Below the pieces are notes generated by a model. It saw nothing but the letters and a program-made list of their open reading frames with translations. It made no database searches and was not told where the DNA came from. Source: Halosimplex pelagicum (GTDB lineage Archaea > Halobacteriota > Halobacteria > Halobacteriales > Haloarculaceae). From it: a stretch of DNA of 64,000 nt. This document shows positions 1 to 64,000 of the stretch, piece after piece; positions within the stretch are counted from its first letter, which is position 1; each line of letters begins with the position of its first letter. The stretch covers positions 434,001-498,000 of the forward strand of contig NZ_CP058909.1 of assembly GCF_013415905.1 (NCBI RefSeq). Direction: 5' to 3'. The position numbers and the translations under genes were made by a program.

Positions 1-2000
1 GACGCGCCCTCGTAGTGGTCGAGGGCGTACTGCGGGCCGTACGTGAGCATGAAGTGCCACTCCGCGCCGTACTCCGTCGGCACCTCGTAGGCGCCCCAGA
101 ACAGGAGGTTCACCGCGAAGGCCATCCCGGCCTTCGCCAGGAGGACCGCGGCGATCCGCAGGTACGACAGGGTGTGGGCCAGCACGACGTGGATCTCGAT
201 GAGCTCGTGGACCGGCCCGATGGCCAGCAGGGCCATCCCGAGGCCGACCATGCCGAGGCCGACCCAGCCGATCTCGACGGGGAACCCGGCGAAGCCCAGT
301 TCGAAGGCGGCCATGTGACCCTCGTCGAACGTCTCGAACAGCAGGTCGGGCTTGGCGCCGCTGAACAGGCGGCTGAAGATGAAGATCCACAGGCCGTTGA
401 GCGCCAGCAGCCACGACCCCGTCTCGAGGATCGCTTCCTTCACGCCGTGGAGGCTCACGTTCTCGACGAACTCCAGCACGTACGCGGTGTTGAGATGCAG
501 CAGGCCGAACAGCGCGGTGACGAGGAACCAGGTGTTCGCCCAGTAGCTCGTCGCCGGGGAGAGCCCCTTCTCGATGGGCGCGTGGTTGAGCCCGACGACG
601 CCCTCCCAGAACTGCGAGGCGACCAGATGCAGCCCGAATATCTCGCCGTAGAGGAAACCGAATATCGCCGTCGAGATGCCGCAGACCGCGGTGATGACGC
701 CGAAGTTCTTGAACGCGTCCGAGTCGAAGTTCCGGATCATGTAGTAGCCGACCCCGGTGTAGATCAGCCCGTAGCCCACGTCTCCGATGATGAACCCGAA
801 CATCAGCGGGAAGGTCAGAAAGAGGATGAGCGTGGGGTCGAACTCGGAGTAGTTGGGCCGACCGACGGCCTTCGTGAGGAGTTCGAACGGCTGGCTGATC
901 GCCGAGTTGTCCTGGATGACCGGCGGGTCGTCGTCGCCGCCCATCGTGACCGTCCCGCCGTCCGTCCGGGCCGTCTGCGGTTCGGCCTCGTCTTCCTCGG
1001 CCGCCGCGGAGGGCTCTTCCTCCTCGACGCCGCCGGTGCCGGCACCGGTGGCCTCGGGCGTGTGGTCGACCGCTTCGGTCGTCGCGGCGTGGCCGTGGCG
1101 GTCGTACTCGGCGACTTCGAGCTCCTCGACGTCGACGTGGTCGTCGACGGCGTCGGCCAGCGCGCGCTCGAACTCGTCGGTCCGTTCGCTCGGGATCCAC
1201 CCCTCCGCGACGAAGGCGTTCTCCGTCGTCGCGAACGAGAGCGGCGCCTCCGCCTTCCGGGCGCGGATGGAGAGCTTCTCCTCGGCGGCCAGCAGGAAGC
1301 CGGCCACGTCGTAGCGCAGGTCCTCGAGCTGGTCCTCGACCGTGTCGAGCTTCGACTCCAACTTCTGCTCGCGGTGTTCGAGTTCGGCGAGCACGTCCTG
1401 CGGGTCGCCCTCCTCGTGGGGAACGTCGATGGCGGTGAAATCGGCCTCGACGACCGCGCTCTGGAGGGCGTCCTCGTCGGTCCGCGCGAACGCGGCGACG
1501 ACGCCGTCCTCGGCGAACACCTGCGTCGCGGCGTCCAGGTCGGCCAGGGCCCGCTCGACACTGTCGGCGTCCCCCTCGCCGACCGCGACCGAGAGCGAGT
1601 CGTAGCCCCACAGCAGGTCCAGGTCGATGCCCAGCGTCGCGAAGGGGTCCATCGCGCCGATCTCCTCCTCGACCTCGCGGAGCTCGCTCTCGGTCTCGGT
1701 GCGTTCGTCGTCGAGCTCGTTGGCCTCGGTCCGGACCTCTTCGAGCTCCGTCTCGAGGGTCTCGTCGGTGACGATCCGGCTCGGGCCGGCGTCCTCGGGC
1801 TCGACGCCGAGGATGCTCTTGAGCGAGCGGACGGTAACGAGCTTCTCGGAGGCCTCGTCGCCCCCCTCCATTGGGTTGCCGTTGTCGAAGCCCTCCCAGC
1901 GGCCGTCGTAGTCGTTGAAGTGGACGAGGTGCAGGTCGTGAACGGTCTCGATGACGTCGTCCATGACGGCCTTCGAGCCGGTCACGGACACCTTGCTCAT
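1..2000 (-). CDS. atpI: A-type ATP synthase subunit I (stator/proton channel), truncated by window edge
   Basis: Membrane stator subunit of the archaeal A-type ATP synthase; it forms the proton half-channels against the rotating K ring. Reading starts at the ATG at 2000 (MSKVSVTGSKAVMDDVIE) and stays open for 666 codons to the window edge, so the C-terminus is missing. The N-terminal half (about 1-370) is soluble, charged and coiled-coil, with an acidic low-complexity linker at about 325-360. The rest is hydrophobic, with several membrane helices. The family's essential arginine context is visible near the left edge (HTLSYLRIAAVLLAKAGMA). atpH ends only 4 bases upstream, the usual haloarchaeal atpH-atpI order. 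Identification is from order, architecture and this motif. Confidence 0.95.
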   Translation of the reverse strand, partial: MSKVSVTGSKAVMDDVIETVHDLHLVHFNDYDGRWEGFDNGNPMEGGDEASEKLVTVRSLKSILGVEPEDAGPSRIVTDETLETELEEVRTEANELDDERTETESELREVEEEIGAMDPFATLGIDLDLLWGYDSLSVAVGEGDADSVERALADLDAATQVFAEDGVVAAFARTDEDALQSAVVEADFTAIDVPHEEGDPQDVLAELEHREQKLESKLDTVEDQLEDLRYDVAGFLLAAEEKLSIRARKAEAPLSFATTENAFVAEGWIPSERTDEFERALADAVDDHVDVEELEVAEYDRHGHAATTEAVDHTPEATGAGTGGVEEEEPSAAAEEDEAEPQTARTDGGTVTMGGDDDPPVIQDNSAISQPFELLTKAVGRPNYSEFDPTLILFLTFPLMFGFIIGDVGYGLIYTGVGYYMIRNFDSDAFKNFGVITAVCGISTAIFGFLYGEIFGLHLVASQFWEGVVGLNHAPIEKGLSPATSYWANTWFLVTALFGLLHLNTAYVLEFVENVSLHGVKEAILETGSWLLALNGLWIFIFSRLFSGAKPDLLFETFDEGHMAAFELGFAGFPVEIGWVGLGMVGLGMALLAIGPVHELIEIHVVLAHTLSYLRIAAVLLAKAGMAFAVNLLFWGAYEVPTEYGAEWHFMLTYGPQYALDHYEGA

Positions 2001-2004
2001 TCGC

Positions 2005-2337
2005 TTAGGTCTGAACATGCACCGCCTCCTCGAACTGTGTCACGACGTACTCGACGACCTCCTCCTCGCGTTCCTCGGCGCGCGCCTCGAGCGCCTCACG
2101 CTCCTCGGCACCCTCTTCGAGGATGCGTTCGCGCTCGGCCTCGATCTCTTCGCGCGCGTCCTCGAGACGCTCTTCGGCCTCCGCGTCGGCCTCTTCGCGG
2201 GCCTGCTCGCGGATCTCGTCGGCCCGCTCGCGGGCCTCGGCGATCGTCTCCTCGGCGTCCTCCTCGGCCTCGGCGACGATCTCGTCCGCCTCCTGTTCGG
2301 CGTCTTTGACTCGGTCGAGAACCTCTGGCCTTGGCAT
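2005..2337 (-). CDS. atpH: A-type ATP synthase subunit H (peripheral stalk)
   Basis: A 110-residue protein, almost wholly a charged coiled coil rich in Glu, Ala and Arg, as expected for the peripheral stalk subunit that pairs with subunit E and holds the catalytic head against subunit I. It begins MPRPEVLDRVKDAEQEADEI at 2337 and ends with a TAA at 2005-2007, 4 bases before the atpI start. This is the first gene of the synthase operon, which continues beyond the left edge. Length and composition fit the AhaH family; the call rests on these and on the neighbouring atpI. Confidence 0.93.
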   Translation of the reverse strand: MPRPEVLDRVKDAEQEADEIVAEAEEDAEETIAEARERADEIREQAREEADAEAEERLEDAREEIEAERERILEEGAEEREALEARAEEREEEVVEYVVTQFEEAVHVQT

Positions 2338-2365
2338 TTGCTAATCGTGGGGAGATCCGTTCAGG

Positions 2366-2377
2366 GCCTATTTGGTA
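2366..2377 (-). promoter_or_regulatory. Predicted TATA box of the ATP synthase operon
   Basis: On the minus strand an A/T-rich ACCAAATAG box lies about 30-35 bases upstream of the atpH start codon at 2337. That spacing predicts a transcript with only a few bases of leader. The assignment is by pattern and spacing only. Confidence 0.5.
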
Positions 2378-2531
2378 GTTGCGAAGTGTCCCCGGTCGAG
2401 CGTCCCGAAACGCGTCCACGCGACCGCGTCGCTCGTGGCTCTGGGCCGGCGTCGCTCGACCCCGGTGGCGACACGACCGGCGAGGCGGGGAAAACGGGGG
2501 AACTATGCCGATCTGGACCCAACTCCCGTCA

Positions 2532-3149
2532 ATGGCCGTTCAGGACAAGACGCGCGCCCGGATCTTCTACAAGTACCTCTCGAAGGTGTACGACCAGGTC
2601 AACCCGTTCATCTGGACCGAGGAGATGCGGACGGAGGCGCTGGGTCTGTTGGACATCGGACCCGACGACCGCGTCCTCGACGTGGGCTGTGGCACCGGCT
2701 TCGGCACCGAGGGCATCCTCGAACACACCGACGACGTCCACGGCCTGGACCAGAGCGTCCACCAGATGGAGAAGGCCTGGGAGAAACTCGGCAAACACGA
2801 TCCGGTCAGTTTCTACCGCGGCGACGCCGAACGGCTCCCGTTCAAGGACGACACCTTCGACGTGGTGTGGTCCTCGGGCTCGATCGAGTACTGGCCCGAC
2901 CCCGTCGCCGCGCTCGCGGAGTGTCGCCGCATCGCGAAACCGGGCGGGCAGGTGCTCATCGTCGGCCCGAACTACCCCTCCAACACGGTCTTCCAGAAGC
3001 TCGCCGACGCGTTCATGCTGTTCTACGGCGCCGACGAGGCCGACCGGATGTTCCACGAGGCCGGCTTCGAGGAGTTCCGCCACGTGACGATGGGCCCCTC
3101 CTACAGTCCGGAAGTGGCGATCACGACCGTCGCGGAAGTCCCCGAGTAG
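2532..3149 (+). CDS. SAM-dependent methyltransferase, VTE3/MPBQ-methyltransferase-like (quinone methylation)
   Basis: Class I SAM methyltransferase of 205 residues starting at MAVQDKTRARIFYKYLSK. An in-frame upstream extension exists but is Arg-rich and unlike the family. Motif I is VLDVGCGTGFGTEGI (about residues 48-62). The strings LDQSVHQMEKA, GDAERLPF, SGSIEYWPDP and IVGPNYPS follow in the same order as in plant VTE3, the plastoquinone/tocopherol methyltransferase, whose homologues were noted in archaea. By that relation it probably methylates a menaquinone-type ring precursor. It is transcribed divergently from the ATP synthase operon, which fits a respiratory role. The substrate is inferred, not shown. 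Confidence 0.85.
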   Translation: MAVQDKTRARIFYKYLSKVYDQVNPFIWTEEMRTEALGLLDIGPDDRVLDVGCGTGFGTEGILEHTDDVHGLDQSVHQMEKAWEKLGKHDPVSFYRGDAERLPFKDDTFDVVWSSGSIEYWPDPVAALAECRRIAKPGGQVLIVGPNYPSNTVFQKLADAFMLFYGADEADRMFHEAGFEEFRHVTMGPSYSPEVAITTVAEVPE

Positions 3150-3177
3150 TCGGTCCGCGAGTGCGAGAATCTCTCAG

Positions 3178-3560
3178 TTTGATATCCTCCTCCGCGTTTA
3201 TACGGAAGAATTCCGAGCGGTGGGAGTTTCAGGTTCGCAGTCCAGTCACCGGACAACCAGTCCGTTCAGGCACGGGTAGTCCCACAACATCAGATGGGTG
3301 GACTGCTGGCGGTTCCAAGCCGCCGGTACCCCTATCCTTGACCATGCACGGCGTCCAGATGTTGTTTTTGCCACGTGGACGCCAGCAGGTGCCACCAGAG
3401 TCAGGGTATCGTATCGTGTGCTTTGAACAGTCGACACCTCGGCACACCCGTCAAGGATGTGGCGTTCACCGACTGCTCTTTCGGATACTGCCTCGTTATG
3501 TGGGTGGACAGGCCACCTCCGAAGGACGATTTGGAATCCGCTCTATTCAGACCGTTCCTA
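3178..3560 (-). pseudogene. Decayed 3' end of an IS200/IS605-type tnpB (minus strand), low confidence
   Basis: The minus strand holds a short open frame of about 63 codons (3437 to 3246) ending MLWDYPCLNGLVVR, followed by G-rich sequence that finishes GGAGGATATC at about 3178-3190. I recall similar tails and right ends in haloarchaeal IS605-type elements, but the catalytic and zinc-finger part is not recognisable upstream. It borders a second, clearer tnpB relic. A search of ISfinder with 3170-3600 would decide this. Confidence 0.35.
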
Positions 3561-3689
3561 CCAGTTAATAGGGCTGCTTGTCACTTAAACACCGGTACTC
3601 CGAAACTCACGGGAGTCATCGAACGTAGTTTCTCTCTCAAGTGACGGCGCGTATCCACGGCGTTCACGTCGTGTGCTACGCCTGTTCAG

Positions 3690-4455
3690 CGTATAATGGG
3701 AAGACTGGCGAATGGTTCGCCACCTTTGTCATCAAAATGAGAGGTGGTTGTTATTCAATCAACCACTAGATGGATTGAGCCGAGGAGATAGTCAGAATCG
3801 ATGTGGTATCTTAAGTATGCCCACGACACAGACGGTACGGCGGTCGAATCACTCAACCTTGCCGAAGAAGGTAACCGGCTCAAACAGGAACAACGCGCTC
3901 TCTCGCGGAAAGATGCGAGTCGAATAACTGGAGAAGCAGCGCTAGCGAGTAGCCAAGTACCATTTCGAAATCAACCGCAAGCGGCGTGACTTTCCGCAGA
4001 AACTCTCGGCATACTACGTCCGGGAGTACGAACTGGTAGCTATCGAAGACCGCGACGTGAAAGAGATGCTGGACTCGCCATGCAACAGTCGCAACACGGC
4101 GTTTGGGGCGTGGAACTCATTCACGAGTATACTTGATGCGAACCCAAAGGCACGCACTTCGTGTAGGTACAACCGGAAGGCACGACCAAAGAGTGTGCTA
4201 ACTGTGACATTAAAACCAAAATCCGTTATGGGTGCATGAGCACTCCTGCCCTGCCTGTGCTTCGAGGCTGACAGAGATACAAATGCAGCGTGAATATCCT
4301 GTTTCATGGGCTTGAAAACCCAGAAGTCGATCACTCCGAAGGTATGCTGTGGAGACTGCGCTCCTTACGAGAACCTCCCCGGTTCCTGCAAAGCACGTCA
4401 CGAAAGTAGGAAGTCCAACCCTCTGTGAGCGCGTTAACGCGTACAGAGTGCGTAG
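3690..4455 (+). pseudogene. Multiply frameshifted tnpB (IS200/IS605 family RNA-guided nuclease) remnant
   Basis: Fragments in all three forward frames line up with haloarchaeal TnpB. In order they are: NGKTGEWFATF (about 3688-3720), LKYAHDTDGTAVESLNLAEE then LKQEQRALSRK (from 3801), NRKRRDFPQKLSAYYVREYE (about 3972-4032), LVAIEDRDVKEMLDSPCNSRN with the second catalytic acid, then AGTTKECANCDIKTK-like codons (about 4163-4215), a degenerate zinc-finger region, and VETALLTR...VPAKHVTKVGSP. At least three frameshifts and several stops separate them, and the third RuvC aspartate context is ruined. The gene cannot make a functional protein. The N-terminal half is missing or beyond recognition. No tnpA is visible. 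Confidence 0.82.
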
Positions 4456-4456
4456 T

Positions 4457-4789
4457 TCACCGCCGGCCACCGAACGAGTAGTCTGTCGTGTCGGGGGCAT
4501 CCCGCGGGTCAGCAGCCTTGTCATCCCTCACGGCTATCAGCAAACGCCCAGTAGCCAACCCGGCCACAAGGATCCCGGCGAGAGCAATACACCCCCACAA
4601 TAACACCTTCCAGAGGTCCGAAAGAACGACAAACGTCATGATGAGACCGGCAAACGTGGCCGCGCAACCAAGCACGAATAGTGCGTACCAAATTTTTTGG
4701 AACATCGTCCACCCGTCGAACCCGCCGTGGTCCGTTTGAGTAACTACAGACTGGCCAAGAGCATAATCATTCATATTACCCACAGACAT
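4457..4789 (-). CDS. Small two-helix membrane protein of unknown function
   Basis: A 110-residue frame with a polar N-terminus, two hydrophobic helices at about residues 30-52 and 58-80, and a charged C-terminal tail rich in Asp and Arg. Possible starts are ATG at 4789 (MSVGNMNDYALG) or ATG at 4774 (MNDYALG). The sequence TTAAATAC at about 4800 lies about 26-31 bases upstream of the second ATG, which would suit a leaderless transcript from 4774. It is the only intact-looking gene in the decayed island and its 3' end abuts the tnpB relic. I do not recognise a family. Its base composition is lower in GC than the flanking core genes. Confidence 0.55.
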   Translation of the reverse strand: MSVGNMNDYALGQSVVTQTDHGGFDGWTMFQKIWYALFVLGCAATFAGLIMTFVVLSDLWKVLLWGCIALAGILVAGLATGRLLIAVRDDKAADPRDAPDTTDYSFGGRR

Positions 4790-4969
4790 CAAATCCTGTA
4801 TTTAACGTTGTCCAGTCATTAACTTCTCCTTGGCCGGAGGGGTGAGTCTTTCGCCTTGAATTTTCCGTGAGCCCTGTACATCTGACTTCAGCCGGAGTAT
4901 TATATCGCTACCGGAGGTGAGTAGGCGTCGGCTACGTCACCGAGACGGGTACGAGATGGACGAGGGCCG

Positions 4970-5317
4970 TTGGCTCTGACTCAACCGAACGACTGTGCGG
5001 ATGCTCACTACGACGGTCCCGAGGCGATCCGCGACGCCCTCAACACGTTAACCTGCAGCCCCGGTGAAGAGGAGACGAGCATTTCAACCGATTGTGAGCC
5101 TACTGTAGAGTCGGCCGAAAGTAGTGACGATGTCACAGAGTCAGGGGGATCAGCCGCGGAGCGAACCGACACTCTGACGGATTCATCAGCAGACTTCGCC
5201 AGCAAATTCTCCGCTGGAATACAGCGGTTGATGGCGTTGCTCCGAGAAATCGGTCGCGGGATTTGCGCTGAGTCGGAACGCCCGTTCAGCAACAGAAAGA
5301 CCGTTATTTCCGGCTAG
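4970..5317 (+). CDS. Hypothetical acidic protein, possibly a gene remnant
   Basis: A 115-codon frame with TTG as the only upstream start. It is rich in Ser, Thr, Glu and Asp in the middle (residues 30-70) and has a short amphipathic segment near the C-terminus (KFSAGIQRLMALLREIGRGI). The acidic composition fits a haloarchaeal protein, but the start is poor, there is no clear promoter, and it lies in a stretch of decayed genes. It may be the body of an older gene whose 5' end is lost. No family recognised. Confidence 0.3.
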   Translation: MALTQPNDCADAHYDGPEAIRDALNTLTCSPGEEETSISTDCEPTVESAESSDDVTESGGSAAERTDTLTDSSADFASKFSAGIQRLMALLREIGRGICAESERPFSNRKTVISG

Positions 5318-5333
5318 AGAGGGGTGACGGGGC

Positions 5334-5900
5334 ATGTTGAACAAATGTCTTTGTGGGAAGGCAATCACATATTCTCCTCGAAGATCGCACACAGGTGATA
5401 CCCGCGACCAGATCAACCGGCTGTTCAGAGGCCTCGGTCTCATGCGCGAGAAGAGGATGAACAACACTACGCCAACGGAAGTACCTACGGCGAGAAAACG
5501 ATCGACCACGTCCTTGGGGACTGACGAGTTCTACCAGCCGACCAGCGGCTTACCCGACGATGGGTCGACAGGCAATGACTCTACGGCCGGAGAGCCCAAG
5601 CAGCCGACAGCGGCCGAGACGAGCGATAGTGACGGATCGTCTGAAAACTATGGCTGCGCAAACAGCTATCGGAACTCCAAGCTCGGGAGGAACGCTATCT
5701 CTCGGTGATCACCGATCTCCAGTCACAGGCCGAGCGACTCGAGGCGGAGTACGAACAACTAGCCGACGAATGGACTATCTCCGCAGGGAGCTTGAAACCG
5801 AGCCAGACGACCACAGTGCCACTCAGACAGTCGGGGCACGCTTGCGACGTTGCTTCCGTTCAGTACCTCCTGTGCCCGGGAGTCGACCATCAAACTAGCA
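5334..5900 (+). pseudogene. Frameshifted coiled-coil gene remnant
   Basis: Three frames read as one protein if two shifts are repaired. The first runs from 5334 and contains an acidic linker ending DSDGSSEN. At about 5645-5650 the reading moves to WLRKQLSELQAREERYLSVI and ERLEAEYEQLADE. At about 5770 it moves again to MDYLRRELETEPDDHSATQ. The joined product is an acidic linker followed by a heptad-rich coiled coil of about 60 residues. The frame breaks are at short homonucleotide or deletion sites and the continuation after about 5850 decays. Family unknown; it could have been a plasmid or sensor protein. Confidence 0.5.
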
Positions 5901-5939
5901 AGAGGTTACACATTCTCCAGTTGAAATTCGGGTAGTGTA

Positions 5940-6969
5940 TTGGATGGGTAAGTGATATTTACCAGCAATTCATCGTAGTACTGTCGCTGGTAAGACGGAA
6001 GATGATACACCGGCATCCTGGGTACATCACTGTTTCACGGCCGCTAGTAGGAGAAATCGTATTCTCCCTCTTATCACCGGGCAGCGAGTGGCCAGTACAT
6101 TGCCCCGCTGCTCCGCAAAATTGCGTGTTTCATAGCATGTACTGACTAAGCAGACGAGCGAACGGACTGAAACTAGGAACTGGCCAATCAGTAGAAACAA
6201 GAACACTCCGGAAAGACGGTTTATAACCGCTGAAGACAGCAATTCCGGCCGCGAAATCGTATCGAGAGTGCTGGTGAAACGTATAATATCCGGTGTACAA
6301 GCACCATTCACGGGAAAGGACCGTCAAATCGACTATCGATGAAGCGCTTTCACGAACAAAGTCGAGATGTCGATTTCCCGCAAGTTAGAGCCTGAGCCGG
6401 GGCTGGGCAGGTATCGACGCCAGACGGACGATAGATGGGAGCCTTCAATTGACGACAGAGCCTATTCGAGAAGCACTGCATTACCCCAGGTACACAGGGG
6501 ATATACCGCGAATTGGTACTCGTAGACCTGGGTCTGGACCTCGATTGAGCGAGCCGGATTTTGCGTCGTACGGCTCGCGTACGGCTGATTCAATCCGATC
6601 CCGTCTGTCCAACTGCGGCAGCCCATAGCCATCTCCACCATCACCACAGTACATTTCCCCAGAGAGGCACTATTGCGGGAGATTGCGGCCGTGTACCTCG
6701 ATCTGTCGGTCGAACTTTCCCGAGATGCCTCCGAGGGAGTATGCGTACACCCCCGATATCACCCAATTCGAGCCAATGGTCCACCCATGGGACGACTGAT
6801 AGCTGTTGGCCAACGGATCACCGTTTCTGAGTGGATCGTCACTGGAGTAGGTTTTCTTGACCATTACTTCATGTGGAAAGAGATCGGCGACTCTCGACTG
6901 CGTTGTTGCACCGACACCGTGACATCAGGTGAGTCAGGCGGCGTCGTCGCTGCTGTTTCCGGAGCTTGA
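5940..6969. other. Gene-free decayed sequence in low-GC island
   Basis: About 1 kb of lower-GC sequence without a convincing gene on either strand. Open frames are short, lack acidic haloarchaeal composition and show no recognisable family. It joins the tnpB relic at 6970 and is probably decayed mobile DNA. Confidence 0.6.
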
Positions 6970-7155
6970 TTTCGGTGTTGCAAGAAGTGTGGGTATGAGG
7001 TCAACGCGGCGAAGAATATCGGGCTACGCTACGACCGGAAGCGCAAGCACAGACTCCGCTCCTCGCCCACGTCGGGGGCGGACGCACCAGTAGATACGCG
7101 TACAAATAGTGGGACGTTGAACAGTGAGAGTCACCAGCCTATTGCTGGCGGTTGA
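6970..7155 (+). pseudogene. C-terminal fragment of a second tnpB with a deleted catalytic site
   Basis: Sixty-one codons plus a stop, in one frame: FRCCKKCGYEVNAAKNIGLR, then RKRKHRLRSSPTSG, and finally SGTLNSESHQPIAGG. This matches the zinc-finger and C-terminal tail of a haloarchaeal TnpB subgroup. The intact family reads GYEVNADYNAAKNIG here, so four residues including the third RuvC aspartate are gone by an in-frame deletion. A stop codon (6967-6969) immediately precedes the fragment and nothing upstream is recognisable. It is of a different subgroup from the relic at 3690-4455. Confidence 0.8.
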
Positions 7156-7229
7156 CCACTGGAAGTCCACACAAGGCCCCCCCTCAACGAATGCACCTCG
7201 TATGAGATGAGCCAAGTAGGGTGTGTAGT

Positions 7230-8519
7230 TTACTTGGCGAAGAAGCGTTCGCGGAGGGTTCGACCTCCGCTGGTCGTCACCTCGATGCGGACGGCCTGTT
7301 TCGGGGTGAGCGTCCAGAGTTCGCCGTCGTTACCGGTCGATCCGACCCGCTGGCCGTTGATCGTGACGTTGGCAGCGAGGGGGTCACCGGTCCGGTTGTC
7401 CGTGACAGTGAGGTGCATCGGGCCGGTCGCGTGCGTGCGGTTGACCGTCAGTTCGACCCCCTCGCTCTCGTTGGTCGTGGCGGTCCAGGGAACGTCCTCA
7501 AGGGACTTGGTCTGGAACTCACGGAACGGCGACTCCGAGCGCCCGTCGAGGTACGTACCGAGCGAGCCGTGGGGGTGGCGCAGCTCCACGTGGTAGATGG
7601 AGGTGTTGCCGATCCCCTGGACATCCGGCCCCAAGTGGGCGTTGGCGCTGGCCCACGGGTACAGCTCGGTCATCCGCCGGACCGCGGTGCCGACGCCGTT
7701 GGGCGAGTCCTCGGTGACGAACCGGTTGGGGCCGACCTGCTCGCGGTTCTGGCCGAGATAGGCCTCGCGGTAGTACTGCGACCGCTCGACCGACGAGAGG
7801 ACGATCCCCGTCTGCGACGTGACGGTGTAGACGGGGACGGGCGCGCGGTCTCCGGCCATGGAGGCCCCCACCTGGGCGCGGACGGGCCCGTACAGCGAGA
7901 GGAGGTCGCCCTCGAGGTTGCTCATCTTCGTGTCCAGGTCCGAGGGCAGTTCGAGTCCCGTCGCGCTTCGGATCCGGGCGAACTGGTCGGCGACGGCGCG
8001 GGCGGTGGCGTCGAGCGCCGCCAGCTCCCGCAGGAACTCGCGGGTGTCGACGTCGCCGGAGTTGTGGTCGTCGATGAGCCGGTTCCGGCGGAATTCGAGC
8101 TGCTGGACGCGCTCGCCGAGGCGCGCGACCTCTTCGTGGAGGAACCTCGATCGGGCGCGCTCGCCCGTCGTGTTCTCGTAGCGCTCTTCGAACGTGAGCG
8201 ACGCGTACCGACCTTGGAGACTGGCCACGTCCCGCTGGAGGGCGCCGCCGATGTTCAGCCCGACCCGCTGGTGGTCGGCGGCTTCGACGGCCCCGTCGCT
8301 GATCCCGAGATAGTTCGAGGTGTTCTGTTCGGCCGCGTCCATCGACAGCGTGACGGCGTCGGCCGACGCGTTCAGCGGCGGTCCGGCACCGAACCCGAGC
8401 GTGCGGTCGGGAACGGGCCCGGAGTCGGTCCCGAGCGAGCCCGCGGCGACCGCCTGTGTCGCCGGTGCCGCGACGAGCAGGGCCAGGACCGCGAGGAGGA
8501 CAGGGCGGTTCGGAGGCAT
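7230..8519 (-). CDS. Secreted haloarchaeal protein with coiled-coil segment, function unknown
   Basis: A 429-residue exported protein. The start at 8519 (MPPNRPVLLAVLALLVAAPA) gives a clean Sec-type signal with likely cleavage after AVA. A GTG nine bases upstream is possible. Residues about 60-210 are charged and helical with coiled-coil character (EERYENTTGERARSR, ERVQQLEFRRNRLIDDHN). The C-terminal part, about 330-429, looks like a beta-sandwich with the strings VNRTHATGPMHLTVTDN and NVTINGQRVGSTGNDGELWT, as in Ig-like or carboxypeptidase-regulatory-like folds. I think it belongs to a haloarchaea-only DUF family (possibly DUF7096) but cannot confirm that. It is divergent from the membrane regulator at 8625 and could be a partner. 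Confidence 0.85.
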   Translation of the reverse strand: MPPNRPVLLAVLALLVAAPATQAVAAGSLGTDSGPVPDRTLGFGAGPPLNASADAVTLSMDAAEQNTSNYLGISDGAVEAADHQRVGLNIGGALQRDVASLQGRYASLTFEERYENTTGERARSRFLHEEVARLGERVQQLEFRRNRLIDDHNSGDVDTREFLRELAALDATARAVADQFARIRSATGLELPSDLDTKMSNLEGDLLSLYGPVRAQVGASMAGDRAPVPVYTVTSQTGIVLSSVERSQYYREAYLGQNREQVGPNRFVTEDSPNGVGTAVRRMTELYPWASANAHLGPDVQGIGNTSIYHVELRHPHGSLGTYLDGRSESPFREFQTKSLEDVPWTATTNESEGVELTVNRTHATGPMHLTVTDNRTGDPLAANVTINGQRVGSTGNDGELWTLTPKQAVRIEVTTSGGRTLRERFFAK

Positions 8520-8624
8520 CGGATACACTCTTTCGTCGCCGGTTACAAAAACCCATCTACTCGCGATACCGCCGCGAGACGCGGAGAGGGCCGCAGACGT
8601 TTCAAAAGCAACGGAGACGTTTTA

Positions 8625-10040
8625 ATGAAAAGCGTTTTCCGCTCCGGCCGAAATGAGTCGAGTATGTCCCCGCGGTCGTTCGCCGTCGTCGTCACCGTAC
8701 TCCTCCTCCTCCCGGTCGGGGTCGCCCCGGCCGCGACGCTCGGGGACGAGGTGGCCGCGAGTCCGGCGGACCACTCCGAGATTGCCGACGCGAACGCCGC
8801 CCCGCACAACGGCTCCATCGACCCGGGAGAGTTCGAGATGCGGGTCGATATGGCTGCCGACGGCGACGCGCGGTGGCGCGTCAAGACCGTCGTGTCGGAC
8901 TCGATCTCGACCGCCGACGAGCGGCAGGCGTTCCGCGAGTTCGTCGACGAGTTCAACCGGAGCGAGTCGCCGCTCCGGTTGAACTCGTTCGTGGAGGCCG
9001 CGGACAACGCCAGTAGCGTGACCGGTCGGGAGATGACGATCCGAAACGTCGAACGCCACCACGCGCTCCACGACGACACCGGCGCCGTCTGGGTCACGTT
9101 CACGTGGACGAACTTCGGGCGGACGAGCGGCGACCTGCTCGCCATCGACGACGCGTTCAACACTACCTCGGGCGTGTGGCTCTCGTCGCTGCCGGAGGGC
9201 GATACGCTGGTGGTCGTCCCGCCGAGCGGGTACGGTATCAGCAGCGCGCCGACGAGCGGCCCCGCCGCGGCGTCGAGCCTCGCGGGCGGCGTCGCCAGGT
9301 GGGAGGGGCCACAGGACTTCGGCCAGCGCGGCCCGTGGATCGTCTACTCCGGTGACGCGGCGACCCCGACGCCGACGACCACGGCCGGCCGACCGCCGAC
9401 GGTGACGCCGACCGGCTCCCCCGGCGGCCCCGCGACGGGCACGGGAACGGTACCCGGCGGCCCCGGCGACGACGGCGACGGCATCGCGGGCGCGCTGCCG
9501 TACGTGGTCGTCGTCGTCCTCGGGGGGGCGAGCGCCGCCGTGCTCGTCGCGTACATGCGGCGCGAGGACGACGGGCTGGGCGGACTCGTCGGCTCCGGCG
9601 ACGACCCCGACGCCGGCGCGGCGGCCGCCGACGGCGCCGTGGCGGACGGCGAGACGGCCGATACCGCCGACGGCGGCGCGTCACCGGCCGACGACGCGGT
9701 CACCGCCGGTGCCGCGGGGGCCGCCGCGGGCGGCGCGGGCGCGAGCGGGTCGACCGCCGATGCCGACGCCGACACCGACGCGGAGACGGTCGACGAAGCC
9801 GACGACGGCATCGACGAGGAGCTGCTCAGCGACGAGGAGCGCGTCGAGCGGCTCATCGAGCGAAACGGCGGCCGGATGAAACAGGCGGCCATCGTCCGGG
9901 AGACGGGGTGGTCGAACGCGAAGGTCTCGCAGTTGCTCTCTGCGATGGACGACGACGACCGGATCGACAAGCTCCGGATCGGCCGGGAGAACCTCATCTC
10001 GTTCCCCGACGAGGACGTGACCGACCTCGACTCCGAGTAG
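8625..10040 (+). CDS. Membrane-anchored winged-helix regulator with extracytoplasmic domain (DUF7345/DUF7343-type)
   Basis: A one-component membrane sensor-regulator of 471 residues. The layout is: a signal helix (about 20-37), an extracytoplasmic beta-rich domain (about 60-245), a Thr/Pro/Gly stalk (about 250-285), a membrane helix IAGALPYVVVVVLGGASAAV (about 287-308), a long Ala/Gly/Asp linker in the cytoplasm, and a C-terminal winged helix (about 400-455; RLIERNGGRMKQAAIVRETG, then SNAKVSQLLSAMDDDDRI). The start at 8625 follows the T-rich GACGTTTTA; the open frame extends far upstream, but that part is antisense to the secreted gene and Arg-rich. It probably binds DNA from the membrane in response to an outside signal. 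Target genes are unknown. Confidence 0.88.
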   Translation: MKSVFRSGRNESSMSPRSFAVVVTVLLLLPVGVAPAATLGDEVAASPADHSEIADANAAPHNGSIDPGEFEMRVDMAADGDARWRVKTVVSDSISTADERQAFREFVDEFNRSESPLRLNSFVEAADNASSVTGREMTIRNVERHHALHDDTGAVWVTFTWTNFGRTSGDLLAIDDAFNTTSGVWLSSLPEGDTLVVVPPSGYGISSAPTSGPAAASSLAGGVARWEGPQDFGQRGPWIVYSGDAATPTPTTTAGRPPTVTPTGSPGGPATGTGTVPGGPGDDGDGIAGALPYVVVVVLGGASAAVLVAYMRREDDGLGGLVGSGDDPDAGAAAADGAVADGETADTADGGASPADDAVTAGAAGAAAGGAGASGSTADADADTDAETVDEADDGIDEELLSDEERVERLIERNGGRMKQAAIVRETGWSNAKVSQLLSAMDDDDRIDKLRIGRENLISFPDEDVTDLDSE

Positions 10041-10109
10041 GCCGAGTGTTCTCCCGGTAGCGACCCGTTTCGCGGCGAAAACGCCGAACAACGGTCGCCC
10101 CCTCGGAAA

Positions 10110-10118
10110 CGTTTAACC
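10110..10118 (+). promoter_or_regulatory. Predicted TATA box of etfBA
   Basis: CGTTTAACC lies 29 bases upstream of the etfB ATG at 10143. This predicts a leaderless etfBA transcript. Based on spacing and sequence only. Confidence 0.5.
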
Positions 10119-10142
10119 GCCGAGCGGGCCAACCCTCGGGGC

Positions 10143-10934
10143 ATGAAGGTCCTCGTCACAGTCACGGACGTGGCGGTCGTCGACGACGAGTTCGAGATCG
10201 ACGGGCTCGGCGTCGACGAGCGCTATCTCACCTACGAACTCAACGAGTGGGACGACTACGCCGTCGAGGAGGCGGTGCAGATCGCCGAGGCCGGCGAGGG
10301 CGTGGAGGTCGTCACCGTCACCGTCGGCCCGGAACGCTCCGAGGAGACGGTCCGGAAGGCGCTGGCGAAGGGCGCCGACCGCGCGGTCCGGGTCTGGGAC
10401 GACGCGATCGCCGACCGGGAGCTGCTCGACGCCGAGACGAAGGCCGAACTGCTGGCGGCGGTCGCCCGCGAGGAGGAGCCCGACCTGATACTCTCGGGCG
10501 TCCAGAGCGGCGACGACAGTTTCGCCGCGACCGGCGTCACGCTCGCCGAGAAGCTCGGCGAGGAGTGGGCGGCCGTCGTCAACCAGCTCGAACTGGACGC
10601 CGACGCGGGCGTCGCCTCGGTCCACCGCGAGCTGGAGGGCGGCGTCGAGGAGCTGACCGACGTGGAGCTGCCCGCCGTGTTGACCATCCAGACGGGGATC
10701 AACGAGCCGCGCTACGCCAGCCTGCGGGGCATCCGCCAGGCCCAGAACAAGCCCCTCGACGTGAAGGCGCTCGACGACCTGGGGCTCGACGAGAGCGCGC
10801 TGGAGACGCCGCTGCGCTGGACGGCGACGTACGAACCGGAGAGCGAGGGCGATGCGACCGTCTTCGAGGGCGGCGCCGACGAGACGGCGGGCGAACTCGC
10901 CGCGGTCCTCCGCGAGGAGGGGGTGGGCCAATGA
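10143..10934 (+). CDS. etfB: Electron transfer flavoprotein subunit beta
   Basis: Beta (FixA-like) subunit of the heterodimeric electron transfer flavoprotein, which carries electrons from acyl-CoA and similar dehydrogenases to the quinone pool. It has 263 residues, the usual family length. Recognisable ETF-beta blocks include DDYAVEEAVQIAE, the nucleotide-binding strand VVTVTVGPERSEETVRKALA, DLILSGVQSGDD, and the C-terminal PAVLTIQTGINEPRYASLRG. The stop overlaps the etfA start (ATGA), so the two are translationally coupled. No fixC/fixX-like quinone oxidoreductase is seen within this window. Confidence 0.95.
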   Translation: MKVLVTVTDVAVVDDEFEIDGLGVDERYLTYELNEWDDYAVEEAVQIAEAGEGVEVVTVTVGPERSEETVRKALAKGADRAVRVWDDAIADRELLDAETKAELLAAVAREEEPDLILSGVQSGDDSFAATGVTLAEKLGEEWAAVVNQLELDADAGVASVHRELEGGVEELTDVELPAVLTIQTGINEPRYASLRGIRQAQNKPLDVKALDDLGLDESALETPLRWTATYEPESEGDATVFEGGADETAGELAAVLREEGVGQ

Positions 10935-11884
10935 CGGTCCTCGCCGTCGCCGAGCACCGCCGCGGCGAACTGCGCGACGTGAGCCACGAACTCGCGGCCG
11001 CCGGTCGCGAGCTGGCCGACGCGACCGATTCGGAGCTCCACCTCGCGGTCGTCGGCGGCGACGTGGAGCGGTTCGGTGAGGATCTCGTCCGCGAGGGCGT
11101 CGACGCCGTCCACACCGTCGACCACGGCGAGGAGTTCAACCACGACGTGTCCGTCCAGGCCGTCGAGCAGCTCGCCGACGGGCTGGACCCCGACTACCTG
11201 CTCCTGCCCCACACCGTCAACGGGCTGGACTACGCGCCGGCGGTCGCCGAGCGGCTGGGCCTGCCGATCGTGACCGACGCCGTCGACGTGGAAGTCGACG
11301 GGGACCTCGCGGTCACCCGCGAGATGTACGGCTCGAAGGTCGAGACGACGATCGAAGTCGGGGCCGACCGCGCCGTCGTCACGCTCCGACCGGCCGAGTG
11401 GCCCCAGGCGCCGAAGGGCGGCGACGCCGCCGTCGAGCCGTTCGACGTGACCATCGACGAGTCCGCGGTGCGGTCGACCGTCACCGGCTTCGAAGAGGCG
11501 GCCGGCGGCGACGTGGACATCTCCGAGGCGGACGTGCTCGTCTCGGTCGGTCGGGGCATCGAGGAGGAGGACAACCTCGATATCATCTGGGACCTCGCGG
11601 AGGCGCTGGACGCCACCGTGTCGGCCTCCCGCCCCGTCGTCGACAACGGCTGGCTCCCGAAGAACCGTCAGGTCGGCCAGAGCGGAAAAGTGGTGACACC
11701 CGACGTGTACATCGCGGTCGGCATCTCCGGCGCGGTCCAGCACGTGGCAGGGATGAAAGGCGCGGACACGATAATCGCGATCAACAAGGACCCCAACGCG
11801 CCCATCTTCGACATCGCCGACTACGGCATCGTCGACGACCTGTTCGACGTGGTGCCGGCGCTGACCGAGCAGTTCGGCGGGTAG
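10931..11884 (+). CDS. etfA: Electron transfer flavoprotein subunit alpha
   Basis: Alpha (FixB-like) subunit, 317 residues, partner of the upstream beta subunit. The C-terminal FAD-binding half carries the family signature: VLVSVGRGIEEEDNLDIIWD, ASRPVVDNGWLPKNRQVGQSG, VYIAVGISGAVQHVAGMKGA and INKDPNAPIFDIADYGIVDD. It starts at the ATG overlapping the etfB stop. The last 38 bases, including the stop, occur again at 12020-12057 with one mismatch. That marks an insertion or duplication event just after the gene. Confidence 0.95.
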   Translation: MTVLAVAEHRRGELRDVSHELAAAGRELADATDSELHLAVVGGDVERFGEDLVREGVDAVHTVDHGEEFNHDVSVQAVEQLADGLDPDYLLLPHTVNGLDYAPAVAERLGLPIVTDAVDVEVDGDLAVTREMYGSKVETTIEVGADRAVVTLRPAEWPQAPKGGDAAVEPFDVTIDESAVRSTVTGFEEAAGGDVDISEADVLVSVGRGIEEEDNLDIIWDLAEALDATVSASRPVVDNGWLPKNRQVGQSGKVVTPDVYIAVGISGAVQHVAGMKGADTIIAINKDPNAPIFDIADYGIVDDLFDVVPALTEQFGG

Positions 11885-11886
11885 CG
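11849..11886 (+). repeat. Direct repeat, copy A (3' end of etfA)
   Basis: Last codons and stop of etfA plus two bases. The same 38 bases recur at 12020-12057 with one substitution (C to T). The two copies flank a 133-base GC-rich element. Confidence 0.9.
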
Positions 11887-12019
11887 TCCGGCGCCGCAGG
11901 CGCCGGTTCTCCGCGCGGAACGGAGTGAGGCGCGCTTTTTCGCCCACGTTTTTCGACGAGCGGTGCCCGCAGGGAGCGAAGCGAGCGAGGACACCCGAGG
12001 AGAAAAAGGTGGTCGCTAT
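11887..12019. other. Small inserted noncoding element (R0) between duplicated etfA ends
   Basis: A 133-base stretch opening with a GC palindrome (CGGCGCCGCAGGCGCCGG) and containing two T-runs (CTTTTTCG, GTTTTTCG). It reads like the palindrome/T-run end of the larger repeats at 29.1 and 38.7 kb, but is diverged. No coding potential is seen. Its flanks are the duplicated etfA ends, so it looks inserted or generated by a local duplication. Confidence 0.55.
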
Positions 12020-12057
12020 GTGGTGCCGGCGCTGATCGAGCAGTTCGGCGGGTAGCG
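12020..12057 (+). repeat. Direct repeat, copy B (duplicated etfA tail)
   Basis: Second copy of the etfA 3' end (37 of 38 bases identical), including the TAG stop. It has no gene body in front of it, so it is not translated as ETF. Confidence 0.9.
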
Positions 12058-12118
12058 CCCTCGTCCTCTCCGGACGCGTCCTCGGCCGGCGCCGCGTACG
12101 GATCCGTTCTAGCAGAAG

Positions 12119-12127
12119 ACATTTACC
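12119..12127 (+). promoter_or_regulatory. Predicted TATA box of the 12150 gene
   Basis: ACATTTACC lies about 27 bases before the ATG at 12150, consistent with a leaderless transcript. By spacing only. Confidence 0.45.
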
Positions 12128-12149
12128 GGCGGTCGGCCACCGGGCCGGT

Positions 12150-13568
12150 ATGTCCCGGTGTTTCGTCGCCATCGGCCTGCTCGTGGTCCTCGCGGTCCTG
12201 ACCGCCGCGGGCGCGGTCGCCAGCCCGCAGCCGGACCCCGTCTGTCGGGCTTGCGGGGGGAGCTTCGCGGACGCCGCCGCCGACCGCGGCTACGACGTGA
12301 CCGTGACCAACAGCACGGCGACGGTCCGAATCCACGAGAACGGATCGGCGACGTGGACGGTGACCAACCGATTGAACGGGACTGGGGCCGACGCCCTCGC
12401 CGAGCCGGACGCCGCCGAGTCGGTCGCTCGCGCGACCGTCAGCGAGGGCCACGGGCTGCCCCACGTCTACGAGGAGGGGTCGCTGACCGTCGAGTCCGTC
12501 TCGGTCGAAGGCCGGTCGATAACCGTCGAGTTCACCGACCCCGACGCGGCCACCCGCCGGCTGGGGACGCTCGTCGTCGACTACTTCCACTCCGACGGGG
12601 TCCAGGGCGGGTGGATCCTCGACGTCGACGAGTTCACGCTGGTCGGGCCGCCGGGCTCGACGGTTCTGAACGACCCCGCCGCGGCGGTCGACACGGAGCT
12701 CTCGACGGGCGACGTGACGGCGACCGTCGACGGCGGGCGCGTCACCTGGCGCGGGTCGCTCGACGAGGAGTACGGCCCGGTGTTCTACGACGACCTCTAC
12801 GTCGTCTACGGCGACTCGGGGACCGCCGACTGGCGCGTGGCCGGCGCGACGGCGTTGACGAGCGCGCCGATCTGGCTCGGCAACCTCGGCACCTTCGTCG
12901 CGCCGACCGCCTTCTTCTATCTCGGAGCGCTGTTCGTCGTCGTCGTCGGCGTCGACGCTCTGCTGTCGCTCGACGCCGACGTTCACTCGCGGCGGATCGC
13001 CCGCGCGGTCGCCGCGCTCGGCGCGCTCGCGGCCGCGGCGGTCCCCGTGGTGCCGAACGGACGCTGGCTGGTCGGTCTCGCGGCCGCGTACCTCGTCGTC
13101 GGCGGGGGCGCGCTGGCCGCGCCGCGACTGCTCCGGTCCGTCCGCGGCGCGACCTCCCTGGGGATCGCCTCGCTGGTCGCCGTCGGCGGCGTCTCCATCG
13201 CACAGACGTCACTCCTGGGCGGAGGCGTCGTCTTCGAGCGGGCGGTCGAGCTGGCGGTCTCTCACCTCCCGCTCGCCACCGGCCTGCTCGTCGGGCGCGC
13301 GCTCGGGGAGTATCGCGCCGGCGGCGGACTCCGCCCGGTGCTGTTCGGCGCCGCCGTGGCGCTGACCGGCTGGTTCGTCGCGGGCGCCGTCTACGTCCCC
13401 TTCGCGTCGACCCCGTTCGGGCTCATACTTGTCGTCATGGGTGCCGGCGCCGTCGCGGGGGCACTCGCCGCGGCCCCGCTCGTCGCGCTCACCGCGCTGG
13501 CCTCCGAGGACCGAGCGGCCGAACCCCGGATGGTCGACGCGCCCGGCGAGCCCGCCGCCGAGTCGTAG
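12150..13568 (+). CDS. Exported ectodomain plus polytopic membrane protein, function unknown
   Basis: A 472-residue protein with an N-terminal signal helix (about 1-27), a short Cys pair (CRACGG) just after it, an extracytoplasmic beta-rich domain (about 45-230), then roughly eight hydrophobic helices to residue 450 and a short polar tail. The ectodomain has the same kinds of blocks as the regulator at 8625: an h-x-h-x-x-N/D-G-x-A-x-W-x-V strand (ENGSATWTVTNRL here), a PPGSTV turn, and a final VTWRGSLDEEYGPVFYDD strand comparable to ARWEGPQDFGQRGPWIVY. So it is probably a relative that replaced the wHTH output with a membrane domain. The function of either domain is unknown to me. Confidence 0.82.
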   Translation: MSRCFVAIGLLVVLAVLTAAGAVASPQPDPVCRACGGSFADAAADRGYDVTVTNSTATVRIHENGSATWTVTNRLNGTGADALAEPDAAESVARATVSEGHGLPHVYEEGSLTVESVSVEGRSITVEFTDPDAATRRLGTLVVDYFHSDGVQGGWILDVDEFTLVGPPGSTVLNDPAAAVDTELSTGDVTATVDGGRVTWRGSLDEEYGPVFYDDLYVVYGDSGTADWRVAGATALTSAPIWLGNLGTFVAPTAFFYLGALFVVVVGVDALLSLDADVHSRRIARAVAALGALAAAAVPVVPNGRWLVGLAAAYLVVGGGALAAPRLLRSVRGATSLGIASLVAVGGVSIAQTSLLGGGVVFERAVELAVSHLPLATGLLVGRALGEYRAGGGLRPVLFGAAVALTGWFVAGAVYVPFASTPFGLILVVMGAGAVAGALAAAPLVALTALASEDRAAEPRMVDAPGEPAAES

Positions 13569-13682
13569 AGGGAACGGAACCGCCGCCGAGTCGGAGGCGC
13601 CCGCGGAGCCCGGGCGTCGACCGTCGAGCGCACAGCGGCGGTTTCGTCAGCTACTTGCGGGGCTGTTCCTAAGCGTGGGGCG

Positions 13683-14525
13683 ATGGAGTACCTGGAGAGT
13701 CGTCGGGGACGCGTCGAGGAGCGGCTGGAGGCGACCCTCGACGCCGTCGAACCCGACGAGCTCGGCGAGGAGGTGCGCCACGTCGTCCTATCGGGGGGCA
13801 AACGGGTGCGGCCGACGGTGACGGTGCTGGTCTGCGAGGCGCTGGGCGGCGATGTCGACACCGCCGTCGAGTTCGCGGTCGGCATCGAACTCGTCCACAG
13901 CGCCTCGCTGGTCGTCGACGACATCATCGACCGCTCGGAGCTTCGCCGCGGCACCCCCTCGGCGTGGGCGGCGTTCGGCCACGGCCCCGCGATCATCGCC
14001 AGCGACGGCCTGCTCGGCGAGGCGTTCGCCCTCTTTTCCTCGAACGAACGGGCGATGCAGGCCGTCTCCGAGTCGATGGTCGAACTCGGCGAGGGCGAGG
14101 CGACCGAACTGGTCGCCCAGCCCACCAGCGAGGAAGAGTACATGGAACTCGCCCGCCGGAAGACCGGCGCGCTGTTCCGCGCCGCCGCCGAGCTGGGGGC
14201 GATCGCCGCCGAGGCCGACGCTTACACCGTCGAGAACTTCGGCAAGTACGCCGAGCGCGTCGGCGTCGCCTTCCAGATGCGCGACGACGTGTTAGACGCG
14301 ACCGCCGACGCCGAGGACCTTGGCAAGCCCACCGGCCACGACGCCGCCATGGAGCGCCCGTCGCTCGTGCAGGTCGCCGACCTGACGCCCGAGGAGGCCA
14401 ACGACAGGGCACACGAGCAGTCGCAAGTGGCGCTCGACGCGCTCGCCTCGGTCGACGCCGAGGACTCGAAGGCGATGGATTATCTCAGCGACCTCGCGGA
14501 GTTCGTCGTCGTCCGCGAACGGTAG
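13683..14525 (+). CDS. Polyprenyl diphosphate synthase family protein
   Basis: Trans-prenyltransferase that chains isopentenyl diphosphate onto an allylic primer, feeding lipid or quinone side-chain synthesis. In 280 residues it shows the KRVRP substrate-lysine motif (about 39-44), the first aspartate-rich motif LVVDDIIDR (about 75-83) and the second MRDDVLD (about 199-205). It is shorter than the usual 320-350 residues, mainly through a short C-terminus and compact loops, and the residue pattern near the first motif does not let me predict chain length. Starts at MEYLESRRGRVEERL. Convergent with the zinc-ribbon gene at 14529. Confidence 0.85.
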   Translation: MEYLESRRGRVEERLEATLDAVEPDELGEEVRHVVLSGGKRVRPTVTVLVCEALGGDVDTAVEFAVGIELVHSASLVVDDIIDRSELRRGTPSAWAAFGHGPAIIASDGLLGEAFALFSSNERAMQAVSESMVELGEGEATELVAQPTSEEEYMELARRKTGALFRAAAELGAIAAEADAYTVENFGKYAERVGVAFQMRDDVLDATADAEDLGKPTGHDAAMERPSLVQVADLTPEEANDRAHEQSQVALDALASVDAEDSKAMDYLSDLAEFVVVRER

Positions 14526-14528
14526 GCC

Positions 14529-14705
14529 CTACTCGTCGTCCGCCGGCACGACCGCCTCGGCGCCGCAGTCCGGGCACTCCTCGTACTCGGTGGAAAAGCG
14601 CGCGTCGCAGGCTTCACACCGGTAGTCGTGACGCTCATCGGCCGCCTCCTTGGCGCTCTGCTTGAACTCCTCGACCTCCCGGCCGAGCCTGTTGAAGATG
14701 CCCAT
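14529..14705 (-). CDS. Small zinc-ribbon protein (58 aa)
   Basis: A 58-codon gene below common size cutoffs. It reads MGIFNRLGREVEEFKQSAK, then a helix, then one zinc ribbon with CEAC and CPDC knuckles separated by 14 residues, and an acidic tail ending PADDE. The frame is clean, acidic and GC-rich at third positions, and fills the gap between two solid genes, ending 3 bases from the prenyl synthase stop. Such zinc-ribbon proteins are common in haloarchaea and may act as adaptors or nucleic-acid binders; the role here is unknown. Confidence 0.8.
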   Translation of the reverse strand: MGIFNRLGREVEEFKQSAKEAADERHDYRCEACDARFSTEYEECPDCGAEAVVPADDE

Positions 14706-14771
14706 CGGTCGTTCCGTACGAGGCGGCCGACCGGGATAAGCCTCGTGGCGCGCCGTTCGGTCCCGACCCCC

Positions 14772-15995
14772 TCAGGCACCGTCGAAGTGTACGTCGGCGA
14801 AGTCGAGGATGGCGTCGAGATACCCCTCGTCGAGGGTGTGAGCGGTCTCGCGGCGGTAGTGGCAGAGCGAGCCGACGGTCTCCTCGGAGATCTCGTCGTC
14901 GCCGTACAGCGGGAGGTCGTCGCCGACCCCCTCGGCGCCGAGCAGCTCCCAGACGGGTTCGGCGGCGCGGACGGCGTCCAGCGCGCGGCCGGGGTTGGTC
15001 CAGTAGTCGCGGGCGCCGGCGGTGTCGATCAGCGGCCGGGGCGCGACGAGCGCCGCGAGCGAGTGGCTGTCGACGGGGAGTCGGTCGACCTGCCCGTCGA
15101 ACGCGGCGTAGGTGTCGGCGAACCACTGGGGGAACGTGCCGATGATGTCGCCGATCCCCTCCTGGTCGTTGTCGCGGTCGAGCGCCATCCCGCCGGTGCC
15201 GGACTGGTGGGGCGCGACGAGGCCGATCCGCTCGTCGGTCGCGCCCGCCAGCAGCGCGGCCTTGCCACACCGGGAGTGGCCGAGGACGGCGATCTCGTCG
15301 GCGCGGACCGCCTCCATCGGGCGGAGCGCGTCGACGCAGCGCTGGAGGCCCCAGGCCCACGCGGCGAGGGTGCCCCACTCGGTACCCAGCGGGCCCGGCA
15401 GGTCGTCGTCGTAGTAGGGGCGGACGCCGGTCGCGGGGTCGCCGTCGTCGGGGTCCACGTCGGCGAGGTGGTAGGTCGCGAAGCCGTAGCCCCGCGAGAG
15501 AACGTGCTCGACGCACCAGTAGTCGGCGGCGACGCCGCGCTCGGCGGCCCCGTCCTCGCGGCCGCCGTGTTCGCGGGCGGCGTCGGTGATCGTCACCGCC
15601 GGGTCCTCGACCGCGGCGTGGTTCCCGCCCCAGTTCAGCCCGAGCAGGACCGGGACGGACCGGTCGTCGTCGACGGCGTCGCTCGGCAGAAAGGTGGCCA
15701 TGGTGATCGAGGGCGCGTCGGGCGGGAGGGCCGCGAACGCGATCTCGGTCTCGACGAGCGTCGCCGCGCCGTCGAGAACGCCCGCGGTGCGCTCGCTCGT
15801 CGTCTCGATCTCGGGCGCCTCGGGCGCGTAGCCGTAGACGTAGTGGCGGAGGAGTTCGCGGAGTTCGTCGCGGCGCTCGCGCCAGTCGGCGGTGCTCTCG
15901 ACGGGGGAGCCGTCGCGGAACTCGAGGAGCGGGGGCAGCTCGTCGGTCGGGCGACACCGCGACGGCGGCGCCAGCCCGTCGGCGTCTCGTGACAC
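14772..15995 (-). CDS. Glucuronoyl-esterase-like alpha/beta hydrolase (CE15-like)
   Basis: A 407-residue alpha/beta hydrolase whose core resembles carbohydrate esterase family 15, enzymes that cleave esters of glucuronic acid in plant cell walls. The nucleophile elbow is GHSRCGKAALLAGATDERI with Ser at residue 241, followed by PHQSGTGG as in CE15 (PQESGSGG). VDSHSLAALVAPRPLID matches the CE15 FDHHMLAALVAPR block. The C-terminal LCHYRRETAH supplies a candidate catalytic His. There is no signal peptide, so the enzyme should be cytoplasmic, which is unusual for a polymer-acting esterase. It may act on small uronate esters. Start is GTG at 15995. Alternatively it is a general esterase. Confidence 0.75.
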   Translation of the reverse strand: MSRDADGLAPPSRCRPTDELPPLLEFRDGSPVESTADWRERRDELRELLRHYVYGYAPEAPEIETTSERTAGVLDGAATLVETEIAFAALPPDAPSITMATFLPSDAVDDDRSVPVLLGLNWGGNHAAVEDPAVTITDAAREHGGREDGAAERGVAADYWCVEHVLSRGYGFATYHLADVDPDDGDPATGVRPYYDDDLPGPLGTEWGTLAAWAWGLQRCVDALRPMEAVRADEIAVLGHSRCGKAALLAGATDERIGLVAPHQSGTGGMALDRDNDQEGIGDIIGTFPQWFADTYAAFDGQVDRLPVDSHSLAALVAPRPLIDTAGARDYWTNPGRALDAVRAAEPVWELLGAEGVGDDLPLYGDDEISEETVGSLCHYRRETAHTLDEGYLDAILDFADVHFDGA

Positions 15996-16074
15996 GTCCG
16001 TTCCGATAGCCCGCCAGCGGCAAGGCGTTTGCCCCGCTCGCGCGACCAGCCGAGGTCGGCCGGGCGACGCGCCG

Positions 16075-16530
16075 CTAGTCGTCGGCGTACTCCTTGCGGA
16101 AGCCGCGGAACTCGGTGCGGTGGGCCTCCTCGTCGGCGAGCAGCGTCACGGCCAGGTCCTCGGTGAGCGGGTCGTCGGCGTCCTCGGCGGCGTCGATGAG
16201 GTCGTGGTAGGTGTCGATGGCGTCGGACTCCGCGTCGAGGACGCCCTCGATGACGCTGAGCACGTCCGTCGAGTCCTCGGGCGGCTGGAGGCTGTCCTGG
16301 TGCGCGGTGAACTCAGCCGAGCCCGGGGGCCGGGCCTCCAACTGCTTGAGCCGCTGGCCGATCTGCTCGGCGTGGGTCAGCTCCTCCTGGATGTCCGTCT
16401 GCAGGCTCGCCTTGACTTCCTCGGCGTGGATCCCGTCGAGGACGATCGCGTTCGTCTGGTAGTTCATCACCGTCTCGATCTCGTCGCTGTAGGCCCGCTT
16501 GAGCAGGTCGATGACGCGGTCGGATGTCAT
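16075..16530 (-). CDS. Ferritin-like di-iron domain protein
   Basis: A 151-residue four-helix-bundle protein. Likely metal ligands are visible as the two E-x-x-H motifs of the ferritin-like superfamily, QEELTHAEQI (about residues 48-57) and ADEEAHRTEF (about 132-141), with bridging Glu at SDEIETVMNYQ and DAESDAIDTYH. It may bind iron or detoxify peroxide, or act on another substrate; the family is broad. The length fits bacterioferritin/rubrerythrin-type proteins, but there is no rubredoxin domain. Start ATG at 16530. Confidence 0.75.
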   Translation of the reverse strand: MTSDRVIDLLKRAYSDEIETVMNYQTNAIVLDGIHAEEVKASLQTDIQEELTHAEQIGQRLKQLEARPPGSAEFTAHQDSLQPPEDSTDVLSVIEGVLDAESDAIDTYHDLIDAAEDADDPLTEDLAVTLLADEEAHRTEFRGFRKEYADD

Positions 16531-16804
16531 AACGGTCGGTCCTACGGTCGCCGGCCTGATAGGGGTGGTGTGGGAGGCGTTCGCCCGGTCGCGCCAGCGC
16601 CGTCGGGAGACGGTCCCGGGCGGCGACGCGCTGGCGCAGGTCTCCCCGTAGACCGAGCGCGGCGAGTGGGTCCGCGAGCACTTCTCCGGCGAGTACGTCG
16701 AGTACGAGGGGCGGACCTACCGCGGGCGAGACCCGCCGCGACGGTCGCCCCGGAGCCGCGACGGATCGGTGGACACATGGGCGACGGCGGGCCAATCCAG
16801 CACG
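16531..16804. other. Intergenic region with a possible short gene relic
   Basis: No intact gene. On the plus strand a frame reads TERGEWVREHFSGEYVEYEG between about 16653 and 16720 with protein-like codon use, but it has a stop just before it and loses the pattern after it. It may be a broken short gene. The last bases form the upstream region of the phosphotransferase gene. Confidence 0.3.
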
Positions 16805-17485
16805 ATGGACATCGACTGGCGGGCGCGGGCGGGCGAGGTGTGGACCGTCCCGAACCTGATCTCCCTCTCCAGGCTGCCGCTGGTCGCGGGGATCGTGTTC
16901 ACCCTCGATTCGCCGGTCCGCTACGCCCTGTTCGCGCTGGTCGTCCTCTCGGACGGCGTGGACGGCTGGGTGGCCCGCCGGCTCGACCAGACGACGGAGC
17001 TGGGCGCCCTGCTCGACCCGGCGCTGGACAAGCTCACCGCTCTGGTCCTCGTCGCCGCGCTCTTCCCGCGGACCGACCTCGCGCTCGCCTATCTCGCCTT
17101 CTTCTTCGCGCGGGACGCCTTCGTCGTGGCGCTGGTACCCCTGGTCCCCTTCCTCGCCTTCGAGACCGAGAAGGTGAAAGCGCGGCTGCCGGGGAAAGTC
17201 GTCACGAACCTGCAGTTCCTGGCGATGGTGGCGATGCTCGTGCCGGCCGCGGCCGCCACCGAGGCGCTGCTGTGGGCGCTCGCGGTCGCCTCCGCGGTCG
17301 CGATCACCGACTACGTCGTGTTCGTGGCGCGCGAGCAGACCGACCGCGCGTGGGTCCACGACTGGCGCGGAGTGGCGGTCGCGGCCGTCGCCGTTACCCT
17401 GACGTTCGCCGTCGTCGTGCAGTCGCTGCTCGCCGAGCAACTCGCCGAGGCGCTGGCGGCGCTGCCGGTGCTGGTACCGACGTGA
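16805..17485 (+). CDS. CDP-alcohol phosphotransferase family membrane enzyme
   Basis: Integral membrane phospholipid-synthesis enzyme of 226 residues that transfers a phosphoalcohol from a CDP-linked lipid. The complete signature D-x2-D-G-x2-A-R-x8-G-x3-D-x3-D is present (DGVDGWVARRLDQTTELG then ALLDPALDK, about residues 46-72). Roughly six hydrophobic helices surround it. The chosen start is the ATG at 16805 (MDIDWRARAG); an upstream in-frame ATG at 16769 adds a polar, unconserved stretch. The head group (glycerol, inositol, serine) cannot be told from sequence alone. Confidence 0.85.
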   Translation: MDIDWRARAGEVWTVPNLISLSRLPLVAGIVFTLDSPVRYALFALVVLSDGVDGWVARRLDQTTELGALLDPALDKLTALVLVAALFPRTDLALAYLAFFFARDAFVVALVPLVPFLAFETEKVKARLPGKVVTNLQFLAMVAMLVPAAAATEALLWALAVASAVAITDYVVFVAREQTDRAWVHDWRGVAVAAVAVTLTFAVVVQSLLAEQLAEALAALPVLVPT

Positions 17486-17492
17486 GGCGGAT

Positions 17493-18290
17493 CTAGAGGA
17501 GGCCGCCGTCGCTCCCGTAGGCGTTCATGTCGGCGAACCGGTCGGGGTAGTCGCCAGCGGGGTGGGTGGGCTCGTCGCCCGGGAGGACGACCCGTTTGAA
17601 CTTGTCGTGGCTGTTCTCCCAGCCGAGATGAGCGAACTCGACGCGGCGTTTGAGCCGGTGAGCGAGGCCGTCGCGGTGGTACATCCGGCGGGGGGCGCCC
17701 GTGCGCAGCGCTTCGACGAGGTCGGCCGCGGTGTCGACGGGGCGGTCGAAGGCCACCCAGGCCTCGCCGATGGTGGTCGTGAGGTGGGCGTACGACGAGA
17801 GGAAGGTCGGCAGCTCCGACTCGCGGGCGATCTCGCGGGCGCGGCGGTCGTCCCACGGCCAGTGTTTCGGGTTGTACACCTCGACGGCGTCGATGTCGTC
17901 GGCGTAGCTCGCGATGTCCCCCTCGGTCATGCTGAGCGTGAGGAACTCGGGGTGGGGGACCAGGATTCCGGCGTCGTGGCCGGCGATCTCGGCCATGGTG
18001 TCCTCGAAGGTGAGGAAGTCGGGGACCGGTTCGTCGGGGTCGACGGCGAGGACGTGCTTGCGGGTGGACCACTTGCCGGTGAAGTACTCCCGGCCGGGCA
18101 CCACCAGGAGGTCGTCGTCGGAGAAGCGAGCCGCGCGCTCGCGGATCGTCGAGAGGTGGGTGAAGTGGGGAGCGTAGACGATGGCGTCGAGGCCGACGGC
18201 CTTGGCCCGGCGGACGACCCCCTCGTCCAGGATCTTGACGTGGAGGTCGACGCGGGACTCGCCGTCGGTCGATGCGCCACCCTGAGCCAT
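17493..18290 (-). CDS. PHP-domain (metal-dependent phosphoesterase-like) protein with altered first motif
   Basis: A 265-residue PHP-superfamily protein. The fold markers are DLHVKILDEGVVRRAKAVGLD at the N-terminus (about 14-34), APHFTHLS, VVPGREYF, VPHPEFL and a C-terminal block with FLSSYAH. The canonical metal motif DLHxH is here DLHVK, so one of the usual ligands (the second His) is replaced. His and Asp/Glu residues elsewhere are kept. It may bind a different metal set or be a non-catalytic relative. Usual PHP substrates are phosphoesters in amino-acid or nucleotide metabolism; the substrate here is unknown. Convergent with the CDP-alcohol phosphotransferase, 7 bases apart. Confidence 0.78.
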   Translation of the reverse strand: MAQGGASTDGESRVDLHVKILDEGVVRRAKAVGLDAIVYAPHFTHLSTIRERAARFSDDDLLVVPGREYFTGKWSTRKHVLAVDPDEPVPDFLTFEDTMAEIAGHDAGILVPHPEFLTLSMTEGDIASYADDIDAVEVYNPKHWPWDDRRAREIARESELPTFLSSYAHLTTTIGEAWVAFDRPVDTAADLVEALRTGAPRRMYHRDGLAHRLKRRVEFAHLGWENSHDKFKRVVLPGDEPTHPAGDYPDRFADMNAYGSDGGLL

Positions 18291-18410
18291 GCCACGAACT
18301 ACGCAAGCCGGACTTTATGTGTTACGAAGCCGGGAAGCGCGCCGTCGGGCGACTGCGGGCCGGCGGCGCGTCGCGCGGCGGGTCCCGCGGCCGGCTCGCC
18401 GGCGGGACGG

Positions 18411-18848
18411 CTACCGGAACTTCCGGGCGAGGTCGGCCAGTCCGGCGGCCTTGCGGCCGGCGGCGAGGAAGGAGCCGAGGACCACCATGAAGACGTAGAG
18501 GCCCAGCGTCGAGAGCCAGACGACGAGCATGGCGGCGACGGCGGCCCAGTTGTTCAGGTAGTAGAAGGCGCCGATGGTCATCGCGGTGCCGTAGAGGAGC
18601 ACGAGGTAGGGCCCCCATCCGGTCGCGTGACCGCGCCGTTGGCGCTTGCGGACGTACCGCCTGAGTTCCTCGCGGATGTCGTCGCGGTGGACCGTCTTCT
18701 CGTCGATGCGGGTCCGGAGCGACTCCAGTTCCTCGCGTAGCTCGTCGACCTCGGCGTCGACTCCCGCCTCCTCCGACCCCGGGCTCGGGGAGGCCGTGCG
18801 CTCGTCGCCCGCGGCGGAGTCGTCGTCGGCACCAGTGTCGGCGGTCAT
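18411..18848 (-). CDS. Coiled-coil plus two-helix membrane protein, paired with YihY/BrkB
   Basis: A 145-residue protein. It has an acidic disordered N-terminus, a coiled coil (about 30-68, EVDELREELESLRTRIDE), and two membrane helices (about 80-98 and 103-128) with a short basic tail. The ATG at 18848 overlaps the stop of the upstream BrkB gene, so the pair is co-translated. I do not know its function; the tight coupling suggests it works with the BrkB protein at the membrane. Confidence 0.8.
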   Translation of the reverse strand: MTADTGADDDSAAGDERTASPSPGSEEAGVDAEVDELREELESLRTRIDEKTVHRDDIREELRRYVRKRQRRGHATGWGPYLVLLYGTAMTIGAFYYLNNWAAVAAMLVVWLSTLGLYVFMVVLGSFLAAGRKAAGLADLARKFR

Positions 18849-19702
18849 GGGCGCGTACCTCCACCGTCGCCTGGCTCCCCCTTGGTGTTGGTGGTCCGAC
18901 GGTCGGCCAGCACCGCGTTCAGCGCCGCCCCCACCAGCAGGACCGTCGCCCCCGCGTAGTACCACGTCACCAGCAGGAGGACGACCCCGAGCACCCCGTA
19001 CACGTCGAACTGCCCGGCCATCCCCGCGTAGAGCCGAAAGCCCGTCCCCAGCAGCGTCCACCCGACCGCGGCGAAGACGGTGCCCGGCACCGCCTCGGCG
19101 AGCCCGGCCTCCGTGTCGGGGAAGATCACGAACAGCGGGAAGAAGACGACGCTCAGCACGACGGCGAGCGCGACGGTTCCCAGCAGTCCGGCCAGCGCGA
19201 CCCCGGCGTAGCTGACGGCGACGCCCACGCCGACGAGCGCCGCCAGCCCGACGCCGACCGCCCCCAGCGCGACCGCCGCGTCGCGCACCTTGCCCACCAT
19301 CGACTCCGCGGCCTCAGTCCCGTAGATCCGCGAGAACGCGATGTCCAGCCCGCGGAACACCTTCAGCGTACTCCAGGCCAGCAGGACGACGCCGACGAGC
19401 GTCGCCGGCGTCGCCCCCGCGGCGTCGACCAGCGTCGACCGGACGAGGTCCTGGCCCACCGGCGAGAGGGCGTTCCCGGTCGCCGCAACGACTTCGGCGG
19501 CCAGCTCCGGGCCGCCCAGCGTCGACGCCACGACCAGCAACAGCAGCAGCGCCGGCAGCAGCGACACGAACGCGTAGTAGGCGATGCCCGCCGCCAGGAA
19601 GGTGACCTCCCGCTCGCGAACGAGCGCGACGACCCCTCGCCCGACGGCGACGGCTTCCCGCCCGCCCGATCGCGCCCGCTCGTCGACCGACTCCCGTTGC
19701 AC
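18845..19702 (-). CDS. YihY/virulence factor BrkB family membrane protein
   Basis: A 285-residue protein with about six membrane helices and the family strings FLAAGIAYYAFVSLLPALLL (about 34-53), LVGVVLLAWSTLKVFRGLD and LLLVTWYYAGATVLLVGAALN near the C-terminus. The family was once annotated as ribonuclease BN, wrongly; it is now treated as a transporter or membrane protein of uncertain role. The stop overlaps the start of the coiled-coil membrane gene at 18848. A second family member lies at 56787-57839. Confidence 0.9.
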   Translation of the reverse strand: MQRESVDERARSGGREAVAVGRGVVALVREREVTFLAAGIAYYAFVSLLPALLLLLVVASTLGGPELAAEVVAATGNALSPVGQDLVRSTLVDAAGATPATLVGVVLLAWSTLKVFRGLDIAFSRIYGTEAAESMVGKVRDAAVALGAVGVGLAALVGVGVAVSYAGVALAGLLGTVALAVVLSVVFFPLFVIFPDTEAGLAEAVPGTVFAAVGWTLLGTGFRLYAGMAGQFDVYGVLGVVLLLVTWYYAGATVLLVGAALNAVLADRRTTNTKGEPGDGGGTRP

Positions 19703-19844
19703 GCTCTCGTCTGCGTGCCTCGCGCACTAATAGCCGCGGGCTCCGGCCGCCGCCGACCGCTCCGGCGGGCTGGGGGCGCGTCTCGATCCGACGGGCAGAC
19801 CGCGTGACGAAAGGACCAAGGCGCGCCCGCCGTCCCGTAGGTGT

Positions 19845-20234
19845 ATGGACCGGGGACTCGACGAAATCGTGATGCGCGTGACCGTCGTCGCCCTCGCCGG
19901 GGGCTTGCTTCTGGTCGCCGCCGGAGCGGCGGGCGTCACCGGCTCGCTCGCGCTCGCGGTCGCGCTCGTCCTCGTCGGCCTCGCCCTCTATCTCGTCTCG
20001 GAGCGGCTCGGCTCGGCCGAGTCGGGCACCGGCCTCGACCCGCGCGCGGTCGCGGCGGACCTGTGGCTCGGCCCGTTCCTCGCGGCCGCCGTCGTCGGCG
20101 TCTACCTCGGCGCGAGCGCCGGCGAGGTACAGGCGCTGGGCGGCCTCCTCGGCCTCGTCGGCATGCTCAACTACTTCCTGCGGCCCTTCTACCACCTGCT
20201 GTACGGGCTCACCCGGCGCGTCGGCTCGCTGTGA
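19845..20234 (+). CDS. Small membrane protein, function unknown
   Basis: A 129-residue protein with four hydrophobic segments (about 9-30, 31-50, 72-88 and 92-112) starting at MDRGLDEIVMRVTVVALAGG. The end carries an aromatic FLRPFYHLLYGLTRRV segment. No family recognised. It stands alone, convergent with trm1. Confidence 0.75.
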   Translation: MDRGLDEIVMRVTVVALAGGLLLVAAGAAGVTGSLALAVALVLVGLALYLVSERLGSAESGTGLDPRAVAADLWLGPFLAAAVVGVYLGASAGEVQALGGLLGLVGMLNYFLRPFYHLLYGLTRRVGSL

Positions 20235-20265
20235 GGGAGCGCCCGCTCGCGAACGCCGTGGGCCG

Positions 20266-21384
20266 TCAGTCCTCGACGGCGGCGGCGCGCATCTCGGTCA
20301 CGTCGGCGTCGGTCTTGAACGTCGTGCCGCCGTAGTGGGTGCGCGAGGCCGAGTAGTCGGCCGCCCGCAGTCGCTCGACGAACTCGTCCATGGCGACGGC
20401 GCCGACGCCCCAGCGCTTGCAGAGCCGGTGCTGGTCGTAGTGGGTCGGCTCCGCCAGCTCCGCCGCGACCGTCTCGCACAGCTCGCGGGCCTCCTCGGCG
20501 GTGCCCATCCCGTCGTCGACTTCCTCGCGGACCGACTCGACGAACTCGGGGTCGCAGGTCCGACCCAGCCAGATCGGACCCGCCGTCTGGATCGCCTCGT
20601 CGCACTTCGGACACCAGTCGAGCGGGTCGGCGATCAGCCCGGGCGTCGCCTCGCGGTAGAGACAGTGTTCGCAGTGGTCGACGTGGCCGAGTTCGTCGAC
20701 GAGCGCGTTGGCCGCTCGCGCGCCCGAGTCCAGCCGGAGGTAGGTGCGAGCGTAGTGTTTCGTGGCGTGGCTGAAGACCGGCTCGGCGGCCAGGTCGTAG
20801 CGGGCGGCGGTGCGCACGAGCGCCGAGATCAGCACTCTGAGACCCATCTCGGCGTGGTACTCCGTGTTGCGCGGGACCGTCGAGTAGTGGCGGACGCCGC
20901 TCTCGAAGTGGGCGCCACAGAGCGGCGCGGTGTCGGTGGCGGTGATACAGACCAGACGGCTCGCCCCCCGGAAGGCCGCGTCGGCGAAGGGGATGGGGGT
21001 GCCGAACGGGTCGATATCGACCACGTCGAACGTCTCCTCGTGCATGAGGGCGTTGGCGTCGCGGTGGACGACTCGGGCGTCCAGGTCGTTGCGCGCCACG
21101 TTCTCGCGGGCGAGTTCGACGGCGTCGGGGTCCACGTCGCAGCAGGTCGCGTCGAACCCCTCGGCGGCGGCCCGCACCCCGCGGATGCCGGAGGCGGCGT
21201 TGGCGTCGAGATAGCGGGGGGTGCGGTCGCCGTCGCGGTCGGTCTCGGCTTCGAGCGCGCGCAGGACGGCGACGGTGAGGTCGCGGTTGAGTTCCTGAAC
21301 GGGGTTGAAGAACACGTCGTCGCCGACCCCGGCGTCGGCCTGTTCGGGAACCTCGACCGTCACGTCGCCCTCGGTCACGCGCAT
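20266..21384 (-). CDS. trm1: tRNA (guanine26-N2)-dimethyltransferase
   Basis: Methylates G26 of many tRNAs at the D-stem/anticodon-stem junction using SAM. It has 372 residues from the ATG at 21384 ([15 protein letters not shown]). The N-terminal part shows [15 protein letters not shown], the SAM site [19 protein letters not shown] and the catalytic-region string [14 protein letters not shown]. The C-terminal domain holds a zinc site (CEHCLY...WCPKC) typical of Trm1. An upstream Arg-rich extension of 11 codons is possible but unlikely. Convergent with 19845; in line with, but separate from, the ABC operon upstream. Confidence 0.96.
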
Positions 21385-21472
21385 ACCCCTACGACTCCGG
21401 CGACGGCGAAAAGCCATGCGTTTGCCGGCGGGAGTCCGGCGTTCGGCCGCGCCGTCCCCACCGTCTCCGGCC

Positions 21473-22495
21473 TCAGGGCTCCGAGAGGACGTGAACGCGG
21501 TCGGTGTCGAGCGCGAGCGACACCCGGTCGCCGGTCGCCGGCGCCTCGCTCGGGTCGACCCGGAGCGTCACCGACTCGCCGTCGGGCAGGTCCGCGACGG
21601 CGCGGACGTGCTCGCCGAGGTAGAACCGCTCGCGGACGGTCGCCTCGAAGGACCCGTCGCCCACCTCGAACGCCTCCGGGCGGGCGACGACGGTGACCTC
21701 GCCCTCGTCGCCGTTCGGGGCGGGCGTCGTCGCGTGGCCGAAGTTCAGCCGTCCGTTCCCGGCGGTCGCAGTCAGTCGATTCGACGTACCCACGAAGTCG
21801 GCGACGAAGGCGTTTTCGGGCCGCTCGTACACCTCGGCGGGCGTCCCGACCTGTTCGACCTGCCCGTCGTTCATGACGGCGATGCGGTCGCACATCACCA
21901 TCGCCTCGCTCTGGTCGTGAGTGACGTACAGCGCCGTCACGTCCAGGTCGTCCAGCAGGGCGCCGATCTCCTCCTGCAGTCGGGTCTTGAGCTTCGCGTC
22001 CAGGCCCGTCATCGGCTCGTCCAGCAGGAGCACGCGGGGCTCGATGGCCAGCGCCCGCGCGAGGCCGACCCGCTGTTGCTGGCCGCCCGACAGCGTCGTC
22101 GGGTCCCGACCCGCGAGTTCGCCGATGTCGAGCATCTCCAGTAGTTCGGTCGCGCGCTCGGCCCGCTCGTCGGCGGGCACGTCCCGCATCTTCAGCCCGA
22201 ACTCGACGTTCTCGCGGACGGTCATGTTGTCGAACAGCGCGTACGACTGGAAGACGAGCCCGACCGACCGCCGCTCGGGCGGGACGTGCGTGATGTCCTC
22301 CTCGCCGAAGCGCACGGCGCCCCGCGTGGGCGTCTCGAACCCCGCGACGGTCCGCAGGGTCGTCGTCTTCCCGCAGCCCGACGGGCCGACGAGCCCGAGC
22401 GTCTCTCCCGGTTCGACCGTCAACGACACGTCGTCGACGGCGGTCGTCTCCCCGAACACCTTGGTCACGTCGTCCAGTTGCACTCGTTCGGCCAT
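21473..22495 (-). CDS. ABC importer ATPase (spermidine/iron/thiamine-type)
   Basis: A 340-residue ATP-binding subunit with Walker [10 protein letters not shown] (about 38-46), the signature [16 protein letters not shown], Walker [13 protein letters not shown], the H-loop THDQSEAM, and a C-terminal TOBE-like domain (about 235-340). The length and TOBE domain fit the PotA/FbpC/CysA group of importers. It is the last gene of a four-gene operon (binding protein, two permeases, ATPase), its start touching the stop of permease 2. The substrate cannot be fixed from the ATPase. Confidence 0.93.
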
Positions 22496-23439
22496 TATCT
22501 GACACCTCCGATAGAGAAGCCGCGCTGGCCGGTCGCCTGCAGCGCGACGGTGACGCCGGCCACGATCAGGAAGTACAGCGAGACGGCCGCGGCCGTCTGC
22601 AGGATGGAGCTGTTGGTGATGTTGTTGTAGAGGAAGATGGAGAACGGCCGCGGCCCCCGCGAGTACACCATGTAGGAGAAGTTGAACTCCGCGGCGGCCA
22701 GCGTCCAGCAGACGATCGCCCCCGAGAGGATGCCCCGCTTGGCGTTGGGGACGATGACGGTGAGGAAGGTCCGCGGCCAGGACGCCCCCAGCGAGCGGGC
22801 GCTCTCCTCTAGCTGGCGCAGGTCCATCGACTCGAACGACGACTGGACCGCGAGGATCATGTAGGGGATCTTCAGCAGCGAGTAGCCGATCACCAGCGCC
22901 GCCGCGCTCGGGAGGCCCGGGTAGGTCCGCAGGAAGGCGATCCCGAGGATGACGCCGGGCACCAGCGGGAGGACGGCGGCCGTGTTGAGCCAGCCGACGC
23001 CGGGGAAATCGTAGCGGGTCACGGCGTAGGCGATCGGGACGCCGACGACGAGGTTGATCAGCACCCCGAACAGCGCGACTCCGAGGCTGAACACCAGCGA
23101 CGCGCCCATGATCGTCACCGAGTACCCGCCCGGGAGGTCGATCGTCGCGCTGCCCAGCGCCCGCTGCGCGCCGACCGACTCCTGGAGACCGAGGACGTGC
23201 AGCCAGTTGTCGAGCGTCCCCAGTTGCTGCGGGAAGACGCCGGTCCAGTCGCCGGCGAAGGATGCGACGAGCGTGAGCGCGACCGGGGCGATGAGGAAGA
23301 CGACGGTCACGCCGATGAGCGCCGTGACCGCCCGCCGGCCGACCGCGGCCGAGAGCCGGGCGAGCCGGCCCGGATCGCGGTCGGGCACCGTCCGCCCGGG
23401 GTCGCGCTCGGGAACTGTCTCCCCGGTGTCGGTGCTCAC
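22495..23439 (-). CDS. ABC importer permease 2
   Basis: A 314-residue inner-membrane permease. It begins at a GTG (VSTDTGETVPER) that overlaps the stop of permease 1. It has a polar N-terminal stretch and six or so helices. The coupling loop that contacts the ATPase is LEESARSLGASWPRTFLTVI (EAA-type loop, about 210-232). It pairs with permease 1 to form the pore. Confidence 0.92.
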   Translation of the reverse strand: MSTDTGETVPERDPGRTVPDRDPGRLARLSAAVGRRAVTALIGVTVVFLIAPVALTLVASFAGDWTGVFPQQLGTLDNWLHVLGLQESVGAQRALGSATIDLPGGYSVTIMGASLVFSLGVALFGVLINLVVGVPIAYAVTRYDFPGVGWLNTAAVLPLVPGVILGIAFLRTYPGLPSAAALVIGYSLLKIPYMILAVQSSFESMDLRQLEESARSLGASWPRTFLTVIVPNAKRGILSGAIVCWTLAAAEFNFSYMVYSRGPRPFSIFLYNNITNSSILQTAAAVSLYFLIVAGVTVALQATGQRGFSIGGVR

Positions 23440-24416
23440 GAGGCCACCTCCGCGCTGGTGTAGCGCAGGCCGACGAACGTGAAGACGAGCGTGAACGCGA
23501 AGAAGGCGACCGCCAGCGCCGACGCCATCGACAGATTCCACCCGGTCGACAGCTCCTGCTGGAATCGGAAGGTGATCACCGACAGCGCCTTCAGCACGAG
23601 GACGGTCCCGAAGATCGCCAGCGCGGTCCGGAAGGTGAGGATGAGCGCGCCGACGACGCCGGGCCGGATCTGCGGGAAGGTCACGTAGCGGAACGTCTCC
23701 CAGGGGGTCGCGCCCAGCGCCCGGGCGGCCTCCTCGGCGTCGGTGTTGACCTCGGCGTAGCTCCCGCGCAACAGGAAGGTCGCCCGCGGGATCATCGAGT
23801 AGCAGTACCCGAGGAAGAGCCCGGCGATCGCCAGGGTCGTCCCGGGCGGCTGGCCGGTCAGCGCCAGATCGACCGGGTCCATCCCCGCGATCGCGGCGAA
23901 GAAGTTCGTCAGCACACCGGTCCGGGCGAACCACACCATGATCATGAACGCGACGACGATGCCCGGCAGGCTGATCGGGAACGAGATGAGCGTTACCAGC
24001 AGCCCCTCGCGGGGCAGGTCGTAGTTCTCCAGGCCGTGGGCGATGGCGATCCCGACGGCGACGCTGACGACGGTGGTCGCCGCGCCGAACCACAGCGAGT
24101 TCCACACGACCTCGCCGTAGATCGGGTCGGCGCTCACGCCGCTGCCGACGACCGGCAGGTACGCGACCACCGACAGCGCGAGCGTCCGGAAGTTCCCGAA
24201 CTGGAGGCCCTGAATCGCCGCGGACGACTCCGAGAGGCTCATCCGGACCAGATACACCAGCGGGACGAACGCGCCGACGACCGCCAGGGCCAGGAACGGG
24301 GTCACCAGCGCGACGATCCGCCGGCGCTCGCGGTCGCGCTCGGTCTCCGGCGCGATGAGCCGCTCGCTCCGGCTCCGGAGTCGACCGACCAGCTCTCGGT
24401 CGTCGAGCGTGGACAT
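23436..24416 (-). CDS. ABC importer permease 1
   Basis: A 326-residue permease starting at MSTLDDRELVGRLRSR, with about six helices. Its EAA loop reads NTDAEEAARALGATPWETFR (about 228-247). It lies directly downstream of the binding protein gene (stop and start share bases at 24416) and overlaps permease 2 by GTGA, so expression is coupled. Confidence 0.92.
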   Translation of the reverse strand: MSTLDDRELVGRLRSRSERLIAPETERDRERRRIVALVTPFLALAVVGAFVPLVYLVRMSLSESSAAIQGLQFGNFRTLALSVVAYLPVVGSGVSADPIYGEVVWNSLWFGAATTVVSVAVGIAIAHGLENYDLPREGLLVTLISFPISLPGIVVAFMIMVWFARTGVLTNFFAAIAGMDPVDLALTGQPPGTTLAIAGLFLGYCYSMIPRATFLLRGSYAEVNTDAEEAARALGATPWETFRYVTFPQIRPGVVGALILTFRTALAIFGTVLVLKALSVITFRFQQELSTGWNLSMASALAVAFFAFTLVFTFVGLRYTSAEVAS

Positions 24417-25555
24417 CAGTACCCCGTCAGGCCGACGCCCTCGCCGATCGCCTGGATGATGTCCTCCTGGTTGTCGACCATCTTCTCGTAGTCGACGCCG
24501 AACTGCGTCTCCTCGTAGCGGCTCTGGGCGGGGAACTCGTCGGGCATGTCCAGTTCGGAGGCGCGGATCGGGCGGACGTAGGCGTCGAGGAACTGCCGCT
24601 GGCCCTCCAGCGAGAGCACGTAGTCCATGAACAGTTTCGCCGCGTCGGAGTTGGGCGCGCCGTCGAGCATGCCGTAGCCGTAGGGGTTCTGCATAGCGCC
24701 GGACTCGCCGTTCGGCCCGGTCAGCAGGCTCACGCCGACCTGGTCCTCGCCGACGGCGTCGGAGTTGTACTTCAGATCCAGCCCGGTGTAGTCGTACTCG
24801 ACGAAGGTGACGACGTTGCCGGAGGTGAAGTCGCCCTCGAGGTTCCCCCGGAAGGTCGCGCCCATCTCCTGCAGCTCGCTGTAGTAGTCGACGACCGGCT
24901 GTACGTCGTCGAGCGAGCCGCCGTAGGCGTTGTTGATCGACAGCGCGCCGGCCAGCCCGACCGCCGCCTCGGGCGGCTGGAAGACCAGGTCCTGGGCGAT
25001 GTCGGGGTTCTTGAGGTCCTCCCAGGTCTCGGGCGGCTCGATGCCCCGCTCCTCGTAGATGTCCGCGCGGTAGGTGACCGTCGTGGTCATCTGCCGGGTA
25101 GCGGTCATGTGGCCGTTGTCCGTCTTGAGCTGCTCGGGCACCTTATCCCAGTTGGCAGGCTTGTAGTCGGTGGTGTGGTCGTCCTGCATCGCGAGGATGC
25201 CGTAGGTGTACCCGCCGTTGTACGCCGAGTGGGTCGGGTCCTGGGCGTTGGCCTTGATGTCCTGGAGCGCCTCGCCCGACGAGCGCTGGTCGTCGTTGAG
25301 CGCGACGTCGTACTCGGACTCGAACGACTCCATGATCGCGCCCCAGTTCGACCAGCCCGTCTGGACCGCGTAGATGTACAGCGTCTCCGGGAAGTTCGAG
25401 GGGTTGACCGTCGTCTGATAGTCGCCGTAACCCACCTCGTAGCTGCCGGGGGTCGCCGTCCCGCTCCCGCCGCCGGAGACCGAACAGCCGGCCAGGGCGG
25501 CCGCGGCCGCGCTCGCGCTCACACCCGTCAGGAACTCGCGTCGTGTCCGTGACAT
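24416..25555 (-). CDS. ABC importer substrate-binding lipoprotein
   Basis: An extracellular solute-binding protein of 379 residues with a twin-arginine signal (SRTRREFLTG) followed by a lipobox (LAGC, Cys about 23), so it is Tat-exported and lipid-anchored. An ATG nine bases upstream is an alternative start. The mature protein has the two-lobe pattern of the spermidine/putrescine, iron and thiamine binding proteins (WEDLKNPDIAQDLVFQPPEA; AAKLFMDYVLSLEGQRQFLD). The ligand is not determinable by eye: candidates are polyamine, Fe(III), thiamine or a phosphonate. First gene of the operon. Confidence 0.9.
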   Translation of the reverse strand: MSRTRREFLTGVSASAAAAALAGCSVSGGGSGTATPGSYEVGYGDYQTTVNPSNFPETLYIYAVQTGWSNWGAIMESFESEYDVALNDDQRSSGEALQDIKANAQDPTHSAYNGGYTYGILAMQDDHTTDYKPANWDKVPEQLKTDNGHMTATRQMTTTVTYRADIYEERGIEPPETWEDLKNPDIAQDLVFQPPEAAVGLAGALSINNAYGGSLDDVQPVVDYYSELQEMGATFRGNLEGDFTSGNVVTFVEYDYTGLDLKYNSDAVGEDQVGVSLLTGPNGESGAMQNPYGYGMLDGAPNSDAAKLFMDYVLSLEGQRQFLDAYVRPIRASELDMPDEFPAQSRYEETQFGVDYEKMVDNQEDIIQAIGEGVGLTGY

Positions 25556-25715
25556 ACAGGTCATCCTGAAAGTCTCCCCCGAAAAGGAGTTTCTAAGACC
25601 TCTATATGCCTGTCTGTCCCCGTCCGTTCGCTACACACCGACCGATACCGGACGGGAGCGCTACTGTCGGCTATTGAGACGGTGTCCCCGAACGGAGCGA
25701 CCCGAGTCCCGACCG

Positions 25716-26483
25716 CTACGAGTCTATCGCCGCGACGACCGCCTCGGCCAGCGCCTCGAAGTCGGCGACCTCCGGGACCACGTCGACCGCGACGCCGGCG
25801 TCGGCCGCCGTCTCGGCGGTGGGGTCGCCGATGACGCCGACGGTCGCGTCGGCCAGCCCGTCGAGCGCCTCGGCGCGGACGCCGCGCTCGTCGGCCGCGG
25901 CGAGGAAGTTCCGGACCGTCAGCGACGAGGTAAAGAGGGCGCCGTCCAGTCGGCCCTCGGCGGCCAGCTCCGCCGAGTCGCCGGCGTCGGCCGGTCGCTC
26001 CAGCCGGTAGAGCACCGTCTCGTGGACGTACGCGCCGGCGGCTTCGAGCCCCGTGAGCAGGACCGCCGAGCCGTGGTCCGAGCGCGCCACCTCGACGCGG
26101 GCGCCGCCCACGTCGGCTTCGAGTTCCTCGACCAGACCGGACGAGGAGAACTCCGCGGGGACCCGGTCGACGCGGTAGTCGTGCGCCCGGAGCGCGTCGG
26201 CGGTCGACTCGCCGATGGCGCAGACGGTCGCATCGCCGGGTTCCCACCGCTCGGTGGGACCGCCGTCGCCGGCGCGCTCGCCCGCGACCAGTTCGACGCC
26301 CGTCTTGCTGGTGAACACGACGTAGTCGGCGTCCGTCCGGGGGACGCCACCGGTCGGGTCGACGGTCAGCATCGGGTCGGCGACGGCCTCGGCGCCCAGC
26401 GATTCGAGCGACTCGACCGCGGCGTCCAGCCGCTCGTCCGGCGGCCGGAAGACGGCGACTCGCGGGCGGTCGGCGGCGCTCAT
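25716..26483 (-). CDS. hemD: Uroporphyrinogen-III synthase
   Basis: Closes and isomerises hydroxymethylbilane to uroporphyrinogen III, the branch point to siroheme, heme and cobalamin. It has 255 residues. HemD is a poorly conserved family; here the fold pattern is seen in VAVFRPPDERLDAAVESLES, DYVVFTSKTGVELV, VCAIGESTADALRA, FTSSLTVRNFL and VGVIGDPTAETAADAG. Third gene of hemC-sumT-hemD, starting 16 bases after sumT. Identity is strengthened by that context. Confidence 0.93.
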   Translation of the reverse strand: MSAADRPRVAVFRPPDERLDAAVESLESLGAEAVADPMLTVDPTGGVPRTDADYVVFTSKTGVELVAGERAGDGGPTERWEPGDATVCAIGESTADALRAHDYRVDRVPAEFSSSGLVEELEADVGGARVEVARSDHGSAVLLTGLEAAGAYVHETVLYRLERPADAGDSAELAAEGRLDGALFTSSLTVRNFLAAADERGVRAEALDGLADATVGVIGDPTAETAADAGVAVDVVPEVADFEALAEAVVAAIDS

Positions 26484-26499
26484 CGGCGACGCCCCTCCA

Positions 26500-27303
26500 T
26501 CATCGGTCCTCCGCCTCCGCTGGGGGCGCGTCGTCGCCTGCGGGCGCGTCGCTCCCGTACCCGCGGAGGAACTCGACGACGCGCTCCCGTTCGGCGGCCA
26601 CCTCGCCGATGACGGTGATCGCCGGCGGCGAGATGCCGACCTCGTCGCGGGCGTCGACGATGGTGTCGAGCGTCCCGGTCGCCACTTGCTGATCGGGCCA
26701 GGTCGCGCGCTCGACGAGCGCGACGGGCGTCTCCGGGTCCATCCCGGCCTCGCGGAGCGCCGCGGTGTAGTCGGGCAGTTTGCCGACGCCCATCAGGACG
26801 ACGATGGTGCCGCCGGTCGCGGCCAGGGCGTCCCAGTCGACCGCCGACTCGTCCTTGGTCGGGTCCTCGTGGCCGGTGACGAAGGAGACGGAGGAGGCGT
26901 GGTCGCGGTGGGTCGCCGGGATTCCGGCGACCGCCGGGCCGGCGATGGCGGAGGTGACGCCCGGGACGACCTCGAAGGGGACGCCGTGGTCCGCGAGGTA
27001 GGCGGCCTCCTCGCCGCCGCGGCCGAAGACGAAGGGGTCGCCGCCCTTCAGCCGGACGACCGTCTTCCCGTCCTCGGCGAGTTCGACCAGCCGCTCGTTG
27101 GTGACCGACTGGGGCGTCCGGTCGCCCCCCGCCCGCTTGCCCACGTCTTCGCGTTTCGCCTCGGGGATCAGTCCCAGAATTTCGGGGCCGGGGAGCTTGT
27201 CGTGCAGGACCACGTCGGCCTCGTCGAGGAGCCGGCGGGCCTTGACGGTCAGCAGGTCCGGGTCGCCCGGGCCGGAGCCAACGAGGTAGACGGTGCCGGT
27301 CAT
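26500..27303 (-). CDS. sumT: Uroporphyrinogen-III C-methyltransferase
   Basis: Makes precorrin-2 by two SAM-dependent methylations of uroporphyrinogen III, feeding siroheme, the archaeal siroheme-dependent heme route and cobalamin. It has 267 residues with the family signatures VYLVGSGPGDPDLLTVKARR (about 5-24), VVRLKGGDPFVFGRGGEE (about 80-97) and VVLMGVGKLPDY. It starts at an ATG overlapping the hemC stop and precedes hemD. Also called cobA. No C-terminal fused synthase domain. Confidence 0.95.
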   Translation of the reverse strand: MTGTVYLVGSGPGDPDLLTVKARRLLDEADVVLHDKLPGPEILGLIPEAKREDVGKRAGGDRTPQSVTNERLVELAEDGKTVVRLKGGDPFVFGRGGEEAAYLADHGVPFEVVPGVTSAIAGPAVAGIPATHRDHASSVSFVTGHEDPTKDESAVDWDALAATGGTIVVLMGVGKLPDYTAALREAGMDPETPVALVERATWPDQQVATGTLDTIVDARDEVGISPPAITVIGEVAAERERVVEFLRGYGSDAPAGDDAPPAEAEDR

Positions 27304-28538
27304 TCCTCGCCACCCGCGTCGGCGTCGTCACCGCCTCCGTCGCCCCCCACGGCGGCGCCGCCGTCCTCGTCGGGCGTGTCCGGCGAGGCGCTGGCGGCCC
27401 CCGAATCCTCGCCGGCCTCCCGGCGCGCCTGCTCGATCAGGTCCGCGGCGCCGGCGTCGGCGAGATCCGCCGCGAACTCGCGGGCGGCCTCGGCGTGGTT
27501 CTGGACGGGCAGCTCGCGCGTCTCGCGCACCTCTTCGTCGCCCTCGCGGTCGAGCACGCGGACGCTCGCGCGGACGACCGACCCCTGGAGGACGGCGTAG
27601 ATGCCCACGGGCGCGACGCAGCCGCCGCCGAGTTCGCCCAGGATCGTGCGCTCGACGGTCGCCTCGACCCGCGTCGGCGAGTGGTCCAGCACGCTCCGCA
27701 GGTCCTCGGCGAGTTCGCCGTCCCTGGCCGTGACCGCCAGCGTCCCCTGGCCCGGCGCCGGGACAAACGTACCGGGACCGAGCTGTCGGTGCTCGACGTG
27801 GTGGAGCAGCCCCGCCCGCTCCAGCCCCGCCTCCGCGAGGACGATCGCGTCGTACTCGACGTCGGGGTCCTGCTCCAGCGCCCGCCGCTGGAGTTCGGTC
27901 AGGTCCTCGAACCACTCCTCGACGGTCCGGTCGTACTCCGAATCGTCCTCGTCGTCTTCCTCGTCCTCGTCGCCGTCGTCGAGCTGTTTGTACTCGGCCA
28001 TCTCCTCGATTTCCTCGTCGGCCTCGGCGACGACCCGCCGTTCGTGCTCGGCCAGCAGCGGCGGCGCGAGCAACTTCTGGATGCGCGTGTCGACGTTGCC
28101 CCGCAGGGGCTGGACATCCAGGTCCCCGCGCTCGGCGAGCAGCTGCGCGCCGCGGCGGAGGCTGGACGTGCCGACCGTCGCGCCCTCGGGCAGCCCCGAG
28201 AGGGAGGCGCCGTCGCGGGTGACCAGCACGTCCCGCGGCGCGGCCCGTTCGGGGACGCCCGCGACGACCATGTCCTCGGGCATCTCCGTGGGCATGTCCT
28301 TCATCGAGTGGACCGCGGCGTCGCAGTCGCCGTCGAGCACCTCCTCGTCGAGCGCGCGGACGAACGCCCCCGTCTTCCCCAGTTCGTGGATCGCCTCGTC
28401 GGTGATCTGGTCGCCCGTGGTCTCGACCTCGACGAGTTCCACGTCGAAGCGGCGGTTCTCCAGGCGCTCTTTGATGGTGGCGGCCTGCCGCAGCGCGAGC
28501 GCGGACCCGCGAGTCCCCAGCCGGAGCGTCGTACTCAT
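27300..28538 (-). CDS. hemC: Hydroxymethylbilane synthase with acidic insertion
   Basis: Polymerises porphobilinogen to hydroxymethylbilane. It begins MSTTLRLGTRGSALALRQA and keeps the family blocks HSMKDMPTEMP and LGGGCVAPVGIYA; the Cys there holds the dipyrromethane cofactor. At 412 residues it is about 100 longer than usual. A very acidic insertion (about residues 170-215, with DGDEDEEDDEDDSEYD) interrupts the enzyme, and a low-complexity Gly/Asp/Ala tail (about 370-412) ends it. Both are predicted disordered and probably reflect haloadaptation. First gene of the hemC-sumT-hemD operon. Confidence 0.95.
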   Translation of the reverse strand: MSTTLRLGTRGSALALRQAATIKERLENRRFDVELVEVETTGDQITDEAIHELGKTGAFVRALDEEVLDGDCDAAVHSMKDMPTEMPEDMVVAGVPERAAPRDVLVTRDGASLSGLPEGATVGTSSLRRGAQLLAERGDLDVQPLRGNVDTRIQKLLAPPLLAEHERRVVAEADEEIEEMAEYKQLDDGDEDEEDDEDDSEYDRTVEEWFEDLTELQRRALEQDPDVEYDAIVLAEAGLERAGLLHHVEHRQLGPGTFVPAPGQGTLAVTARDGELAEDLRSVLDHSPTRVEATVERTILGELGGGCVAPVGIYAVLQGSVVRASVRVLDREGDEEVRETRELPVQNHAEAAREFAADLADAGAADLIEQARREAGEDSGAASASPDTPDEDGGAAVGGDGGGDDADAGGEE

Positions 28539-28589
28539 TACCTCTCAGTGGTCGGGCCGTGGTGAAAAGCACACCACTTCCGCGCTCGC

Positions 28590-29215
28590 TCGACGTTCCG
28601 TTCGATGTGCTCGTTTATCGGTTGTTTCTGTTGGATAGGGTGTGAAAGCAAGTCGACCGACAGCGACCGCACTTGACGGAGACGGCAGGCGATGAAAGCC
28701 CTCGCTGCGCTCGCTCTAAACCGCAGTGACCGCACTTGACGGTGAGCGATGAAAGCCCTCGTCGCGCTCGCGGTCGCTGAGCGGGATATCCGCGCTCTCC
28801 GCACAGCCCGCGCGGATAGTGGCCCACTCAGGCGACTGAACAAGCGCGAGCGCGCCTCGCCCTTTCAGTCCGCCAGGGACCGCCACCGCACGGTACCGCA
28901 ACCGCCCCGCACAGCACCGCAGACGGCCACGAGCCTCCCCAGCCGATTCGCTCGCCTGCGGCTCTCTCATCCCTCGCGCGGCTACGTCGCGCGCACGAGA
29001 GCGCGCGACAGCACGCGCCGACCGCACCGCGACCGCTCGCCGCAACAGCCACTCCCTGCAGATAGCATCCGGCGCCGCAGGCGCCGGTTCACCGGCTGCG
29101 AGGGAGCGGAGCGACCAACGCAGCCGGCTTTTTTCACCCATGTTTTTTGCCGGGGGTCGAGGTGCGAGCCCGCCGGCTCGCGCCGACGCCCCCGGCAAAA
29201 AGATGGCTGTACTGA
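28590..29215 (-). repeat. Interspersed noncoding repeat, copy R1 (inverted relative to R2)
   Basis: The reverse complement of this stretch aligns along its length with 38595-39145, near-identical over the first 150 bases and more loosely after that. Shared landmarks in order are: AGCCATCTTTTT, a long hairpin, CATGGGTGAAAAAA, a GC palindrome, ATGCTATCTGCAG, GAATCGGCTGGGGAGGCTCG, GGCGGACTGAAAGGGCGAGG, and GCGAGGGCTTTCATCGCTCA. Here a unit of about 62 bases (GACCGCACTTGACGG to GAAAGCCCTCG) is duplicated (28667 and 28729). Reading frames differ between copies because of indels, so it is not coding. It fills the hemC-GH97 divergent gap. Confidence 0.88.
29143..29201. other. Long hairpin inside R1
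   Basis: T6-GCCGGGGG pairs with CCCCCGGC-A5, then an internal loop, then GCGAGCC pairs with GGCTCGC around a four-base tip. It is the same structure as at 38608-38667, inverted. T-runs at its borders and at 29129-29134 could end transcription on either strand. Confidence 0.75.
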
Positions 29216-29311
29216 ACGCCGTCGACGGTTCTGCAGACCGTTCCGGCGACGGATCGGGCGACTCGTTCCGACACCCGCAACTTTTTGCGACGGCCGCGAG
29301 CCTCCACGCAC

Positions 29312-31057
29312 ATGCGACTCACCGGCCCCGCCGACGCGAACGCGGCCGTCTTCGACCCTGAGACGGCCGAACTCGCCGTCGAGCGCGACGGCACGACGCT
29401 CGTGGCGCCCTCCGAACTCCCCGTGGAGAAACTCGCCCGTCAGCTCCACGGCGTCGACTGGACCGGCGCCGCGGTGTCGGTCGACGACCCCACCGAGGTC
29501 GACGAGACGTACGCCCTCCCGAAGGGGAAAGCGCGCGAGCGACGGCACCGGGCGGTCGAGCGGACGGTCACCTACGACCACCCCGATGCCGACGGCGTCG
29601 TCGAGGTGGACCTCCGGGCCGCCGCCGAGGGCGTCGCCTTCCGATTCCGCGTCACCGGCACGGCGATGCAACGACACACCGGCGACGAGACGACCCTCTC
29701 GCTGCCCCGCGACACCGCCACGTGGCTGATCCCCTTAGACGAGGCCCACGAGGCCAGCGCCCGCCAGCAGCCCGTCGTCGAGACGGGCGGAGAGTACTGC
29801 ACGCCCGGCCTGTTTCGGGTCGACGACGAGTGGCTGCTGCTGGCCGAAGCGGGCGCCGACGGCGACTACGCCGCGGCCCGCCTCGTCGCCGAGGAATCGG
29901 GACCGGGGATGACGTTCGGGCTCCCGCAGACGCAGATGAACGCCCACTTTCCGCTGGAGACGCCCTGGCGCGTCGCGATCACCGGCGACCTGGCCGACAT
30001 CGTCGAGTCGACGCTGGTGACCGACCTCGTCGACGACGCCGGGTTCGACGACGAGTGGGTCGAACCGGGCCGCGTCGCGTGGTCGTGGTGGTCCGAATCG
30101 GACAGTCCCGACGACTTCGAGCGCCAGCGCGAGTATATCGACTACGCCGCCGACCGCGGGTGGGAGTACGTCCTCGTCGACGCCGGGTGGCCGCGCCGCC
30201 GCGCGGAGATGCCCGACCTGATCGACTACGCCGACGAGCGCGGTGTCGACGTGATCCTCTGGACCCACTGGACGGACGTGAACACCGAGTCCAAGCGGAG
30301 CGAGCGCCTGCCGACGTGGGCCGAGTGGGGCGCCGCCGGCATCAAGGTCGACTTCATGGACGCCGACGACCAGGGCCGGATGGGGTTCTACGACGACCTC
30401 GCCGAGGCGGCCGCCGACCACGAACTGCTGGTCAACTTCCACGGTTCGGTCGTGCCGACGGGCCTCCAGCGCCGCTACCCCCACGTCATGACCTACGAGG
30501 GCGTCATGGGTGCCGAGTACTACAAGTGGTCCACCGTCACCCCCGAGCACAACTGCACGCTCCCCTTTACCCGCAACGTCGTCGGCCCGATGGACTACAC
30601 GCCGGTGACTTTCTCCGCCGACGCCGCACAGACGACGCCGGGCCACGAACTCGCCCTCTCGGTCGTCTTCGAGTCGCCCCTTCAGCATTTGGCCGACTCC
30701 ATCGACGAGTACGCCGCTCGACCCGAAGCCGAGGGGTTCCTGGAGCGGGTGCCCGCGGCCTGGGACGAGACGCGCCTCGTCGGTGGGCACCCCGGCGTCG
30801 AAGCGACCGTCGCCCGCCGGTCGGGCGAGGAGTGGTTCCTCGGATCCATCACCGCGGGTCCACAGCGCATCGTCACCGTCGACTGCTCGTTCCTGGGGAG
30901 CGGCGCGGCCGACCCCGGCGACGAGTGGACCGCCCACGTCGTTCGAGACGAGGGAGACGGAACGCTCGAATCGGAGGAGTGGACCGTCACCGGCGAGGAA
31001 GCGCTGGACGTGGTCGTCCCCGAGAACGGTGGGTTCGCGGCGCGGTTCACACAATGA
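29312..31057 (+). CDS. Glycoside hydrolase family 97 (alpha-galactosidase/alpha-glucosidase-like)
   Basis: A 581-residue GH97 glycosidase: an N-terminal beta-sandwich (about 1-230), a central (beta/alpha)8 barrel (about 245-500), and a C-terminal beta domain. The barrel markers include YIDYAADRGWEYVLVDAGWP, WGAAGIKVDFMDADDQGRM (candidate Asp nucleophile of retaining members in KVDFMDADD), HGSVVPTGLQRRYPHVMTYE with GVMGAEYY (candidate acid/base), and HNCTLPFTRNVVGPMDYTP. There is no signal peptide, so it should act in the cytoplasm on imported or internal alpha-glycosides. Start is the ATG at 29312. The NUDIX gene follows with an overlapping start. Confidence 0.9.
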   Translation: MRLTGPADANAAVFDPETAELAVERDGTTLVAPSELPVEKLARQLHGVDWTGAAVSVDDPTEVDETYALPKGKARERRHRAVERTVTYDHPDADGVVEVDLRAAAEGVAFRFRVTGTAMQRHTGDETTLSLPRDTATWLIPLDEAHEASARQQPVVETGGEYCTPGLFRVDDEWLLLAEAGADGDYAAARLVAEESGPGMTFGLPQTQMNAHFPLETPWRVAITGDLADIVESTLVTDLVDDAGFDDEWVEPGRVAWSWWSESDSPDDFERQREYIDYAADRGWEYVLVDAGWPRRRAEMPDLIDYADERGVDVILWTHWTDVNTESKRSERLPTWAEWGAAGIKVDFMDADDQGRMGFYDDLAEAAADHELLVNFHGSVVPTGLQRRYPHVMTYEGVMGAEYYKWSTVTPEHNCTLPFTRNVVGPMDYTPVTFSADAAQTTPGHELALSVVFESPLQHLADSIDEYAARPEAEGFLERVPAAWDETRLVGGHPGVEATVARRSGEEWFLGSITAGPQRIVTVDCSFLGSGAADPGDEWTAHVVRDEGDGTLESEEWTVTGEEALDVVVPENGGFAARFTQ

Positions 31058-31596
31058 CGATCGAAGAGCGGACTCGCGAGGAAGTCGACCGTCGACTGGC
31101 CCGCCTGAAAGAGGAATTCGGTCAGTTCCCGGTCGTCGAGGAGACCGCCGAGAACGACCCAGAGTTCTTCGAGTCGGGCGTCGAGATGGTCGAAGAGGGC
31201 TGGATCGGCGACGCCGGCGCGTTCGTGACCGACGACGACGATCGAGCGCTGCTGATCCGCCACGAGTCCGAACCGGAGAAGTGGGGCACTCCCGGCGGCG
31301 GTCACGAACCGGGCGAAAGGATGGCCGAGACCGCCCGCCGCGAAGTCCGCGAGGAGACCGGGGTCGACGTCGAACTAACGGGAGTCTTCCGGGCTCGGCG
31401 GAAGACGGCCGTCCACGCCGACGACCCCGACCGGCGGTTCCAGATGCTCACCGTCTGGTTCGACGGGGACACGCGGGAGGCCGAGATCGACGTCGGCGAC
31501 GACGAGATCGCCGAAGCGCGGTGGTTCGCGGAGCCACCGGACCGGGTTCACGACTTTCTGGAAGCTCGAATCGTGACGTGGGCAGAGCGGCGGTAG
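31054..31596 (+). CDS. NUDIX hydrolase
   Basis: A 180-residue pyrophosphohydrolase with a perfect Nudix box, G-x5-E-x7-R-E-U-x-E-E-x-G-U (GHEPGERMAETARREVREET with the next G-V, about residues 89-111). The N-terminal 60 residues form a helical extension (ERTREEVDRRLARLKEEFGQ) seen in a haloarchaeal ADP-ribose/NTP-type subgroup. The start ATG overlaps the GH97 stop, so the two are coupled. The substrate is not predictable beyond a nucleoside diphosphate linked to X. Confidence 0.9.
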   Translation: MTIEERTREEVDRRLARLKEEFGQFPVVEETAENDPEFFESGVEMVEEGWIGDAGAFVTDDDDRALLIRHESEPEKWGTPGGGHEPGERMAETARREVREETGVDVELTGVFRARRKTAVHADDPDRRFQMLTVWFDGDTREAEIDVGDDEIAEARWFAEPPDRVHDFLEARIVTWAERR

Positions 31597-31611
31597 CACG
31601 ATATCGACCAG

Positions 31612-31956
31612 TCACAGCCACTCGCGTCCGGTCTTCTGTAGCCCCTCGACCTCCTCGTGCGGATAGACCTCCGCCATCGCGTCGACGATCGCGACCAGTT
31701 CGGTCACAGAGACGGATTCGTCCTCGAAGAACAGCACGGCGTGGTATTCCCCGGGCGAGAACCGAGCGACGAAATCGTCGTCGTACGTGACGATCGTTCG
31801 GTCGGTCTCGACCGAGTATCGGGCGAGATCTGCGTCAGATGCCCCCTTGCCGAGTTCCGGAATCGAATCGACGTGCTCGGTATCGTGTCCCGACGCAGTG
31901 AGGCGGTCGGTCGCGCCGTTCTCGATGTTCTCGTCGAGCAGCAGCCGGTACCCCAC
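31612..31956 (-). CDS. DUF5615 PIN-like toxin
   Basis: A 114-residue protein of the Mut7-C/DUF5615 PIN-like group: LLLDENIENG at the N-terminus with the first acidic site, DTEHVDSIPELGKGASDADL in the middle, and VTYDDDFVARF with further acidic residues. Such proteins pair with DUF433 antitoxins; the gene here directly follows one (2 bases between). Presumed RNA-cleaving toxin, unproven for this family. Confidence 0.88.
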   Translation of the reverse strand: MGYRLLLDENIENGATDRLTASGHDTEHVDSIPELGKGASDADLARYSVETDRTIVTYDDDFVARFSPGEYHAVLFFEDESVSVTELVAIVDAMAEVYPHEEVEGLQKTGREWL

Positions 31957-31958
31957 GA

Positions 31959-32252
31959 TTACTCGTCCGGCGGCCTGAGCGTCGTCCGGTCCTCGGCCTC
32001 GGCGATCCGCTCCTCGTGCCGTTTCTCGACGGTGTCCATCTCGTCGGGATTACGATGGTAGTAGGTGAGCGCCGCGTACACGTCCGCGAGTGGGAGGTCG
32101 TATCGATCGGCCACCGACGCCGGGGAGAGGCCGCGGGCCTCGACCTGTTCGCGGAGGAAGCGGACGGTCAGGCGCGACCCCTCGACGTGAGGCTCGTCGT
32201 GTATCTCGGAGTCCTCGCCCGGGACGATACCGCTCACCTGTTCGGTCGCCAT
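31959..32252 (-). CDS. DUF433 antitoxin
   Basis: A 97-residue protein with the DUF433 helix-turn-helix core (EGSRLTVRFLREQVEARGLS then PASVADRYDLPLADVYAALTYYHRN) and an acidic tail. It is encoded just before its DUF5615 partner. It probably binds both the toxin and its own promoter. Starts at ATG 32252, 29 bases after a TATA-like box, so leaderless. Confidence 0.88.
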   Translation of the reverse strand: MATEQVSGIVPGEDSEIHDEPHVEGSRLTVRFLREQVEARGLSPASVADRYDLPLADVYAALTYYHRNPDEMDTVEKRHEERIAEAEDRTTLRPPDE

Positions 32253-32275
32253 CTACGTCGAAATTGCGCGGTTTC

Positions 32276-32286
32276 GGATTTAAACC
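32276..32286 (-). promoter_or_regulatory. Predicted TATA box of the DUF433/DUF5615 pair
   Basis: GGTTTAAATCC on the minus strand, centred about 29 bases before the antitoxin start. Fits a leaderless archaeal promoter. Confidence 0.55.
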
Positions 32287-32380
32287 TTCGCTGGCAGCGA
32301 ATGGTACCCTTCTGCTCGAGACTCTCCTGTTCGGGTGTTGGTCGGCGGTCGGATCGGCTGTTCCGGTCCAGATGGGTCCG

Positions 32381-32770
32381 TTACGTCCGGAGATTCGTGA
32401 CCTGCATCACCGCTTCGAGCGCGTCCGTCTCGAAATCGCCGTCTGCGACGACCAACTCATCCCCGGTCGACCGAGCAGTCGCGGCGATCAGTAAGTCCGC
32501 CGTCGCCAGTCGATCGCCGTCGTCGATCAGTTCGTCCTGAAGCCGAGCCGCCTCGATGGCGACGGATTCGTTCAGGTCGAGCGCCTGCACGCCGGCGAAG
32601 TCCTGACGGACCCCGACGATGTCCGTGTCGCCGCTCCCGAGACGGCCGTTGATCACCTCGAAGACGCACATCGTCGACGTGAGCCACGGCTCGCGACCCT
32701 CGATGTACGCTCGAACTGAATCGTCGCCGCGGAGATACTGGATGATAGCCGACGTGTCCAGAAACGTCAT
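32381..32770 (-). CDS. vapC: VapC-like PIN-domain toxin
   Basis: A 129-residue PIN-domain ribonuclease. Acidic active-site residues are visible in MTFLDTSAIIQYLRGDD (D5), CVFEVINGRLG (E), RLATADLLIAATARSTG (D) and VVADGDFETDALE (D). It begins at the ATG overlapping the antitoxin stop. Expected target is tRNA or rRNA, as in other VapC proteins. Second toxin-antitoxin pair in a row on this strand. Confidence 0.9.
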   Translation of the reverse strand: MTFLDTSAIIQYLRGDDSVRAYIEGREPWLTSTMCVFEVINGRLGSGDTDIVGVRQDFAGVQALDLNESVAIEAARLQDELIDDGDRLATADLLIAATARSTGDELVVADGDFETDALEAVMQVTNLRT

Positions 32771-32967
32771 CGGTCGGGGCGCTCCCGCCCGTCGCGGAGG
32801 TGTTTCATCGCCTCGTCCGCCGCCTCGTCGCCCCAGGCACCGAAGTTCATCGGCTCGCGGCCGCTCGTGATCCGCTGGAGAAACTCGTCCCACGTCTCGT
32901 CGTCCCGCTTCAGGCCGTCGAGCCGCGCTTTGGTCTCCTCGTCGACCGGTATCGATGTCCGGCTCAC
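32767..32967 (-). CDS. VapB-like antitoxin
   Basis: A 66-residue protein starting at a GTG (SRTSIPVDEETKARLDGLKR) with a ribbon-helix-helix-like N-terminus and a charged tail that would wrap the toxin. The stop overlaps the toxin start (ATGA). A palindrome adjoins the start codon and is the likely site of autoregulation. Confidence 0.85.
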   Translation of the reverse strand: MSRTSIPVDEETKARLDGLKRDDETWDEFLQRITSGREPMNFGAWGDEAADEAMKHLRDGRERPDR

Positions 32968-32988
32968 GTGAATTTATTGGGAATTCAC
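32968..32988. promoter_or_regulatory. Palindromic operator of the vapBC pair
   Basis: GTGAATT and AATTCAC face each other across seven bases, directly upstream of the vapB GTG. The position over the expected promoter or start region suits antitoxin autorepression. Inferred from symmetry and position. Confidence 0.55.
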
Positions 32989-33090
32989 CGGTCAAAAACC
33001 TTTGTTCGCGAGAGGGCGGATCCGATCGACAGCGGCCTGCGATTCCCGTGACCCCGGCACTCATACCCCGCCCGCTCTCACCCCCAGCCG

Positions 33091-33714
33091 ATGACGGGGA
33101 CCTTCGTCGCGCTGGAGGGGACCGCGGGAACGGGCAAGTCGACGTTGCTGGACGCACTGGCCGACGAACTCCGCGAGCGCGGCGAGTCGGTCACGACCGT
33201 CCCGGAGTTCGCCGACGGGTCGATCGGCGAGTTCGTCGTGGACGAGATCGTCAGCGGCGACGCCGCGCAGTTCCGCGAGCGCGCCCTCTCGCTGACGGCC
33301 GGGGCGCTCGCGAGCGTCAGCTACCAGGCCGAGACCGAGATCCGGCCCGCGCTCGACGAAGGGGAGATCGTCCTCACCGAGCGATTTCTGGACAGCGTCG
33401 CCGTCTACGACACCCCCTTCGTCGCCGAGCGCGAGGGCGTGTCGATGGAGGGGGCTCTCGCCGAGTTCCGCGCCGCGATGCCGGTCGAGCCGGACCTGAC
33501 GGTTCTGCTGACAGTCGACGAGGAGACACACCGCGAGCGCCTCGCGGCCCACCGGCCGGAACTGCTCGACGACGGCGCCGTCCCCGACCGACGCGGCGAG
33601 CGCGAACGGCGATACCGCGACCTGCTGGCCGACCGCGAGGACGCCCTGGTCTACGACAATTCCGGCGACGTGTCCACCGCAGTCGCAGAAATTGCCGCGG
33701 AAATCGAACGATAA
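33091..33714 (+). CDS. tmk: Thymidylate kinase
   Basis: Phosphorylates dTMP to dTDP for DNA synthesis. In 207 residues it shows the P-loop EGTAGTGKST (about 9-18), VLTERFLDSVAVYDTP in place of the family DRY-type motif, and an Arg-rich lid segment (DRRGERERRYRDLL). The protein is typical in length. The DRY-type motif reads ERF here, so a related deoxynucleoside monophosphate kinase remains possible. Confidence 0.83.
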   Translation: MTGTFVALEGTAGTGKSTLLDALADELRERGESVTTVPEFADGSIGEFVVDEIVSGDAAQFRERALSLTAGALASVSYQAETEIRPALDEGEIVLTERFLDSVAVYDTPFVAEREGVSMEGALAEFRAAMPVEPDLTVLLTVDEETHRERLAAHRPELLDDGAVPDRRGERERRYRDLLADREDALVYDNSGDVSTAVAEIAAEIER

Positions 33715-33812
33715 CCGACGATTGCCGCCGCGCAATGGACACAGTTATTCGGGGAGACGTGTAACGCCACGTCACCAGCTATGCGTCACGCACACACGAT
33801 GCAGGTGATCCG

Positions 33813-34991
33813 ATGCGAGTCGTAGTGAAGTTCGGGGGCACGAGTCTCGGCAACGGCGAGCGCGTCACGCGCGCGGCCGACTCCATCGCGGCGGCCATCG
33901 AGAACGGCCACGAGGTCGCCGTCGTCGCCAGCGCGATGGGGTCGACGACCGACGACCTGCTCGACGACATCAACTACGAAGCCGAGGACGCCGACCGCGC
34001 CGAGATCGTCTCCATGGGCGAGCGCACCTCCGTCCGGATGCTCAAGGGCGCGCTCGCCGCTCGCGGCATCGACTCCGACTTCTTCGAGCCCGGCAGCGAG
34101 GGGTGGCCGATCATCACCGACGAGTACGGCGAGGTCGACGTCGACGAGACGAAGAAACGCGCCAGCGCGCTCGGCGGCCAGCTCTCGGACGTGGTCCCGG
34201 TCATCACCGGGTTCCTCGCCCAGGACCTCCAGGGCAACGTCACCACCCTGGGACGGGGCGGCTCTGACACCACCGCCGTCATGCTCGGCAAGTTCATGGA
34301 CGCCGACGAGGTCGTCATCGTCACCGACGTCGAGGGCGTCATGACCGGCGACCCCCGCGTCGTCGAGGGCGCCCGCAACGTCGGCGAGATCACCGTCGAC
34401 GAGCTTCGCTCGCTATCCTTCCGCGGCGCTGAAGTCGTCGCCCCCTCCGCGCTGTCGTACAAGGACGCCGATCTGGGGGTTCGCGTCGTCCACTACCAGC
34501 ACGACGACCTGCTCACGGGCGGCACGTCCATCGAGGGGGAGTTCCAGAACCTCATCGACCTGCAGGAGGACCGACTGGCCTGCGTGACCGTCGCCGGCCG
34601 CGCCATCCGCAACAGTCCGGGCATCCTCGCCGACCTCGCCGCCGCGCTGGGCGACGAGGGGATCAACATCGAGGCCAACTCCTCGGGGATGGACTCGATC
34701 ACTTTCTACGTCGACGCCGACGACGCCGAGGACGCCGAGGCGCTGTTGCACGACGAGGTTGTCGACGGCGACGCCCTCTCCAGCGTCACCGTCGAGGACG
34801 ACATCGCCGTCGTCCGCGTCACCGGCAGCGACCTCCCCAACCAGCCCGGCATGGTCAAACGCACCGTCGACCCCGTCTCGGAGGCCCACATCCATCTCTA
34901 CGACGTGATCACCTCCGCGACCTCCGTCTCCGTGTTCGTCCCCTGGGACGACCGCGAACAGACGCTCCAGCTCGTCCAAGACGTGTTCTGA
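33813..34991 (+). CDS. Aspartate kinase
   Basis: First step of the aspartate family (Lys, Thr, Met, Ile): phosphorylates aspartate. It has 392 residues. The kinase domain starts VVVKFGGTSLGNGERVTRAA, with GRGGSDTTAVMLGKFMDADE and VTDVEGVMTGDPRVV. Two ACT domains follow (about 260-390; CVTVAGRAIRNSPGILADLA and AVVRVTGSDLPNQPGMVKR) and probably give feedback control. Not fused to homoserine dehydrogenase. Confidence 0.95.
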   Translation: MRVVVKFGGTSLGNGERVTRAADSIAAAIENGHEVAVVASAMGSTTDDLLDDINYEAEDADRAEIVSMGERTSVRMLKGALAARGIDSDFFEPGSEGWPIITDEYGEVDVDETKKRASALGGQLSDVVPVITGFLAQDLQGNVTTLGRGGSDTTAVMLGKFMDADEVVIVTDVEGVMTGDPRVVEGARNVGEITVDELRSLSFRGAEVVAPSALSYKDADLGVRVVHYQHDDLLTGGTSIEGEFQNLIDLQEDRLACVTVAGRAIRNSPGILADLAAALGDEGINIEANSSGMDSITFYVDADDAEDAEALLHDEVVDGDALSSVTVEDDIAVVRVTGSDLPNQPGMVKRTVDPVSEAHIHLYDVITSATSVSVFVPWDDREQTLQLVQDVF

Positions 34992-35144
34992 GCGGTCCGC
35001 GCCCCAGTCTCCGCTCTCCGCCCGACCGAGCCGCCGGCTCGTCGCCGTCCCGACCGCCGACCGGTACGACCCCCTGACGGCTCCCCACCGGTCAATAGCC
35101 CTCCCGAACAGTCGAACGGTCACAGTATCCTATATATTACCGCT

Positions 35145-35154
35145 GTTTATATAT
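35145..35154 (+). promoter_or_regulatory. Predicted TATA box of the transducer-like gene
   Basis: GTTTATATAT ends 22 bases before the ATG at 35176, predicting transcription start at the ATG itself. A second A/T-rich box (CTATATATTA) lies at about 35130-35139 and may be an alternative promoter. Confidence 0.55.
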
Positions 35155-35175
35155 GGGGAGACTGCAGTGGCGGCC

Positions 35176-37008
35176 ATGAGTCAGGATTCGGGGGACGGCC
35201 CGGGGCTGGCCGGGCTGCTCCCGCGGGCGGTCAGGGAACGGTTCGCGTACAAGTTCTTCGGGTCGGTGCTGGTGGTGATGGTCCTCACGGCGGGTCTCGG
35301 TGCGGTGCTGTTCGGGACGACGACGGCGACGCTGACCGACCGGACGGAGTCCCAGCTGGAGTCGACCGCCCAGCTCCAGGCCGAGGGGCTCGACCGCTGG
35401 ATCGAGGGGCTGCGACATCAGACGCGACTCGTCTCGCAGGCGCCGCCGTTCGTCCGCGACAACCGCTCGGACATCGACTACCACCTGTTGCGCCAGCAAC
35501 AGCGCTACAGCGAGGACATCCTCGACGTCCACTACGTCCACTCCCACAGCCGGGAGGTGCTGGTGAGCACCAACGGGAGCGTCGAGGGGACGAACCTCTC
35601 GCGAGCGGGCGTGCCGTGGGCGCGCGACCGCGCGACGACCGTGGGGCGGGTGACCAACGTCGCCGAGCGCGTGTTCGTCGCGACCGAGCCCTACGAGTCG
35701 CCGGCGTCGGGCCAGCGGGTGCTCGCGTTCGTCAGCGCGCCGCCGAAAAATACCGAGAACCTCGTCGTCGTCGAGGCCAACCTCACCGCGTGTGGCCGGT
35801 CGTTCGACCAGCCCGACGAGGCGGGCTACACGACGGTCCACGGCGGCGACGGCGCCCCGATCTGTGGCGGTGCGTCCGCCGGGGCGGCGGGCGGCGCACC
35901 GGCGCCCGACGCCGCGCTGGCCGCGAACGACTCCGGGTTCGCGACCGCGGGCGAGGAGGTGCTCGGCCACGCGACCGTCGCCGGCACCGGCTGGACCGTT
36001 CTCACGCACGTCCCGAAGTCGGCGGCGTTCGGGCTCCGCAACGACATCGCGACCAGCATGGGCGCGCTCGTCGTCGTCCCGCTGATCGCGCTGGGCGTCG
36101 TCGGCGTCGTCATCGGCCGCCGCGCCGGGTCCCAGCTCTCGACGCTGACCGAGAAGGCCGCCGCGATGGGCGACGGCGACCTCGACGTCGACCTGGAGAG
36201 TTCCCGCGCCGACGAGTTCGGCCAGCTCACCCGCGGGTTCGCCGAGATGCGCGACGCCCTCCGGGCGCAGATCGACGAGACCGAGACCGCTCGCGAGGAG
36301 GCCGAGGTCGCCCGCGCCGAGGCCGTCGAGACCAACGAGTACCTCCGGGAGACCGCCGAGCGCTACTCGGAGGTCCTCGCCGCCTGCGCCCGCGGGGACC
36401 TCACCCAGCGGATGGACCCCGACGGCGAGAACGACGCGATGGACCGCATCGCCGCCGACTTCAACGAGATGGTCCGCGAGCTGGAGCTGACGACCGGGCA
36501 GCTCCAGACGTTCGCCGAGGAGGTCGGCGACGGCGGCGAGGAGGTTCACGCCAGCGCCGAGACGGTCAAGGAGGCCAGCGAGCAGGTCGCCGAGTCGATC
36601 CAGCGGATCTCCGACGACGCCTACGAGGGGAAAGAGCGCCTGGCGACGGTCTCCCAGGAGATGGACGCGGTCGCCGAGGAGCTCGAACGGATCGACGCCG
36701 AGCGCGAGGACCTCGACTTCGAGGAGGCGCTCGTGCGGGTCCGCACGGTTTCGAACCTCGTCGACGAGGCCGCGTCCGGCGGCGAGACGGTCGTCGAGGA
36801 GAGCGAGACGGTCGCCGGCGCCGCCGAGGAGCAGGCCGCCGAACTCGCCGAGGTGTCGGCCCGCGCCCTCGAACTGAAACGCACCGCGAAGTACCTCGGC
36901 GACGGCATCTCCCACTTCGAGACGGAGGCCGAACACGAGTTCGTCTTCCAGACCGGCGACGGCGCCGACGCCGACGCCGCGGTGTCGAGCGACGCCCGCG
37001 ATGAGTGA
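35176..37008 (+). CDS. Transducer-like membrane sensor with two HAMP regions but no signalling hairpin tip
   Basis: A 610-residue protein built like a haloarchaeal Htr transducer: TM1 (about 27-47), an extracytoplasmic sensor (about 50-290, Cache-like), TM2 (about 295-315), HAMP 1 (about 316-368), a coiled linker, HAMP 2 (about 396-440, ACARGDLTQRMDPDGENDAM), then a coiled coil. The C-terminus keeps the flanks of a methyl-accepting domain (ASEQVAESIQRISDDAYEGK; AGAAEEQAAELAEVSARALE) but lacks the highly conserved CheA/CheW-binding tip (the family's [21 protein letters not shown] region). About 200 residues are missing between EMDAVAEELERI and VVEESETVAG. Methylation and another output may remain. 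Confidence 0.85.
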   Translation: MSQDSGDGPGLAGLLPRAVRERFAYKFFGSVLVVMVLTAGLGAVLFGTTTATLTDRTESQLESTAQLQAEGLDRWIEGLRHQTRLVSQAPPFVRDNRSDIDYHLLRQQQRYSEDILDVHYVHSHSREVLVSTNGSVEGTNLSRAGVPWARDRATTVGRVTNVAERVFVATEPYESPASGQRVLAFVSAPPKNTENLVVVEANLTACGRSFDQPDEAGYTTVHGGDGAPICGGASAGAAGGAPAPDAALAANDSGFATAGEEVLGHATVAGTGWTVLTHVPKSAAFGLRNDIATSMGALVVVPLIALGVVGVVIGRRAGSQLSTLTEKAAAMGDGDLDVDLESSRADEFGQLTRGFAEMRDALRAQIDETETAREEAEVARAEAVETNEYLRETAERYSEVLAACARGDLTQRMDPDGENDAMDRIAADFNEMVRELELTTGQLQTFAEEVGDGGEEVHASAETVKEASEQVAESIQRISDDAYEGKERLATVSQEMDAVAEELERIDAEREDLDFEEALVRVRTVSNLVDEAASGGETVVEESETVAGAAEEQAAELAEVSARALELKRTAKYLGDGISHFETEAEHEFVFQTGDGADADAAVSSDARDE

Positions 37009-37186
37009 CCCCTCGTCCCGTCGGAGTCGACCCCGTGAGCCGGCCGCGAGCGCCCCATCGACTGCCGCCGCGGTTCGACGGGAAGCGCTCGCCGACGAAC
37101 GGACCTGCCCGTCACGGGCCGGACGCGCCCACCGGCGCACTCACCTGTCGGACACGAAATAAGTCGCTGGCGGGCGGAGAGCGGGT

Positions 37187-38539
37187 ATGCGCTCGTACGC
37201 CACGCGGATGGCCACCCCGCTCGATCTCCCCTCGCGCGAGGAGCGCGCGGCGGCGCTCGAAGCGGCCGGGTACAACCTCTTCGACGTCGACGCCGACCGG
37301 GTGTTCGTCGACCTGTTGACCGACAGCGGCACCGGGACGATGAGCGACGCCCAGTGGGCCGCCCTGCTCCGGGGCGACGAGTCCTACGCCGGCTCCGCGT
37401 CGTTCCGGCGGCTCCGCGAGGCCGTCGACGAGGTGATGGGCTTCGACCGCGTCGTCCCCGCCCACCAGGGACGGGGCGCCGAGAACGTCCTCTACGGGAC
37501 GCTCGTCGCCGAGGGCGACCGCGTCCTCAACAACACCCACTTCGACACGACCCGGGCCCACGTCGTCGCCAACGGCGGCGAAGCCGTCGACTGCCCCGAC
37601 CCGGCCGCCGGCGACCCCGACGCCGAAGCGCCGTTCAAGGGGAACTTCGACGTGGCAGCCGGCCGCGCGCACGTCGGCGAGGTGGGCGCGGAGAACGTGC
37701 CGGTCGTCGTCCTGACGATCACGAACAACTCCGCGGCGGGCCAGCCGGTCAGCGTCGCGAACACCCGCGCGGTGGCCGCCTTCGCCGACGAGATCGACGC
37801 CACCTTCGTCATCGACGCCTGCCGCTTCGCCGAGAACGCCCACTTCGTCACCGAGCGCGAGGCGGAGTTCGCCGACGCGACCGCCGCCGAGGTCGCCCGC
37901 GAGCAACTGGGCTCCGCCGACGCCGTCGTCATGAGCGGCAAGAAGGACGGCCTCGCCAACGTCGGCGGCTTCGTCGCCGTCGACGACGGCCTCGACGACC
38001 TGTTCGAACGGGCGAAACAGCGGGCGATCCTCTACGAGGGGTTCCCGACCTACGGCGGGATGGCCGGTCGGGACCTCGAAGCGATGGCCGTCGGCCTGCG
38101 CGAGGCGGTCGACGACGACTACCTCGCCCACCGCGTCGGCCAGGTCGCCGAACTCGGCGCCGAACTCGCCGCCGCCGGCCTCCCCGTCTACGAACCGGTC
38201 GGCGGCCACGCCGTCTACGTCGACGCCGGCGAACTACTCGACCACGTGCCCTCGTCGGAATTTCCGGGGCAAGCGCTCGCCTGCGAGCTGTACCTGGAGG
38301 GCGGCGTTCGAACCGTGGAACTCGGGAGCTTCGCGTTCCCGGAGACCGACCGGCCGGAGTACGTCCGCTTCGCCGTCCCGCGGCGCACCTACCACCGCGA
38401 ACACTTCGAACACGTCGGCGAGACGGCCGCCGCGGTCGTCGACCGGGCCAGCGAACTGACGGGGTTCGAGGTGGTATCGGAGCCGCCGATGGCCGAGTTG
38501 CGCCACTTCTCGGCGGATCTGCGACCGCTGGACGCCTGA
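37187..38539 (+). CDS. Tryptophanase / tyrosine phenol-lyase family PLP enzyme
   Basis: A 450-residue beta-eliminating lyase. Family blocks are FVDLLTDSGTGTMSDAQWAA, VVPAHQGRGAENVLY, VLNNTHFDTTRAHV, TITNNSAAGQPVSVAN, FVIDACRFAENAHFV and the PLP-lysine motif MSGKKDGLANVGGF. It cleaves tryptophan to indole, pyruvate and ammonia, or tyrosine to phenol, pyruvate and ammonia. Which one is not decided: the substrate-determining residues cannot be judged by eye. The start at 37187 (MRSYATRMATPLDLPS) may be at the second Met. No tnaB/tnaC context is visible. Confidence 0.93.
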   Translation: MRSYATRMATPLDLPSREERAAALEAAGYNLFDVDADRVFVDLLTDSGTGTMSDAQWAALLRGDESYAGSASFRRLREAVDEVMGFDRVVPAHQGRGAENVLYGTLVAEGDRVLNNTHFDTTRAHVVANGGEAVDCPDPAAGDPDAEAPFKGNFDVAAGRAHVGEVGAENVPVVVLTITNNSAAGQPVSVANTRAVAAFADEIDATFVIDACRFAENAHFVTEREAEFADATAAEVAREQLGSADAVVMSGKKDGLANVGGFVAVDDGLDDLFERAKQRAILYEGFPTYGGMAGRDLEAMAVGLREAVDDDYLAHRVGQVAELGAELAAAGLPVYEPVGGHAVYVDAGELLDHVPSSEFPGQALACELYLEGGVRTVELGSFAFPETDRPEYVRFAVPRRTYHREHFEHVGETAAAVVDRASELTGFEVVSEPPMAELRHFSADLRPLDA

Positions 38540-38594
38540 GGCGGGACGCCCCCGGGCGAGGAGTAACGGGCTGATTCGAACGACAGGCCGTGCT

Positions 38595-39145
38595 CAGTAC
38601 AGCCATCTTTTTTGCCGGGGGCGTCGGCGCGAGCCGGCAGGCTCGCACCTCGACCCCCGGCAAAAAACATGGGTGAAAAAAGGCCGGCTGCGTTGGTCGC
38701 TCCGCTCCCGCGCAGCCGGTGAACCGGCGCCTGCGGTGCCGGATGCTATCTGCAGGTAACGGCTGTTGCAGTTACGGTGAGCGGTGCGGTCGGCGCGTGC
38801 TGTCGAGCGTGCCCGCCGCTTGGCGGGCCGCTCGAAATAGTCGCGCGAGGGATTCGCGACTCGCGTGTCGCGAATCGGCTGGGGAGGCTCGTGGCCGTCT
38901 GCGGTTGCTGTGCGGTGCTGTCCCTGGCGGACTGAAAGGGCGAGGCGCGCTCGCGTCCAGTTCAGTCGTCTGAGCGGGCACTATCCGCGCGGGCGGTGCC
39001 GAGAGCGCGGATATCCCGTCTCAGCGACCGCGAGCGCGGCGAGGGCTTTCATCGCTCACCGTCAAGTGCGGTCACACTCACTCCGTTTTCTTCCACGACA
39101 GATCGAACAGAAACAACTACTCAACAAACAGGTCGAACCGAACGG
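38595..39145 (+). repeat. Interspersed noncoding repeat, copy R2
   Basis: The most complete copy in the window's plus orientation. It opens GTACAGCCATC, then the long hairpin at 38608-38667, CATGGGTGAAAAAAGG, ATGCTATCTGCAG, GAATCGGCTGGGGAGGCTCG, GGCGGACTGAAAGGGCGAGG, GAGAGCGCGGATATCCCG, GCGAGGGCTTTCATCGCTCA and GTCAAGTGCGGTC, ending near GAACAGAAACAACTACTCAA. The same landmarks occur in R1, inverted, 9.4 kb away. It lies between the tryptophanase gene and the histidine kinase. Confidence 0.88.
38608..38667. other. Long hairpin inside R2
   Basis: Arms T6-GCCGGGGG and CCCCCGGC-A6 pair over 14 bases. After a 7-base internal mismatch, GCGAGCC pairs with GGCTCGC around GGCA. The structure would sit downstream of the tryptophanase gene and may end its transcript. 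Confidence 0.75.
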
Positions 39146-39197
39146 ATGCGAACTCCCGGACCCAAATCCCGAAGTAGCTGTACTCGCTGTACTACCC

Positions 39198-40937
39198 ATG
39201 GTAGTCCCGCCGTGGCCGGTGGTGGCGTCGTTCGCGGCCGCGGGCGGGACGGCGCTGTTGGTCCGGTATCTCTGGCGCTATCGCGGCAAACCCGGCGCGG
39301 ACTGGTTCCTGGCGAGCCTGAGCGCACAGGCGACCTGGAGCCTGTCGTACGGCGTCGCACTGGTGACGTTCGCCGAGCCGATGCGGTGGGCGCTGGAGGT
39401 GCTCTCGTGGGCGGCGATGGCGGGGACGGGCGTCTACTTCCTGGCGTTCGCGCTGGCGTACACGGGCCGCGGGGGCGTCGTCGACCGGGCGCGGGTCGGG
39501 TTCGCCGCCTTCCCGGCGCTCGTCGGGCTGATCGGGGCGACGAACCCGGTCCACGGGCTCGCATGGGTGGACTTCGAGGTGGTTCGGGTCCTCGGCGTCG
39601 CGGGCGCGACCTACGACATGCGGCTGTGGGCGCTGCTGTCGGCGACGGGAGGCGTCCTGCTGATCACGGTGGGGAGCCTCCTGTTGTTCGACACGGTCGT
39701 CAGCTACGGGCCGCTGTATCGGCGGGAGGCCGTGGCGGTGGGGCTGTCGACGGTCCCGCCGGTCGCGGCGGTGCTGGCCTGGCTTCACGGTGTCGGCCCG
39801 GTTCCGGAGCTCAGTTTCGTCACCGTCGCCTTCCTCCCGCACGTCGCGCTCGACGCCTACGCGTTCGTCGGCAGCGACATGTTCGAGTTCCACCCGGCGA
39901 CGCGGCGGGTGGGCGAGCGGGCGGCCATCGACGACCTGGGCGCGCCGGTGGTGATCGTCGACGAGCAGCGGCGGGTGGTCACGCTCAACGGGGCGGCCGA
40001 ACGGGCCTTCGGCGTCGAGAAGGCGGGCGCGCTCACCCGGCCGCTGGCGGCGTTGCTCGGCGAGGAGGGGGCCGACCCGGCCGAGGCCGAGACCGCGACG
40101 GTGCAGTCGGGCGGGCGGCGGCGGGTCTTCACGGTGACGACGACGCCGCTGACCGACGCCGGCGGGACCCACGTCGGGTACACCGTCGTCTTCCAGGACG
40201 TGACCGACGAACGCAGACGCGAGCAACGGCTCGGCGTGCTCAACCGCGTCCCCAGGCACAACCTCCGCAACGACATGACCGTCGTCCAGGGGTTCACCGA
40301 GGCCGCCGCGAGGGAGGTCGACGACCCCGCGGTCCGGGACATGCTCGGCCGCGCCGAGTCGAAAGCGGCGGAGCTGGTCGCGCTCGGGGAGAAAGCCCGG
40401 ACCGTCGAGCGCGTCCTCGACAGCGACCCCCGCGCCGAACGGGTCGAGCTGGCCGACCTGCTGGCGACCGTGCGAGCCGAACACGTCGGAGCGGCGGACG
40501 CGAACGGGGGGAGGGTCGGGACCGAGGGAACTGCCGCGGACGAGGGGGCGGAAGGCGCGACCGTGACCGTCGAGGCGACCGACGCGGCGGTCACGGCCGA
40601 CCCGGCGGTCCTGCAGGTCGTCGTCGGGACGCTGCTGGAGAACGCGCTCGAACACGCGGGCGAGGCGCCGACGGTGACGCTGTCGGCCGAGCGCCGGGAC
40701 GGGGGGGTGGCGGTCACCGTCGCCGACGACGGACCGGGCGTGCCCGCCCACGAACTCGACGCCCTGAGCGCGGGCGCGGAGTCGGCGCTCGAACACGGGT
40801 CGGGGCTAGGCCTCTGGCTGGCCAACTGGGGCGCGACGGCGCTGGGCGGCGACCTATCCTTCGACACCCGCGAGGGGACGCGGGCGACGCTGACCGTCCC
40901 CGACGGCGAAAAACGGGAACCGACGGGGGAGTCGTAG
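39198..40937 (+). CDS. 7TM-PAS sensor histidine kinase
   Basis: A 579-residue kinase. Its N-terminal region has about seven hydrophobic helices (residues 1-220) as in the HisKA_7TM group, then a PAS domain (about 240-345, APVVIVDEQRRVVTLNGAAE), a histidine box RVPRHNLRNDMTVVQGF (about 355), and an ATPase domain with NALEHA, VADDGPGVP and GSGLGLWLANW. Start chosen at ATG 39198, which puts the first helix at the N-terminus; the frame continues upstream into R2 but that part is not protein-like. No receiver protein is adjacent, as often in haloarchaea. Confidence 0.92.
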   Translation: MVVPPWPVVASFAAAGGTALLVRYLWRYRGKPGADWFLASLSAQATWSLSYGVALVTFAEPMRWALEVLSWAAMAGTGVYFLAFALAYTGRGGVVDRARVGFAAFPALVGLIGATNPVHGLAWVDFEVVRVLGVAGATYDMRLWALLSATGGVLLITVGSLLLFDTVVSYGPLYRREAVAVGLSTVPPVAAVLAWLHGVGPVPELSFVTVAFLPHVALDAYAFVGSDMFEFHPATRRVGERAAIDDLGAPVVIVDEQRRVVTLNGAAERAFGVEKAGALTRPLAALLGEEGADPAEAETATVQSGGRRRVFTVTTTPLTDAGGTHVGYTVVFQDVTDERRREQRLGVLNRVPRHNLRNDMTVVQGFTEAAAREVDDPAVRDMLGRAESKAAELVALGEKARTVERVLDSDPRAERVELADLLATVRAEHVGAADANGGRVGTEGTAADEGAEGATVTVEATDAAVTADPAVLQVVVGTLLENALEHAGEAPTVTLSAERRDGGVAVTVADDGPGVPAHELDALSAGAESALEHGSGLGLWLANWGATALGGDLSFDTREGTRATLTVPDGEKREPTGES

Positions 40938-40952
40938 GGAAGTCGGTCGCGC

Positions 40953-41345
40953 TCAGGCGCTCGCGTAGCCCGCGACCTCTTTCTCGTCGAGTTTGCGTTC
41001 GGCCTCGGCGACGGAGTCGGCCGTCTCGCCGCTGTAGCCCACGTCCTGGGACCGCCGTTCGAAGGCGTTGACGACGACCTGACTCGTCTCCCCGTCGGTG
41101 ACGCGGACGACGCGGTCGACGCCCATCTCCTTCAGCTCGGCCTGGGCGCGCTTGATCGGCTCGGCGGCCTCGGGCGACGGCGGGGTGAAGCCCGACAGGT
41201 CGTTGACGATGTCGAACCCGTCGCGCAGGCGCTCGGCCGCCGCGACCGTCTCGTCGGCCGCCGTCTCCATCTCCGCCCGGTCCATCCGGCCGGTGAAACT
41301 CAGGTGCAGTCGGTTGGTCCGCGGGTCGGCCGCTATCTCGTACAT
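40953..41345 (-). CDS. STAS/SpoIIAA-like domain protein
   Basis: A 130-residue single-domain protein whose N-terminal half (IAADPRTNRLHLSFTGRMDR; AETVAAAERLRDGFDIVNDL-type pattern) follows the SpoIIAA-like alpha/beta fold found in some bacteria, with a hydrophobic strand, a helix, then a DLSGF turn. It lacks an obvious phosphorylatable serine in the classical position. Convergent with the histidine kinase, 15 bases apart. Possibly a stress-signalling adaptor; the role is unproven. Confidence 0.7.
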   Translation of the reverse strand: MYEIAADPRTNRLHLSFTGRMDRAEMETAADETVAAAERLRDGFDIVNDLSGFTPPSPEAAEPIKRAQAELKEMGVDRVVRVTDGETSQVVVNAFERRSQDVGYSGETADSVAEAERKLDEKEVAGYASA

Positions 41346-41433
41346 ACCCGAACGTAGCGCCCGATTCTCAATGGTAGGAATGCCTTACTCGTTTGGGATT
41401 GCCCGAACGGGATAGAATCGACGATAGAACGGT

Positions 41434-41943
41434 TCAGAGGCGATCTTCGAGGACGGCCCCGAACCCGGCGGCGCCGATACAGAACGCGAGAACGCCACCG
41501 ACGCCGGTGAGGACGAGGCCGCCGTTGAGCGCGGCGGCGACGAGGAGCGTCTTCCCCCAGTCGTCGCCCTCGCGGTCGACGAAGCGCTCGGCGATGGCGA
41601 GGAAGGCGACCGCCGCGCCGACGGCCCAGACGAGGTACACGAGCAGCCCGAGACCGAGTGCGAGCGGGATCCCGATCAGCGTGAAAAAGAGGACGACGAC
41701 CGCGAGGACGGCGAATATCAGGACGAGGAAACCGTAGACGAACGATCCGACGGGGTCGTCGACGACCGCGGCCATCCGGTCTTCGAGGAACTCGGGGGCG
41801 ACGGCGGTGAGGACGGCGCCGACGACCAGCGTCGTCAGGAACGAGCCGACGGCGCTCCCGATCACGTCGGTGACCGGGTTCAGGTCGATATCGACGTTCA
41901 CCTGGAGTAGCACGTCCGAGAAGGCCGCCAGCGCTGCGAGCAT
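41434..41943 (-). CDS. Membrane protein, about four helices, function unknown
   Basis: A 169-residue hydrophobic protein starting at MLAALAAFSDVLLQVNVDID (ATG 41943). Helices at about 32-50, 72-95, 98-118 and 138-162, with a charged loop between the first two (PEFLEDRMAAVVDDPVGSFV). The pattern recalls the membrane half of bactofilin-associated or similar haloarchaeal proteins, but I cannot name a family. Confidence 0.8.
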   Translation of the reverse strand: MLAALAAFSDVLLQVNVDIDLNPVTDVIGSAVGSFLTTLVVGAVLTAVAPEFLEDRMAAVVDDPVGSFVYGFLVLIFAVLAVVVLFFTLIGIPLALGLGLLVYLVWAVGAAVAFLAIAERFVDREGDDWGKTLLVAAALNGGLVLTGVGGVLAFCIGAAGFGAVLEDRL

Positions 41944-42021
41944 AGTGTGCGGAGACGGCGGCCGACCGTAAGTAGCCACCGGGGCGAACCGTCGCTCACG
42001 GGCGCTCGGCCGGGGCGAGCG

Positions 42022-42672
42022 TCAGACCCCGTCGACGCAGATGTCGACGAAGTTCCGCAGGATACGCAGGCCGGTTTCGCCGGACTTCTCGGGGTGGAAC
42101 TGGGTGCCGAAGACGTTGCCTCGGCCGTTCGCGACGATGGAGGCGAAGTCGGTCCCGTAGTCGGTGGTGGCGACCACCGCCCCGGAATCGTCCGGTTCGG
42201 CGTAGTAGGAGTGGACGAAGTAGGCGTAGTCGCCGTCGACCCCGTCGACGATCGGGTGGTCGCGGGCGGCGTCGAGTTCGTTCCAGCCCATGTGGGGCAC
42301 CTTCAGGTCGCCGCGAAAGCGGACGTTGCGGCCCGGTACGAGGTCCAGCCCCTCCACGTCGCCCTGGCCCTCCCGTTCGGCCTCCTCGCTGGTGGTGAGC
42401 AGCATCTGCATGCCGAGGCAGATGCCGAACAGCGGCGTACCGGCCTCGGCCTGTTCGACCAGGGCGTCGCGGAAGGGGCCGGCGTTGTCCATGCCCTCGG
42501 AGAAGGCGCCGACGCCCGGGAGGACGACCCCGTCGGCGCCCGAGAAGTCGGCCGGGTCGTCGCTGAGCTCGACCGCGGCGCCCGCGCGTTCGAGCCCGCG
42601 CGTGACGCTGCGGAGGTTCCCCAGCCCGTAGTCGACCACGACGACCTCGGCCGCGGTCTGTCGCGTGTTCAT
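42022..42672 (-). CDS. hisH: Imidazole glycerol phosphate synthase, glutaminase subunit
   Basis: Hydrolyses glutamine and passes ammonia to HisF in histidine synthesis. In 216 residues it shows VVVDYGLGNLRSVTRGLERA (N-terminal), VLPGVGAFSEGM, the nucleophile GICLGMQML and the His-Glu pair FGTQFHPEKSGETG. Start is ATG 42672 (MNTRQTAAEVVVVDYG). hisF is not in this window, so the his genes are dispersed. Confidence 0.96.
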   Translation of the reverse strand: MNTRQTAAEVVVVDYGLGNLRSVTRGLERAGAAVELSDDPADFSGADGVVLPGVGAFSEGMDNAGPFRDALVEQAEAGTPLFGICLGMQMLLTTSEEAEREGQGDVEGLDLVPGRNVRFRGDLKVPHMGWNELDAARDHPIVDGVDGDYAYFVHSYYAEPDDSGAVVATTDYGTDFASIVANGRGNVFGTQFHPEKSGETGLRILRNFVDICVDGV

Positions 42673-42783
42673 ACCCGTCAATACGGCGACCCCGGTCAAG
42701 TCGCTTTCCGTCCGCGCAAGCTTCGGCGGCGTCGCGACCGCGCCGACTCCGGCGCGAGGTCGCGCCGGTCGGGTCGGGGCCGC

Positions 42784-43587
42784 TCACTCGGTTCGGTGTT
42801 CGTCGACCGCGCGGGCGGCGGCGACCACCGAATCGTGATTGTGGCCGCTGGAGGCGACGAGCCCGCGGCTGTCGTGGCGCCAGGGCTCGCCGGCGAGATC
42901 GGTGACGCGACCGCCGGCCTGCCGGACGAGGAAGGCGCCGGCGACGGTGTCCCAGGCGTTGGTCTCGCGGTTGGTGAACGTGGCGTCGAGCGAGCCGGCG
43001 GCGACCATCGACAGCGTGGCCTGCGCGGAGCGAAACCGGACGAGGTCCCCGAATCGTTCGACGATCTCCGTCGCGGCCGCGCCGTACTCCGCGCGGCGGT
43101 CGAGGCCCCACCAGAACGTCGGTGCGACCGACTGGGTGTCCGGGTCGGTGCGCGGGCTCACCGAAAGGGGCTCGCCGTTCAGGCGCGCGCCCGAGCCGTC
43201 GGCGACGTACGTGTCGCCCAGCGCCGGCAGGACGACCGCGGCGCCGACCGCCTCGCCGTCGACGACCGCGGCGACCGCGGTCGCCCAGACGGGGATCCCA
43301 TGGACGAAGTTGTTCGTCCCGTCGATGGGGTCGACGACCCACGCCGGTCCCGACTCCGGAACGGCGGCGCCGCTCGCCGACTCCTCGGCGACGACCGGTT
43401 CGTCCGGGAACGCCGCCGCGATCCCGTCCAGCACCGCCGCCTCGGCCTCGCGGTCGGCCCGCGTCACGAGGTCGGTCTTGCCGTCCTTGCGCTCGACGGC
43501 CAACTCCTCGCGGAACAGGTCCGCCGCGACTCCCGCGCCCGCTTGCGCCGCCCGTCTCGCCGTCGCCGCCCGCGCGTCCAGTGACAT
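42784..43587 (-). CDS. Inositol monophosphatase family phosphatase
   Basis: A 267-residue lithium-sensitive-type phosphatase. Metal-site motifs are VVAEESASG, WVVDPIDGTNNFVHGIPVWA (about 84-103) and the C-terminal TNAWDTVAGAFLVRQAGGRV. Substrates in this family include inositol monophosphate, fructose 1,6-bisphosphate, NADP and PAP; archaeal members are often bifunctional for the first two. Which applies here is not decidable. Separate from hisH by 111 bases. Confidence 0.9.
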   Translation of the reverse strand: MSLDARAATARRAAQAGAGVAADLFREELAVERKDGKTDLVTRADREAEAAVLDGIAAAFPDEPVVAEESASGAAVPESGPAWVVDPIDGTNNFVHGIPVWATAVAAVVDGEAVGAAVVLPALGDTYVADGSGARLNGEPLSVSPRTDPDTQSVAPTFWWGLDRRAEYGAAATEIVERFGDLVRFRSAQATLSMVAAGSLDATFTNRETNAWDTVAGAFLVRQAGGRVTDLAGEPWRHDSRGLVASSGHNHDSVVAAARAVDEHRTE

Positions 43588-43670
43588 CGTACCGACTCCT
43601 CGGTCGCCCGGTCGATAGTCCCACCGATACGACCGAACGTACGACGATCGGGCCGAGAGCTTGGTACATA

Positions 43671-43681
43671 GATATAAATAT
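43671..43681 (+). promoter_or_regulatory. Predicted TATA box of phnDCE
   Basis: GATATAAATAT is the strongest TATA match in the window. It is about 50 bases before the phnD start and predicts a short leader of about 20-25 bases. Confidence 0.6.
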
Positions 43682-43724
43682 ACCGATCGAGATCTATTAT
43701 GAACACTTAATCAGACGTCCGTCA

Positions 43725-44780
43725 ATGTACCAGGCGATGCGCGACAGACGAACGTTTCTGAAGGGCATGGGCGTGCTCGCCGGCGCCGGGTCACTCGCCG
43801 GCTGCACGAGCGGCGATTCGACGGACACGCCGGGCAGCGGCTCGACGGACGGGTCGAACGGCGGTTCGACGGCAACCGGCACGTCGTCGGGGGGCGGGCT
43901 CTCCTTCGGCGGCGATCGCGAGGTGAACATGGGGCTCTCGCCGAGCGTTCCCCAGCAGAACCTCTACGTCCAGTACGGGCCGATCCGCGACTACGTCGGG
44001 ACGAACCTCGAGGAGGAGTACGACGTGCCGCAGGGATTGAGCGTCGACATGAACATCGGCACCAACTACAGCACGGTGATCCAGGCGCTGGGCGAGGGGA
44101 CCGCCGACATCGCCGAGACCGGTCCCTTCGCCGCCGCGCTGGGCGTCAACACCGACAACGCCGAGGTGATCCTCCAGCGCAAGGGGTACGGCAGCTGGAC
44201 CTACAAGAGCATCATCGCCGTCCCCAACGACAGCGACATCGAGAGCCTCTCGGACCTGTCGGGCAAGACGGTCGCGTTCTCGGACCAGCTGTCGACCAGC
44301 GGCTGTCTGTACCCCCTCTACAGCATCTCCTCCGAGGGCGACCTCGACGTGGGGGAGCTGCCGGAGGGCAACGGCTCGCAGGCGGAGTTCGAGGCGCGCT
44401 TCGCCGGCGGGCACGTCCAGTCGTACACGCTGCTGAAGGAGGGGCGGGCCGACGCGGCCGCGATGGGCGCGTTCGTCCGCGACACCAAGACCGGCCCGAC
44501 CCCCGAGGAGTTCGAGAACACCGCGCGCACGCTCCACGAGGACTCGGGGCTGCCGCGGGCGCCGATCGTCGTCTCGCCGGAGCTGAGCGACGAGGCCAAG
44601 TCGGCGCTCAAGCAGTCGTTCCTGAACGCGCCCGACCGCATCTACTACGGCGCCGACGGCGAGGAGGGCACCGACGACGACCTGTGGTTCAGCGCCGTCC
44701 GCGAGGCCGACGTGGAGACCTACCAGTCCGTGATCGACGTGGCCGACGAGCTCGGCGTCGGCCCGGAGATCTTCGAGTAG
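43725..44780 (+). CDS. phnD: Phosphonate/phosphite/phosphate ABC transporter binding protein
   Basis: A Tat-exported lipoprotein of 351 residues: RDRRTFLKGMGVLAG then LAGC lipobox (Cys about 26), a Ser/Gly/Thr spacer, then the PhnD fold (VNMGLSPSVPQQNLYVQYGP; NYSTVIQALGEGTADIAETG; KTVAFSDQLSTSGCLYPLYS). It may start at the Met four codons in. The usual ligands are phosphonates, phosphite or phosphate. First gene of phnD-phnC-phnE. Confidence 0.9.
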   Translation: MYQAMRDRRTFLKGMGVLAGAGSLAGCTSGDSTDTPGSGSTDGSNGGSTATGTSSGGGLSFGGDREVNMGLSPSVPQQNLYVQYGPIRDYVGTNLEEEYDVPQGLSVDMNIGTNYSTVIQALGEGTADIAETGPFAAALGVNTDNAEVILQRKGYGSWTYKSIIAVPNDSDIESLSDLSGKTVAFSDQLSTSGCLYPLYSISSEGDLDVGELPEGNGSQAEFEARFAGGHVQSYTLLKEGRADAAAMGAFVRDTKTGPTPEEFENTARTLHEDSGLPRAPIVVSPELSDEAKSALKQSFLNAPDRIYYGADGEEGTDDDLWFSAVREADVETYQSVIDVADELGVGPEIFE

Positions 44781-44841
44781 CGCGGTCGACGGCCCGTCGA
44801 GCGGCCGGCGGGCGTCAGCGGTTCACGTGGCAGTCCAATCC

Positions 44842-45678
44842 ATGACAACCGTCGAATTCGACAACGTGACGAAGGTGTACGGTGATGACACGGTGGCGCT
44901 CGACGACGTCTCCGTCGAGATCCCCGAGGGCGAGTTCGTCGTCCTGCTCGGTCCCTCCGGCGCGGGGAAGTCGACGTTCCTGCGCGTGCTCAACGGGCTG
45001 ACCAGCCCCAGCGCCGGGAGCGTCGAGATCGGCGGCCGCGCCGTCGAGGGCAACCGCGGGGAGGTCGGGATGGTGTTCCAGGAACACTACCTCGTCGAGA
45101 ACCTCAGCGCCTACGGCAACGCGCTGACGGGCGCGCTCTCGCGCAACGGCTTCCTCCGGAGCCTCGCCGGCGGCCACGACGAGGAAGACAAACGCGCCGC
45201 GCTCGACGCGCTCGACACGGTGGGCCTGCTCGACGACGCCGGCCAGCGCGCCGGCTCGATGAGCGGCGGGCAGAAACAGCGCGTCGGCATCGCCCGCGCG
45301 CTCGTCCAGCAGCCCGAGCTGGTGCTGGCCGACGAACCCGTCGCCAGCCTCGACCCGAAGGCCGCCCGCGACGTGATGGGCTACCTGAAGCGGGCCGCCG
45401 ACGAGCACGACCTGACGACGATCACCAGCCTCCACCAGGTGAACATCGCCAGGGAGTTCGGCGACCGCTTCCTCGGCGTCAAGGACGGCCGGCTCGTCTT
45501 CGACGGCCGCGAGGACGACCTCACGATGGACGTGATCGACGACATCTACTACGACGGCGAGTCGGACGGCGAGACCGCGCCCGGCGACGCGGGCGACGAC
45601 GGCGACCTCGGCGGCGCCACGCCGGGTAACGCCTTCGACCAGTCGGCCACCGCCCACGAGGGGGGTGGCGGCGCGTGA
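44842..45678 (+). CDS. phnC: Phosphonate-type ABC transporter ATPase
   Basis: A 278-residue ATPase with Walker A LLGPSGAGKSTFLRVLNGL, Q-loop VFQEHYLVE, signature SGGQKQRVGIARAL, Walker B VLADEPVASLDP and the H-loop TSLHQVNIAREFGDR typical of PhnC. It has an acidic C-terminal tail (about 240-278). Start at MTTVEFDNVTKVYGDD (ATG 44842). Its stop overlaps the phnE GTG start. Confidence 0.93.
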   Translation: MTTVEFDNVTKVYGDDTVALDDVSVEIPEGEFVVLLGPSGAGKSTFLRVLNGLTSPSAGSVEIGGRAVEGNRGEVGMVFQEHYLVENLSAYGNALTGALSRNGFLRSLAGGHDEEDKRAALDALDTVGLLDDAGQRAGSMSGGQKQRVGIARALVQQPELVLADEPVASLDPKAARDVMGYLKRAADEHDLTTITSLHQVNIAREFGDRFLGVKDGRLVFDGREDDLTMDVIDDIYYDGESDGETAPGDAGDDGDLGGATPGNAFDQSATAHEGGGGA

Positions 45679-46673
45679 GCAGCATCGACGAGACGTTCGA
45701 GCGGCTCGAACGCGCCCGTCGGGTCCGGCAGGTCCTCTGGCTGGCCTTCCTCGGGAGCGTCGTCGCGGTGACCTACTGGGGGCTCGGGTTCATCGACTTC
45801 GACTTCGCCGTCGTCGTCGACCGCTACCCGGGATTCGTCGAGTTCCTCCTCAGTTTCTTCCCGCCGAACTTCGTCAACTTCACCGTCTACACGCAAAACG
45901 AGGGGATCACCGGGCTGGCGGCGATCCCGGCGAGCCTGGGCGACGGCGGCGCCCACATCGTCGAGAGCCTGCAGTCGCCGCGGCTCTCGCTCGTCAAGGC
46001 CAGTCTCGTCACCGTCCTGCTCGGATTCCTCGGCACCGTGCTGGGCTTCCCGCTCGCGCTCGTGTTCGGCGTCCTCGGCAGCGAGCGCGTCACCCCCTTC
46101 CCGTTCAACTTCATCTTCCGCGGGGCGATGAGCGCCATCCGCGCCATCCCCGCCATCGTCTGGATCTTCCTCTACATCCCCATCGGCCCGCCGAGCCAGG
46201 TGACCGCCGTCCTCGCCATCGCGACCGACAGCATCGGCAACCTCGGCCGGCTGTTCACCGACGAACTCGAAGAGATCGACGAGGGGCCCATCGAGGCGAT
46301 CCGCTCGACGGGGGCGTCTCGCTCCCAGACCATCGGCTTCGGCATGCTGAGCCAGGTGTCGCGGTCGTACATCGCGTGGACGCTGTACATCCTGGAGATC
46401 AACACCCGGATCGCCATCTCGTTGGGCGTCGTCGGCGCCGGCGGCCTCGGCCTGATGATCCGCAACAGCCAGGACCTGCTGTACTACGGCCAGACCGCCG
46501 CGGGCGTCATCATGGTGTTCGTCGTCGTCCTCTCCATCGAGCTGCTGTCGACGCGCATCCGCGCCCGACTGCGCCCCAGCGAACACGAGGACACCGGCTT
46601 CCTCGACCGACTCCGGGACTTCTTCGACGCCCGCAAGTGGCTCGGGATGGGCGTCCCCCGCGACCGGGAGTGA
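45675..46673 (+). CDS. phnE: Phosphonate-type ABC transporter permease
   Basis: A 332-residue permease starting at a GTG that overlaps the phnC stop. It has about six helices. The ATPase-contact loop reads EAIRSTGASRSQTIGFGMLS, and NTRIAISLGVVGAGGLGLMI is a PhnE hallmark. It completes the importer. No phosphonatase or C-P lyase gene lies in the window, so phosphate or phosphite uptake is as likely as phosphonate use. Confidence 0.92.
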   Translation: MSSIDETFERLERARRVRQVLWLAFLGSVVAVTYWGLGFIDFDFAVVVDRYPGFVEFLLSFFPPNFVNFTVYTQNEGITGLAAIPASLGDGGAHIVESLQSPRLSLVKASLVTVLLGFLGTVLGFPLALVFGVLGSERVTPFPFNFIFRGAMSAIRAIPAIVWIFLYIPIGPPSQVTAVLAIATDSIGNLGRLFTDELEEIDEGPIEAIRSTGASRSQTIGFGMLSQVSRSYIAWTLYILEINTRIAISLGVVGAGGLGLMIRNSQDLLYYGQTAAGVIMVFVVVLSIELLSTRIRARLRPSEHEDTGFLDRLRDFFDARKWLGMGVPRDRE

Positions 46674-46744
46674 CCGGCTCGGTTCGTCGCTGACCGCCCT
46701 TTTTCCGCACGGCTCGACGGTGTTCGATACGAGACAGCTACCGA

Positions 46745-47000
46745 TCGAGTGCGGTCGGCGCGCGCTGGAGCGCGCTCTCGTGCGCGCGACGACATCGCGC
46801 GAGGGATTCGCGACTCGCGGGTCGCGAATCGGTTGGGGAGGGTCGTGGTCGTCTGCGGTTGCTGTTGCGGTGCCGTGCGGGGCTGTTGCGGGGCTGTGCT
46901 GTCCTGGTGGACTGAAAGGGCGAGACGGGCTCGCGCCGGTAGTCGCCTGAGCGACCGCGAGCGCGGCGAGGGCTTTCAGCGCCTGCTGCCGGGTGCGGTC
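46745..47000 (+). repeat. Interspersed noncoding repeat, partial copy R3
   Basis: Same orientation as R2 but without the hairpin end. It aligns with R2 from GTGCGGTCGGCGCG (46750) through CGCGCGAGGGATTCGCGACT, GAATCGGTTGGGGAGG, GTGGACTGAAAGGGCGAG and GACCGCGAGCGCGGCGAGGG to CTTTCA. It then ends in two short near-repeats (CGGTCGAAG...ACTCTATCGAG, twice, 46995-47040). A segment between the CTGAAAGGG and GCGAGGGCTTT landmarks is shorter than in R1 and R2. It fills the 410-base gap between phnE and the uracil-DNA glycosylase gene. Confidence 0.82.
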
Positions 47001-47083
47001 GAAGTAACTCTATCGAGCACGGTCGAAGCGACTCTATCGAGCGCAGTCGCGATCACGTCGACGACAGAAGGAACCGAACTCCT

Positions 47084-47704
47084 TCAAAAATCGCCGAGAC
47101 GGGACTGTCCGCTCGTCTCGTCGGTGAACTCCGCGGCACGTTCGAGCGTCGACGAGAAGGTGTCGCGCTGGGAGGGGTCGTACAGGGTCGCTGCGGGGTG
47201 GACGCAAACGAGGACGCGCCGCCGCCCTTCGCCGATCTCGGCCTCCACGACATCCCCAGCCTCGCTGGTGACAGCGACGTCCCGCTCCAGCAGGTGTTCG
47301 GCGGGCACTTTCCCGAGCGTGACGACCACTTCGGGGTCGACGCGGTCGATCTCGGTCTCGATGTACTCGCGGCAGTTCGCGAGTTCCGAATCGGTGGGGT
47401 CGCGGTTGTCGGGCGGGCGACAGCGGACGCAGTTGGTGATGCGCACGTCGCCGCGGTCGAGCCCGGCGTCGCGGAGGCCGTCGTCGAGCACGTCGCCCGA
47501 GCGGCCGACGAACGGTTCGCCGCCCTCGTCCTCGTACTGGCCGGGCGCCTCGCCGACGAACAGCAGATCGGCGTCCGCGGGGCCGACGCCGTTGACGATG
47601 CGGCTGCGACAGTCGACCAGCTCGGGACAGCGCTCGCAGGCGACCACCGACAACCCGTCCATCTCGGCCTCGCTCATGGAACGGAGGTCGCCCGGCACGA
47701 CCAT
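47084..47704 (-). CDS. Type-4-like uracil-DNA glycosylase
   Basis: Removes uracil from DNA after cytosine deamination. In 206 residues it shows a CERCPELVDC cluster, LFVGEAPGQYEDEGGEPFVG with RSG (catalytic loop of the family), ITNCVRCRPPDNRDPT with a later NC (iron-sulfur cysteines) and the C-terminal VCVHPAATLYDP. The cysteines indicate a 4Fe-4S cluster as in thermophile and archaeal type 4 enzymes. Start chosen at ATG 47704; a Met nine codons in (47677) is also possible and gives a shorter N-terminus. Confidence 0.93.
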   Translation of the reverse strand: MVVPGDLRSMSEAEMDGLSVVACERCPELVDCRSRIVNGVGPADADLLFVGEAPGQYEDEGGEPFVGRSGDVLDDGLRDAGLDRGDVRITNCVRCRPPDNRDPTDSELANCREYIETEIDRVDPEVVVTLGKVPAEHLLERDVAVTSEAGDVVEAEIGEGRRRVLVCVHPAATLYDPSQRDTFSSTLERAAEFTDETSGQSRLGDF

Positions 47705-47732
47705 AATCGGGTCGGTCTCGGCGGCGGACGAG

Positions 47733-48329
47733 TCAGCGGTCGCCGCCGCTATCGCCGCCGCCGTTCGCGTCCTCGCCGCCGACGAACCGCTCGTCGGCCG
47801 CGCGGGCGGCAAGCCGGGCCACTCGCAGCGGCTCGGGCCGGCCGCCCTCGGGGGTGAACGCGCGAACCACCTCGGCGGCCTCGTCGGGGCCGAGGCCGGC
47901 GGCGCGGACGTAGACGGTCCCGTCGTCGAGTTCGACCCGGCGGCGCTCGGGCTGGCGGCGGTAGACGGCCAGCCGCTCGTCGAGGGCGTCGCCGTCGAAC
48001 GCTTCGCGGAGCGGCCCTTCCAGCCCCTCGCTGTCCTCGAAGGCGACCGAGAGGACGGGGCGGTCGACGCGCTCGCGGACGGTCGGCAGGTCGAAGAAAT
48101 TGAACCACGCGGGCGCGACGCCCGCTAGCAGCAGGTACCGTGCGTCCTCGCGGTCGAGTCGGTCGACCAGCGAGACGAGCGTCTCGGTGGCGTCCGTGCC
48201 GCCGACCGCGCAGGTGTCGAAGGCGAGCCCGTCCACGACGCGGCTCGCGCGGACGACGGCGGCTGCCAGCGTGCTGTACTCCGTGCGATAGGATTCGGCC
48301 ACCCCGATGGCGCGAACCCCGCGTTTCAC
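47733..48329 (-). CDS. DUF99 family protein (endonuclease V-like)
   Basis: A 198-residue protein with the DUF99 pattern: KRGVRAIGVAESYR at the start, VVDGLAFDTCAVGGTDATET, YLLLAGVAPAWFNFFDL and PVLSVAFEDSEGLEGPLREA. DUF99 proteins have an RNase H-like fold related to endonuclease V; their activity is not established here. It is followed after 28 bases by the uracil-DNA glycosylase gene, which suggests a role in DNA or nucleotide repair. Its start overlaps the DUF5786 stop. Confidence 0.88.
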   Translation of the reverse strand: MKRGVRAIGVAESYRTEYSTLAAAVVRASRVVDGLAFDTCAVGGTDATETLVSLVDRLDREDARYLLLAGVAPAWFNFFDLPTVRERVDRPVLSVAFEDSEGLEGPLREAFDGDALDERLAVYRRQPERRRVELDDGTVYVRAAGLGPDEAAEVVRAFTPEGGRPEPLRVARLAARAADERFVGGEDANGGGDSGGDR

Positions 48330-48505
48330 GTGTTCTCTTTGATGTCCTGTAGCCTGTCGAGCAGTTCGTCGTTCGACGCGTCGAACTCGTACTCGACGTC
48401 GCCGTCGTGTGTGTTCTCCGCTGTGTTGACGCCGTCGTCATCCTCGAGGTCGGCGTCTAGCTCCTGGTTCTCTTGTTCTGATTCGTCGTAGCTCCCGAAC
48501 CCCAT
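48326..48505 (-). CDS. DUF5786 family small acidic protein
   Basis: A 59-residue, very acidic protein beginning MGFGSYDESEQENQELDADL, the start typical of haloarchaeal DUF5786 proteins. It ends FDASNDELLDRLQDIKENT. Its function is unknown. The stop overlaps the DUF99 start, and the two plus the glycosylase gene form one likely operon. Confidence 0.88.
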   Translation of the reverse strand: MGFGSYDESEQENQELDADLEDDDGVNTAENTHDGDVEYEFDASNDELLDRLQDIKENT

Positions 48506-48981
48506 ACGAGTGATCGTTATACACTGATCGTGAAAAATCATACGCCCCATCGGGAGTAACCGGCAATTAACTGATCGAACATCGAGTAACGGCGATCAAA
48601 CGGGACGGATCCGGAGCTGTTCCGGCCGTCGCGGACGTTAGTCAAGATCCGACCGCGATAACTGGACGCCCGTGTGTCGGGTTATCGTGGCACTGACCGG
48701 GGTTTTCGGTTCCCCGGATCGCGGGATTTCGGCACCGTCTGACGGTCTCGAACGCATTTCGTCGTCCGACTACGACGGGTTCGTCTGTTGTTGTAGATCG
48801 ACAGACAGTTGCCCCTGGCGCGGGCGAGTGTGAGGGCGGCCTCGGGGAGGGGGTCCCGGGCCGGAGCGAGCGGACCCGCGGTCGGACGGCGGAAGGACTC
48901 TCCGGGAGCGGGCGGAGGGACGCGACAGGCGGCTGATGGGACGCCCCGACGTTGATTACGGAGGCCTCGAAAGGGGGCGCC
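48506..48981. other. Divergent intergenic region, no gene seen
   Basis: About 475 bases between the DUF5786 gene (minus) and the enolase-family gene (plus). The half next to DUF5786 is lower in GC with the repeated TGATCGT string at about 48513 and 48529. The other half is GC-rich with no recognisable open frame. It must hold both promoters. A purine-rich GAAAGGGGG just before the dehydratase ATG may serve as a ribosome site. Confidence 0.5.
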
Positions 48982-50169
48982 ATGACAGACGTGGAGATCA
49001 CGGACGTACAGGCGACACAGGTCGACGCGGACTGGACGTGGACGTTCGTCCGCGTCTATACGGACGCGGGCGTGACGGGCACCGGCGAGTGTTACTGGGG
49101 GCCGGGGGTCAGCGACATCGTCGAGGACTCCGCCGAGTGGCTGGAGGGCGAGGACCCCCGCGATATCGAGCCGCTGGTCCACAGGCTCTACGAGATCCAC
49201 TCGGCGACGGGGTCGCTGGCGGGCGCGACCGTCAGCGCCATCTCGGGTATCGACATCGCGCTGCACGACCTGGCCGGCAAGTTGGAGGAACAGCCGGCCT
49301 ACCGGCTGCTGGGGGGCGCCTACCGCGACGAGGCGCGGATCTACGTGGACTGTCACGCCGGCGCGCACCTCGGCGGCGCCTTCGAGGGCGCGAAACAGGA
49401 GGAGCACGACCGGGACATCTACTCGCCGGAGAGCTACGCCGACGCCGCGGAGATGGTCGCCGACGAGGGCCACGACGCCATCAAGTTCGACCTCGACGCG
49501 AGCAAGCGCTACGAGAAAGACAGGCACAACCGCCACCTCAACGCCGAGGCCATCGACTACAAGGCCAGCGTCGTCGAGGCGGTCACCGAGCGGGTCGGCC
49601 ACGACGCCGACGTGGCCTTCGACTGTCACTGGAACTACGCGGGCGACAGCGCCCGCCGACTCGCGGCCGCCGTCGAGGACTACGACGTGTGGTGGCTCGA
49701 AGACGTGGTCCCCCCGGAGAACCTCGAAGTCCAGCGCGAGGTCACCCAGGCCACCGACACGACCATCTGCGCCGGCGAGAACGCCTTCCGGACTCACGGC
49801 GTCCGCGACATGGTCGAGCGACAGGGCATCGACGTGCTCCAGCCCGACATGCCGAAGTTCGGCGGCATGCGCGAGACGGTCAAGGCCGCGAACCTCGCCG
49901 ACGACTACTACATCCCGCTCGCCCTGCACAACGTCTCCTCGCCGCTGGGGACGAAGGCGGGCGCCCACGTCGGCGTCTCCGTCTCGAACTTCCTCGCCCT
50001 GGAGTGGCACGGCCGCGACGACCCCGACTGGGACACCTTCGTCGAGGAGGACGTGATCGAAGGGGGTTCGATCCCGGTCTCCGACGAGCCCGGCCTCGGC
50101 GTCACCCTCGATCTCGACGCCGTCGAGGAGCACATGAAAGAGGGCGAGACGCTCATCGACGAGGCGTAG
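48982..50169 (+). CDS. Enolase-superfamily sugar-acid dehydratase (mandelate racemase/muconate lactonizing group)
   Basis: A 395-residue (beta/alpha)7-beta barrel enzyme. Likely metal ligands are VAFDCHWNY (Asp, about 215), WWLEDVVPPEN (Glu) and ICAGEN (Glu). AIKFDLDA holds the strand-2 lysine in a K-F-D context and PLALHNVSSPLGTKAGAHV a catalytic His, as in galactonate/tartrate-type dehydratases. It should dehydrate a sugar acid to a 2-keto-3-deoxy acid. The substrate is unknown. Start ATG 48982. The next genes downstream suggest sugar-acid catabolism. Confidence 0.85.
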   Translation: MTDVEITDVQATQVDADWTWTFVRVYTDAGVTGTGECYWGPGVSDIVEDSAEWLEGEDPRDIEPLVHRLYEIHSATGSLAGATVSAISGIDIALHDLAGKLEEQPAYRLLGGAYRDEARIYVDCHAGAHLGGAFEGAKQEEHDRDIYSPESYADAAEMVADEGHDAIKFDLDASKRYEKDRHNRHLNAEAIDYKASVVEAVTERVGHDADVAFDCHWNYAGDSARRLAAAVEDYDVWWLEDVVPPENLEVQREVTQATDTTICAGENAFRTHGVRDMVERQGIDVLQPDMPKFGGMRETVKAANLADDYYIPLALHNVSSPLGTKAGAHVGVSVSNFLALEWHGRDDPDWDTFVEEDVIEGGSIPVSDEPGLGVTLDLDAVEEHMKEGETLIDEA

Positions 50170-50247
50170 GGGGCCGCGTTCGCCCGAGATCCCGGCCGGA
50201 TCCCGTTGGCCAGATGACTTTTCATCCCGGCGACCCTACCCGCGGCT

Positions 50248-50664
50248 ATGGCACGAACGGCCCTTCACCGGTTCCTCGCGCTCGCCCTCGGGATCGCCAC
50301 GGGCGGCTGGCTCTGGTGGGTCGACACGCATCCCGGTATCGCGGCGGCCGCCAGCGGTTCCGTGCTCGTCCTCGGTCTCGTCGCCTCCGGGCTCATCCGC
50401 AGGCACCCGGAGTACACGAGCGCGAGCGGGGACTGGCGCGACAACAGGTGGGGCGCGGCCGGCCAGCTGTTCCTGACCCTCGTCGCGTTCCAGGCCGTCT
50501 TCGCCGCGCCGGTCGAGCTGCCCGACGAGGTCGGCCTGCTCGTCGTGATCATGGCCGCGTACCTGATGGGGTATTTCCTCGGCGGCCTGGACGCGCTGGA
50601 ACACAGCGATCGTGACGCCGCCCGCGAGGGGTCGGCCGGAGCCGTCGATCCGGCGGACGACTGA
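50248..50664 (+). CDS. Small membrane protein, function unknown
   Basis: A 138-residue protein with four hydrophobic stretches (about 10-26, 30-52, 70-88 and 95-118), starting MARTALHRFLALALGIATGG. The C-terminal tail is acidic. No family recognised. It lies 78 bases after the dehydratase; whether it is part of the same unit is unclear. Confidence 0.72.
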   Translation: MARTALHRFLALALGIATGGWLWWVDTHPGIAAAASGSVLVLGLVASGLIRRHPEYTSASGDWRDNRWGAAGQLFLTLVAFQAVFAAPVELPDEVGLLVVIMAAYLMGYFLGGLDALEHSDRDAAREGSAGAVDPADD

Positions 50665-50952
50665 GTACCGCTCTCGGCTGGTGGAACCCCGCCGTTCTGC
50701 CGCCGCAAGCGGACACCGTATCGACGCGAGTGACTCCCACGACCGCCTCCTAGAGCGTGTCGGCGCCCGCGGGAGCCCCGAGACGGCTCGCGAGAGCCCC
50801 ATCTGTTTCGCCAGGTCCCACCGCTCGGTCCCCACGAAGACGGTGTACTCCAGACACCGCGCCTGCGACCGGCGGGGCAAAACCGTTCGGCTGGTCGCGA
50901 TTCGCGCCGGTTTCGGGAGATGCGGGCGGGCCGGCCGCGCGGCGCACTCGGC

Positions 50953-51534
50953 TCAGACCGCGTCCTCGGAGACGCGGTCGGCGAGGTAGATGTCGGCGTC
51001 GGGGTTCTGGTCGGCGTCCTGGACGATGTCGCCGCGGTCGCCGGCGGCCGCCAGCGCCTCCCGCGCTGTCGGCCGGTCGACGCGGCCCACGAGCTGGAGC
51101 GCCTGCAGGACGGCGGGTTTCGGCACGCCCTCGCCGGGACCGCCGAGTTCGAGGTCCGCGAGGTACTCCGGCTGCTCGTCCTGGATGAACCGGACGTACT
51201 CGGCCACGTCGGTCGAACCGCCGAGTTCCTCGTGCCACGCCTCGGGGAACAGGCTGATCCGGTGGTCGTCGATGTCGTCCCCGATCTCGTAGTAGCCGCC
51301 CCCTTCCCAGCGGTCGGCGTCGGTGGTGTGTTCGTCCACGTCGGCGAGGAACGCCTGCTCGTCGAAGGCGTAGTCGTCGCGAGCCGCCAGTTCCTCCGCG
51401 TACGCCTCGACGGTCTCGGGCTCGACACCGGCCCCGTCGTGGTGGCGCTCGATCAGCTCGACGAGGTCGCGCCCGCCCATCGACTCCCCCTCGCGGACCG
51501 CCTCCTCGACGGCCGCCTGGTTCGGTTCGGTCAC
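50953..51534 (-). CDS. Hypothetical acidic soluble protein
   Basis: A 193-residue, strongly acidic soluble protein (MTEPNQAAVEEAVREGESMG...) without membrane helices. It is divergent from the kinase gene at 51675 and could be a regulator or unrelated. The C-terminal LQALQLVGRVDRPTAREALA segment looks helical but gives no clear DNA-binding motif. Family not recognised. About 290 bases between it and the membrane gene at 50248 hold no gene I can support. Confidence 0.7.
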   Translation of the reverse strand: MTEPNQAAVEEAVREGESMGGRDLVELIERHHDGAGVEPETVEAYAEELAARDDYAFDEQAFLADVDEHTTDADRWEGGGYYEIGDDIDDHRISLFPEAWHEELGGSTDVAEYVRFIQDEQPEYLADLELGGPGEGVPKPAVLQALQLVGRVDRPTAREALAAAGDRGDIVQDADQNPDADIYLADRVSEDAV

Positions 51535-51674
51535 GTGGCCGGTTCGGTCCTCGGGCGAATAAGTCGCCGGCCGGCGATCGAATGGTGGGTGCGGGGCGGT
51601 CGCCCCGTGGTGACCCGGCAGTCCGGACCGGCGGGACGGACGCGACTAAGTGCGAGCGAGCGAAAGCCACGGCA

Positions 51675-52943
51675 ATGCCGAACGCGCTGGTCGTCGCCGA
51701 CGACCTGACGGGTGCGATGGACACCGGCCACGGCTTCGCCGCGCGCGGGCGGGCGGTTCGGGTCCGCCGGTCGGCCGACGCCGGTCGCGCCGACGCGACC
51801 GAAACGGACGTGCTCGTCGTCGACACGGACAGCCGCGACGCCGACCCCGGGACGGCCGCGGCGACCGTGGCCCGAGCGGTCGAGACCCACCCCGCCGACC
51901 TCGTCTACGAGAAGGTCGACTCGACGCTGCGCGGGAACGTCGTCGCGGAAGTCGACGCGGCGGTCGCCGCCGCCGACGCCGACATCGCCGTCGTCGCGCC
52001 GGCGTTCCCGGCGACCGGCCGCACCACCGAGGACGGCCGCCACCTCGTCGACGGGACGCCGCTGGCCGAGGCGGACTACGGCGTCGCCGAGTCCGACCTC
52101 CCGACACTGTTCGCCGCCTCGGAGTATCCGGTCGCGCATCTCGACGTCGATACCGTCGACGCCGGCGCGGCGGCCGTCGCGGCCCGACTGGCCGACTGCG
52201 CCGCAGACGACCGGCCGACGCTCGTCGTCTGTGACGCGTCGAGCGACGCCCACCTCGAAGCGATCGCGGACGGGACGGCGTCGCTGGACGAGAGCGCGCT
52301 CTACGTCGGCAGCGGCGCGCTCGCGGCTCACGTCGACGTGCCGGGCGATCCGGCGGGGGACTCCCCCGGTCTATCGACCGACCCCCGAAGTTCGGGCGTC
52401 CTCGGCGTCGTCGGGAGCGTCAACGAGCGGACGCTCGATCAGTTAGCGGCGGTCGACGACGAGGCGGTCGTCGCCCTCGACCCCGCGGCGGCCGTCCGCG
52501 ACCCGGCGTCGGCCGGTCGCGCGGCCGCCGAATCGCTCTCCGCGCTGCTCGACTGGCGGGGACGAGCGGTCGTCACGGCGGCGACGGGACCCGAGGACGT
52601 AACCGCGGCCGCGCGCTCGGCCGCGGCCCTCGCCGAGGACGCGACGGCCGCCGACCGGAGCGCGGCCGACCGGGTCGCGGCCGCGCTGGCCGCCGCCGCC
52701 CGGGCGACCGTCGAGGACGCGCCGCCCGCCGGACTCGTCCTCACCGGGGGCGACACCGCGGGGGCGGTGCTGGACGCGCTCGACGCCGAGGAGATCCGCC
52801 TCACCGGCGAGTCGGTCGCCGCGGGCGTGCCGGTCGGGGCACTCGCGGACGGCCCCGCGGCGGGGACGCGGGTGGCGACGAAGGCCGGCGGCTTCGGGTC
52901 CGAAAGGGTCATCCTCAACTGTCTGGACGCGCTGGGTCGGTAG
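51675..52943 (+). CDS. Four-carbon acid-sugar kinase (DUF1537/OtnK-DtnK family)
   Basis: A 422-residue kinase of the DUF1537 family, known to phosphorylate four-carbon sugar acids (threonate, erythronate or their oxo forms). The N-terminal domain starts NALVVADDLTGAMDTGHGFA and includes VYEKVDSTLRGNVVAEVDAA. The C-terminal ATP domain has LTGGDTAGAVLDALDAEEI and the family end KAGGFGSERVILNCL. Start ATG 51675. The stop is one base before the PdxA-like gene, so the two form an operon. Together they fit a kinase-then-dehydrogenase route for a tetronate. Confidence 0.93.
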   Translation: MPNALVVADDLTGAMDTGHGFAARGRAVRVRRSADAGRADATETDVLVVDTDSRDADPGTAAATVARAVETHPADLVYEKVDSTLRGNVVAEVDAAVAAADADIAVVAPAFPATGRTTEDGRHLVDGTPLAEADYGVAESDLPTLFAASEYPVAHLDVDTVDAGAAAVAARLADCAADDRPTLVVCDASSDAHLEAIADGTASLDESALYVGSGALAAHVDVPGDPAGDSPGLSTDPRSSGVLGVVGSVNERTLDQLAAVDDEAVVALDPAAAVRDPASAGRAAAESLSALLDWRGRAVVTAATGPEDVTAAARSAAALAEDATAADRSAADRVAAALAAAARATVEDAPPAGLVLTGGDTAGAVLDALDAEEIRLTGESVAAGVPVGALADGPAAGTRVATKAGGFGSERVILNCLDALGR

Positions 52944-52944
52944 C

Positions 52945-54039
52945 ATGGAGCGACCGACCGTCGCCGTGACGATGGGCGACCCCGCCGGCGTCGGCGCCGA
53001 GGTGGTCGTCGAAGCGTACCCGGCGCTGTGCGACGCCGCGACGCCGCTCGTCGTCGGCGACGCCGACGTACTGCGCGCGGCCGTCGATATCTGCGACAGC
53101 GACCTGACCGTCGAGCCCGTCGACTCGCCGAGCGCGGCGGACGCCGACCCCGGGACGATCCCGGTGCTCGACCTGGACAACGTCGATGCCGACGCCCTGA
53201 CCTACGGCGAGGTCCGCGAGGACTACGGCGCGGCGAGCCTCGAATACGTCGAGCGCGCCATCGAGTTGGCGACCGACGGGGCCGTCGACGCCATCGCGAC
53301 CGCGCCGATCAACAAGCAGGCGACCCGCTGCGCCGGCAGCACCTACGCCGGCCACACGGGGATGCTCGCCGACTACACCGACACCGATGAGTACGCGATG
53401 ATGCTGGTCGAAGGGTTGGCGGACGCCGCCGACGGGAGCGTCGGCGCGGACCTGATCGTCACCCACGTCAGCACCCACGTCCCGCTGACCGAGGCGTGCA
53501 ACAAGGTGTGTCGCGGGCGCGTCCGGACGACGATCGACGTGACCCACGAGGGGCTGCGCGACCTGGGGATCGACGACCCGACCATCGCCGTCGCGGGGCT
53601 GAACCCCCACGCCAGCGACGGCGGCATCCTCGGTATCGCGGAGGGCAGCGAGATCGAACCGGCGGTCGACGACGCCCGGGCGGACGGGCTGGACGTGGTC
53701 GGCCCCGAATCACCGGACACCGTCTTCGCGCAGGCGGCCGGCGGCGCCTACGACTGCGTGGTCGCGATGTACCACGACCAGGGCCACATCCCGATCAAGA
53801 TGCTCGGGTTCGCCAGCGACGACGCCGTCTCCGGCGTCAACGTCACCGCCGGCCTGCCGATCGTCCGCACGAGCGTCGACCACGGCACCGCCTTCGACAT
53901 CGCCGGCGAGGGGTGCGCCAGCGAGGCCAGCATGGTCGACGCCGTCGAGCTCGCCGCGCGCATCGCCCGCAACCGCGCCGCGCGCGACGACGCGCCTGCC
54001 CCCGAGGGGTCCCCCGCCCCGGACGCCGGGAGCGACTGA
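52945..54039 (+). CDS. PdxA-family 4-phospho-hydroxyacid dehydrogenase (PdxA2-like)
   Basis: A 364-residue metal- and NAD-dependent oxidoreductase of the PdxA family. Signatures are VTMGDPAGVGAEVVVEAY, TAPINKQATRCAGSTYAGHT, VTHVSTHVPLTEACNKV and MYHDQGHIPIKMLGFASDDA. In the bacterial D-threonate route a PdxA2 oxidises threonate 4-phosphate and the product loses CO2 to give dihydroxyacetone phosphate. The adjacent kinase makes that assignment likelier than vitamin B6 synthesis (archaea use PdxS/T for that). The C-terminal tail (about 345-364) is disordered. Confidence 0.92.
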   Translation: MERPTVAVTMGDPAGVGAEVVVEAYPALCDAATPLVVGDADVLRAAVDICDSDLTVEPVDSPSAADADPGTIPVLDLDNVDADALTYGEVREDYGAASLEYVERAIELATDGAVDAIATAPINKQATRCAGSTYAGHTGMLADYTDTDEYAMMLVEGLADAADGSVGADLIVTHVSTHVPLTEACNKVCRGRVRTTIDVTHEGLRDLGIDDPTIAVAGLNPHASDGGILGIAEGSEIEPAVDDARADGLDVVGPESPDTVFAQAAGGAYDCVVAMYHDQGHIPIKMLGFASDDAVSGVNVTAGLPIVRTSVDHGTAFDIAGEGCASEASMVDAVELAARIARNRAARDDAPAPEGSPAPDAGSD

Positions 54040-54048
54040 CGGGTCGGG

Positions 54049-54462
54049 TCAGTCCTCGCGCGTCGGAGTCTCCCCTGGCGGGAAGATATCCGACTCGGGC
54101 ATCTCGGCCAGTTCGGCCTCCGGGCCGGGCGGCGCGTAGACCGCGAGCAGTTTCAGCGTCTCCCAGCCCGTGTTCTGCGTGCCGTGCTCGACGCCCTCGG
54201 GGATGTAGATCACCTCGCCGGCGCTCACCTCCCGCGTGTCGCCGTCGACGGTCTGCTCGCCCTCGCCGGCGAGGAAGTAGAGGATCTCGTCGCTGTCGGG
54301 GTGTTCGTGCAGGTCGTGGCCCTCTCCGGGTTCGAGCTGGACGACCCCCGCACTCAGCCGCTCGGAGTCGTTGACCTCGGGACTCGCCATCCACTTGAGC
54401 GTCCCCCAGTCGAACCGCTGTGTCGATACGTCGTCGCCCTCGACGAAGTGCTCGTCTGCCAT
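54049..54462 (-). CDS. Cupin-domain protein
   Basis: A 137-residue single cupin. The first motif is GHDLHEHPDSDEILYFLAGE with His and Glu metal ligands, and the second is VIYIPEGVEHGTQNTGWETL. Start ATG 54462 (MADEHFVEGDDVSTQRFDW). It is convergent with the PdxA-type gene and divergent from the TIM-barrel gene. Cupins beside sugar-acid genes are often isomerases or ligand-binding regulators. Its reaction is unknown. Confidence 0.9.
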   Translation of the reverse strand: MADEHFVEGDDVSTQRFDWGTLKWMASPEVNDSERLSAGVVQLEPGEGHDLHEHPDSDEILYFLAGEGEQTVDGDTREVSAGEVIYIPEGVEHGTQNTGWETLKLLAVYAPPGPEAELAEMPESDIFPPGETPTRED

Positions 54463-54657
54463 GGTCGCGTGCGACCCGTTCGCACCGTCGTCGCTTATCT
54501 GTTCGTACCTGTCGGAATTCGGATCTGGCGCGCAGACCGACCGATCCGGGAACTATCCCGGAACCGTCCGGGTCCCGCCGTCTCGCCGGGGCTGGGGCCG
54601 AACCGGATACCTCCCCGACATCTTGATTAGGTCGTTGGCCGTCCGTCGAACCATACC

Positions 54658-55491
54658 ATGGAATTCAGCCGTGCGGACTCCCTGGCGCGACTCGAATCGG
54701 TCGTCGACAGCGGCGAACCAGTCATCGGCGCGGGCGCGGGGACGGGGATCTCGGCGAAGTTCGCCGAGCGCGGCGGCGTCGACCTGCTGATCATCTACAA
54801 CTCCGGGCGCTACCGGATGAACGGCCGCGGGTCGCTGGCGGGCCTGCTGCCCTACGGCGACGCCAACGAGATCGTCGTCGAGATGGGCCACGAGGTGTTG
54901 CCCGTCGTCGAGGACACGCCCGTCCTCGCCGGCGTCAACGGGACCGACCCGTTCCGCGACATGAGCGTGTTCATCGAGGACCTGAAGCGCCGCGGGTTCT
55001 CCGGCGTGCAGAACTTCCCGACGGTGGGGCTCATCGACGAGGACAGCGGGTTCCGGCAGAACCTCGAAGAGACGGGCATGGGCTACGACCAGGAGGTCGA
55101 GATGATCCGCGAGGCCAGCGAGCAGGGGATGCTCACCTGCCCGTACGTATTCAGCGAGGAGCAGGCCCGCGCGATGACCGAGGCCGGCGCCGACGTGGTC
55201 GTCTCCCACATGGGCCTGACCACCTCGGGCGACATCGGCGCCGAGACCGCGCTCGACCTGGAGACCGCCGCCGAGCGCGTCCAGGCCCACTGCGACGCCG
55301 CCAAGGACGTGAACGAGGACGTGCTGGTCATCTGCCACGGCGGCCCGATCGCCTGGCCCGACGACGCCGAGTACGTGCTCAACAACACCGAGGGCGTCGT
55401 CGGCTTCTTCGGCGCCTCCAGCATCGAACGGCTCCCCACCGAGGGCGCCATCGAGAACCAGGCCCGCGAGTTCAAGGAGATCGACTTCTGA
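54658..55491 (+). CDS. Phosphoenolpyruvate-hydrolase-family TIM-barrel protein (PF09370-type)
   Basis: A 277-residue TIM-barrel protein: VIGAGAGTGISAKFAERGGV, LLIIYNSGRYRMNGRGSLAG, VVEDTPVLAGVNGTDPFRDM, FSGVQNFPTVGLIDEDSGFR and DVVVSHMGLTTSGDIG. These match the family named for a phosphoenolpyruvate hydrolase, which is often encoded next to or fused with a Tm-1-like (UPF0261) protein, as here. I know of no firmly established reaction for the pair. It is followed after 22 bases by the Tm-1-like gene. Confidence 0.88.
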   Translation: MEFSRADSLARLESVVDSGEPVIGAGAGTGISAKFAERGGVDLLIIYNSGRYRMNGRGSLAGLLPYGDANEIVVEMGHEVLPVVEDTPVLAGVNGTDPFRDMSVFIEDLKRRGFSGVQNFPTVGLIDEDSGFRQNLEETGMGYDQEVEMIREASEQGMLTCPYVFSEEQARAMTEAGADVVVSHMGLTTSGDIGAETALDLETAAERVQAHCDAAKDVNEDVLVICHGGPIAWPDDAEYVLNNTEGVVGFFGASSIERLPTEGAIENQAREFKEIDF

Positions 55492-55513
55492 TGGCGCTCC
55501 ACAGGTTCGGGAG

Positions 55514-56740
55514 GTGGCGACCGTGAGCGTCGTGATCGTCGGGACGCTCGACACGAAAGGCGAAGAGATCGCGTTCGCCCGCGACGTGATCGAGGCGCAG
55601 GGAATCGACGTACACGTCGTCGACGTGGGGATCGTGGGCGAACCCGAGTTCGAACCGGACACGTCCGCGAGCGAGGTCACCGAAGCGGCCGGGACGACCC
55701 TCGACGCGCTGCGGGAGGCGGGCGACCGCGGCGAGGCCATCGAGGCGATGGGCGACGGCGCGGCGGCGGTCGCGACGCGGCTCCACGAGGAGGGAGTCCT
55801 CGACGCGGTCCTCGGTCTCGGCGGCTCGGGGAACACGTCGATCGCGGCCGCGGCGATGCGGGAACTCCCCGTCGGCGTCCCGAAGGTGATGGTCTCGACG
55901 ATGGCCTCGGGCGACACCGAGCCCTACGTCGGCGCCCGCGACATCATGATGCTCTACTCCGTCGCGGACATCGAGGGATTGAACCAGCTCTCGCGGCGGG
56001 TCATCTCGAACGCCGCGCTCGCGGTCGTCGGGATGGTCGCCAACGACCCGGCCGTCGAGGTCGAGGACCGTCCGACCGTCGGGATCACGATGTTCGGCGT
56101 CACCACGCCCTGCGTCCAGACCGCCCGCGAGCACCTCGAAGACCGCGGCTACGAGACGATCGTCTTCCACGCCACCGGGACGGGCGGCCGGGCGATGGAG
56201 TCGCTGATCGAGGAGGGCGTCATCGACGGCGTGCTCGATATCACGACGACCGAGTGGGCGGACGAACTCGTCGGCGGCGTCCTGAGCGCCGGGCCCGAGC
56301 GGCTGGACGCCGCCGCCGAGGCGGGGATCCCACAGGTCGTCTCCGTCGGCGCGCTGGACATGGTGAACTTCGGCCCGCGCGACTCGGTCCCCGAGGAGTT
56401 CGAGGGGCGGCAGTTCCACGTCCACAACCCGCAGGTGACGCTCATGCGGACGACGCCCGAGGAGAACGCCGAACTCGGTGAGATACTGGCGGCGAAACTG
56501 AACGCGGCGACCGGACCGACGGCGCTCGCGCTCCCGCTCGACGGCGTCTCGATGCTCGACGTCGAGGGCGAGCCCTTCCACGACCCGGAGGCCGACGCGG
56601 CGCTGTTCGACGCGCTCCGGGACGGCCTCGACGACGATGTCGAACTGATCGAGGTCGACGCGGCGATCAACGACGACGAGTTCGCGCGGACGGTCGCCGA
56701 GCGGCTGGACGAGTCGATGCGGGCGGCCGGCGTCGTCTGA
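55514..56740 (+). CDS. Tm-1-like ATP-binding domain protein (UPF0261)
   Basis: A 408-residue protein of the UPF0261/Tm-1-like family. Recognised blocks are VVIVGTLDTKGEEIAFARDV, AVLGLGGSGNTSIAAAAMRE, VPKVMVSTMASGDTEPYVGA, DIMMLYSVADIEGLNQLSRR, VFHATGTGGRAMESLIEEGV and DGVLDITTTEWADELVGGVL. The family name comes from the tomato Tm-1 resistance protein; the prokaryotic role is unknown. It starts at GTG 55514 or the GTG at 55523, shortly after the TIM-barrel gene, and is probably co-transcribed with it. Confidence 0.9.
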   Translation: MATVSVVIVGTLDTKGEEIAFARDVIEAQGIDVHVVDVGIVGEPEFEPDTSASEVTEAAGTTLDALREAGDRGEAIEAMGDGAAAVATRLHEEGVLDAVLGLGGSGNTSIAAAAMRELPVGVPKVMVSTMASGDTEPYVGARDIMMLYSVADIEGLNQLSRRVISNAALAVVGMVANDPAVEVEDRPTVGITMFGVTTPCVQTAREHLEDRGYETIVFHATGTGGRAMESLIEEGVIDGVLDITTTEWADELVGGVLSAGPERLDAAAEAGIPQVVSVGALDMVNFGPRDSVPEEFEGRQFHVHNPQVTLMRTTPEENAELGEILAAKLNAATGPTALALPLDGVSMLDVEGEPFHDPEADAALFDALRDGLDDDVELIEVDAAINDDEFARTVAERLDESMRAAGVV

Positions 56741-56786
56741 GTGCCGGTTGCCCGCTCGGCGGGGGAACTGCCGGGCGGCGGACCGC

Positions 56787-57839
56787 TCACTCGCCGTCGT
56801 CGGCCGACCACCGGAGTTCGAGCGTGACCGGGTCGCTGACGAACGGGAGCCGCGACTCCTCGGCGTCGACTTCGACGCTGTCCGGCGGCGGCAGGTCGAC
56901 CGTCTCGCCGTCGACGGTGAGCGTCACGCGCTCGGCGTTCGGGAGGTCCCGCTGGAGGTCGCGGACGGTCGTGCGGAGCGCCGCGCCGTCGACGGGACCG
57001 CGCCCGGCCGCCCCTTCGCTATCGCGCGGTTGCCCGCCGACCACAGGGCGGATGTCCACGTCCCGCGAGCGGTTGCCGAGGACGGCGTTGACCGCGACGC
57101 CGACGAGGACGACGAGCCCGCTGAAGTACAGCCACGTCAGGAAGACGAGCAGGCCCGCGAGCACGTCGCCCGAGGAGGCCTCGCCGCGGAACTGCACGTA
57201 GAAACGAAAGACCGTCTCGAAGACCGTCAGGCCGACGGCGGCGACGGCGACGCCCGGGACGGCCTCGCGGACGAGCATCTCGGGTTCGTCGGGGAAGACG
57301 TAGTACATCGGGAGCAGGGCGAGCGCGAGCGCGAGGATCTGCACGAGCCGACCGACCAGCCAGCCGGCGGGCCCGTCGAACTGCACGGCCCGGTTGAGGG
57401 TTGCGGCGACGACGATCACTGCGGCGACGCAGACGAAGACGACGGCGCCGTCGACGAACTGGTCGACCAGCGTGTTCTCCGCCGACGACTCGTAGATGTC
57501 GGAGAAGGCGGTGTCGAGCCCGCGGAAGATCCGCAGCGTTCCCCAGACGAGCACCGCGATCCCGATGAGGGAAGCGCCTGTCGAGGCCGACTGCAGCTCG
57601 CCGACGAGCGCGTCGGCGGCGCCGGGCGTGAGCGCCGCCCGCGTCAGCTCGATGATCCCCTGCTCGATATCGGAGCGCCCGGCGGCCGAGACGGCCGCGA
57701 GCACCAGCAGCAGGAGGGGGAGTATCGAGACGAACGCGTGGTAGGCGATGCTCCCCGCCATGAACGTCACCCGCTCGGTGTGCAGCTCGTGGACGACCGC
57801 CCGCCCCACCGTCAGCGCCCGGCTGACCCGTCGATCCAT
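56787..57839 (-). CDS. YihY/BrkB family membrane protein, second copy, with C-terminal extension
   Basis: A 350-residue protein with about six membrane helices and the family strings VTFMAGSIAYHAFVSILPLL, IGIAVLVWGTLRIFRGLDTA and VFLTWLYFSGLVVLVGVAVN. Unlike the copy at 18845, it has a soluble C-terminal extension of about 90 residues (about 260-350) ending TLELRWSADDGE. Start ATG 57839 (MDRRVSRALTVGRAVVHEL). Convergent with the Tm-1-like gene, 46 bases apart. Confidence 0.88.
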   Translation of the reverse strand: MDRRVSRALTVGRAVVHELHTERVTFMAGSIAYHAFVSILPLLLLVLAAVSAAGRSDIEQGIIELTRAALTPGAADALVGELQSASTGASLIGIAVLVWGTLRIFRGLDTAFSDIYESSAENTLVDQFVDGAVVFVCVAAVIVVAATLNRAVQFDGPAGWLVGRLVQILALALALLPMYYVFPDEPEMLVREAVPGVAVAAVGLTVFETVFRFYVQFRGEASSGDVLAGLLVFLTWLYFSGLVVLVGVAVNAVLGNRSRDVDIRPVVGGQPRDSEGAAGRGPVDGAALRTTVRDLQRDLPNAERVTLTVDGETVDLPPPDSVEVDAEESRLPFVSDPVTLELRWSADDGE

Positions 57840-58043
57840 GGCCGGCCTGTCGACGGGGCGGGGCAAAAAGCCGCGGTCGCCCCCTCTCGACCGCCCCGGG
57901 GTGGCGTGTCGGCGCGAACGTTTATTCGCCGGCCGACACAACGTGTCGCCCATGACCGAGTCGCGCGTCGACGATGGGGTGTGCCCCACCGATAGCGGAC
58001 CGTCCGGCGCCGACGAGAGGTCGTCCGTCGCCGACGGGAGGTC

Positions 58044-59255
58044 GTGAGCGTGCCCACCGTGGGCTTCTGGGCGCTGGTCGTGCTCGCGACGGTCGTGAGC
58101 CTCGGCACCGCCTGGACGCTGGGCGCCAACAGCAACTCCCCGCCCTTCGCCCCCGCGATCGGCGCCAACGCCATCTCGACGATGCGGGCCGCCTTCCTCA
58201 TCGGTATCCTCGCCGCCGCCGGCGCGCTCACGCAGGGCGGCGCCATCTCCGAGACGGTCGGCGCCGGCCTCATCGACGGCGTCGCCATCACCTCGCTGGC
58301 GGCCACGGCCGGCCTGCTGACCGCCACCGCGTTCATGGCCTTCGGCGTCTACTCCGGCTACCCCGTCCCCGCCGCCTTCGCGACGACCGGCGCGATGGTC
58401 GGCGTCGGCCGAGCGCTGGGCGGCGACCCCGCCTTCGGGACCTACCGCCGGATCGCGACCTTCTGGGTGCTCGTCCCGCCGGTCTCGGGCGGCCTCGCCT
58501 ACCTCACCGCGACGATCCTCCGCCGCGACGACATCCCCGAGACGGTCGGCGTCCCCGTGCTGGCGGCCGTCGTCGGCGCCATCGTCGCCAACGTGCAGTT
58601 GAGCGTCATCCCGTCGGGCCCCGACGCCACGCAGAACTCCCTGGCCGGCCTGGGGAGCGATATCGTCGGTCTCTCACCCGTGGCCGGGATCGAACCGACC
58701 GTCGCCGTCGTGACGGTCGCCCTGGCCGCGCTGAGCTTCCAGTTCATCCGCCGGAGAACGCAGGAGTCCGTCGACAAAGGCATCCGAACCTTCCTCGTCG
58801 TCCTCGGGAGCGTCGTCGCCTTCTCCAGCGGCGGGAGCCAGGTCGGGCTGGCGACCGGCCCGCTCGAAAACCTCTACAGCGCCGAGCTGGGACTGCCGGG
58901 GATCGTCCTGCTGGCCGTCGGCGCCGTCGGCATCCTCGGCGGGGCCTGGATGGGCGCGCCGCGACTCCTCCAGGCGACTTCCCGGGAGTACGCCTCGCTG
59001 GGCATCCGCCGGTCGATCGCCGCGCTGGTTCCCGGATTCGTCATCGCCCAGCTCGCCATCGCGCTGGGGATCCCCATCTCGTTCAACAACATCATCATCT
59101 CCGGCGTCATCGGCGGCGGCCTCGCGGGCGGCTCGGCCGGCGTCTCTCGCCGGAAGATCGGCGTGACGCTAGCCTTCTGGGTCGTCACCCTCGTCACCTC
59201 GATCGCCGTCGGGTTCGGCCTCTACCGGGTGTTCGAAGCGGTCCTGGGCGGCTGA
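58044..59255 (+). CDS. PiT-family inorganic phosphate transporter
   Basis: A 403-residue membrane protein with about ten helices and two PHO4-type repeats, in LGANSNSPPFAPAIGANAIS with the following TMRAA, and IPISFNNIIISGVIGGGLAG (family normally GANDxAN-type). Cation-coupled phosphate uptake is the expected role. The start is a GTG (58044); a Val three codons later is a possible alternative. Divergent from the BrkB gene with about 200 bases between. Confidence 0.85.
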   Translation: MSVPTVGFWALVVLATVVSLGTAWTLGANSNSPPFAPAIGANAISTMRAAFLIGILAAAGALTQGGAISETVGAGLIDGVAITSLAATAGLLTATAFMAFGVYSGYPVPAAFATTGAMVGVGRALGGDPAFGTYRRIATFWVLVPPVSGGLAYLTATILRRDDIPETVGVPVLAAVVGAIVANVQLSVIPSGPDATQNSLAGLGSDIVGLSPVAGIEPTVAVVTVALAALSFQFIRRRTQESVDKGIRTFLVVLGSVVAFSSGGSQVGLATGPLENLYSAELGLPGIVLLAVGAVGILGGAWMGAPRLLQATSREYASLGIRRSIAALVPGFVIAQLAIALGIPISFNNIIISGVIGGGLAGGSAGVSRRKIGVTLAFWVVTLVTSIAVGFGLYRVFEAVLGG

Positions 59256-59306
59256 CGCGGACCGGAGTCACTGGGTTCGACACGAAACGGAGGGCCAACC
59301 CGCAAG

Positions 59307-60683
59307 TTAGTCGACGCGAATTCCGGAGACGGCGTCGTGGAGCCGGTCGGCGAGGTCCTCGGCGCGGTCGGCCGAGCGGGCCTCGGCGTACACCCGGACG
59401 ACGGGCTCGGTGCCGGAGGGGCGGGCGAGCGTCCAGCCGTCGCCGTAGTCGAGGCGGTAGCCGTCGGTGGTGTCGAGTTCGGCGACCGACTCCTCGGCGG
59501 CGCGTTCGATGGCGTCGAGCATGGCCTCGCGCTGGCGCTCGCTGTCGTAGGCCACGTCGCGGCGGACGTTCACGTAGTCGTCGTAGCGCGCGGCGAGCGC
59601 GCTGGCGGGCTCGCCCCGGCGGGCGAGCAGTTCGCAGAACCGAGCGGCGGTGTAGGCGCCGTCGCGGGCGATCCGGTAGCCCGGGAACAGGACGCCGCCG
59701 TTGCCCTCGCCGGCGACCGGGACGGACTCGCCGGTCGCCAGCAGGTCGCGGATGCGCGAGACGATGTACGTCGACCCGATGGGCGTCAGGGAGAGCTCCG
59801 CGCCGGCCGCCTCGACCACGTCGACGAGGCGCTGGGAGGCGTTGACGGCGGAGACGACGGTGTCGCCCTCGTCGAGAGCGTCGGCGGCCAGCGCCGCGAG
59901 GGCGGCGCCGCCCTCGACGTGGTCGCCCCGCTCGTCGACGAAGATGGCGCGGTCGGCGTCGCCGTCGTGGGCGACGCCCAGGTCGGCGTCCGTGGCATGG
60001 ACGAACCGCCGGAGGTCGCCGAGGTTGCTCTCGACGGGCTCGGGGTCGCGACCGGGGAAGTGGCCGTCGGGCTGGGCGTGGATCGTCTTGACGCGACAGC
60101 CTAGCCGCCGGAAGAAGTCGGGGCTCGTGACCGCGCCGGCGCCGTGGCCGGGGTCGACCGCGACGGTCAACTCGGCCTCGGCGACGGCCTCGCGGTCGAC
60201 GGCGGCGAGCAACTCGTCGACGTAGGCGCGGGCGGCGCCGTCGACCGAGCGGCTAGTCCCGGTCTCGTCCCAGCCGACGCGGTGGGGCGCCTCGTCGAGC
60301 AGCCGGGACTCGATGGCTTCGAGGCGTTCGCGCGGGAGCTCGACGCCGTCGGCGCCGACGAGCTTGATGCCGTTGTACTCGGGGGGGTTGTGCGAGGCGG
60401 TGACCATCAGGCCGGGGACGCCCTCCCGTTCGGCGTAGGCCTGGAGGCCGGGCGTGGGGACGACGCCGAGGCGGTCGATGTCGACGCCGACGCTGGCGAG
60501 GCCGCTGGCGGCGGAGTCGACGAGCATCGGGCCGGTTCGGCGGGTGTCGCGGGCGACGGCCACGCGGTCGACGCCCCCCGCGCGCCAGACGGTCCCCGCC
60601 GCCTGCGCCACGTCGGTGGCGTCGCCCGGCGTGAGGTCGTCGTTGACCACGCCGCGCACGCCGCTGGACCCGAAGACCCTCAT
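59307..60683 (-). CDS. glmM: Phosphoglucosamine mutase / phosphomannomutase
   Basis: A 458-residue alpha-D-phosphohexomutase. It has the catalytic serine loop VTASHNPPEYNGIKL (about 94-108), the metal loop AHDGDADRAIFV, a sugar loop GEGNGGVLFPG, and the phosphate loop RPSGTEPVVRVYAEA (about 421-435). It interconverts hexose 1- and 6-phosphates for glycan and surface-layer sugar synthesis. Glucosamine versus mannose specificity is not decidable by eye. Confidence 0.88.
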   Translation of the reverse strand: MRVFGSSGVRGVVNDDLTPGDATDVAQAAGTVWRAGGVDRVAVARDTRRTGPMLVDSAASGLASVGVDIDRLGVVPTPGLQAYAEREGVPGLMVTASHNPPEYNGIKLVGADGVELPRERLEAIESRLLDEAPHRVGWDETGTSRSVDGAARAYVDELLAAVDREAVAEAELTVAVDPGHGAGAVTSPDFFRRLGCRVKTIHAQPDGHFPGRDPEPVESNLGDLRRFVHATDADLGVAHDGDADRAIFVDERGDHVEGGAALAALAADALDEGDTVVSAVNASQRLVDVVEAAGAELSLTPIGSTYIVSRIRDLLATGESVPVAGEGNGGVLFPGYRIARDGAYTAARFCELLARRGEPASALAARYDDYVNVRRDVAYDSERQREAMLDAIERAAEESVAELDTTDGYRLDYGDGWTLARPSGTEPVVRVYAEARSADRAEDLADRLHDAVSGIRVD

Positions 60684-60846
60684 TGGGGACTAGTCAGCGG
60701 TCCGGCCGCATAGTGGTTCCGGAGCGCGACGGGCGGCCGTCGCGGTGGCGGTCGTCCGCCTCCTCGCCGTCGCAAGCGCGCGGGCGACGGCGGCGTCGCC
60801 AGCGCGTATCGAACCGGCTAAACCGCGGGGTACCGACCGTGCAGGT

Positions 60847-61404
60847 ATGGACACCCAGGGACTCACCGACGCGCTCCGGGCGGCCGACGCCGTGAAGTTC
60901 GGCGAGTTCGAGCTCTCCCACGGCGGCACCTCGAACTACTACGTCGACAAGTACCTCTTCGAGACCGACCCCGACTGCCTCGAAGCGATCGGCGAGGCGT
61001 TCGCCGACCACCTCGCGCGGACGACCGACGGCGAGACCACGCTCGCCGGCGTCGCGCTGGGCGCCGTCCCGCTGGTCGCGGTCACGAGCGTCGCGTCGGG
61101 CTCTCCCTACGTCATCGTCCGCAAGCAGCAGAAGGAGTACGGCACCGCCAACCTCGTCGAGGGCGAACTCGCCGACGGCGAGGAGGTCGTGGTGCTGGAG
61201 GACATCGCCACGACCGGCCAGAGCGCCGTCGACGCCGCCGAGGCGCTGCGGGAGGCCGGCGCCGTCGTAAATCGCGTGGTCGTCGTCGTCGACCGCGAGG
61301 AGGGTGCCGCCGAGAACCTCGCCGAGCACGACCTCGAACTGGAGTCGCTCGTGACCGCATCGGACCTGCTGGACGACGCCCCCGAAGACGTGGACGCGGC
61401 CTGA
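60847..61404 (+). CDS. pyrE: Orotate phosphoribosyltransferase
   Basis: Makes orotidine 5'-monophosphate from orotate and PRPP in pyrimidine synthesis. It has 185 residues. The start ATG 60847 gives [20 protein letters not shown] with [19 protein letters not shown], then [40 protein letters not shown] and the PRPP loop [20 protein letters not shown]. Confidence 0.96.
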
Positions 61405-61530
61405 CGCCGGCAGCACGCTCCGACGGTTTCGATTCCCGCGAAATTCACCGGCCCGTCGACGGCGGTGTCCGGCTCTCCCTCGCCTGTGAATCACACGCAC
61501 GGCAGTCGCGGGCCGGCACACGTCACAACG

Positions 61531-61538
61531 CTTTTATC
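61531..61538 (+). promoter_or_regulatory. Predicted TATA box of thrS
   Basis: CTTTTATC, about 27 bases before A61561, predicts transcription from about 61560. That leaves a 120-base leader before the thrS start, long for a haloarchaeon. Confidence 0.55.
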
Positions 61539-61560
61539 CGAAAGCGCGTTAGCGGAGAGC

Positions 61561-61679
61561 AAGATGGCAGGTGACTGCTTTACAGGCGGGCTCCGCGCCC
61601 CATAACCAGTCACTGTCATGTTCTCGCGCTCGTCGTTCGCTGTCCGACAGCGACGCGTGGCGCGGTGGAGGCAGATGAC
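61561..61679 (+). other. Structured 5' leader of thrS
   Basis: Between the predicted transcription start and the thrS ATG lies a hairpin: GTGACTG (61571-61577) pairs with CAGTCAC (61607-61613), enclosing a smaller GGGC/GCCC stem (61588-61591 with 61597-61600). It also holds a 13-codon open frame. A regulatory role (attenuation, autoregulation or a small RNA) is inferred. Confidence 0.5.
61564..61605 (+). CDS. Possible 13-codon upstream reading frame in the thrS leader
   Basis: ATG at 61564 starts MAGDCFTGGLRAP and stops at TAA 61603-61605. Its ATG is within a few bases of the predicted transcription start, as for a leaderless message, and the frame runs through one arm of the hairpin. It has one threonine codon (ACA, unusual in GC-rich genes). 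Coding is unproven. Confidence 0.4.
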   Translation: MAGDCFTGGLRAP

Positions 61680-63671
61680 ATGTCACAGCAGGAATCCTCG
61701 ATCACGGTGGAACTGCCCGATGGAAGCACGCTCGACGTTCCGTCGGGCGCCACAGTCGAAGACGTGGCCTACGAGATCGGTCCGGGTCTCGGCTCCGACA
61801 CCGTCGCCGGCAAGCTCGACGGCGAACTCGTCGCCAAGGAGGAGCCGGTCTACGACGGCGCACGCGTGGAGATCGTCACCCCCTCGGCCGACGAGTACCT
61901 GCAGGTGATGCGCCACTCCGCCGCCCACGTCCTCGCCCAGGCGATCCTGCGGGAGTATCCCGACGCCAAACTGGCCACCGGCCCGCCGACCGAGGAGGGC
62001 TTCTACTACGACTTCGACGACGTGGACGTCGACGAGGGCGACTTCGACGACCTGGTCGCCGAGATGGAGGCCATCGTCGACGACGACCTCGACATCGAGC
62101 GCGAGGAGGTCCCGCTCGACGAGGCCCGCGACCGCGTCGCCGGCGACCCCTACAAGGAGGAGATCCTCGAGGACCTCGCGGCCGGCGACCGCGGCGCCGA
62201 CGACGACATCGAGACCGTCTCCTTCTACGGCCAGGGGGACTTTTCGGATCTGTGTGCCGGCCCGCACGTCGCATCGACGGGCGAGATCGGCGCCGTCGAC
62301 CTCCGGGAGATCGCCGCGACCAACTGGCGCGGCGACGAGGACGAGCCGCGGCTCACCCGCGTCTACGGCACCGCCTTCGGCTCCGAGTCCGACCTGGAGG
62401 ACTACTGGGAGCGCAAGGAGGAGGCCGAGCGCCGCGACCACCGCCGCATCGGCCGCGAGATGAACCTCTTCTCCATCCCCGAGCACTCGCCGGGCTGCGT
62501 CCACTTCCACCCCGACGGGATGGCGATCCGGCGCGAACTGGAGGACTACATCCGCGCGAAGAACGACGAACTCGGCTACGAGGAGGTGTGGACGCCCGAA
62601 CTCAACAAGGTCGACCTCTGGAAGACCTCGGGCCACTACGAGCACTTCTGCGAGGAGGACGAGATGTTCCACTGGGACCAGGCCAGCGCCCGCACCGAGG
62701 GCGACGACGCCGACGAGTACGGCCTCAAGCCCATGAACTGCGCCAACCACGTCCACCTCTACCAGCGCGAACGACGCTCCTATCGCGAGCTGCCCAAACG
62801 GTACTGCGAGTTCGGCACCTGCTACCGTAACGAGCGCTCCGGCGAACTCTCGGGCATGCTTCGGGTCCGCGGGTTCACCCAGGACGACGGCCACGCCTTC
62901 GTCACCCGTGACCAGATCCAGGGCGAGGTCACCCGCACGCTCGAAGTGATCGACGAGGTGCTCGCGGACTTCGGCCTCGACGTGACCTTCAAGCTCGAAA
63001 CCCAGCCCGACGACTCGTTCGGCGACGACGCCCTCTGGGAGCGCGCCGAGAGCGACCTCCGGAGTTCCCTCGACGCGCTGGGCGAGGGCTACGAGGTCGA
63101 GGCCGGCGAGGGCGCCTTCTACGGCCCGAAGATCGCCGCCGACGCCGAGGACGCCATCGGCCGCGAGTGGACCGTCGGCACCGTCCAGCTGGACTTCGTC
63201 CAGCCCGACCGGTTCGACCTGGTCTACGTCGGCGAGGACAACGAGGAGCACACGCCGGTGATGATCCACCGCGCCCTCCTCGGAACGTTCGAGCGGTTCA
63301 TGGCCGTCATGATCGAGCACTTCGCCGGGCGGTTCCCGCTGTGGCTCGCGCCCGAGCAGGTCCGGGTCCTCCCGCTGAACGAGGAGGTGCTGGGCTACGC
63401 CCACCGCCTGCGCAACGACTTCGAGGAGAGCGGCTTCCGCGCGACCGTCGCCGACGGCGACGACACGCTCCAGCGGAAGATCCGCGCCGCCCACGACGAG
63501 AACGTCCCCTACATGCTCATCGTCGGCCCCGACGAGGAGGAGGCCGGCACCGTCTCCGTCCGGGACCGCGCCGAGCGCGAGGCCCGCGACGTGGACCCCG
63601 ATGCGTTCCGCGAGCACCTCCGCGCCGAGCGCGAGGAGAAACGGCTCGAACCGGACTTCCTCGACGACTAG
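61680..63671 (+). CDS. thrS: Threonyl-tRNA synthetase (bacterial-type domain layout)
   Basis: A 663-residue synthetase: a TGS domain (about 1-70), then an editing domain of the bacterial/eukaryotic kind with HSAAHVLAQA (HxxxH) and DLCAGPH (CxxxH). The class II catalytic core has HPDGMAIRRELEDYIR, LKPMNCANHVHLYQRE with the zinc Cys, ERSGELSGMLRVRGFTQDDG (motif 2) and a motif 3 HRALLGTFERFM. The C-terminal anticodon-binding domain runs from about 560. Many archaea carry a DTD-like editing domain instead, so this is probably a transferred type. The start MSQQESSITVELPDGS at 61680 is preferred to a GTG 15 bases upstream. Confidence 0.96.
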   Translation: MSQQESSITVELPDGSTLDVPSGATVEDVAYEIGPGLGSDTVAGKLDGELVAKEEPVYDGARVEIVTPSADEYLQVMRHSAAHVLAQAILREYPDAKLATGPPTEEGFYYDFDDVDVDEGDFDDLVAEMEAIVDDDLDIEREEVPLDEARDRVAGDPYKEEILEDLAAGDRGADDDIETVSFYGQGDFSDLCAGPHVASTGEIGAVDLREIAATNWRGDEDEPRLTRVYGTAFGSESDLEDYWERKEEAERRDHRRIGREMNLFSIPEHSPGCVHFHPDGMAIRRELEDYIRAKNDELGYEEVWTPELNKVDLWKTSGHYEHFCEEDEMFHWDQASARTEGDDADEYGLKPMNCANHVHLYQRERRSYRELPKRYCEFGTCYRNERSGELSGMLRVRGFTQDDGHAFVTRDQIQGEVTRTLEVIDEVLADFGLDVTFKLETQPDDSFGDDALWERAESDLRSSLDALGEGYEVEAGEGAFYGPKIAADAEDAIGREWTVGTVQLDFVQPDRFDLVYVGEDNEEHTPVMIHRALLGTFERFMAVMIEHFAGRFPLWLAPEQVRVLPLNEEVLGYAHRLRNDFEESGFRATVADGDDTLQRKIRAAHDENVPYMLIVGPDEEEAGTVSVRDRAEREARDVDPDAFREHLRAEREEKRLEPDFLDD

Positions 63672-63824
63672 GTCGACACCGCGCGCTCTCCCTCTCCCCG
63701 TCCCGTGCGGCGAGCGCGACCGGACCACGGCGAGGCAACGCGAGTCCACCGTTCTTGAACGGAGAGCCGTCCGGCGGTCGCGACCGTCGGCGGCGCGGCG
63801 TCGGGTCGTCACAGTCCGAACGGC

Positions 63825-63833
63825 TCAAATACC
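63825..63833 (+). promoter_or_regulatory. Predicted TATA box of the last gene
   Basis: TCAAATACC about 25 bases before the GTG at 63854 suits a leaderless transcript. By spacing only. Confidence 0.4.
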
Positions 63834-63853
63834 TGCCGGACGGACAGAGGACC

Positions 63854-64000
63854 GTGTCACAGCAGGTCGGCGAGGTCGGGACGCTGTTCCTCCACGAGTA
63901 CGGCGACGACGTGCGCGTCGCCGTGGTCAAGGACGGGGAGCGGCGCCTGCACGCGATACTGGAACTCAAGGAGACCGACGCCGGGCCGCGACCGGCGCGG
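63854..64000 (+). CDS. Hypothetical protein, truncated by the window edge
   Basis: An open frame from GTG 63854 (VSQQVGEVGTLFLHEYGDDV) reads through the window edge: 49 codons with acidic, protein-like composition, in the pattern of a small beta-strand domain. It is too short for a family assignment. The gap after thrS (63672-63853) holds no gene that I can see. Confidence 0.55.
   Translation, partial: MSQQVGEVGTLFLHEYGDDVRVAVVKDGERRLHAILELKETDAGPRPAR

What the first reader, a model, noticed from the sequence alone, without database searches (positions are those of the whole stretch)
48982..56740. Candidate sugar-acid catabolic locus with unassigned steps
An enolase-family dehydratase, a DUF1537 kinase, a PdxA2-type dehydrogenase, a cupin, a PEP-hydrolase-family TIM barrel and a Tm-1-like protein sit within 8 kb. 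Kinase plus PdxA2 match the known bacterial tetronate route (phosphorylation, oxidation, decarboxylation to dihydroxyacetone phosphate). The dehydratase, cupin and TIM/Tm-1 pair are not part of that known route and could form an extended haloarchaeal pathway for tetronate or a larger acid sugar.
Basis: partly seen in the sequence, partly recalled or inferred. Interest (0 to 1): 0.72.

Follow-up and report, generated by a model that had tools for sequence, protein, structure and literature searches.

The report
Two sugar-acid gene units, side by side
In this salt-loving archaeon (a Halosimplex), a gene pair predicted to break down four-carbon sugar acids sits beside a widespread gene set related to the tomato virus-resistance protein Tm-1; relatives carry each set without the other, so the stretch is likely two separate catabolic units rather than one new extended pathway.

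Summary
The single extended pathway is not supported. In 194 sampled Halobacteria genomes UPF0261 occurs in 49 and PEP_hydrolase in 48, all 48 inside the 49. The cupin lies within 1 kb of one of them in 35 of 48 fetched loci; 1 of those 48, from the same genus, also has the kinase-PdxA2 pair. In a second set of 80 UPF0261 loci (73 bacterial), none has kinase or PdxA2. The kinase-PdxA2 pair occurs without the other unit in 18 other haloarchaeal loci. Of 6 Halosimplex genomes with the kinase, 2 lack UPF0261, 1 has it on another contig, 3 have both at one site. A frequent partner of the pair is a LarA-like epimerase gene, next to PdxA2 in 4 of 6 Halosimplex and 6 of 18 other loci, and missing here. 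Kinase plus PdxA2 are predicted to run the known tetronate route; PdxJ is absent, so a vitamin B6 role is unlikely. The cupin-PEP_hydrolase-UPF0261 unit is likely an independent, ATP-using catabolic module; its substrate is unknown.

The parts
48982..50169 (+). enolase-superfamily (MR_MLE) protein, predicted acid-sugar dehydratase, paralogue of an enolase-family protein common in haloarchaea
   Evidence: Pfam PF13378 184 bits, PF02746 49.1 bits; best PDB match 2qq6 278.9 bits with the D/E/E and His positions aligned (their role recalled); matches in 178 of 194 genomes at E <= 1e-60, those listed after the first four being 56-62% identical (list truncated). Queries began at 48985, one residue short
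50248..50664 (+). 138-aa membrane-like ORF, unknown; kept at this site in Halosimplex relatives
   Evidence: no Pfam match; tblastn 55-68% in L088, L247-L250
50953..51534 (-). 193-aa acidic ORF, unknown, separates enolase from kinase
   Evidence: no Pfam match; found at the site in 5 of 5 Halosimplex relatives with the kinase
51675..52943 (+). DUF1537 four-carbon acid sugar kinase
   Evidence: PF07005 152.9 and PF17042 96.3 bits; best NCBIfam D-threonate kinase 218.2 bits, below its equivalog cut-off of 450
52945..54039 (+). PdxA2-type dehydrogenase (predicted 4-phospho-tetronate 3-dehydrogenase/decarboxylase)
   Evidence: PF04166 327.2 bits; 6e85 D-threonate 4-phosphate dehydrogenase 263.2 bits, 1yxo (PdxA 1) 163.4 bits
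54049..54462 (-). single-domain cupin, belongs with PEPh/UPF0261
   Evidence: Cupin_2 69 bits; a homologue within 1 kb of PEPh or UPF0261 in 35 of 48 other haloarchaeal loci
54658..55491 (+). PEP_hydrolase-family (TBST) TIM barrel, predicted phosphate-binding lyase/hydrolase
   Evidence: PF09370 425.9 bits; 2p10 342.1 bits; model pLDDT 89.0
55514..56740 (+). UPF0261 / Tm-1-like protein (alternative start 55523)
   Evidence: PF23189 346.7 and PF06792 227.3 bits; Tm-1 protein 3wry 313.8 bits, 9mpy 244 bits; model pLDDT 94.4

Best explanation
The stretch holds separable gene units side by side at one Halosimplex site: a DUF1537 kinase-PdxA2 pair predicted to turn a four-carbon sugar acid into dihydroxyacetone phosphate, and a cupin-PEP_hydrolase-UPF0261 unit that likely runs a different, ATP-using breakdown of its own. 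Inferred steps of the first unit: kinase puts phosphate on O4 of D-threonate (or D-erythronate), PdxA2 oxidises C3, and the 3-oxo acid loses CO2 to give dihydroxyacetone phosphate. In 4 of 5 kinase-bearing Halosimplex relatives a LarA-like 2-hydroxyacid epimerase gene follows PdxA2 and would feed the C2 epimer in; it is missing at this site, so this strain would accept a narrower set of tetronates. Inferred steps of the second unit: UPF0261 binds a keto (or beta-keto) compound and ATP, and the phosphate-site TIM barrel PEP_hydrolase cleaves the activated product, with the cupin as an isomerase or sensor. The enolase is a third, independently placed gene, predicted to dehydrate a sugar acid. 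Shown: gene content, linkage and distribution. Inferred: every reaction and substrate.
For: Separability: UPF0261 49/194, PEP_hydrolase 48/194 with 48 shared (Fisher p 5.4e-45); kinase and PdxA2 in 1 of 48 UPF0261 loci, the same-genus G161. 0 of 80 loci of a second collection have kinase or PdxA2 (2 of these 80 are contigs also among the 48); the same search finds bacterial kinase and PdxA2 in control loci L254 and L255 (25-30% and 44-48% identity). 18 of 24 fetched DUF1537 loci have kinase and PdxA2 with 8-26 bp between the hits; none of the 24 has UPF0261, PEPh or the cupin. Genus: kinase in 6 of 8, UPF0261 in 4 of 8 (one of the two with neither is 71% complete); G195 and G197 carry the pair at this site and no UPF0261 in the genome, G196 has the two on different contigs, G000, G161 and G198 have both here. 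Enolase sits beside PiT without either unit in G138. Tetronate reading: PdxA2 over PdxA1, PdxJ absent and PdxS present; in the 18 other loci GntP near 4, IclR near 10, FAH near 5, LarA-like gene next to PdxA2 in 6; the last also in 4 of 6 Halosimplex loci. Second unit: some bacterial operons add sugar ABC transporter, GFO_IDH_MocA and xylose-isomerase-like genes; 9mpy is a UPF0261 protein solved with acetovanillone (title).
Against: Three Halosimplex genomes keep both units and the enolase at one site, which could mean a genus-level functional link. UPF0261 genomes hold any DUF1537 protein more often than expected (12 versus 6.1, p 0.0052; without Halosimplex 10 versus 5.4, p 0.031); for the kinase-PdxA2 type itself it is 8 versus 4.8, p 0.095, and 6 versus 4.2, p 0.37 without Halosimplex. 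Neither kinase nor PdxA reaches the NCBIfam equivalog cut-offs for D-threonate enzymes, so the substrate could be another four-carbon or larger acid. G194 has a LarA-like orthologue but no kinase, and 14 of 24 kinase-PdxA2 loci have no LarA-like gene next to PdxA2. 11 of 80 UPF0261 loci have no PEPh in the stretch (4 of them with UPF0261 close to a contig end), so that unit is not invariant. ATP use by UPF0261 rests on its family name only.
Confidence: 0.78

Rival explanations
1. One extended haloarchaeal pathway: the enolase dehydrates a larger sugar acid and the kinase, PdxA2, PEPh and UPF0261 act in sequence on its products.
For: All parts within 8 kb and kept together at one site in G000, G161 and G198; weak genome-level excess of UPF0261 with any DUF1537 protein.
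Against: 2 of 6 Halosimplex kinase genomes have no UPF0261, a third has it on another contig; outside the genus 0 of 47 UPF0261 loci have the kinase and 0 of 18 kinase-PdxA2 loci have UPF0261 within about 9 kb; 0 of 80 in the second set. The nearest enolase relatives and the kinase lie about 0.2 and 0.5 Mb apart in G136 and G138.
Confidence: 0.1
2. The kinase-PdxA2 pair handles another substrate: not a tetronate but, for example, a branched or longer acid, with the enolase product feeding it.
For: Below the equivalog cut-offs of NCBIfam D-threonate enzymes; enolase-family homologues (26% identity) in 3 of 18 kinase-PdxA2 loci and an enolase, UxaA and aldehyde dehydrogenase genes near the pair in Haladaptatus QDMS2.
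Against: PdxA scores 263.2 bits with D-threonate 4-phosphate dehydrogenase, one of the three best PDB matches; a LarA-like neighbour fits C2 epimers of one acid.
Confidence: 0.2
3. PdxA here serves vitamin B6 synthesis.
For: Generic PdxA model TIGR00557 passes its cut-off (332.8 against 290.35 bits).
Against: No PdxJ match in the genome, PdxS present; 1 bp from a DUF1537 kinase, and adjacent to one in all 18 other loci.
Confidence: 0.02
4. UPF0261-PEPh is a regulatory or signalling pair (as the name TIM-barrel signal transduction suggests), not an enzyme pair.
For: Older family name (PMC5028733, passages); no assayed activity in the listings of my paper searches.
Against: Dozens of invariant residues across 51 and 41 sequences; operons with transporters and oxidoreductases; 9mpy was solved with a small aryl ketone (title).
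Confidence: 0.12

Closest known systems
Bacterial D-threonate/D-erythronate route: DUF1537 kinase (DtnK/DenK) plus PdxA2 (recalled: Zhang et al. 2016; not read here)
   Same: Same two families, adjacent genes, same order; PdxA2-type rather than PdxA1-type; bacterial pairs of the same order in L254 and L255.
   Different: Haloarchaeal sequences, below the NCBIfam equivalog cut-offs; several relatives add a LarA-like epimerase gene that this window lacks.
Tm-1 / UPF0261 plus TBST (PEP_hydrolase) pair
   Same: Same two families; the pair was already described as co-occurring and co-evolving in bacteria, archaea and fungi and fused in plants (PMC5028733, abstract and passages).
   Different: Separate genes here, with a cupin as third member; in the passages I saw that paper gives no catabolic role.
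Saro_1862 (PDB 9mpy), UPF0261 protein of Novosphingobium with bound acetovanillone
   Different: About 36% identical; an aryl ketone ligand; my searches found no paper on its function.
LarA superfamily (nickel-pincer 2-hydroxyacid epimerases), PMC11770544
   Same: LarA homologues epimerise 4-deoxy-threonate/4-deoxy-erythronate at C2 (abstract and passages), the kind of chemistry predicted for the haloarchaeal neighbour gene.
   Different: That gene is absent at this site; the Pfam support of the haloarchaeal protein is marginal and threonate itself was not among the reactions I saw.

Membership tests
DUF1537 four-carbon acid sugar kinase | both domains (SBD_N, NBD_C) above Pfam cut-off | tested here: met
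   152.9 and 96.3 bits against 25 and 28.3
DUF1537 four-carbon acid sugar kinase | D-threonate kinase equivalog score (NF047819) | tested here: not met
   218.2 bits against 450
PdxA2 (4-phospho-D-threonate dehydrogenase) | closer to PdxA2 than to PdxA1 solved enzymes | tested here: met
   263.2 and 260.5 bits (6e85, 2hi1) against 158.6 and 163.4 (1ps7, 1yxo); the top chain 4jqp, 264.2 bits, has only the generic PdxA name
PdxA2 (4-phospho-D-threonate dehydrogenase) | equivalog score (NF002891) | tested here: not met
   294.9 bits against 583
PdxA2 (4-phospho-D-threonate dehydrogenase) | adjacent DUF1537 kinase | tested here: met
   1 bp apart here; 18 of 18 other fetched haloarchaeal loci with this kinase type
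PdxA2 (4-phospho-D-threonate dehydrogenase) | activity on phospho-tetronates | not testable with these tools
   needs enzyme assay
B6 biosynthesis PdxA | PdxJ in the genome | tested here: not met
   0 matches to PF03740; PdxS (PF01680) present
UPF0261 / Tm-1-like | both UPF0261 domains | tested here: met
   227.3 and 346.7 bits against 27
UPF0261 / Tm-1-like | fusion to the TIM barrel as in plants | tested here: not met
   two separate ORFs
UPF0261 / Tm-1-like | ATP binding | not testable with these tools
   family name only
PEP_hydrolase (PF09370) | family profile | tested here: met
   425.9 bits against 33.8
ICL/PEPM superfamily | membership of PEP_hydrolase in this lyase superfamily | tested here: inconclusive
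Acid-sugar dehydratase of the enolase superfamily | MR_MLE domains and aligned metal/His positions | tested here: met
   which residues are catalytic is recalled
Acid-sugar dehydratase of the enolase superfamily | any equivalog cut-off | tested here: not met
   best 174 bits against 311, galactonate dehydratase

The most novel reading that the evidence does not exclude
UPF0261-PEP_hydrolase, often with a cupin, is a self-contained, widely spread catabolic module (Haloarchaea, Bacilli, Clostridia, Actinomycetes, Chloroflexi, Rhizobia) in which UPF0261 activates a keto-sugar or beta-keto acid with ATP and the TIM barrel cleaves it. The plant antiviral protein Tm-1 is then a fused carbohydrate- or ketone-degrading enzyme pair that was recruited against tobamoviruses.
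Probability: 0.3. Interest if true: 0.72.

Novelty: new member of a known kind. Interest (0 to 1): 0.42.

Why it matters
It replaces one speculative long pathway by two smaller testable ones. The tetronate unit would extend a bacterial route to archaea and points to a LarA-like epimerase as a frequent third gene. The other unit gives a genetic handle (Haloferax volcanii rings for both families, control rows) on UPF0261 and PEP_hydrolase, two protein families for which I found no assigned reaction in my paper searches, and from which plants made Tm-1.
Full report
WHAT IS THERE. The window lies in a 5.2-Mb genome. The genus is inferred to be Halosimplex: the same-genus genome G161 has a contig of 4,480,147 bases, the length of the Halosimplex rubrum contig, and the best UPF0261 relatives that bear a name (90-92%) are named Halosimplex. 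The named gene families are all present with strong profile scores (coordinates). Reading order: enolase-family protein, small membrane-like ORF, acidic ORF on the other strand, DUF1537 kinase, PdxA, cupin (other strand), PEP_hydrolase TIM barrel, UPF0261. Kinase and PdxA are 1 bp apart, PEP_hydrolase and UPF0261 22 or 31 bp; the cupin faces away from PEP_hydrolase. This already suggests two transcription units rather than one.

DO THE NEIGHBOURS TRAVEL TOGETHER? In a sample of 194 Halobacteria genomes UPF0261 was found in 49, PEP_hydrolase in 48 and DUF1537 (NBD_C) in 24. All 48 PEP_hydrolase genomes are among the 49 UPF0261 genomes (expected 12.1, Fisher p 5.4e-45). I fetched 48 of the 50 UPF0261 places (left out: the window's own and a second copy in G169 near a contig start) and 24 of the 26 DUF1537 places (left out: the window's own and G161, covered by its UPF0261 locus) with about 9 kb on each side where the contig allowed. 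By tblastn with the window's proteins, 45 of 48 UPF0261 loci hold PEP_hydrolase, 40 with a gap under 1.3 kb, and 35 of 48 hold the cupin within 1 kb of either; in 21 of 48 the cupin sits between the two on the same strand (counted). The three without PEP_hydrolase are a contig end (G097), a genome without it (G053) and one with fragments only (G180). Kinase and PdxA2 appear in 1 of the 48, the same-genus genome G161. Conversely, 18 of the 24 DUF1537 loci have a kinase of the window's type with PdxA2 8-26 bp away (between tblastn hit edges); the other 6 are a divergent DUF1537 type without a PdxA2 match. None of the 24 shows UPF0261, PEP_hydrolase or the cupin.

GENOME-LEVEL CO-OCCURRENCE. Told in full: UPF0261 with any DUF1537, 12 genomes against 6.1 expected (p 0.0052; 10 against 5.4, p 0.031 without Halosimplex); UPF0261 with the kinase-PdxA2 type, 8 against 4.8 (p 0.095; 6 against 4.2, p 0.37 without Halosimplex). 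There may be a weak shared life-style signal, but no linkage outside the genus.

THE NATURAL EXPERIMENT WITHIN HALOSIMPLEX. Of 8 genomes, the kinase is in 6 and UPF0261 in 4; G194 and G199 have neither, and G199 is only 71% complete. At the same chromosomal place: G000 (window), G161 and G198 have enolase, kinase-PdxA2 and cupin-PEPh-UPF0261; G195 and G197 have enolase and kinase-PdxA2 but no UPF0261 in the genome; G196 has kinase-PdxA2 here without the enolase, and cupin-PEPh-UPF0261 on another contig. In G138 (same family, other genus) an enolase 79% identical stands next to the PiT phosphate transporter, with one small gene between and neither unit, while the kinase of that genome is about 0.5 Mb away. 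Each unit can therefore be present without the others.

OUTSIDE THE HALOARCHAEA. Two of the 7 (L171, L172) have the contig lengths of loci already among the 48 (L098, L087). PEP_hydrolase is in 69 of 80 (within 300 bp in 60), the cupin in 25, kinase in 0 and PdxA2 in 0. Of the 11 without PEP_hydrolase, 4 have UPF0261 close to a contig end. The same tblastn does find kinase and PdxA2 in two bacterial control loci (L254, L255), at 25-30% and 44-48% identity. Scanned neighbours of some of these loci are sugar-type ABC transporters, GFO_IDH_MocA oxidoreductase, xylose-isomerase-like TIM barrels and a gluconate 2-dehydrogenase subunit, but also seemingly unrelated genes such as MFS, DUF2252 and HAD proteins (20 of 83 neighbour ORFs). 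Annotated plasmid loci show the pair with GFO_IDH_MocA and cupin genes in Sinorhizobium NGR234 and Terrarubrum, and more distant UPF0261 proteins without PEP_hydrolase in Thermus, Ruegeria, Shinella and Pseudosulfitobacter. I looked at 12 such regions of 60 listed and 343 matching records.

THE KINASE-PdxA2 UNIT. The kinase has both domains; the motifs VADDLTGA, KVDSTLRGN and TKAGGFG are present (their role is recalled). PdxA scores higher with D-threonate 4-phosphate dehydrogenase and PdxA2 than with PdxA1 chains. The genome has no PdxJ match and has PdxS, so a vitamin B6 role is unlikely. Neither protein reaches the NCBIfam equivalog cut-off for D-threonate enzymes, so the exact acid is open. 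In the 18 other haloarchaeal loci a GntP permease is near the pair in 4, an IclR regulator in 10, FAH in 5 and aldehyde dehydrogenase in 2 (counted, families); two Haladaptatus plasmids show it near a sugar ABC transporter or sugar-acid genes. These are catabolic surroundings.

A GENE THE WINDOW LACKS. In 4 of 6 Halosimplex kinase loci a LarA-like gene follows PdxA2 within about 12 bp; in 6 of 18 other haloarchaeal loci it lies next to PdxA2 (5 on the same strand, 1 tail to tail), in 2 more it is about 3 and 7 kb away. Lactate racemase superfamily enzymes epimerise 2-hydroxy acids at C2, among them 4-deoxy-threonate/4-deoxy-erythronate (PMC11770544, abstract and passages). D-threonate and D-erythronate are C2 epimers (general knowledge), so the epimerase would widen the substrate range of the pair. 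The window has no room for it (9 bp between PdxA2 and the cupin gene); the genome has only a 47% homologue elsewhere and a match to the nickel-insertion family PF01969 (LarC by recall). Against a strict link: G194 has an orthologue but no kinase. Pfam support for the LarA assignment is marginal.

VERDICT. Observation confirmed; single extended pathway not supported; tetronate part supported as a prediction. The stretch is most likely a Halosimplex juxtaposition of two catabolic units and an independent dehydratase gene. The more open and more interesting question is the reaction of the UPF0261-PEP_hydrolase pair.

Noticed in passing
L088:7769-9076; L247:7288-8595; L248:7189-8496; L249:10749-12056: LarA-like gene directly after PdxA2 in four Halosimplex relatives, absent from the window and from the G196 locus.
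   Followed up: partly
L252:4016-7999: Haladaptatus halobius plasmid with LarA-like (DUF362), DUF1537 kinase, cupin and PdxA in a row, plus a sugar ABC transporter.
   Followed up: no
L105-L110: A second, divergent DUF1537 type in six haloarchaeal loci without a PdxA2 match beside it.
   Followed up: no
   Followed up: no
L133:7122-12827: Thermus thermophilus plasmid with UPF0261 between a creatininase-family gene and a class II aldolase, followed by a tripartite tricarboxylate transporter; no PEP_hydrolase match.
   Followed up: no
window 43734-46673: PhnCDE-type ABC transporter genes (NCBIfam PhnC and PhnE scores just below cut-off, PhnD equivalog far below) upstream of a UDG/Endo_dU gene pair; partly kept in two Halosimplex relatives.
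   Followed up: partly
L176, L180, L183, L184, L186: Poribacteria UPF0261 genes without PEP_hydrolase within the 8-9 kb fetched on each side, one next to a weak PhyH match.
   Followed up: no
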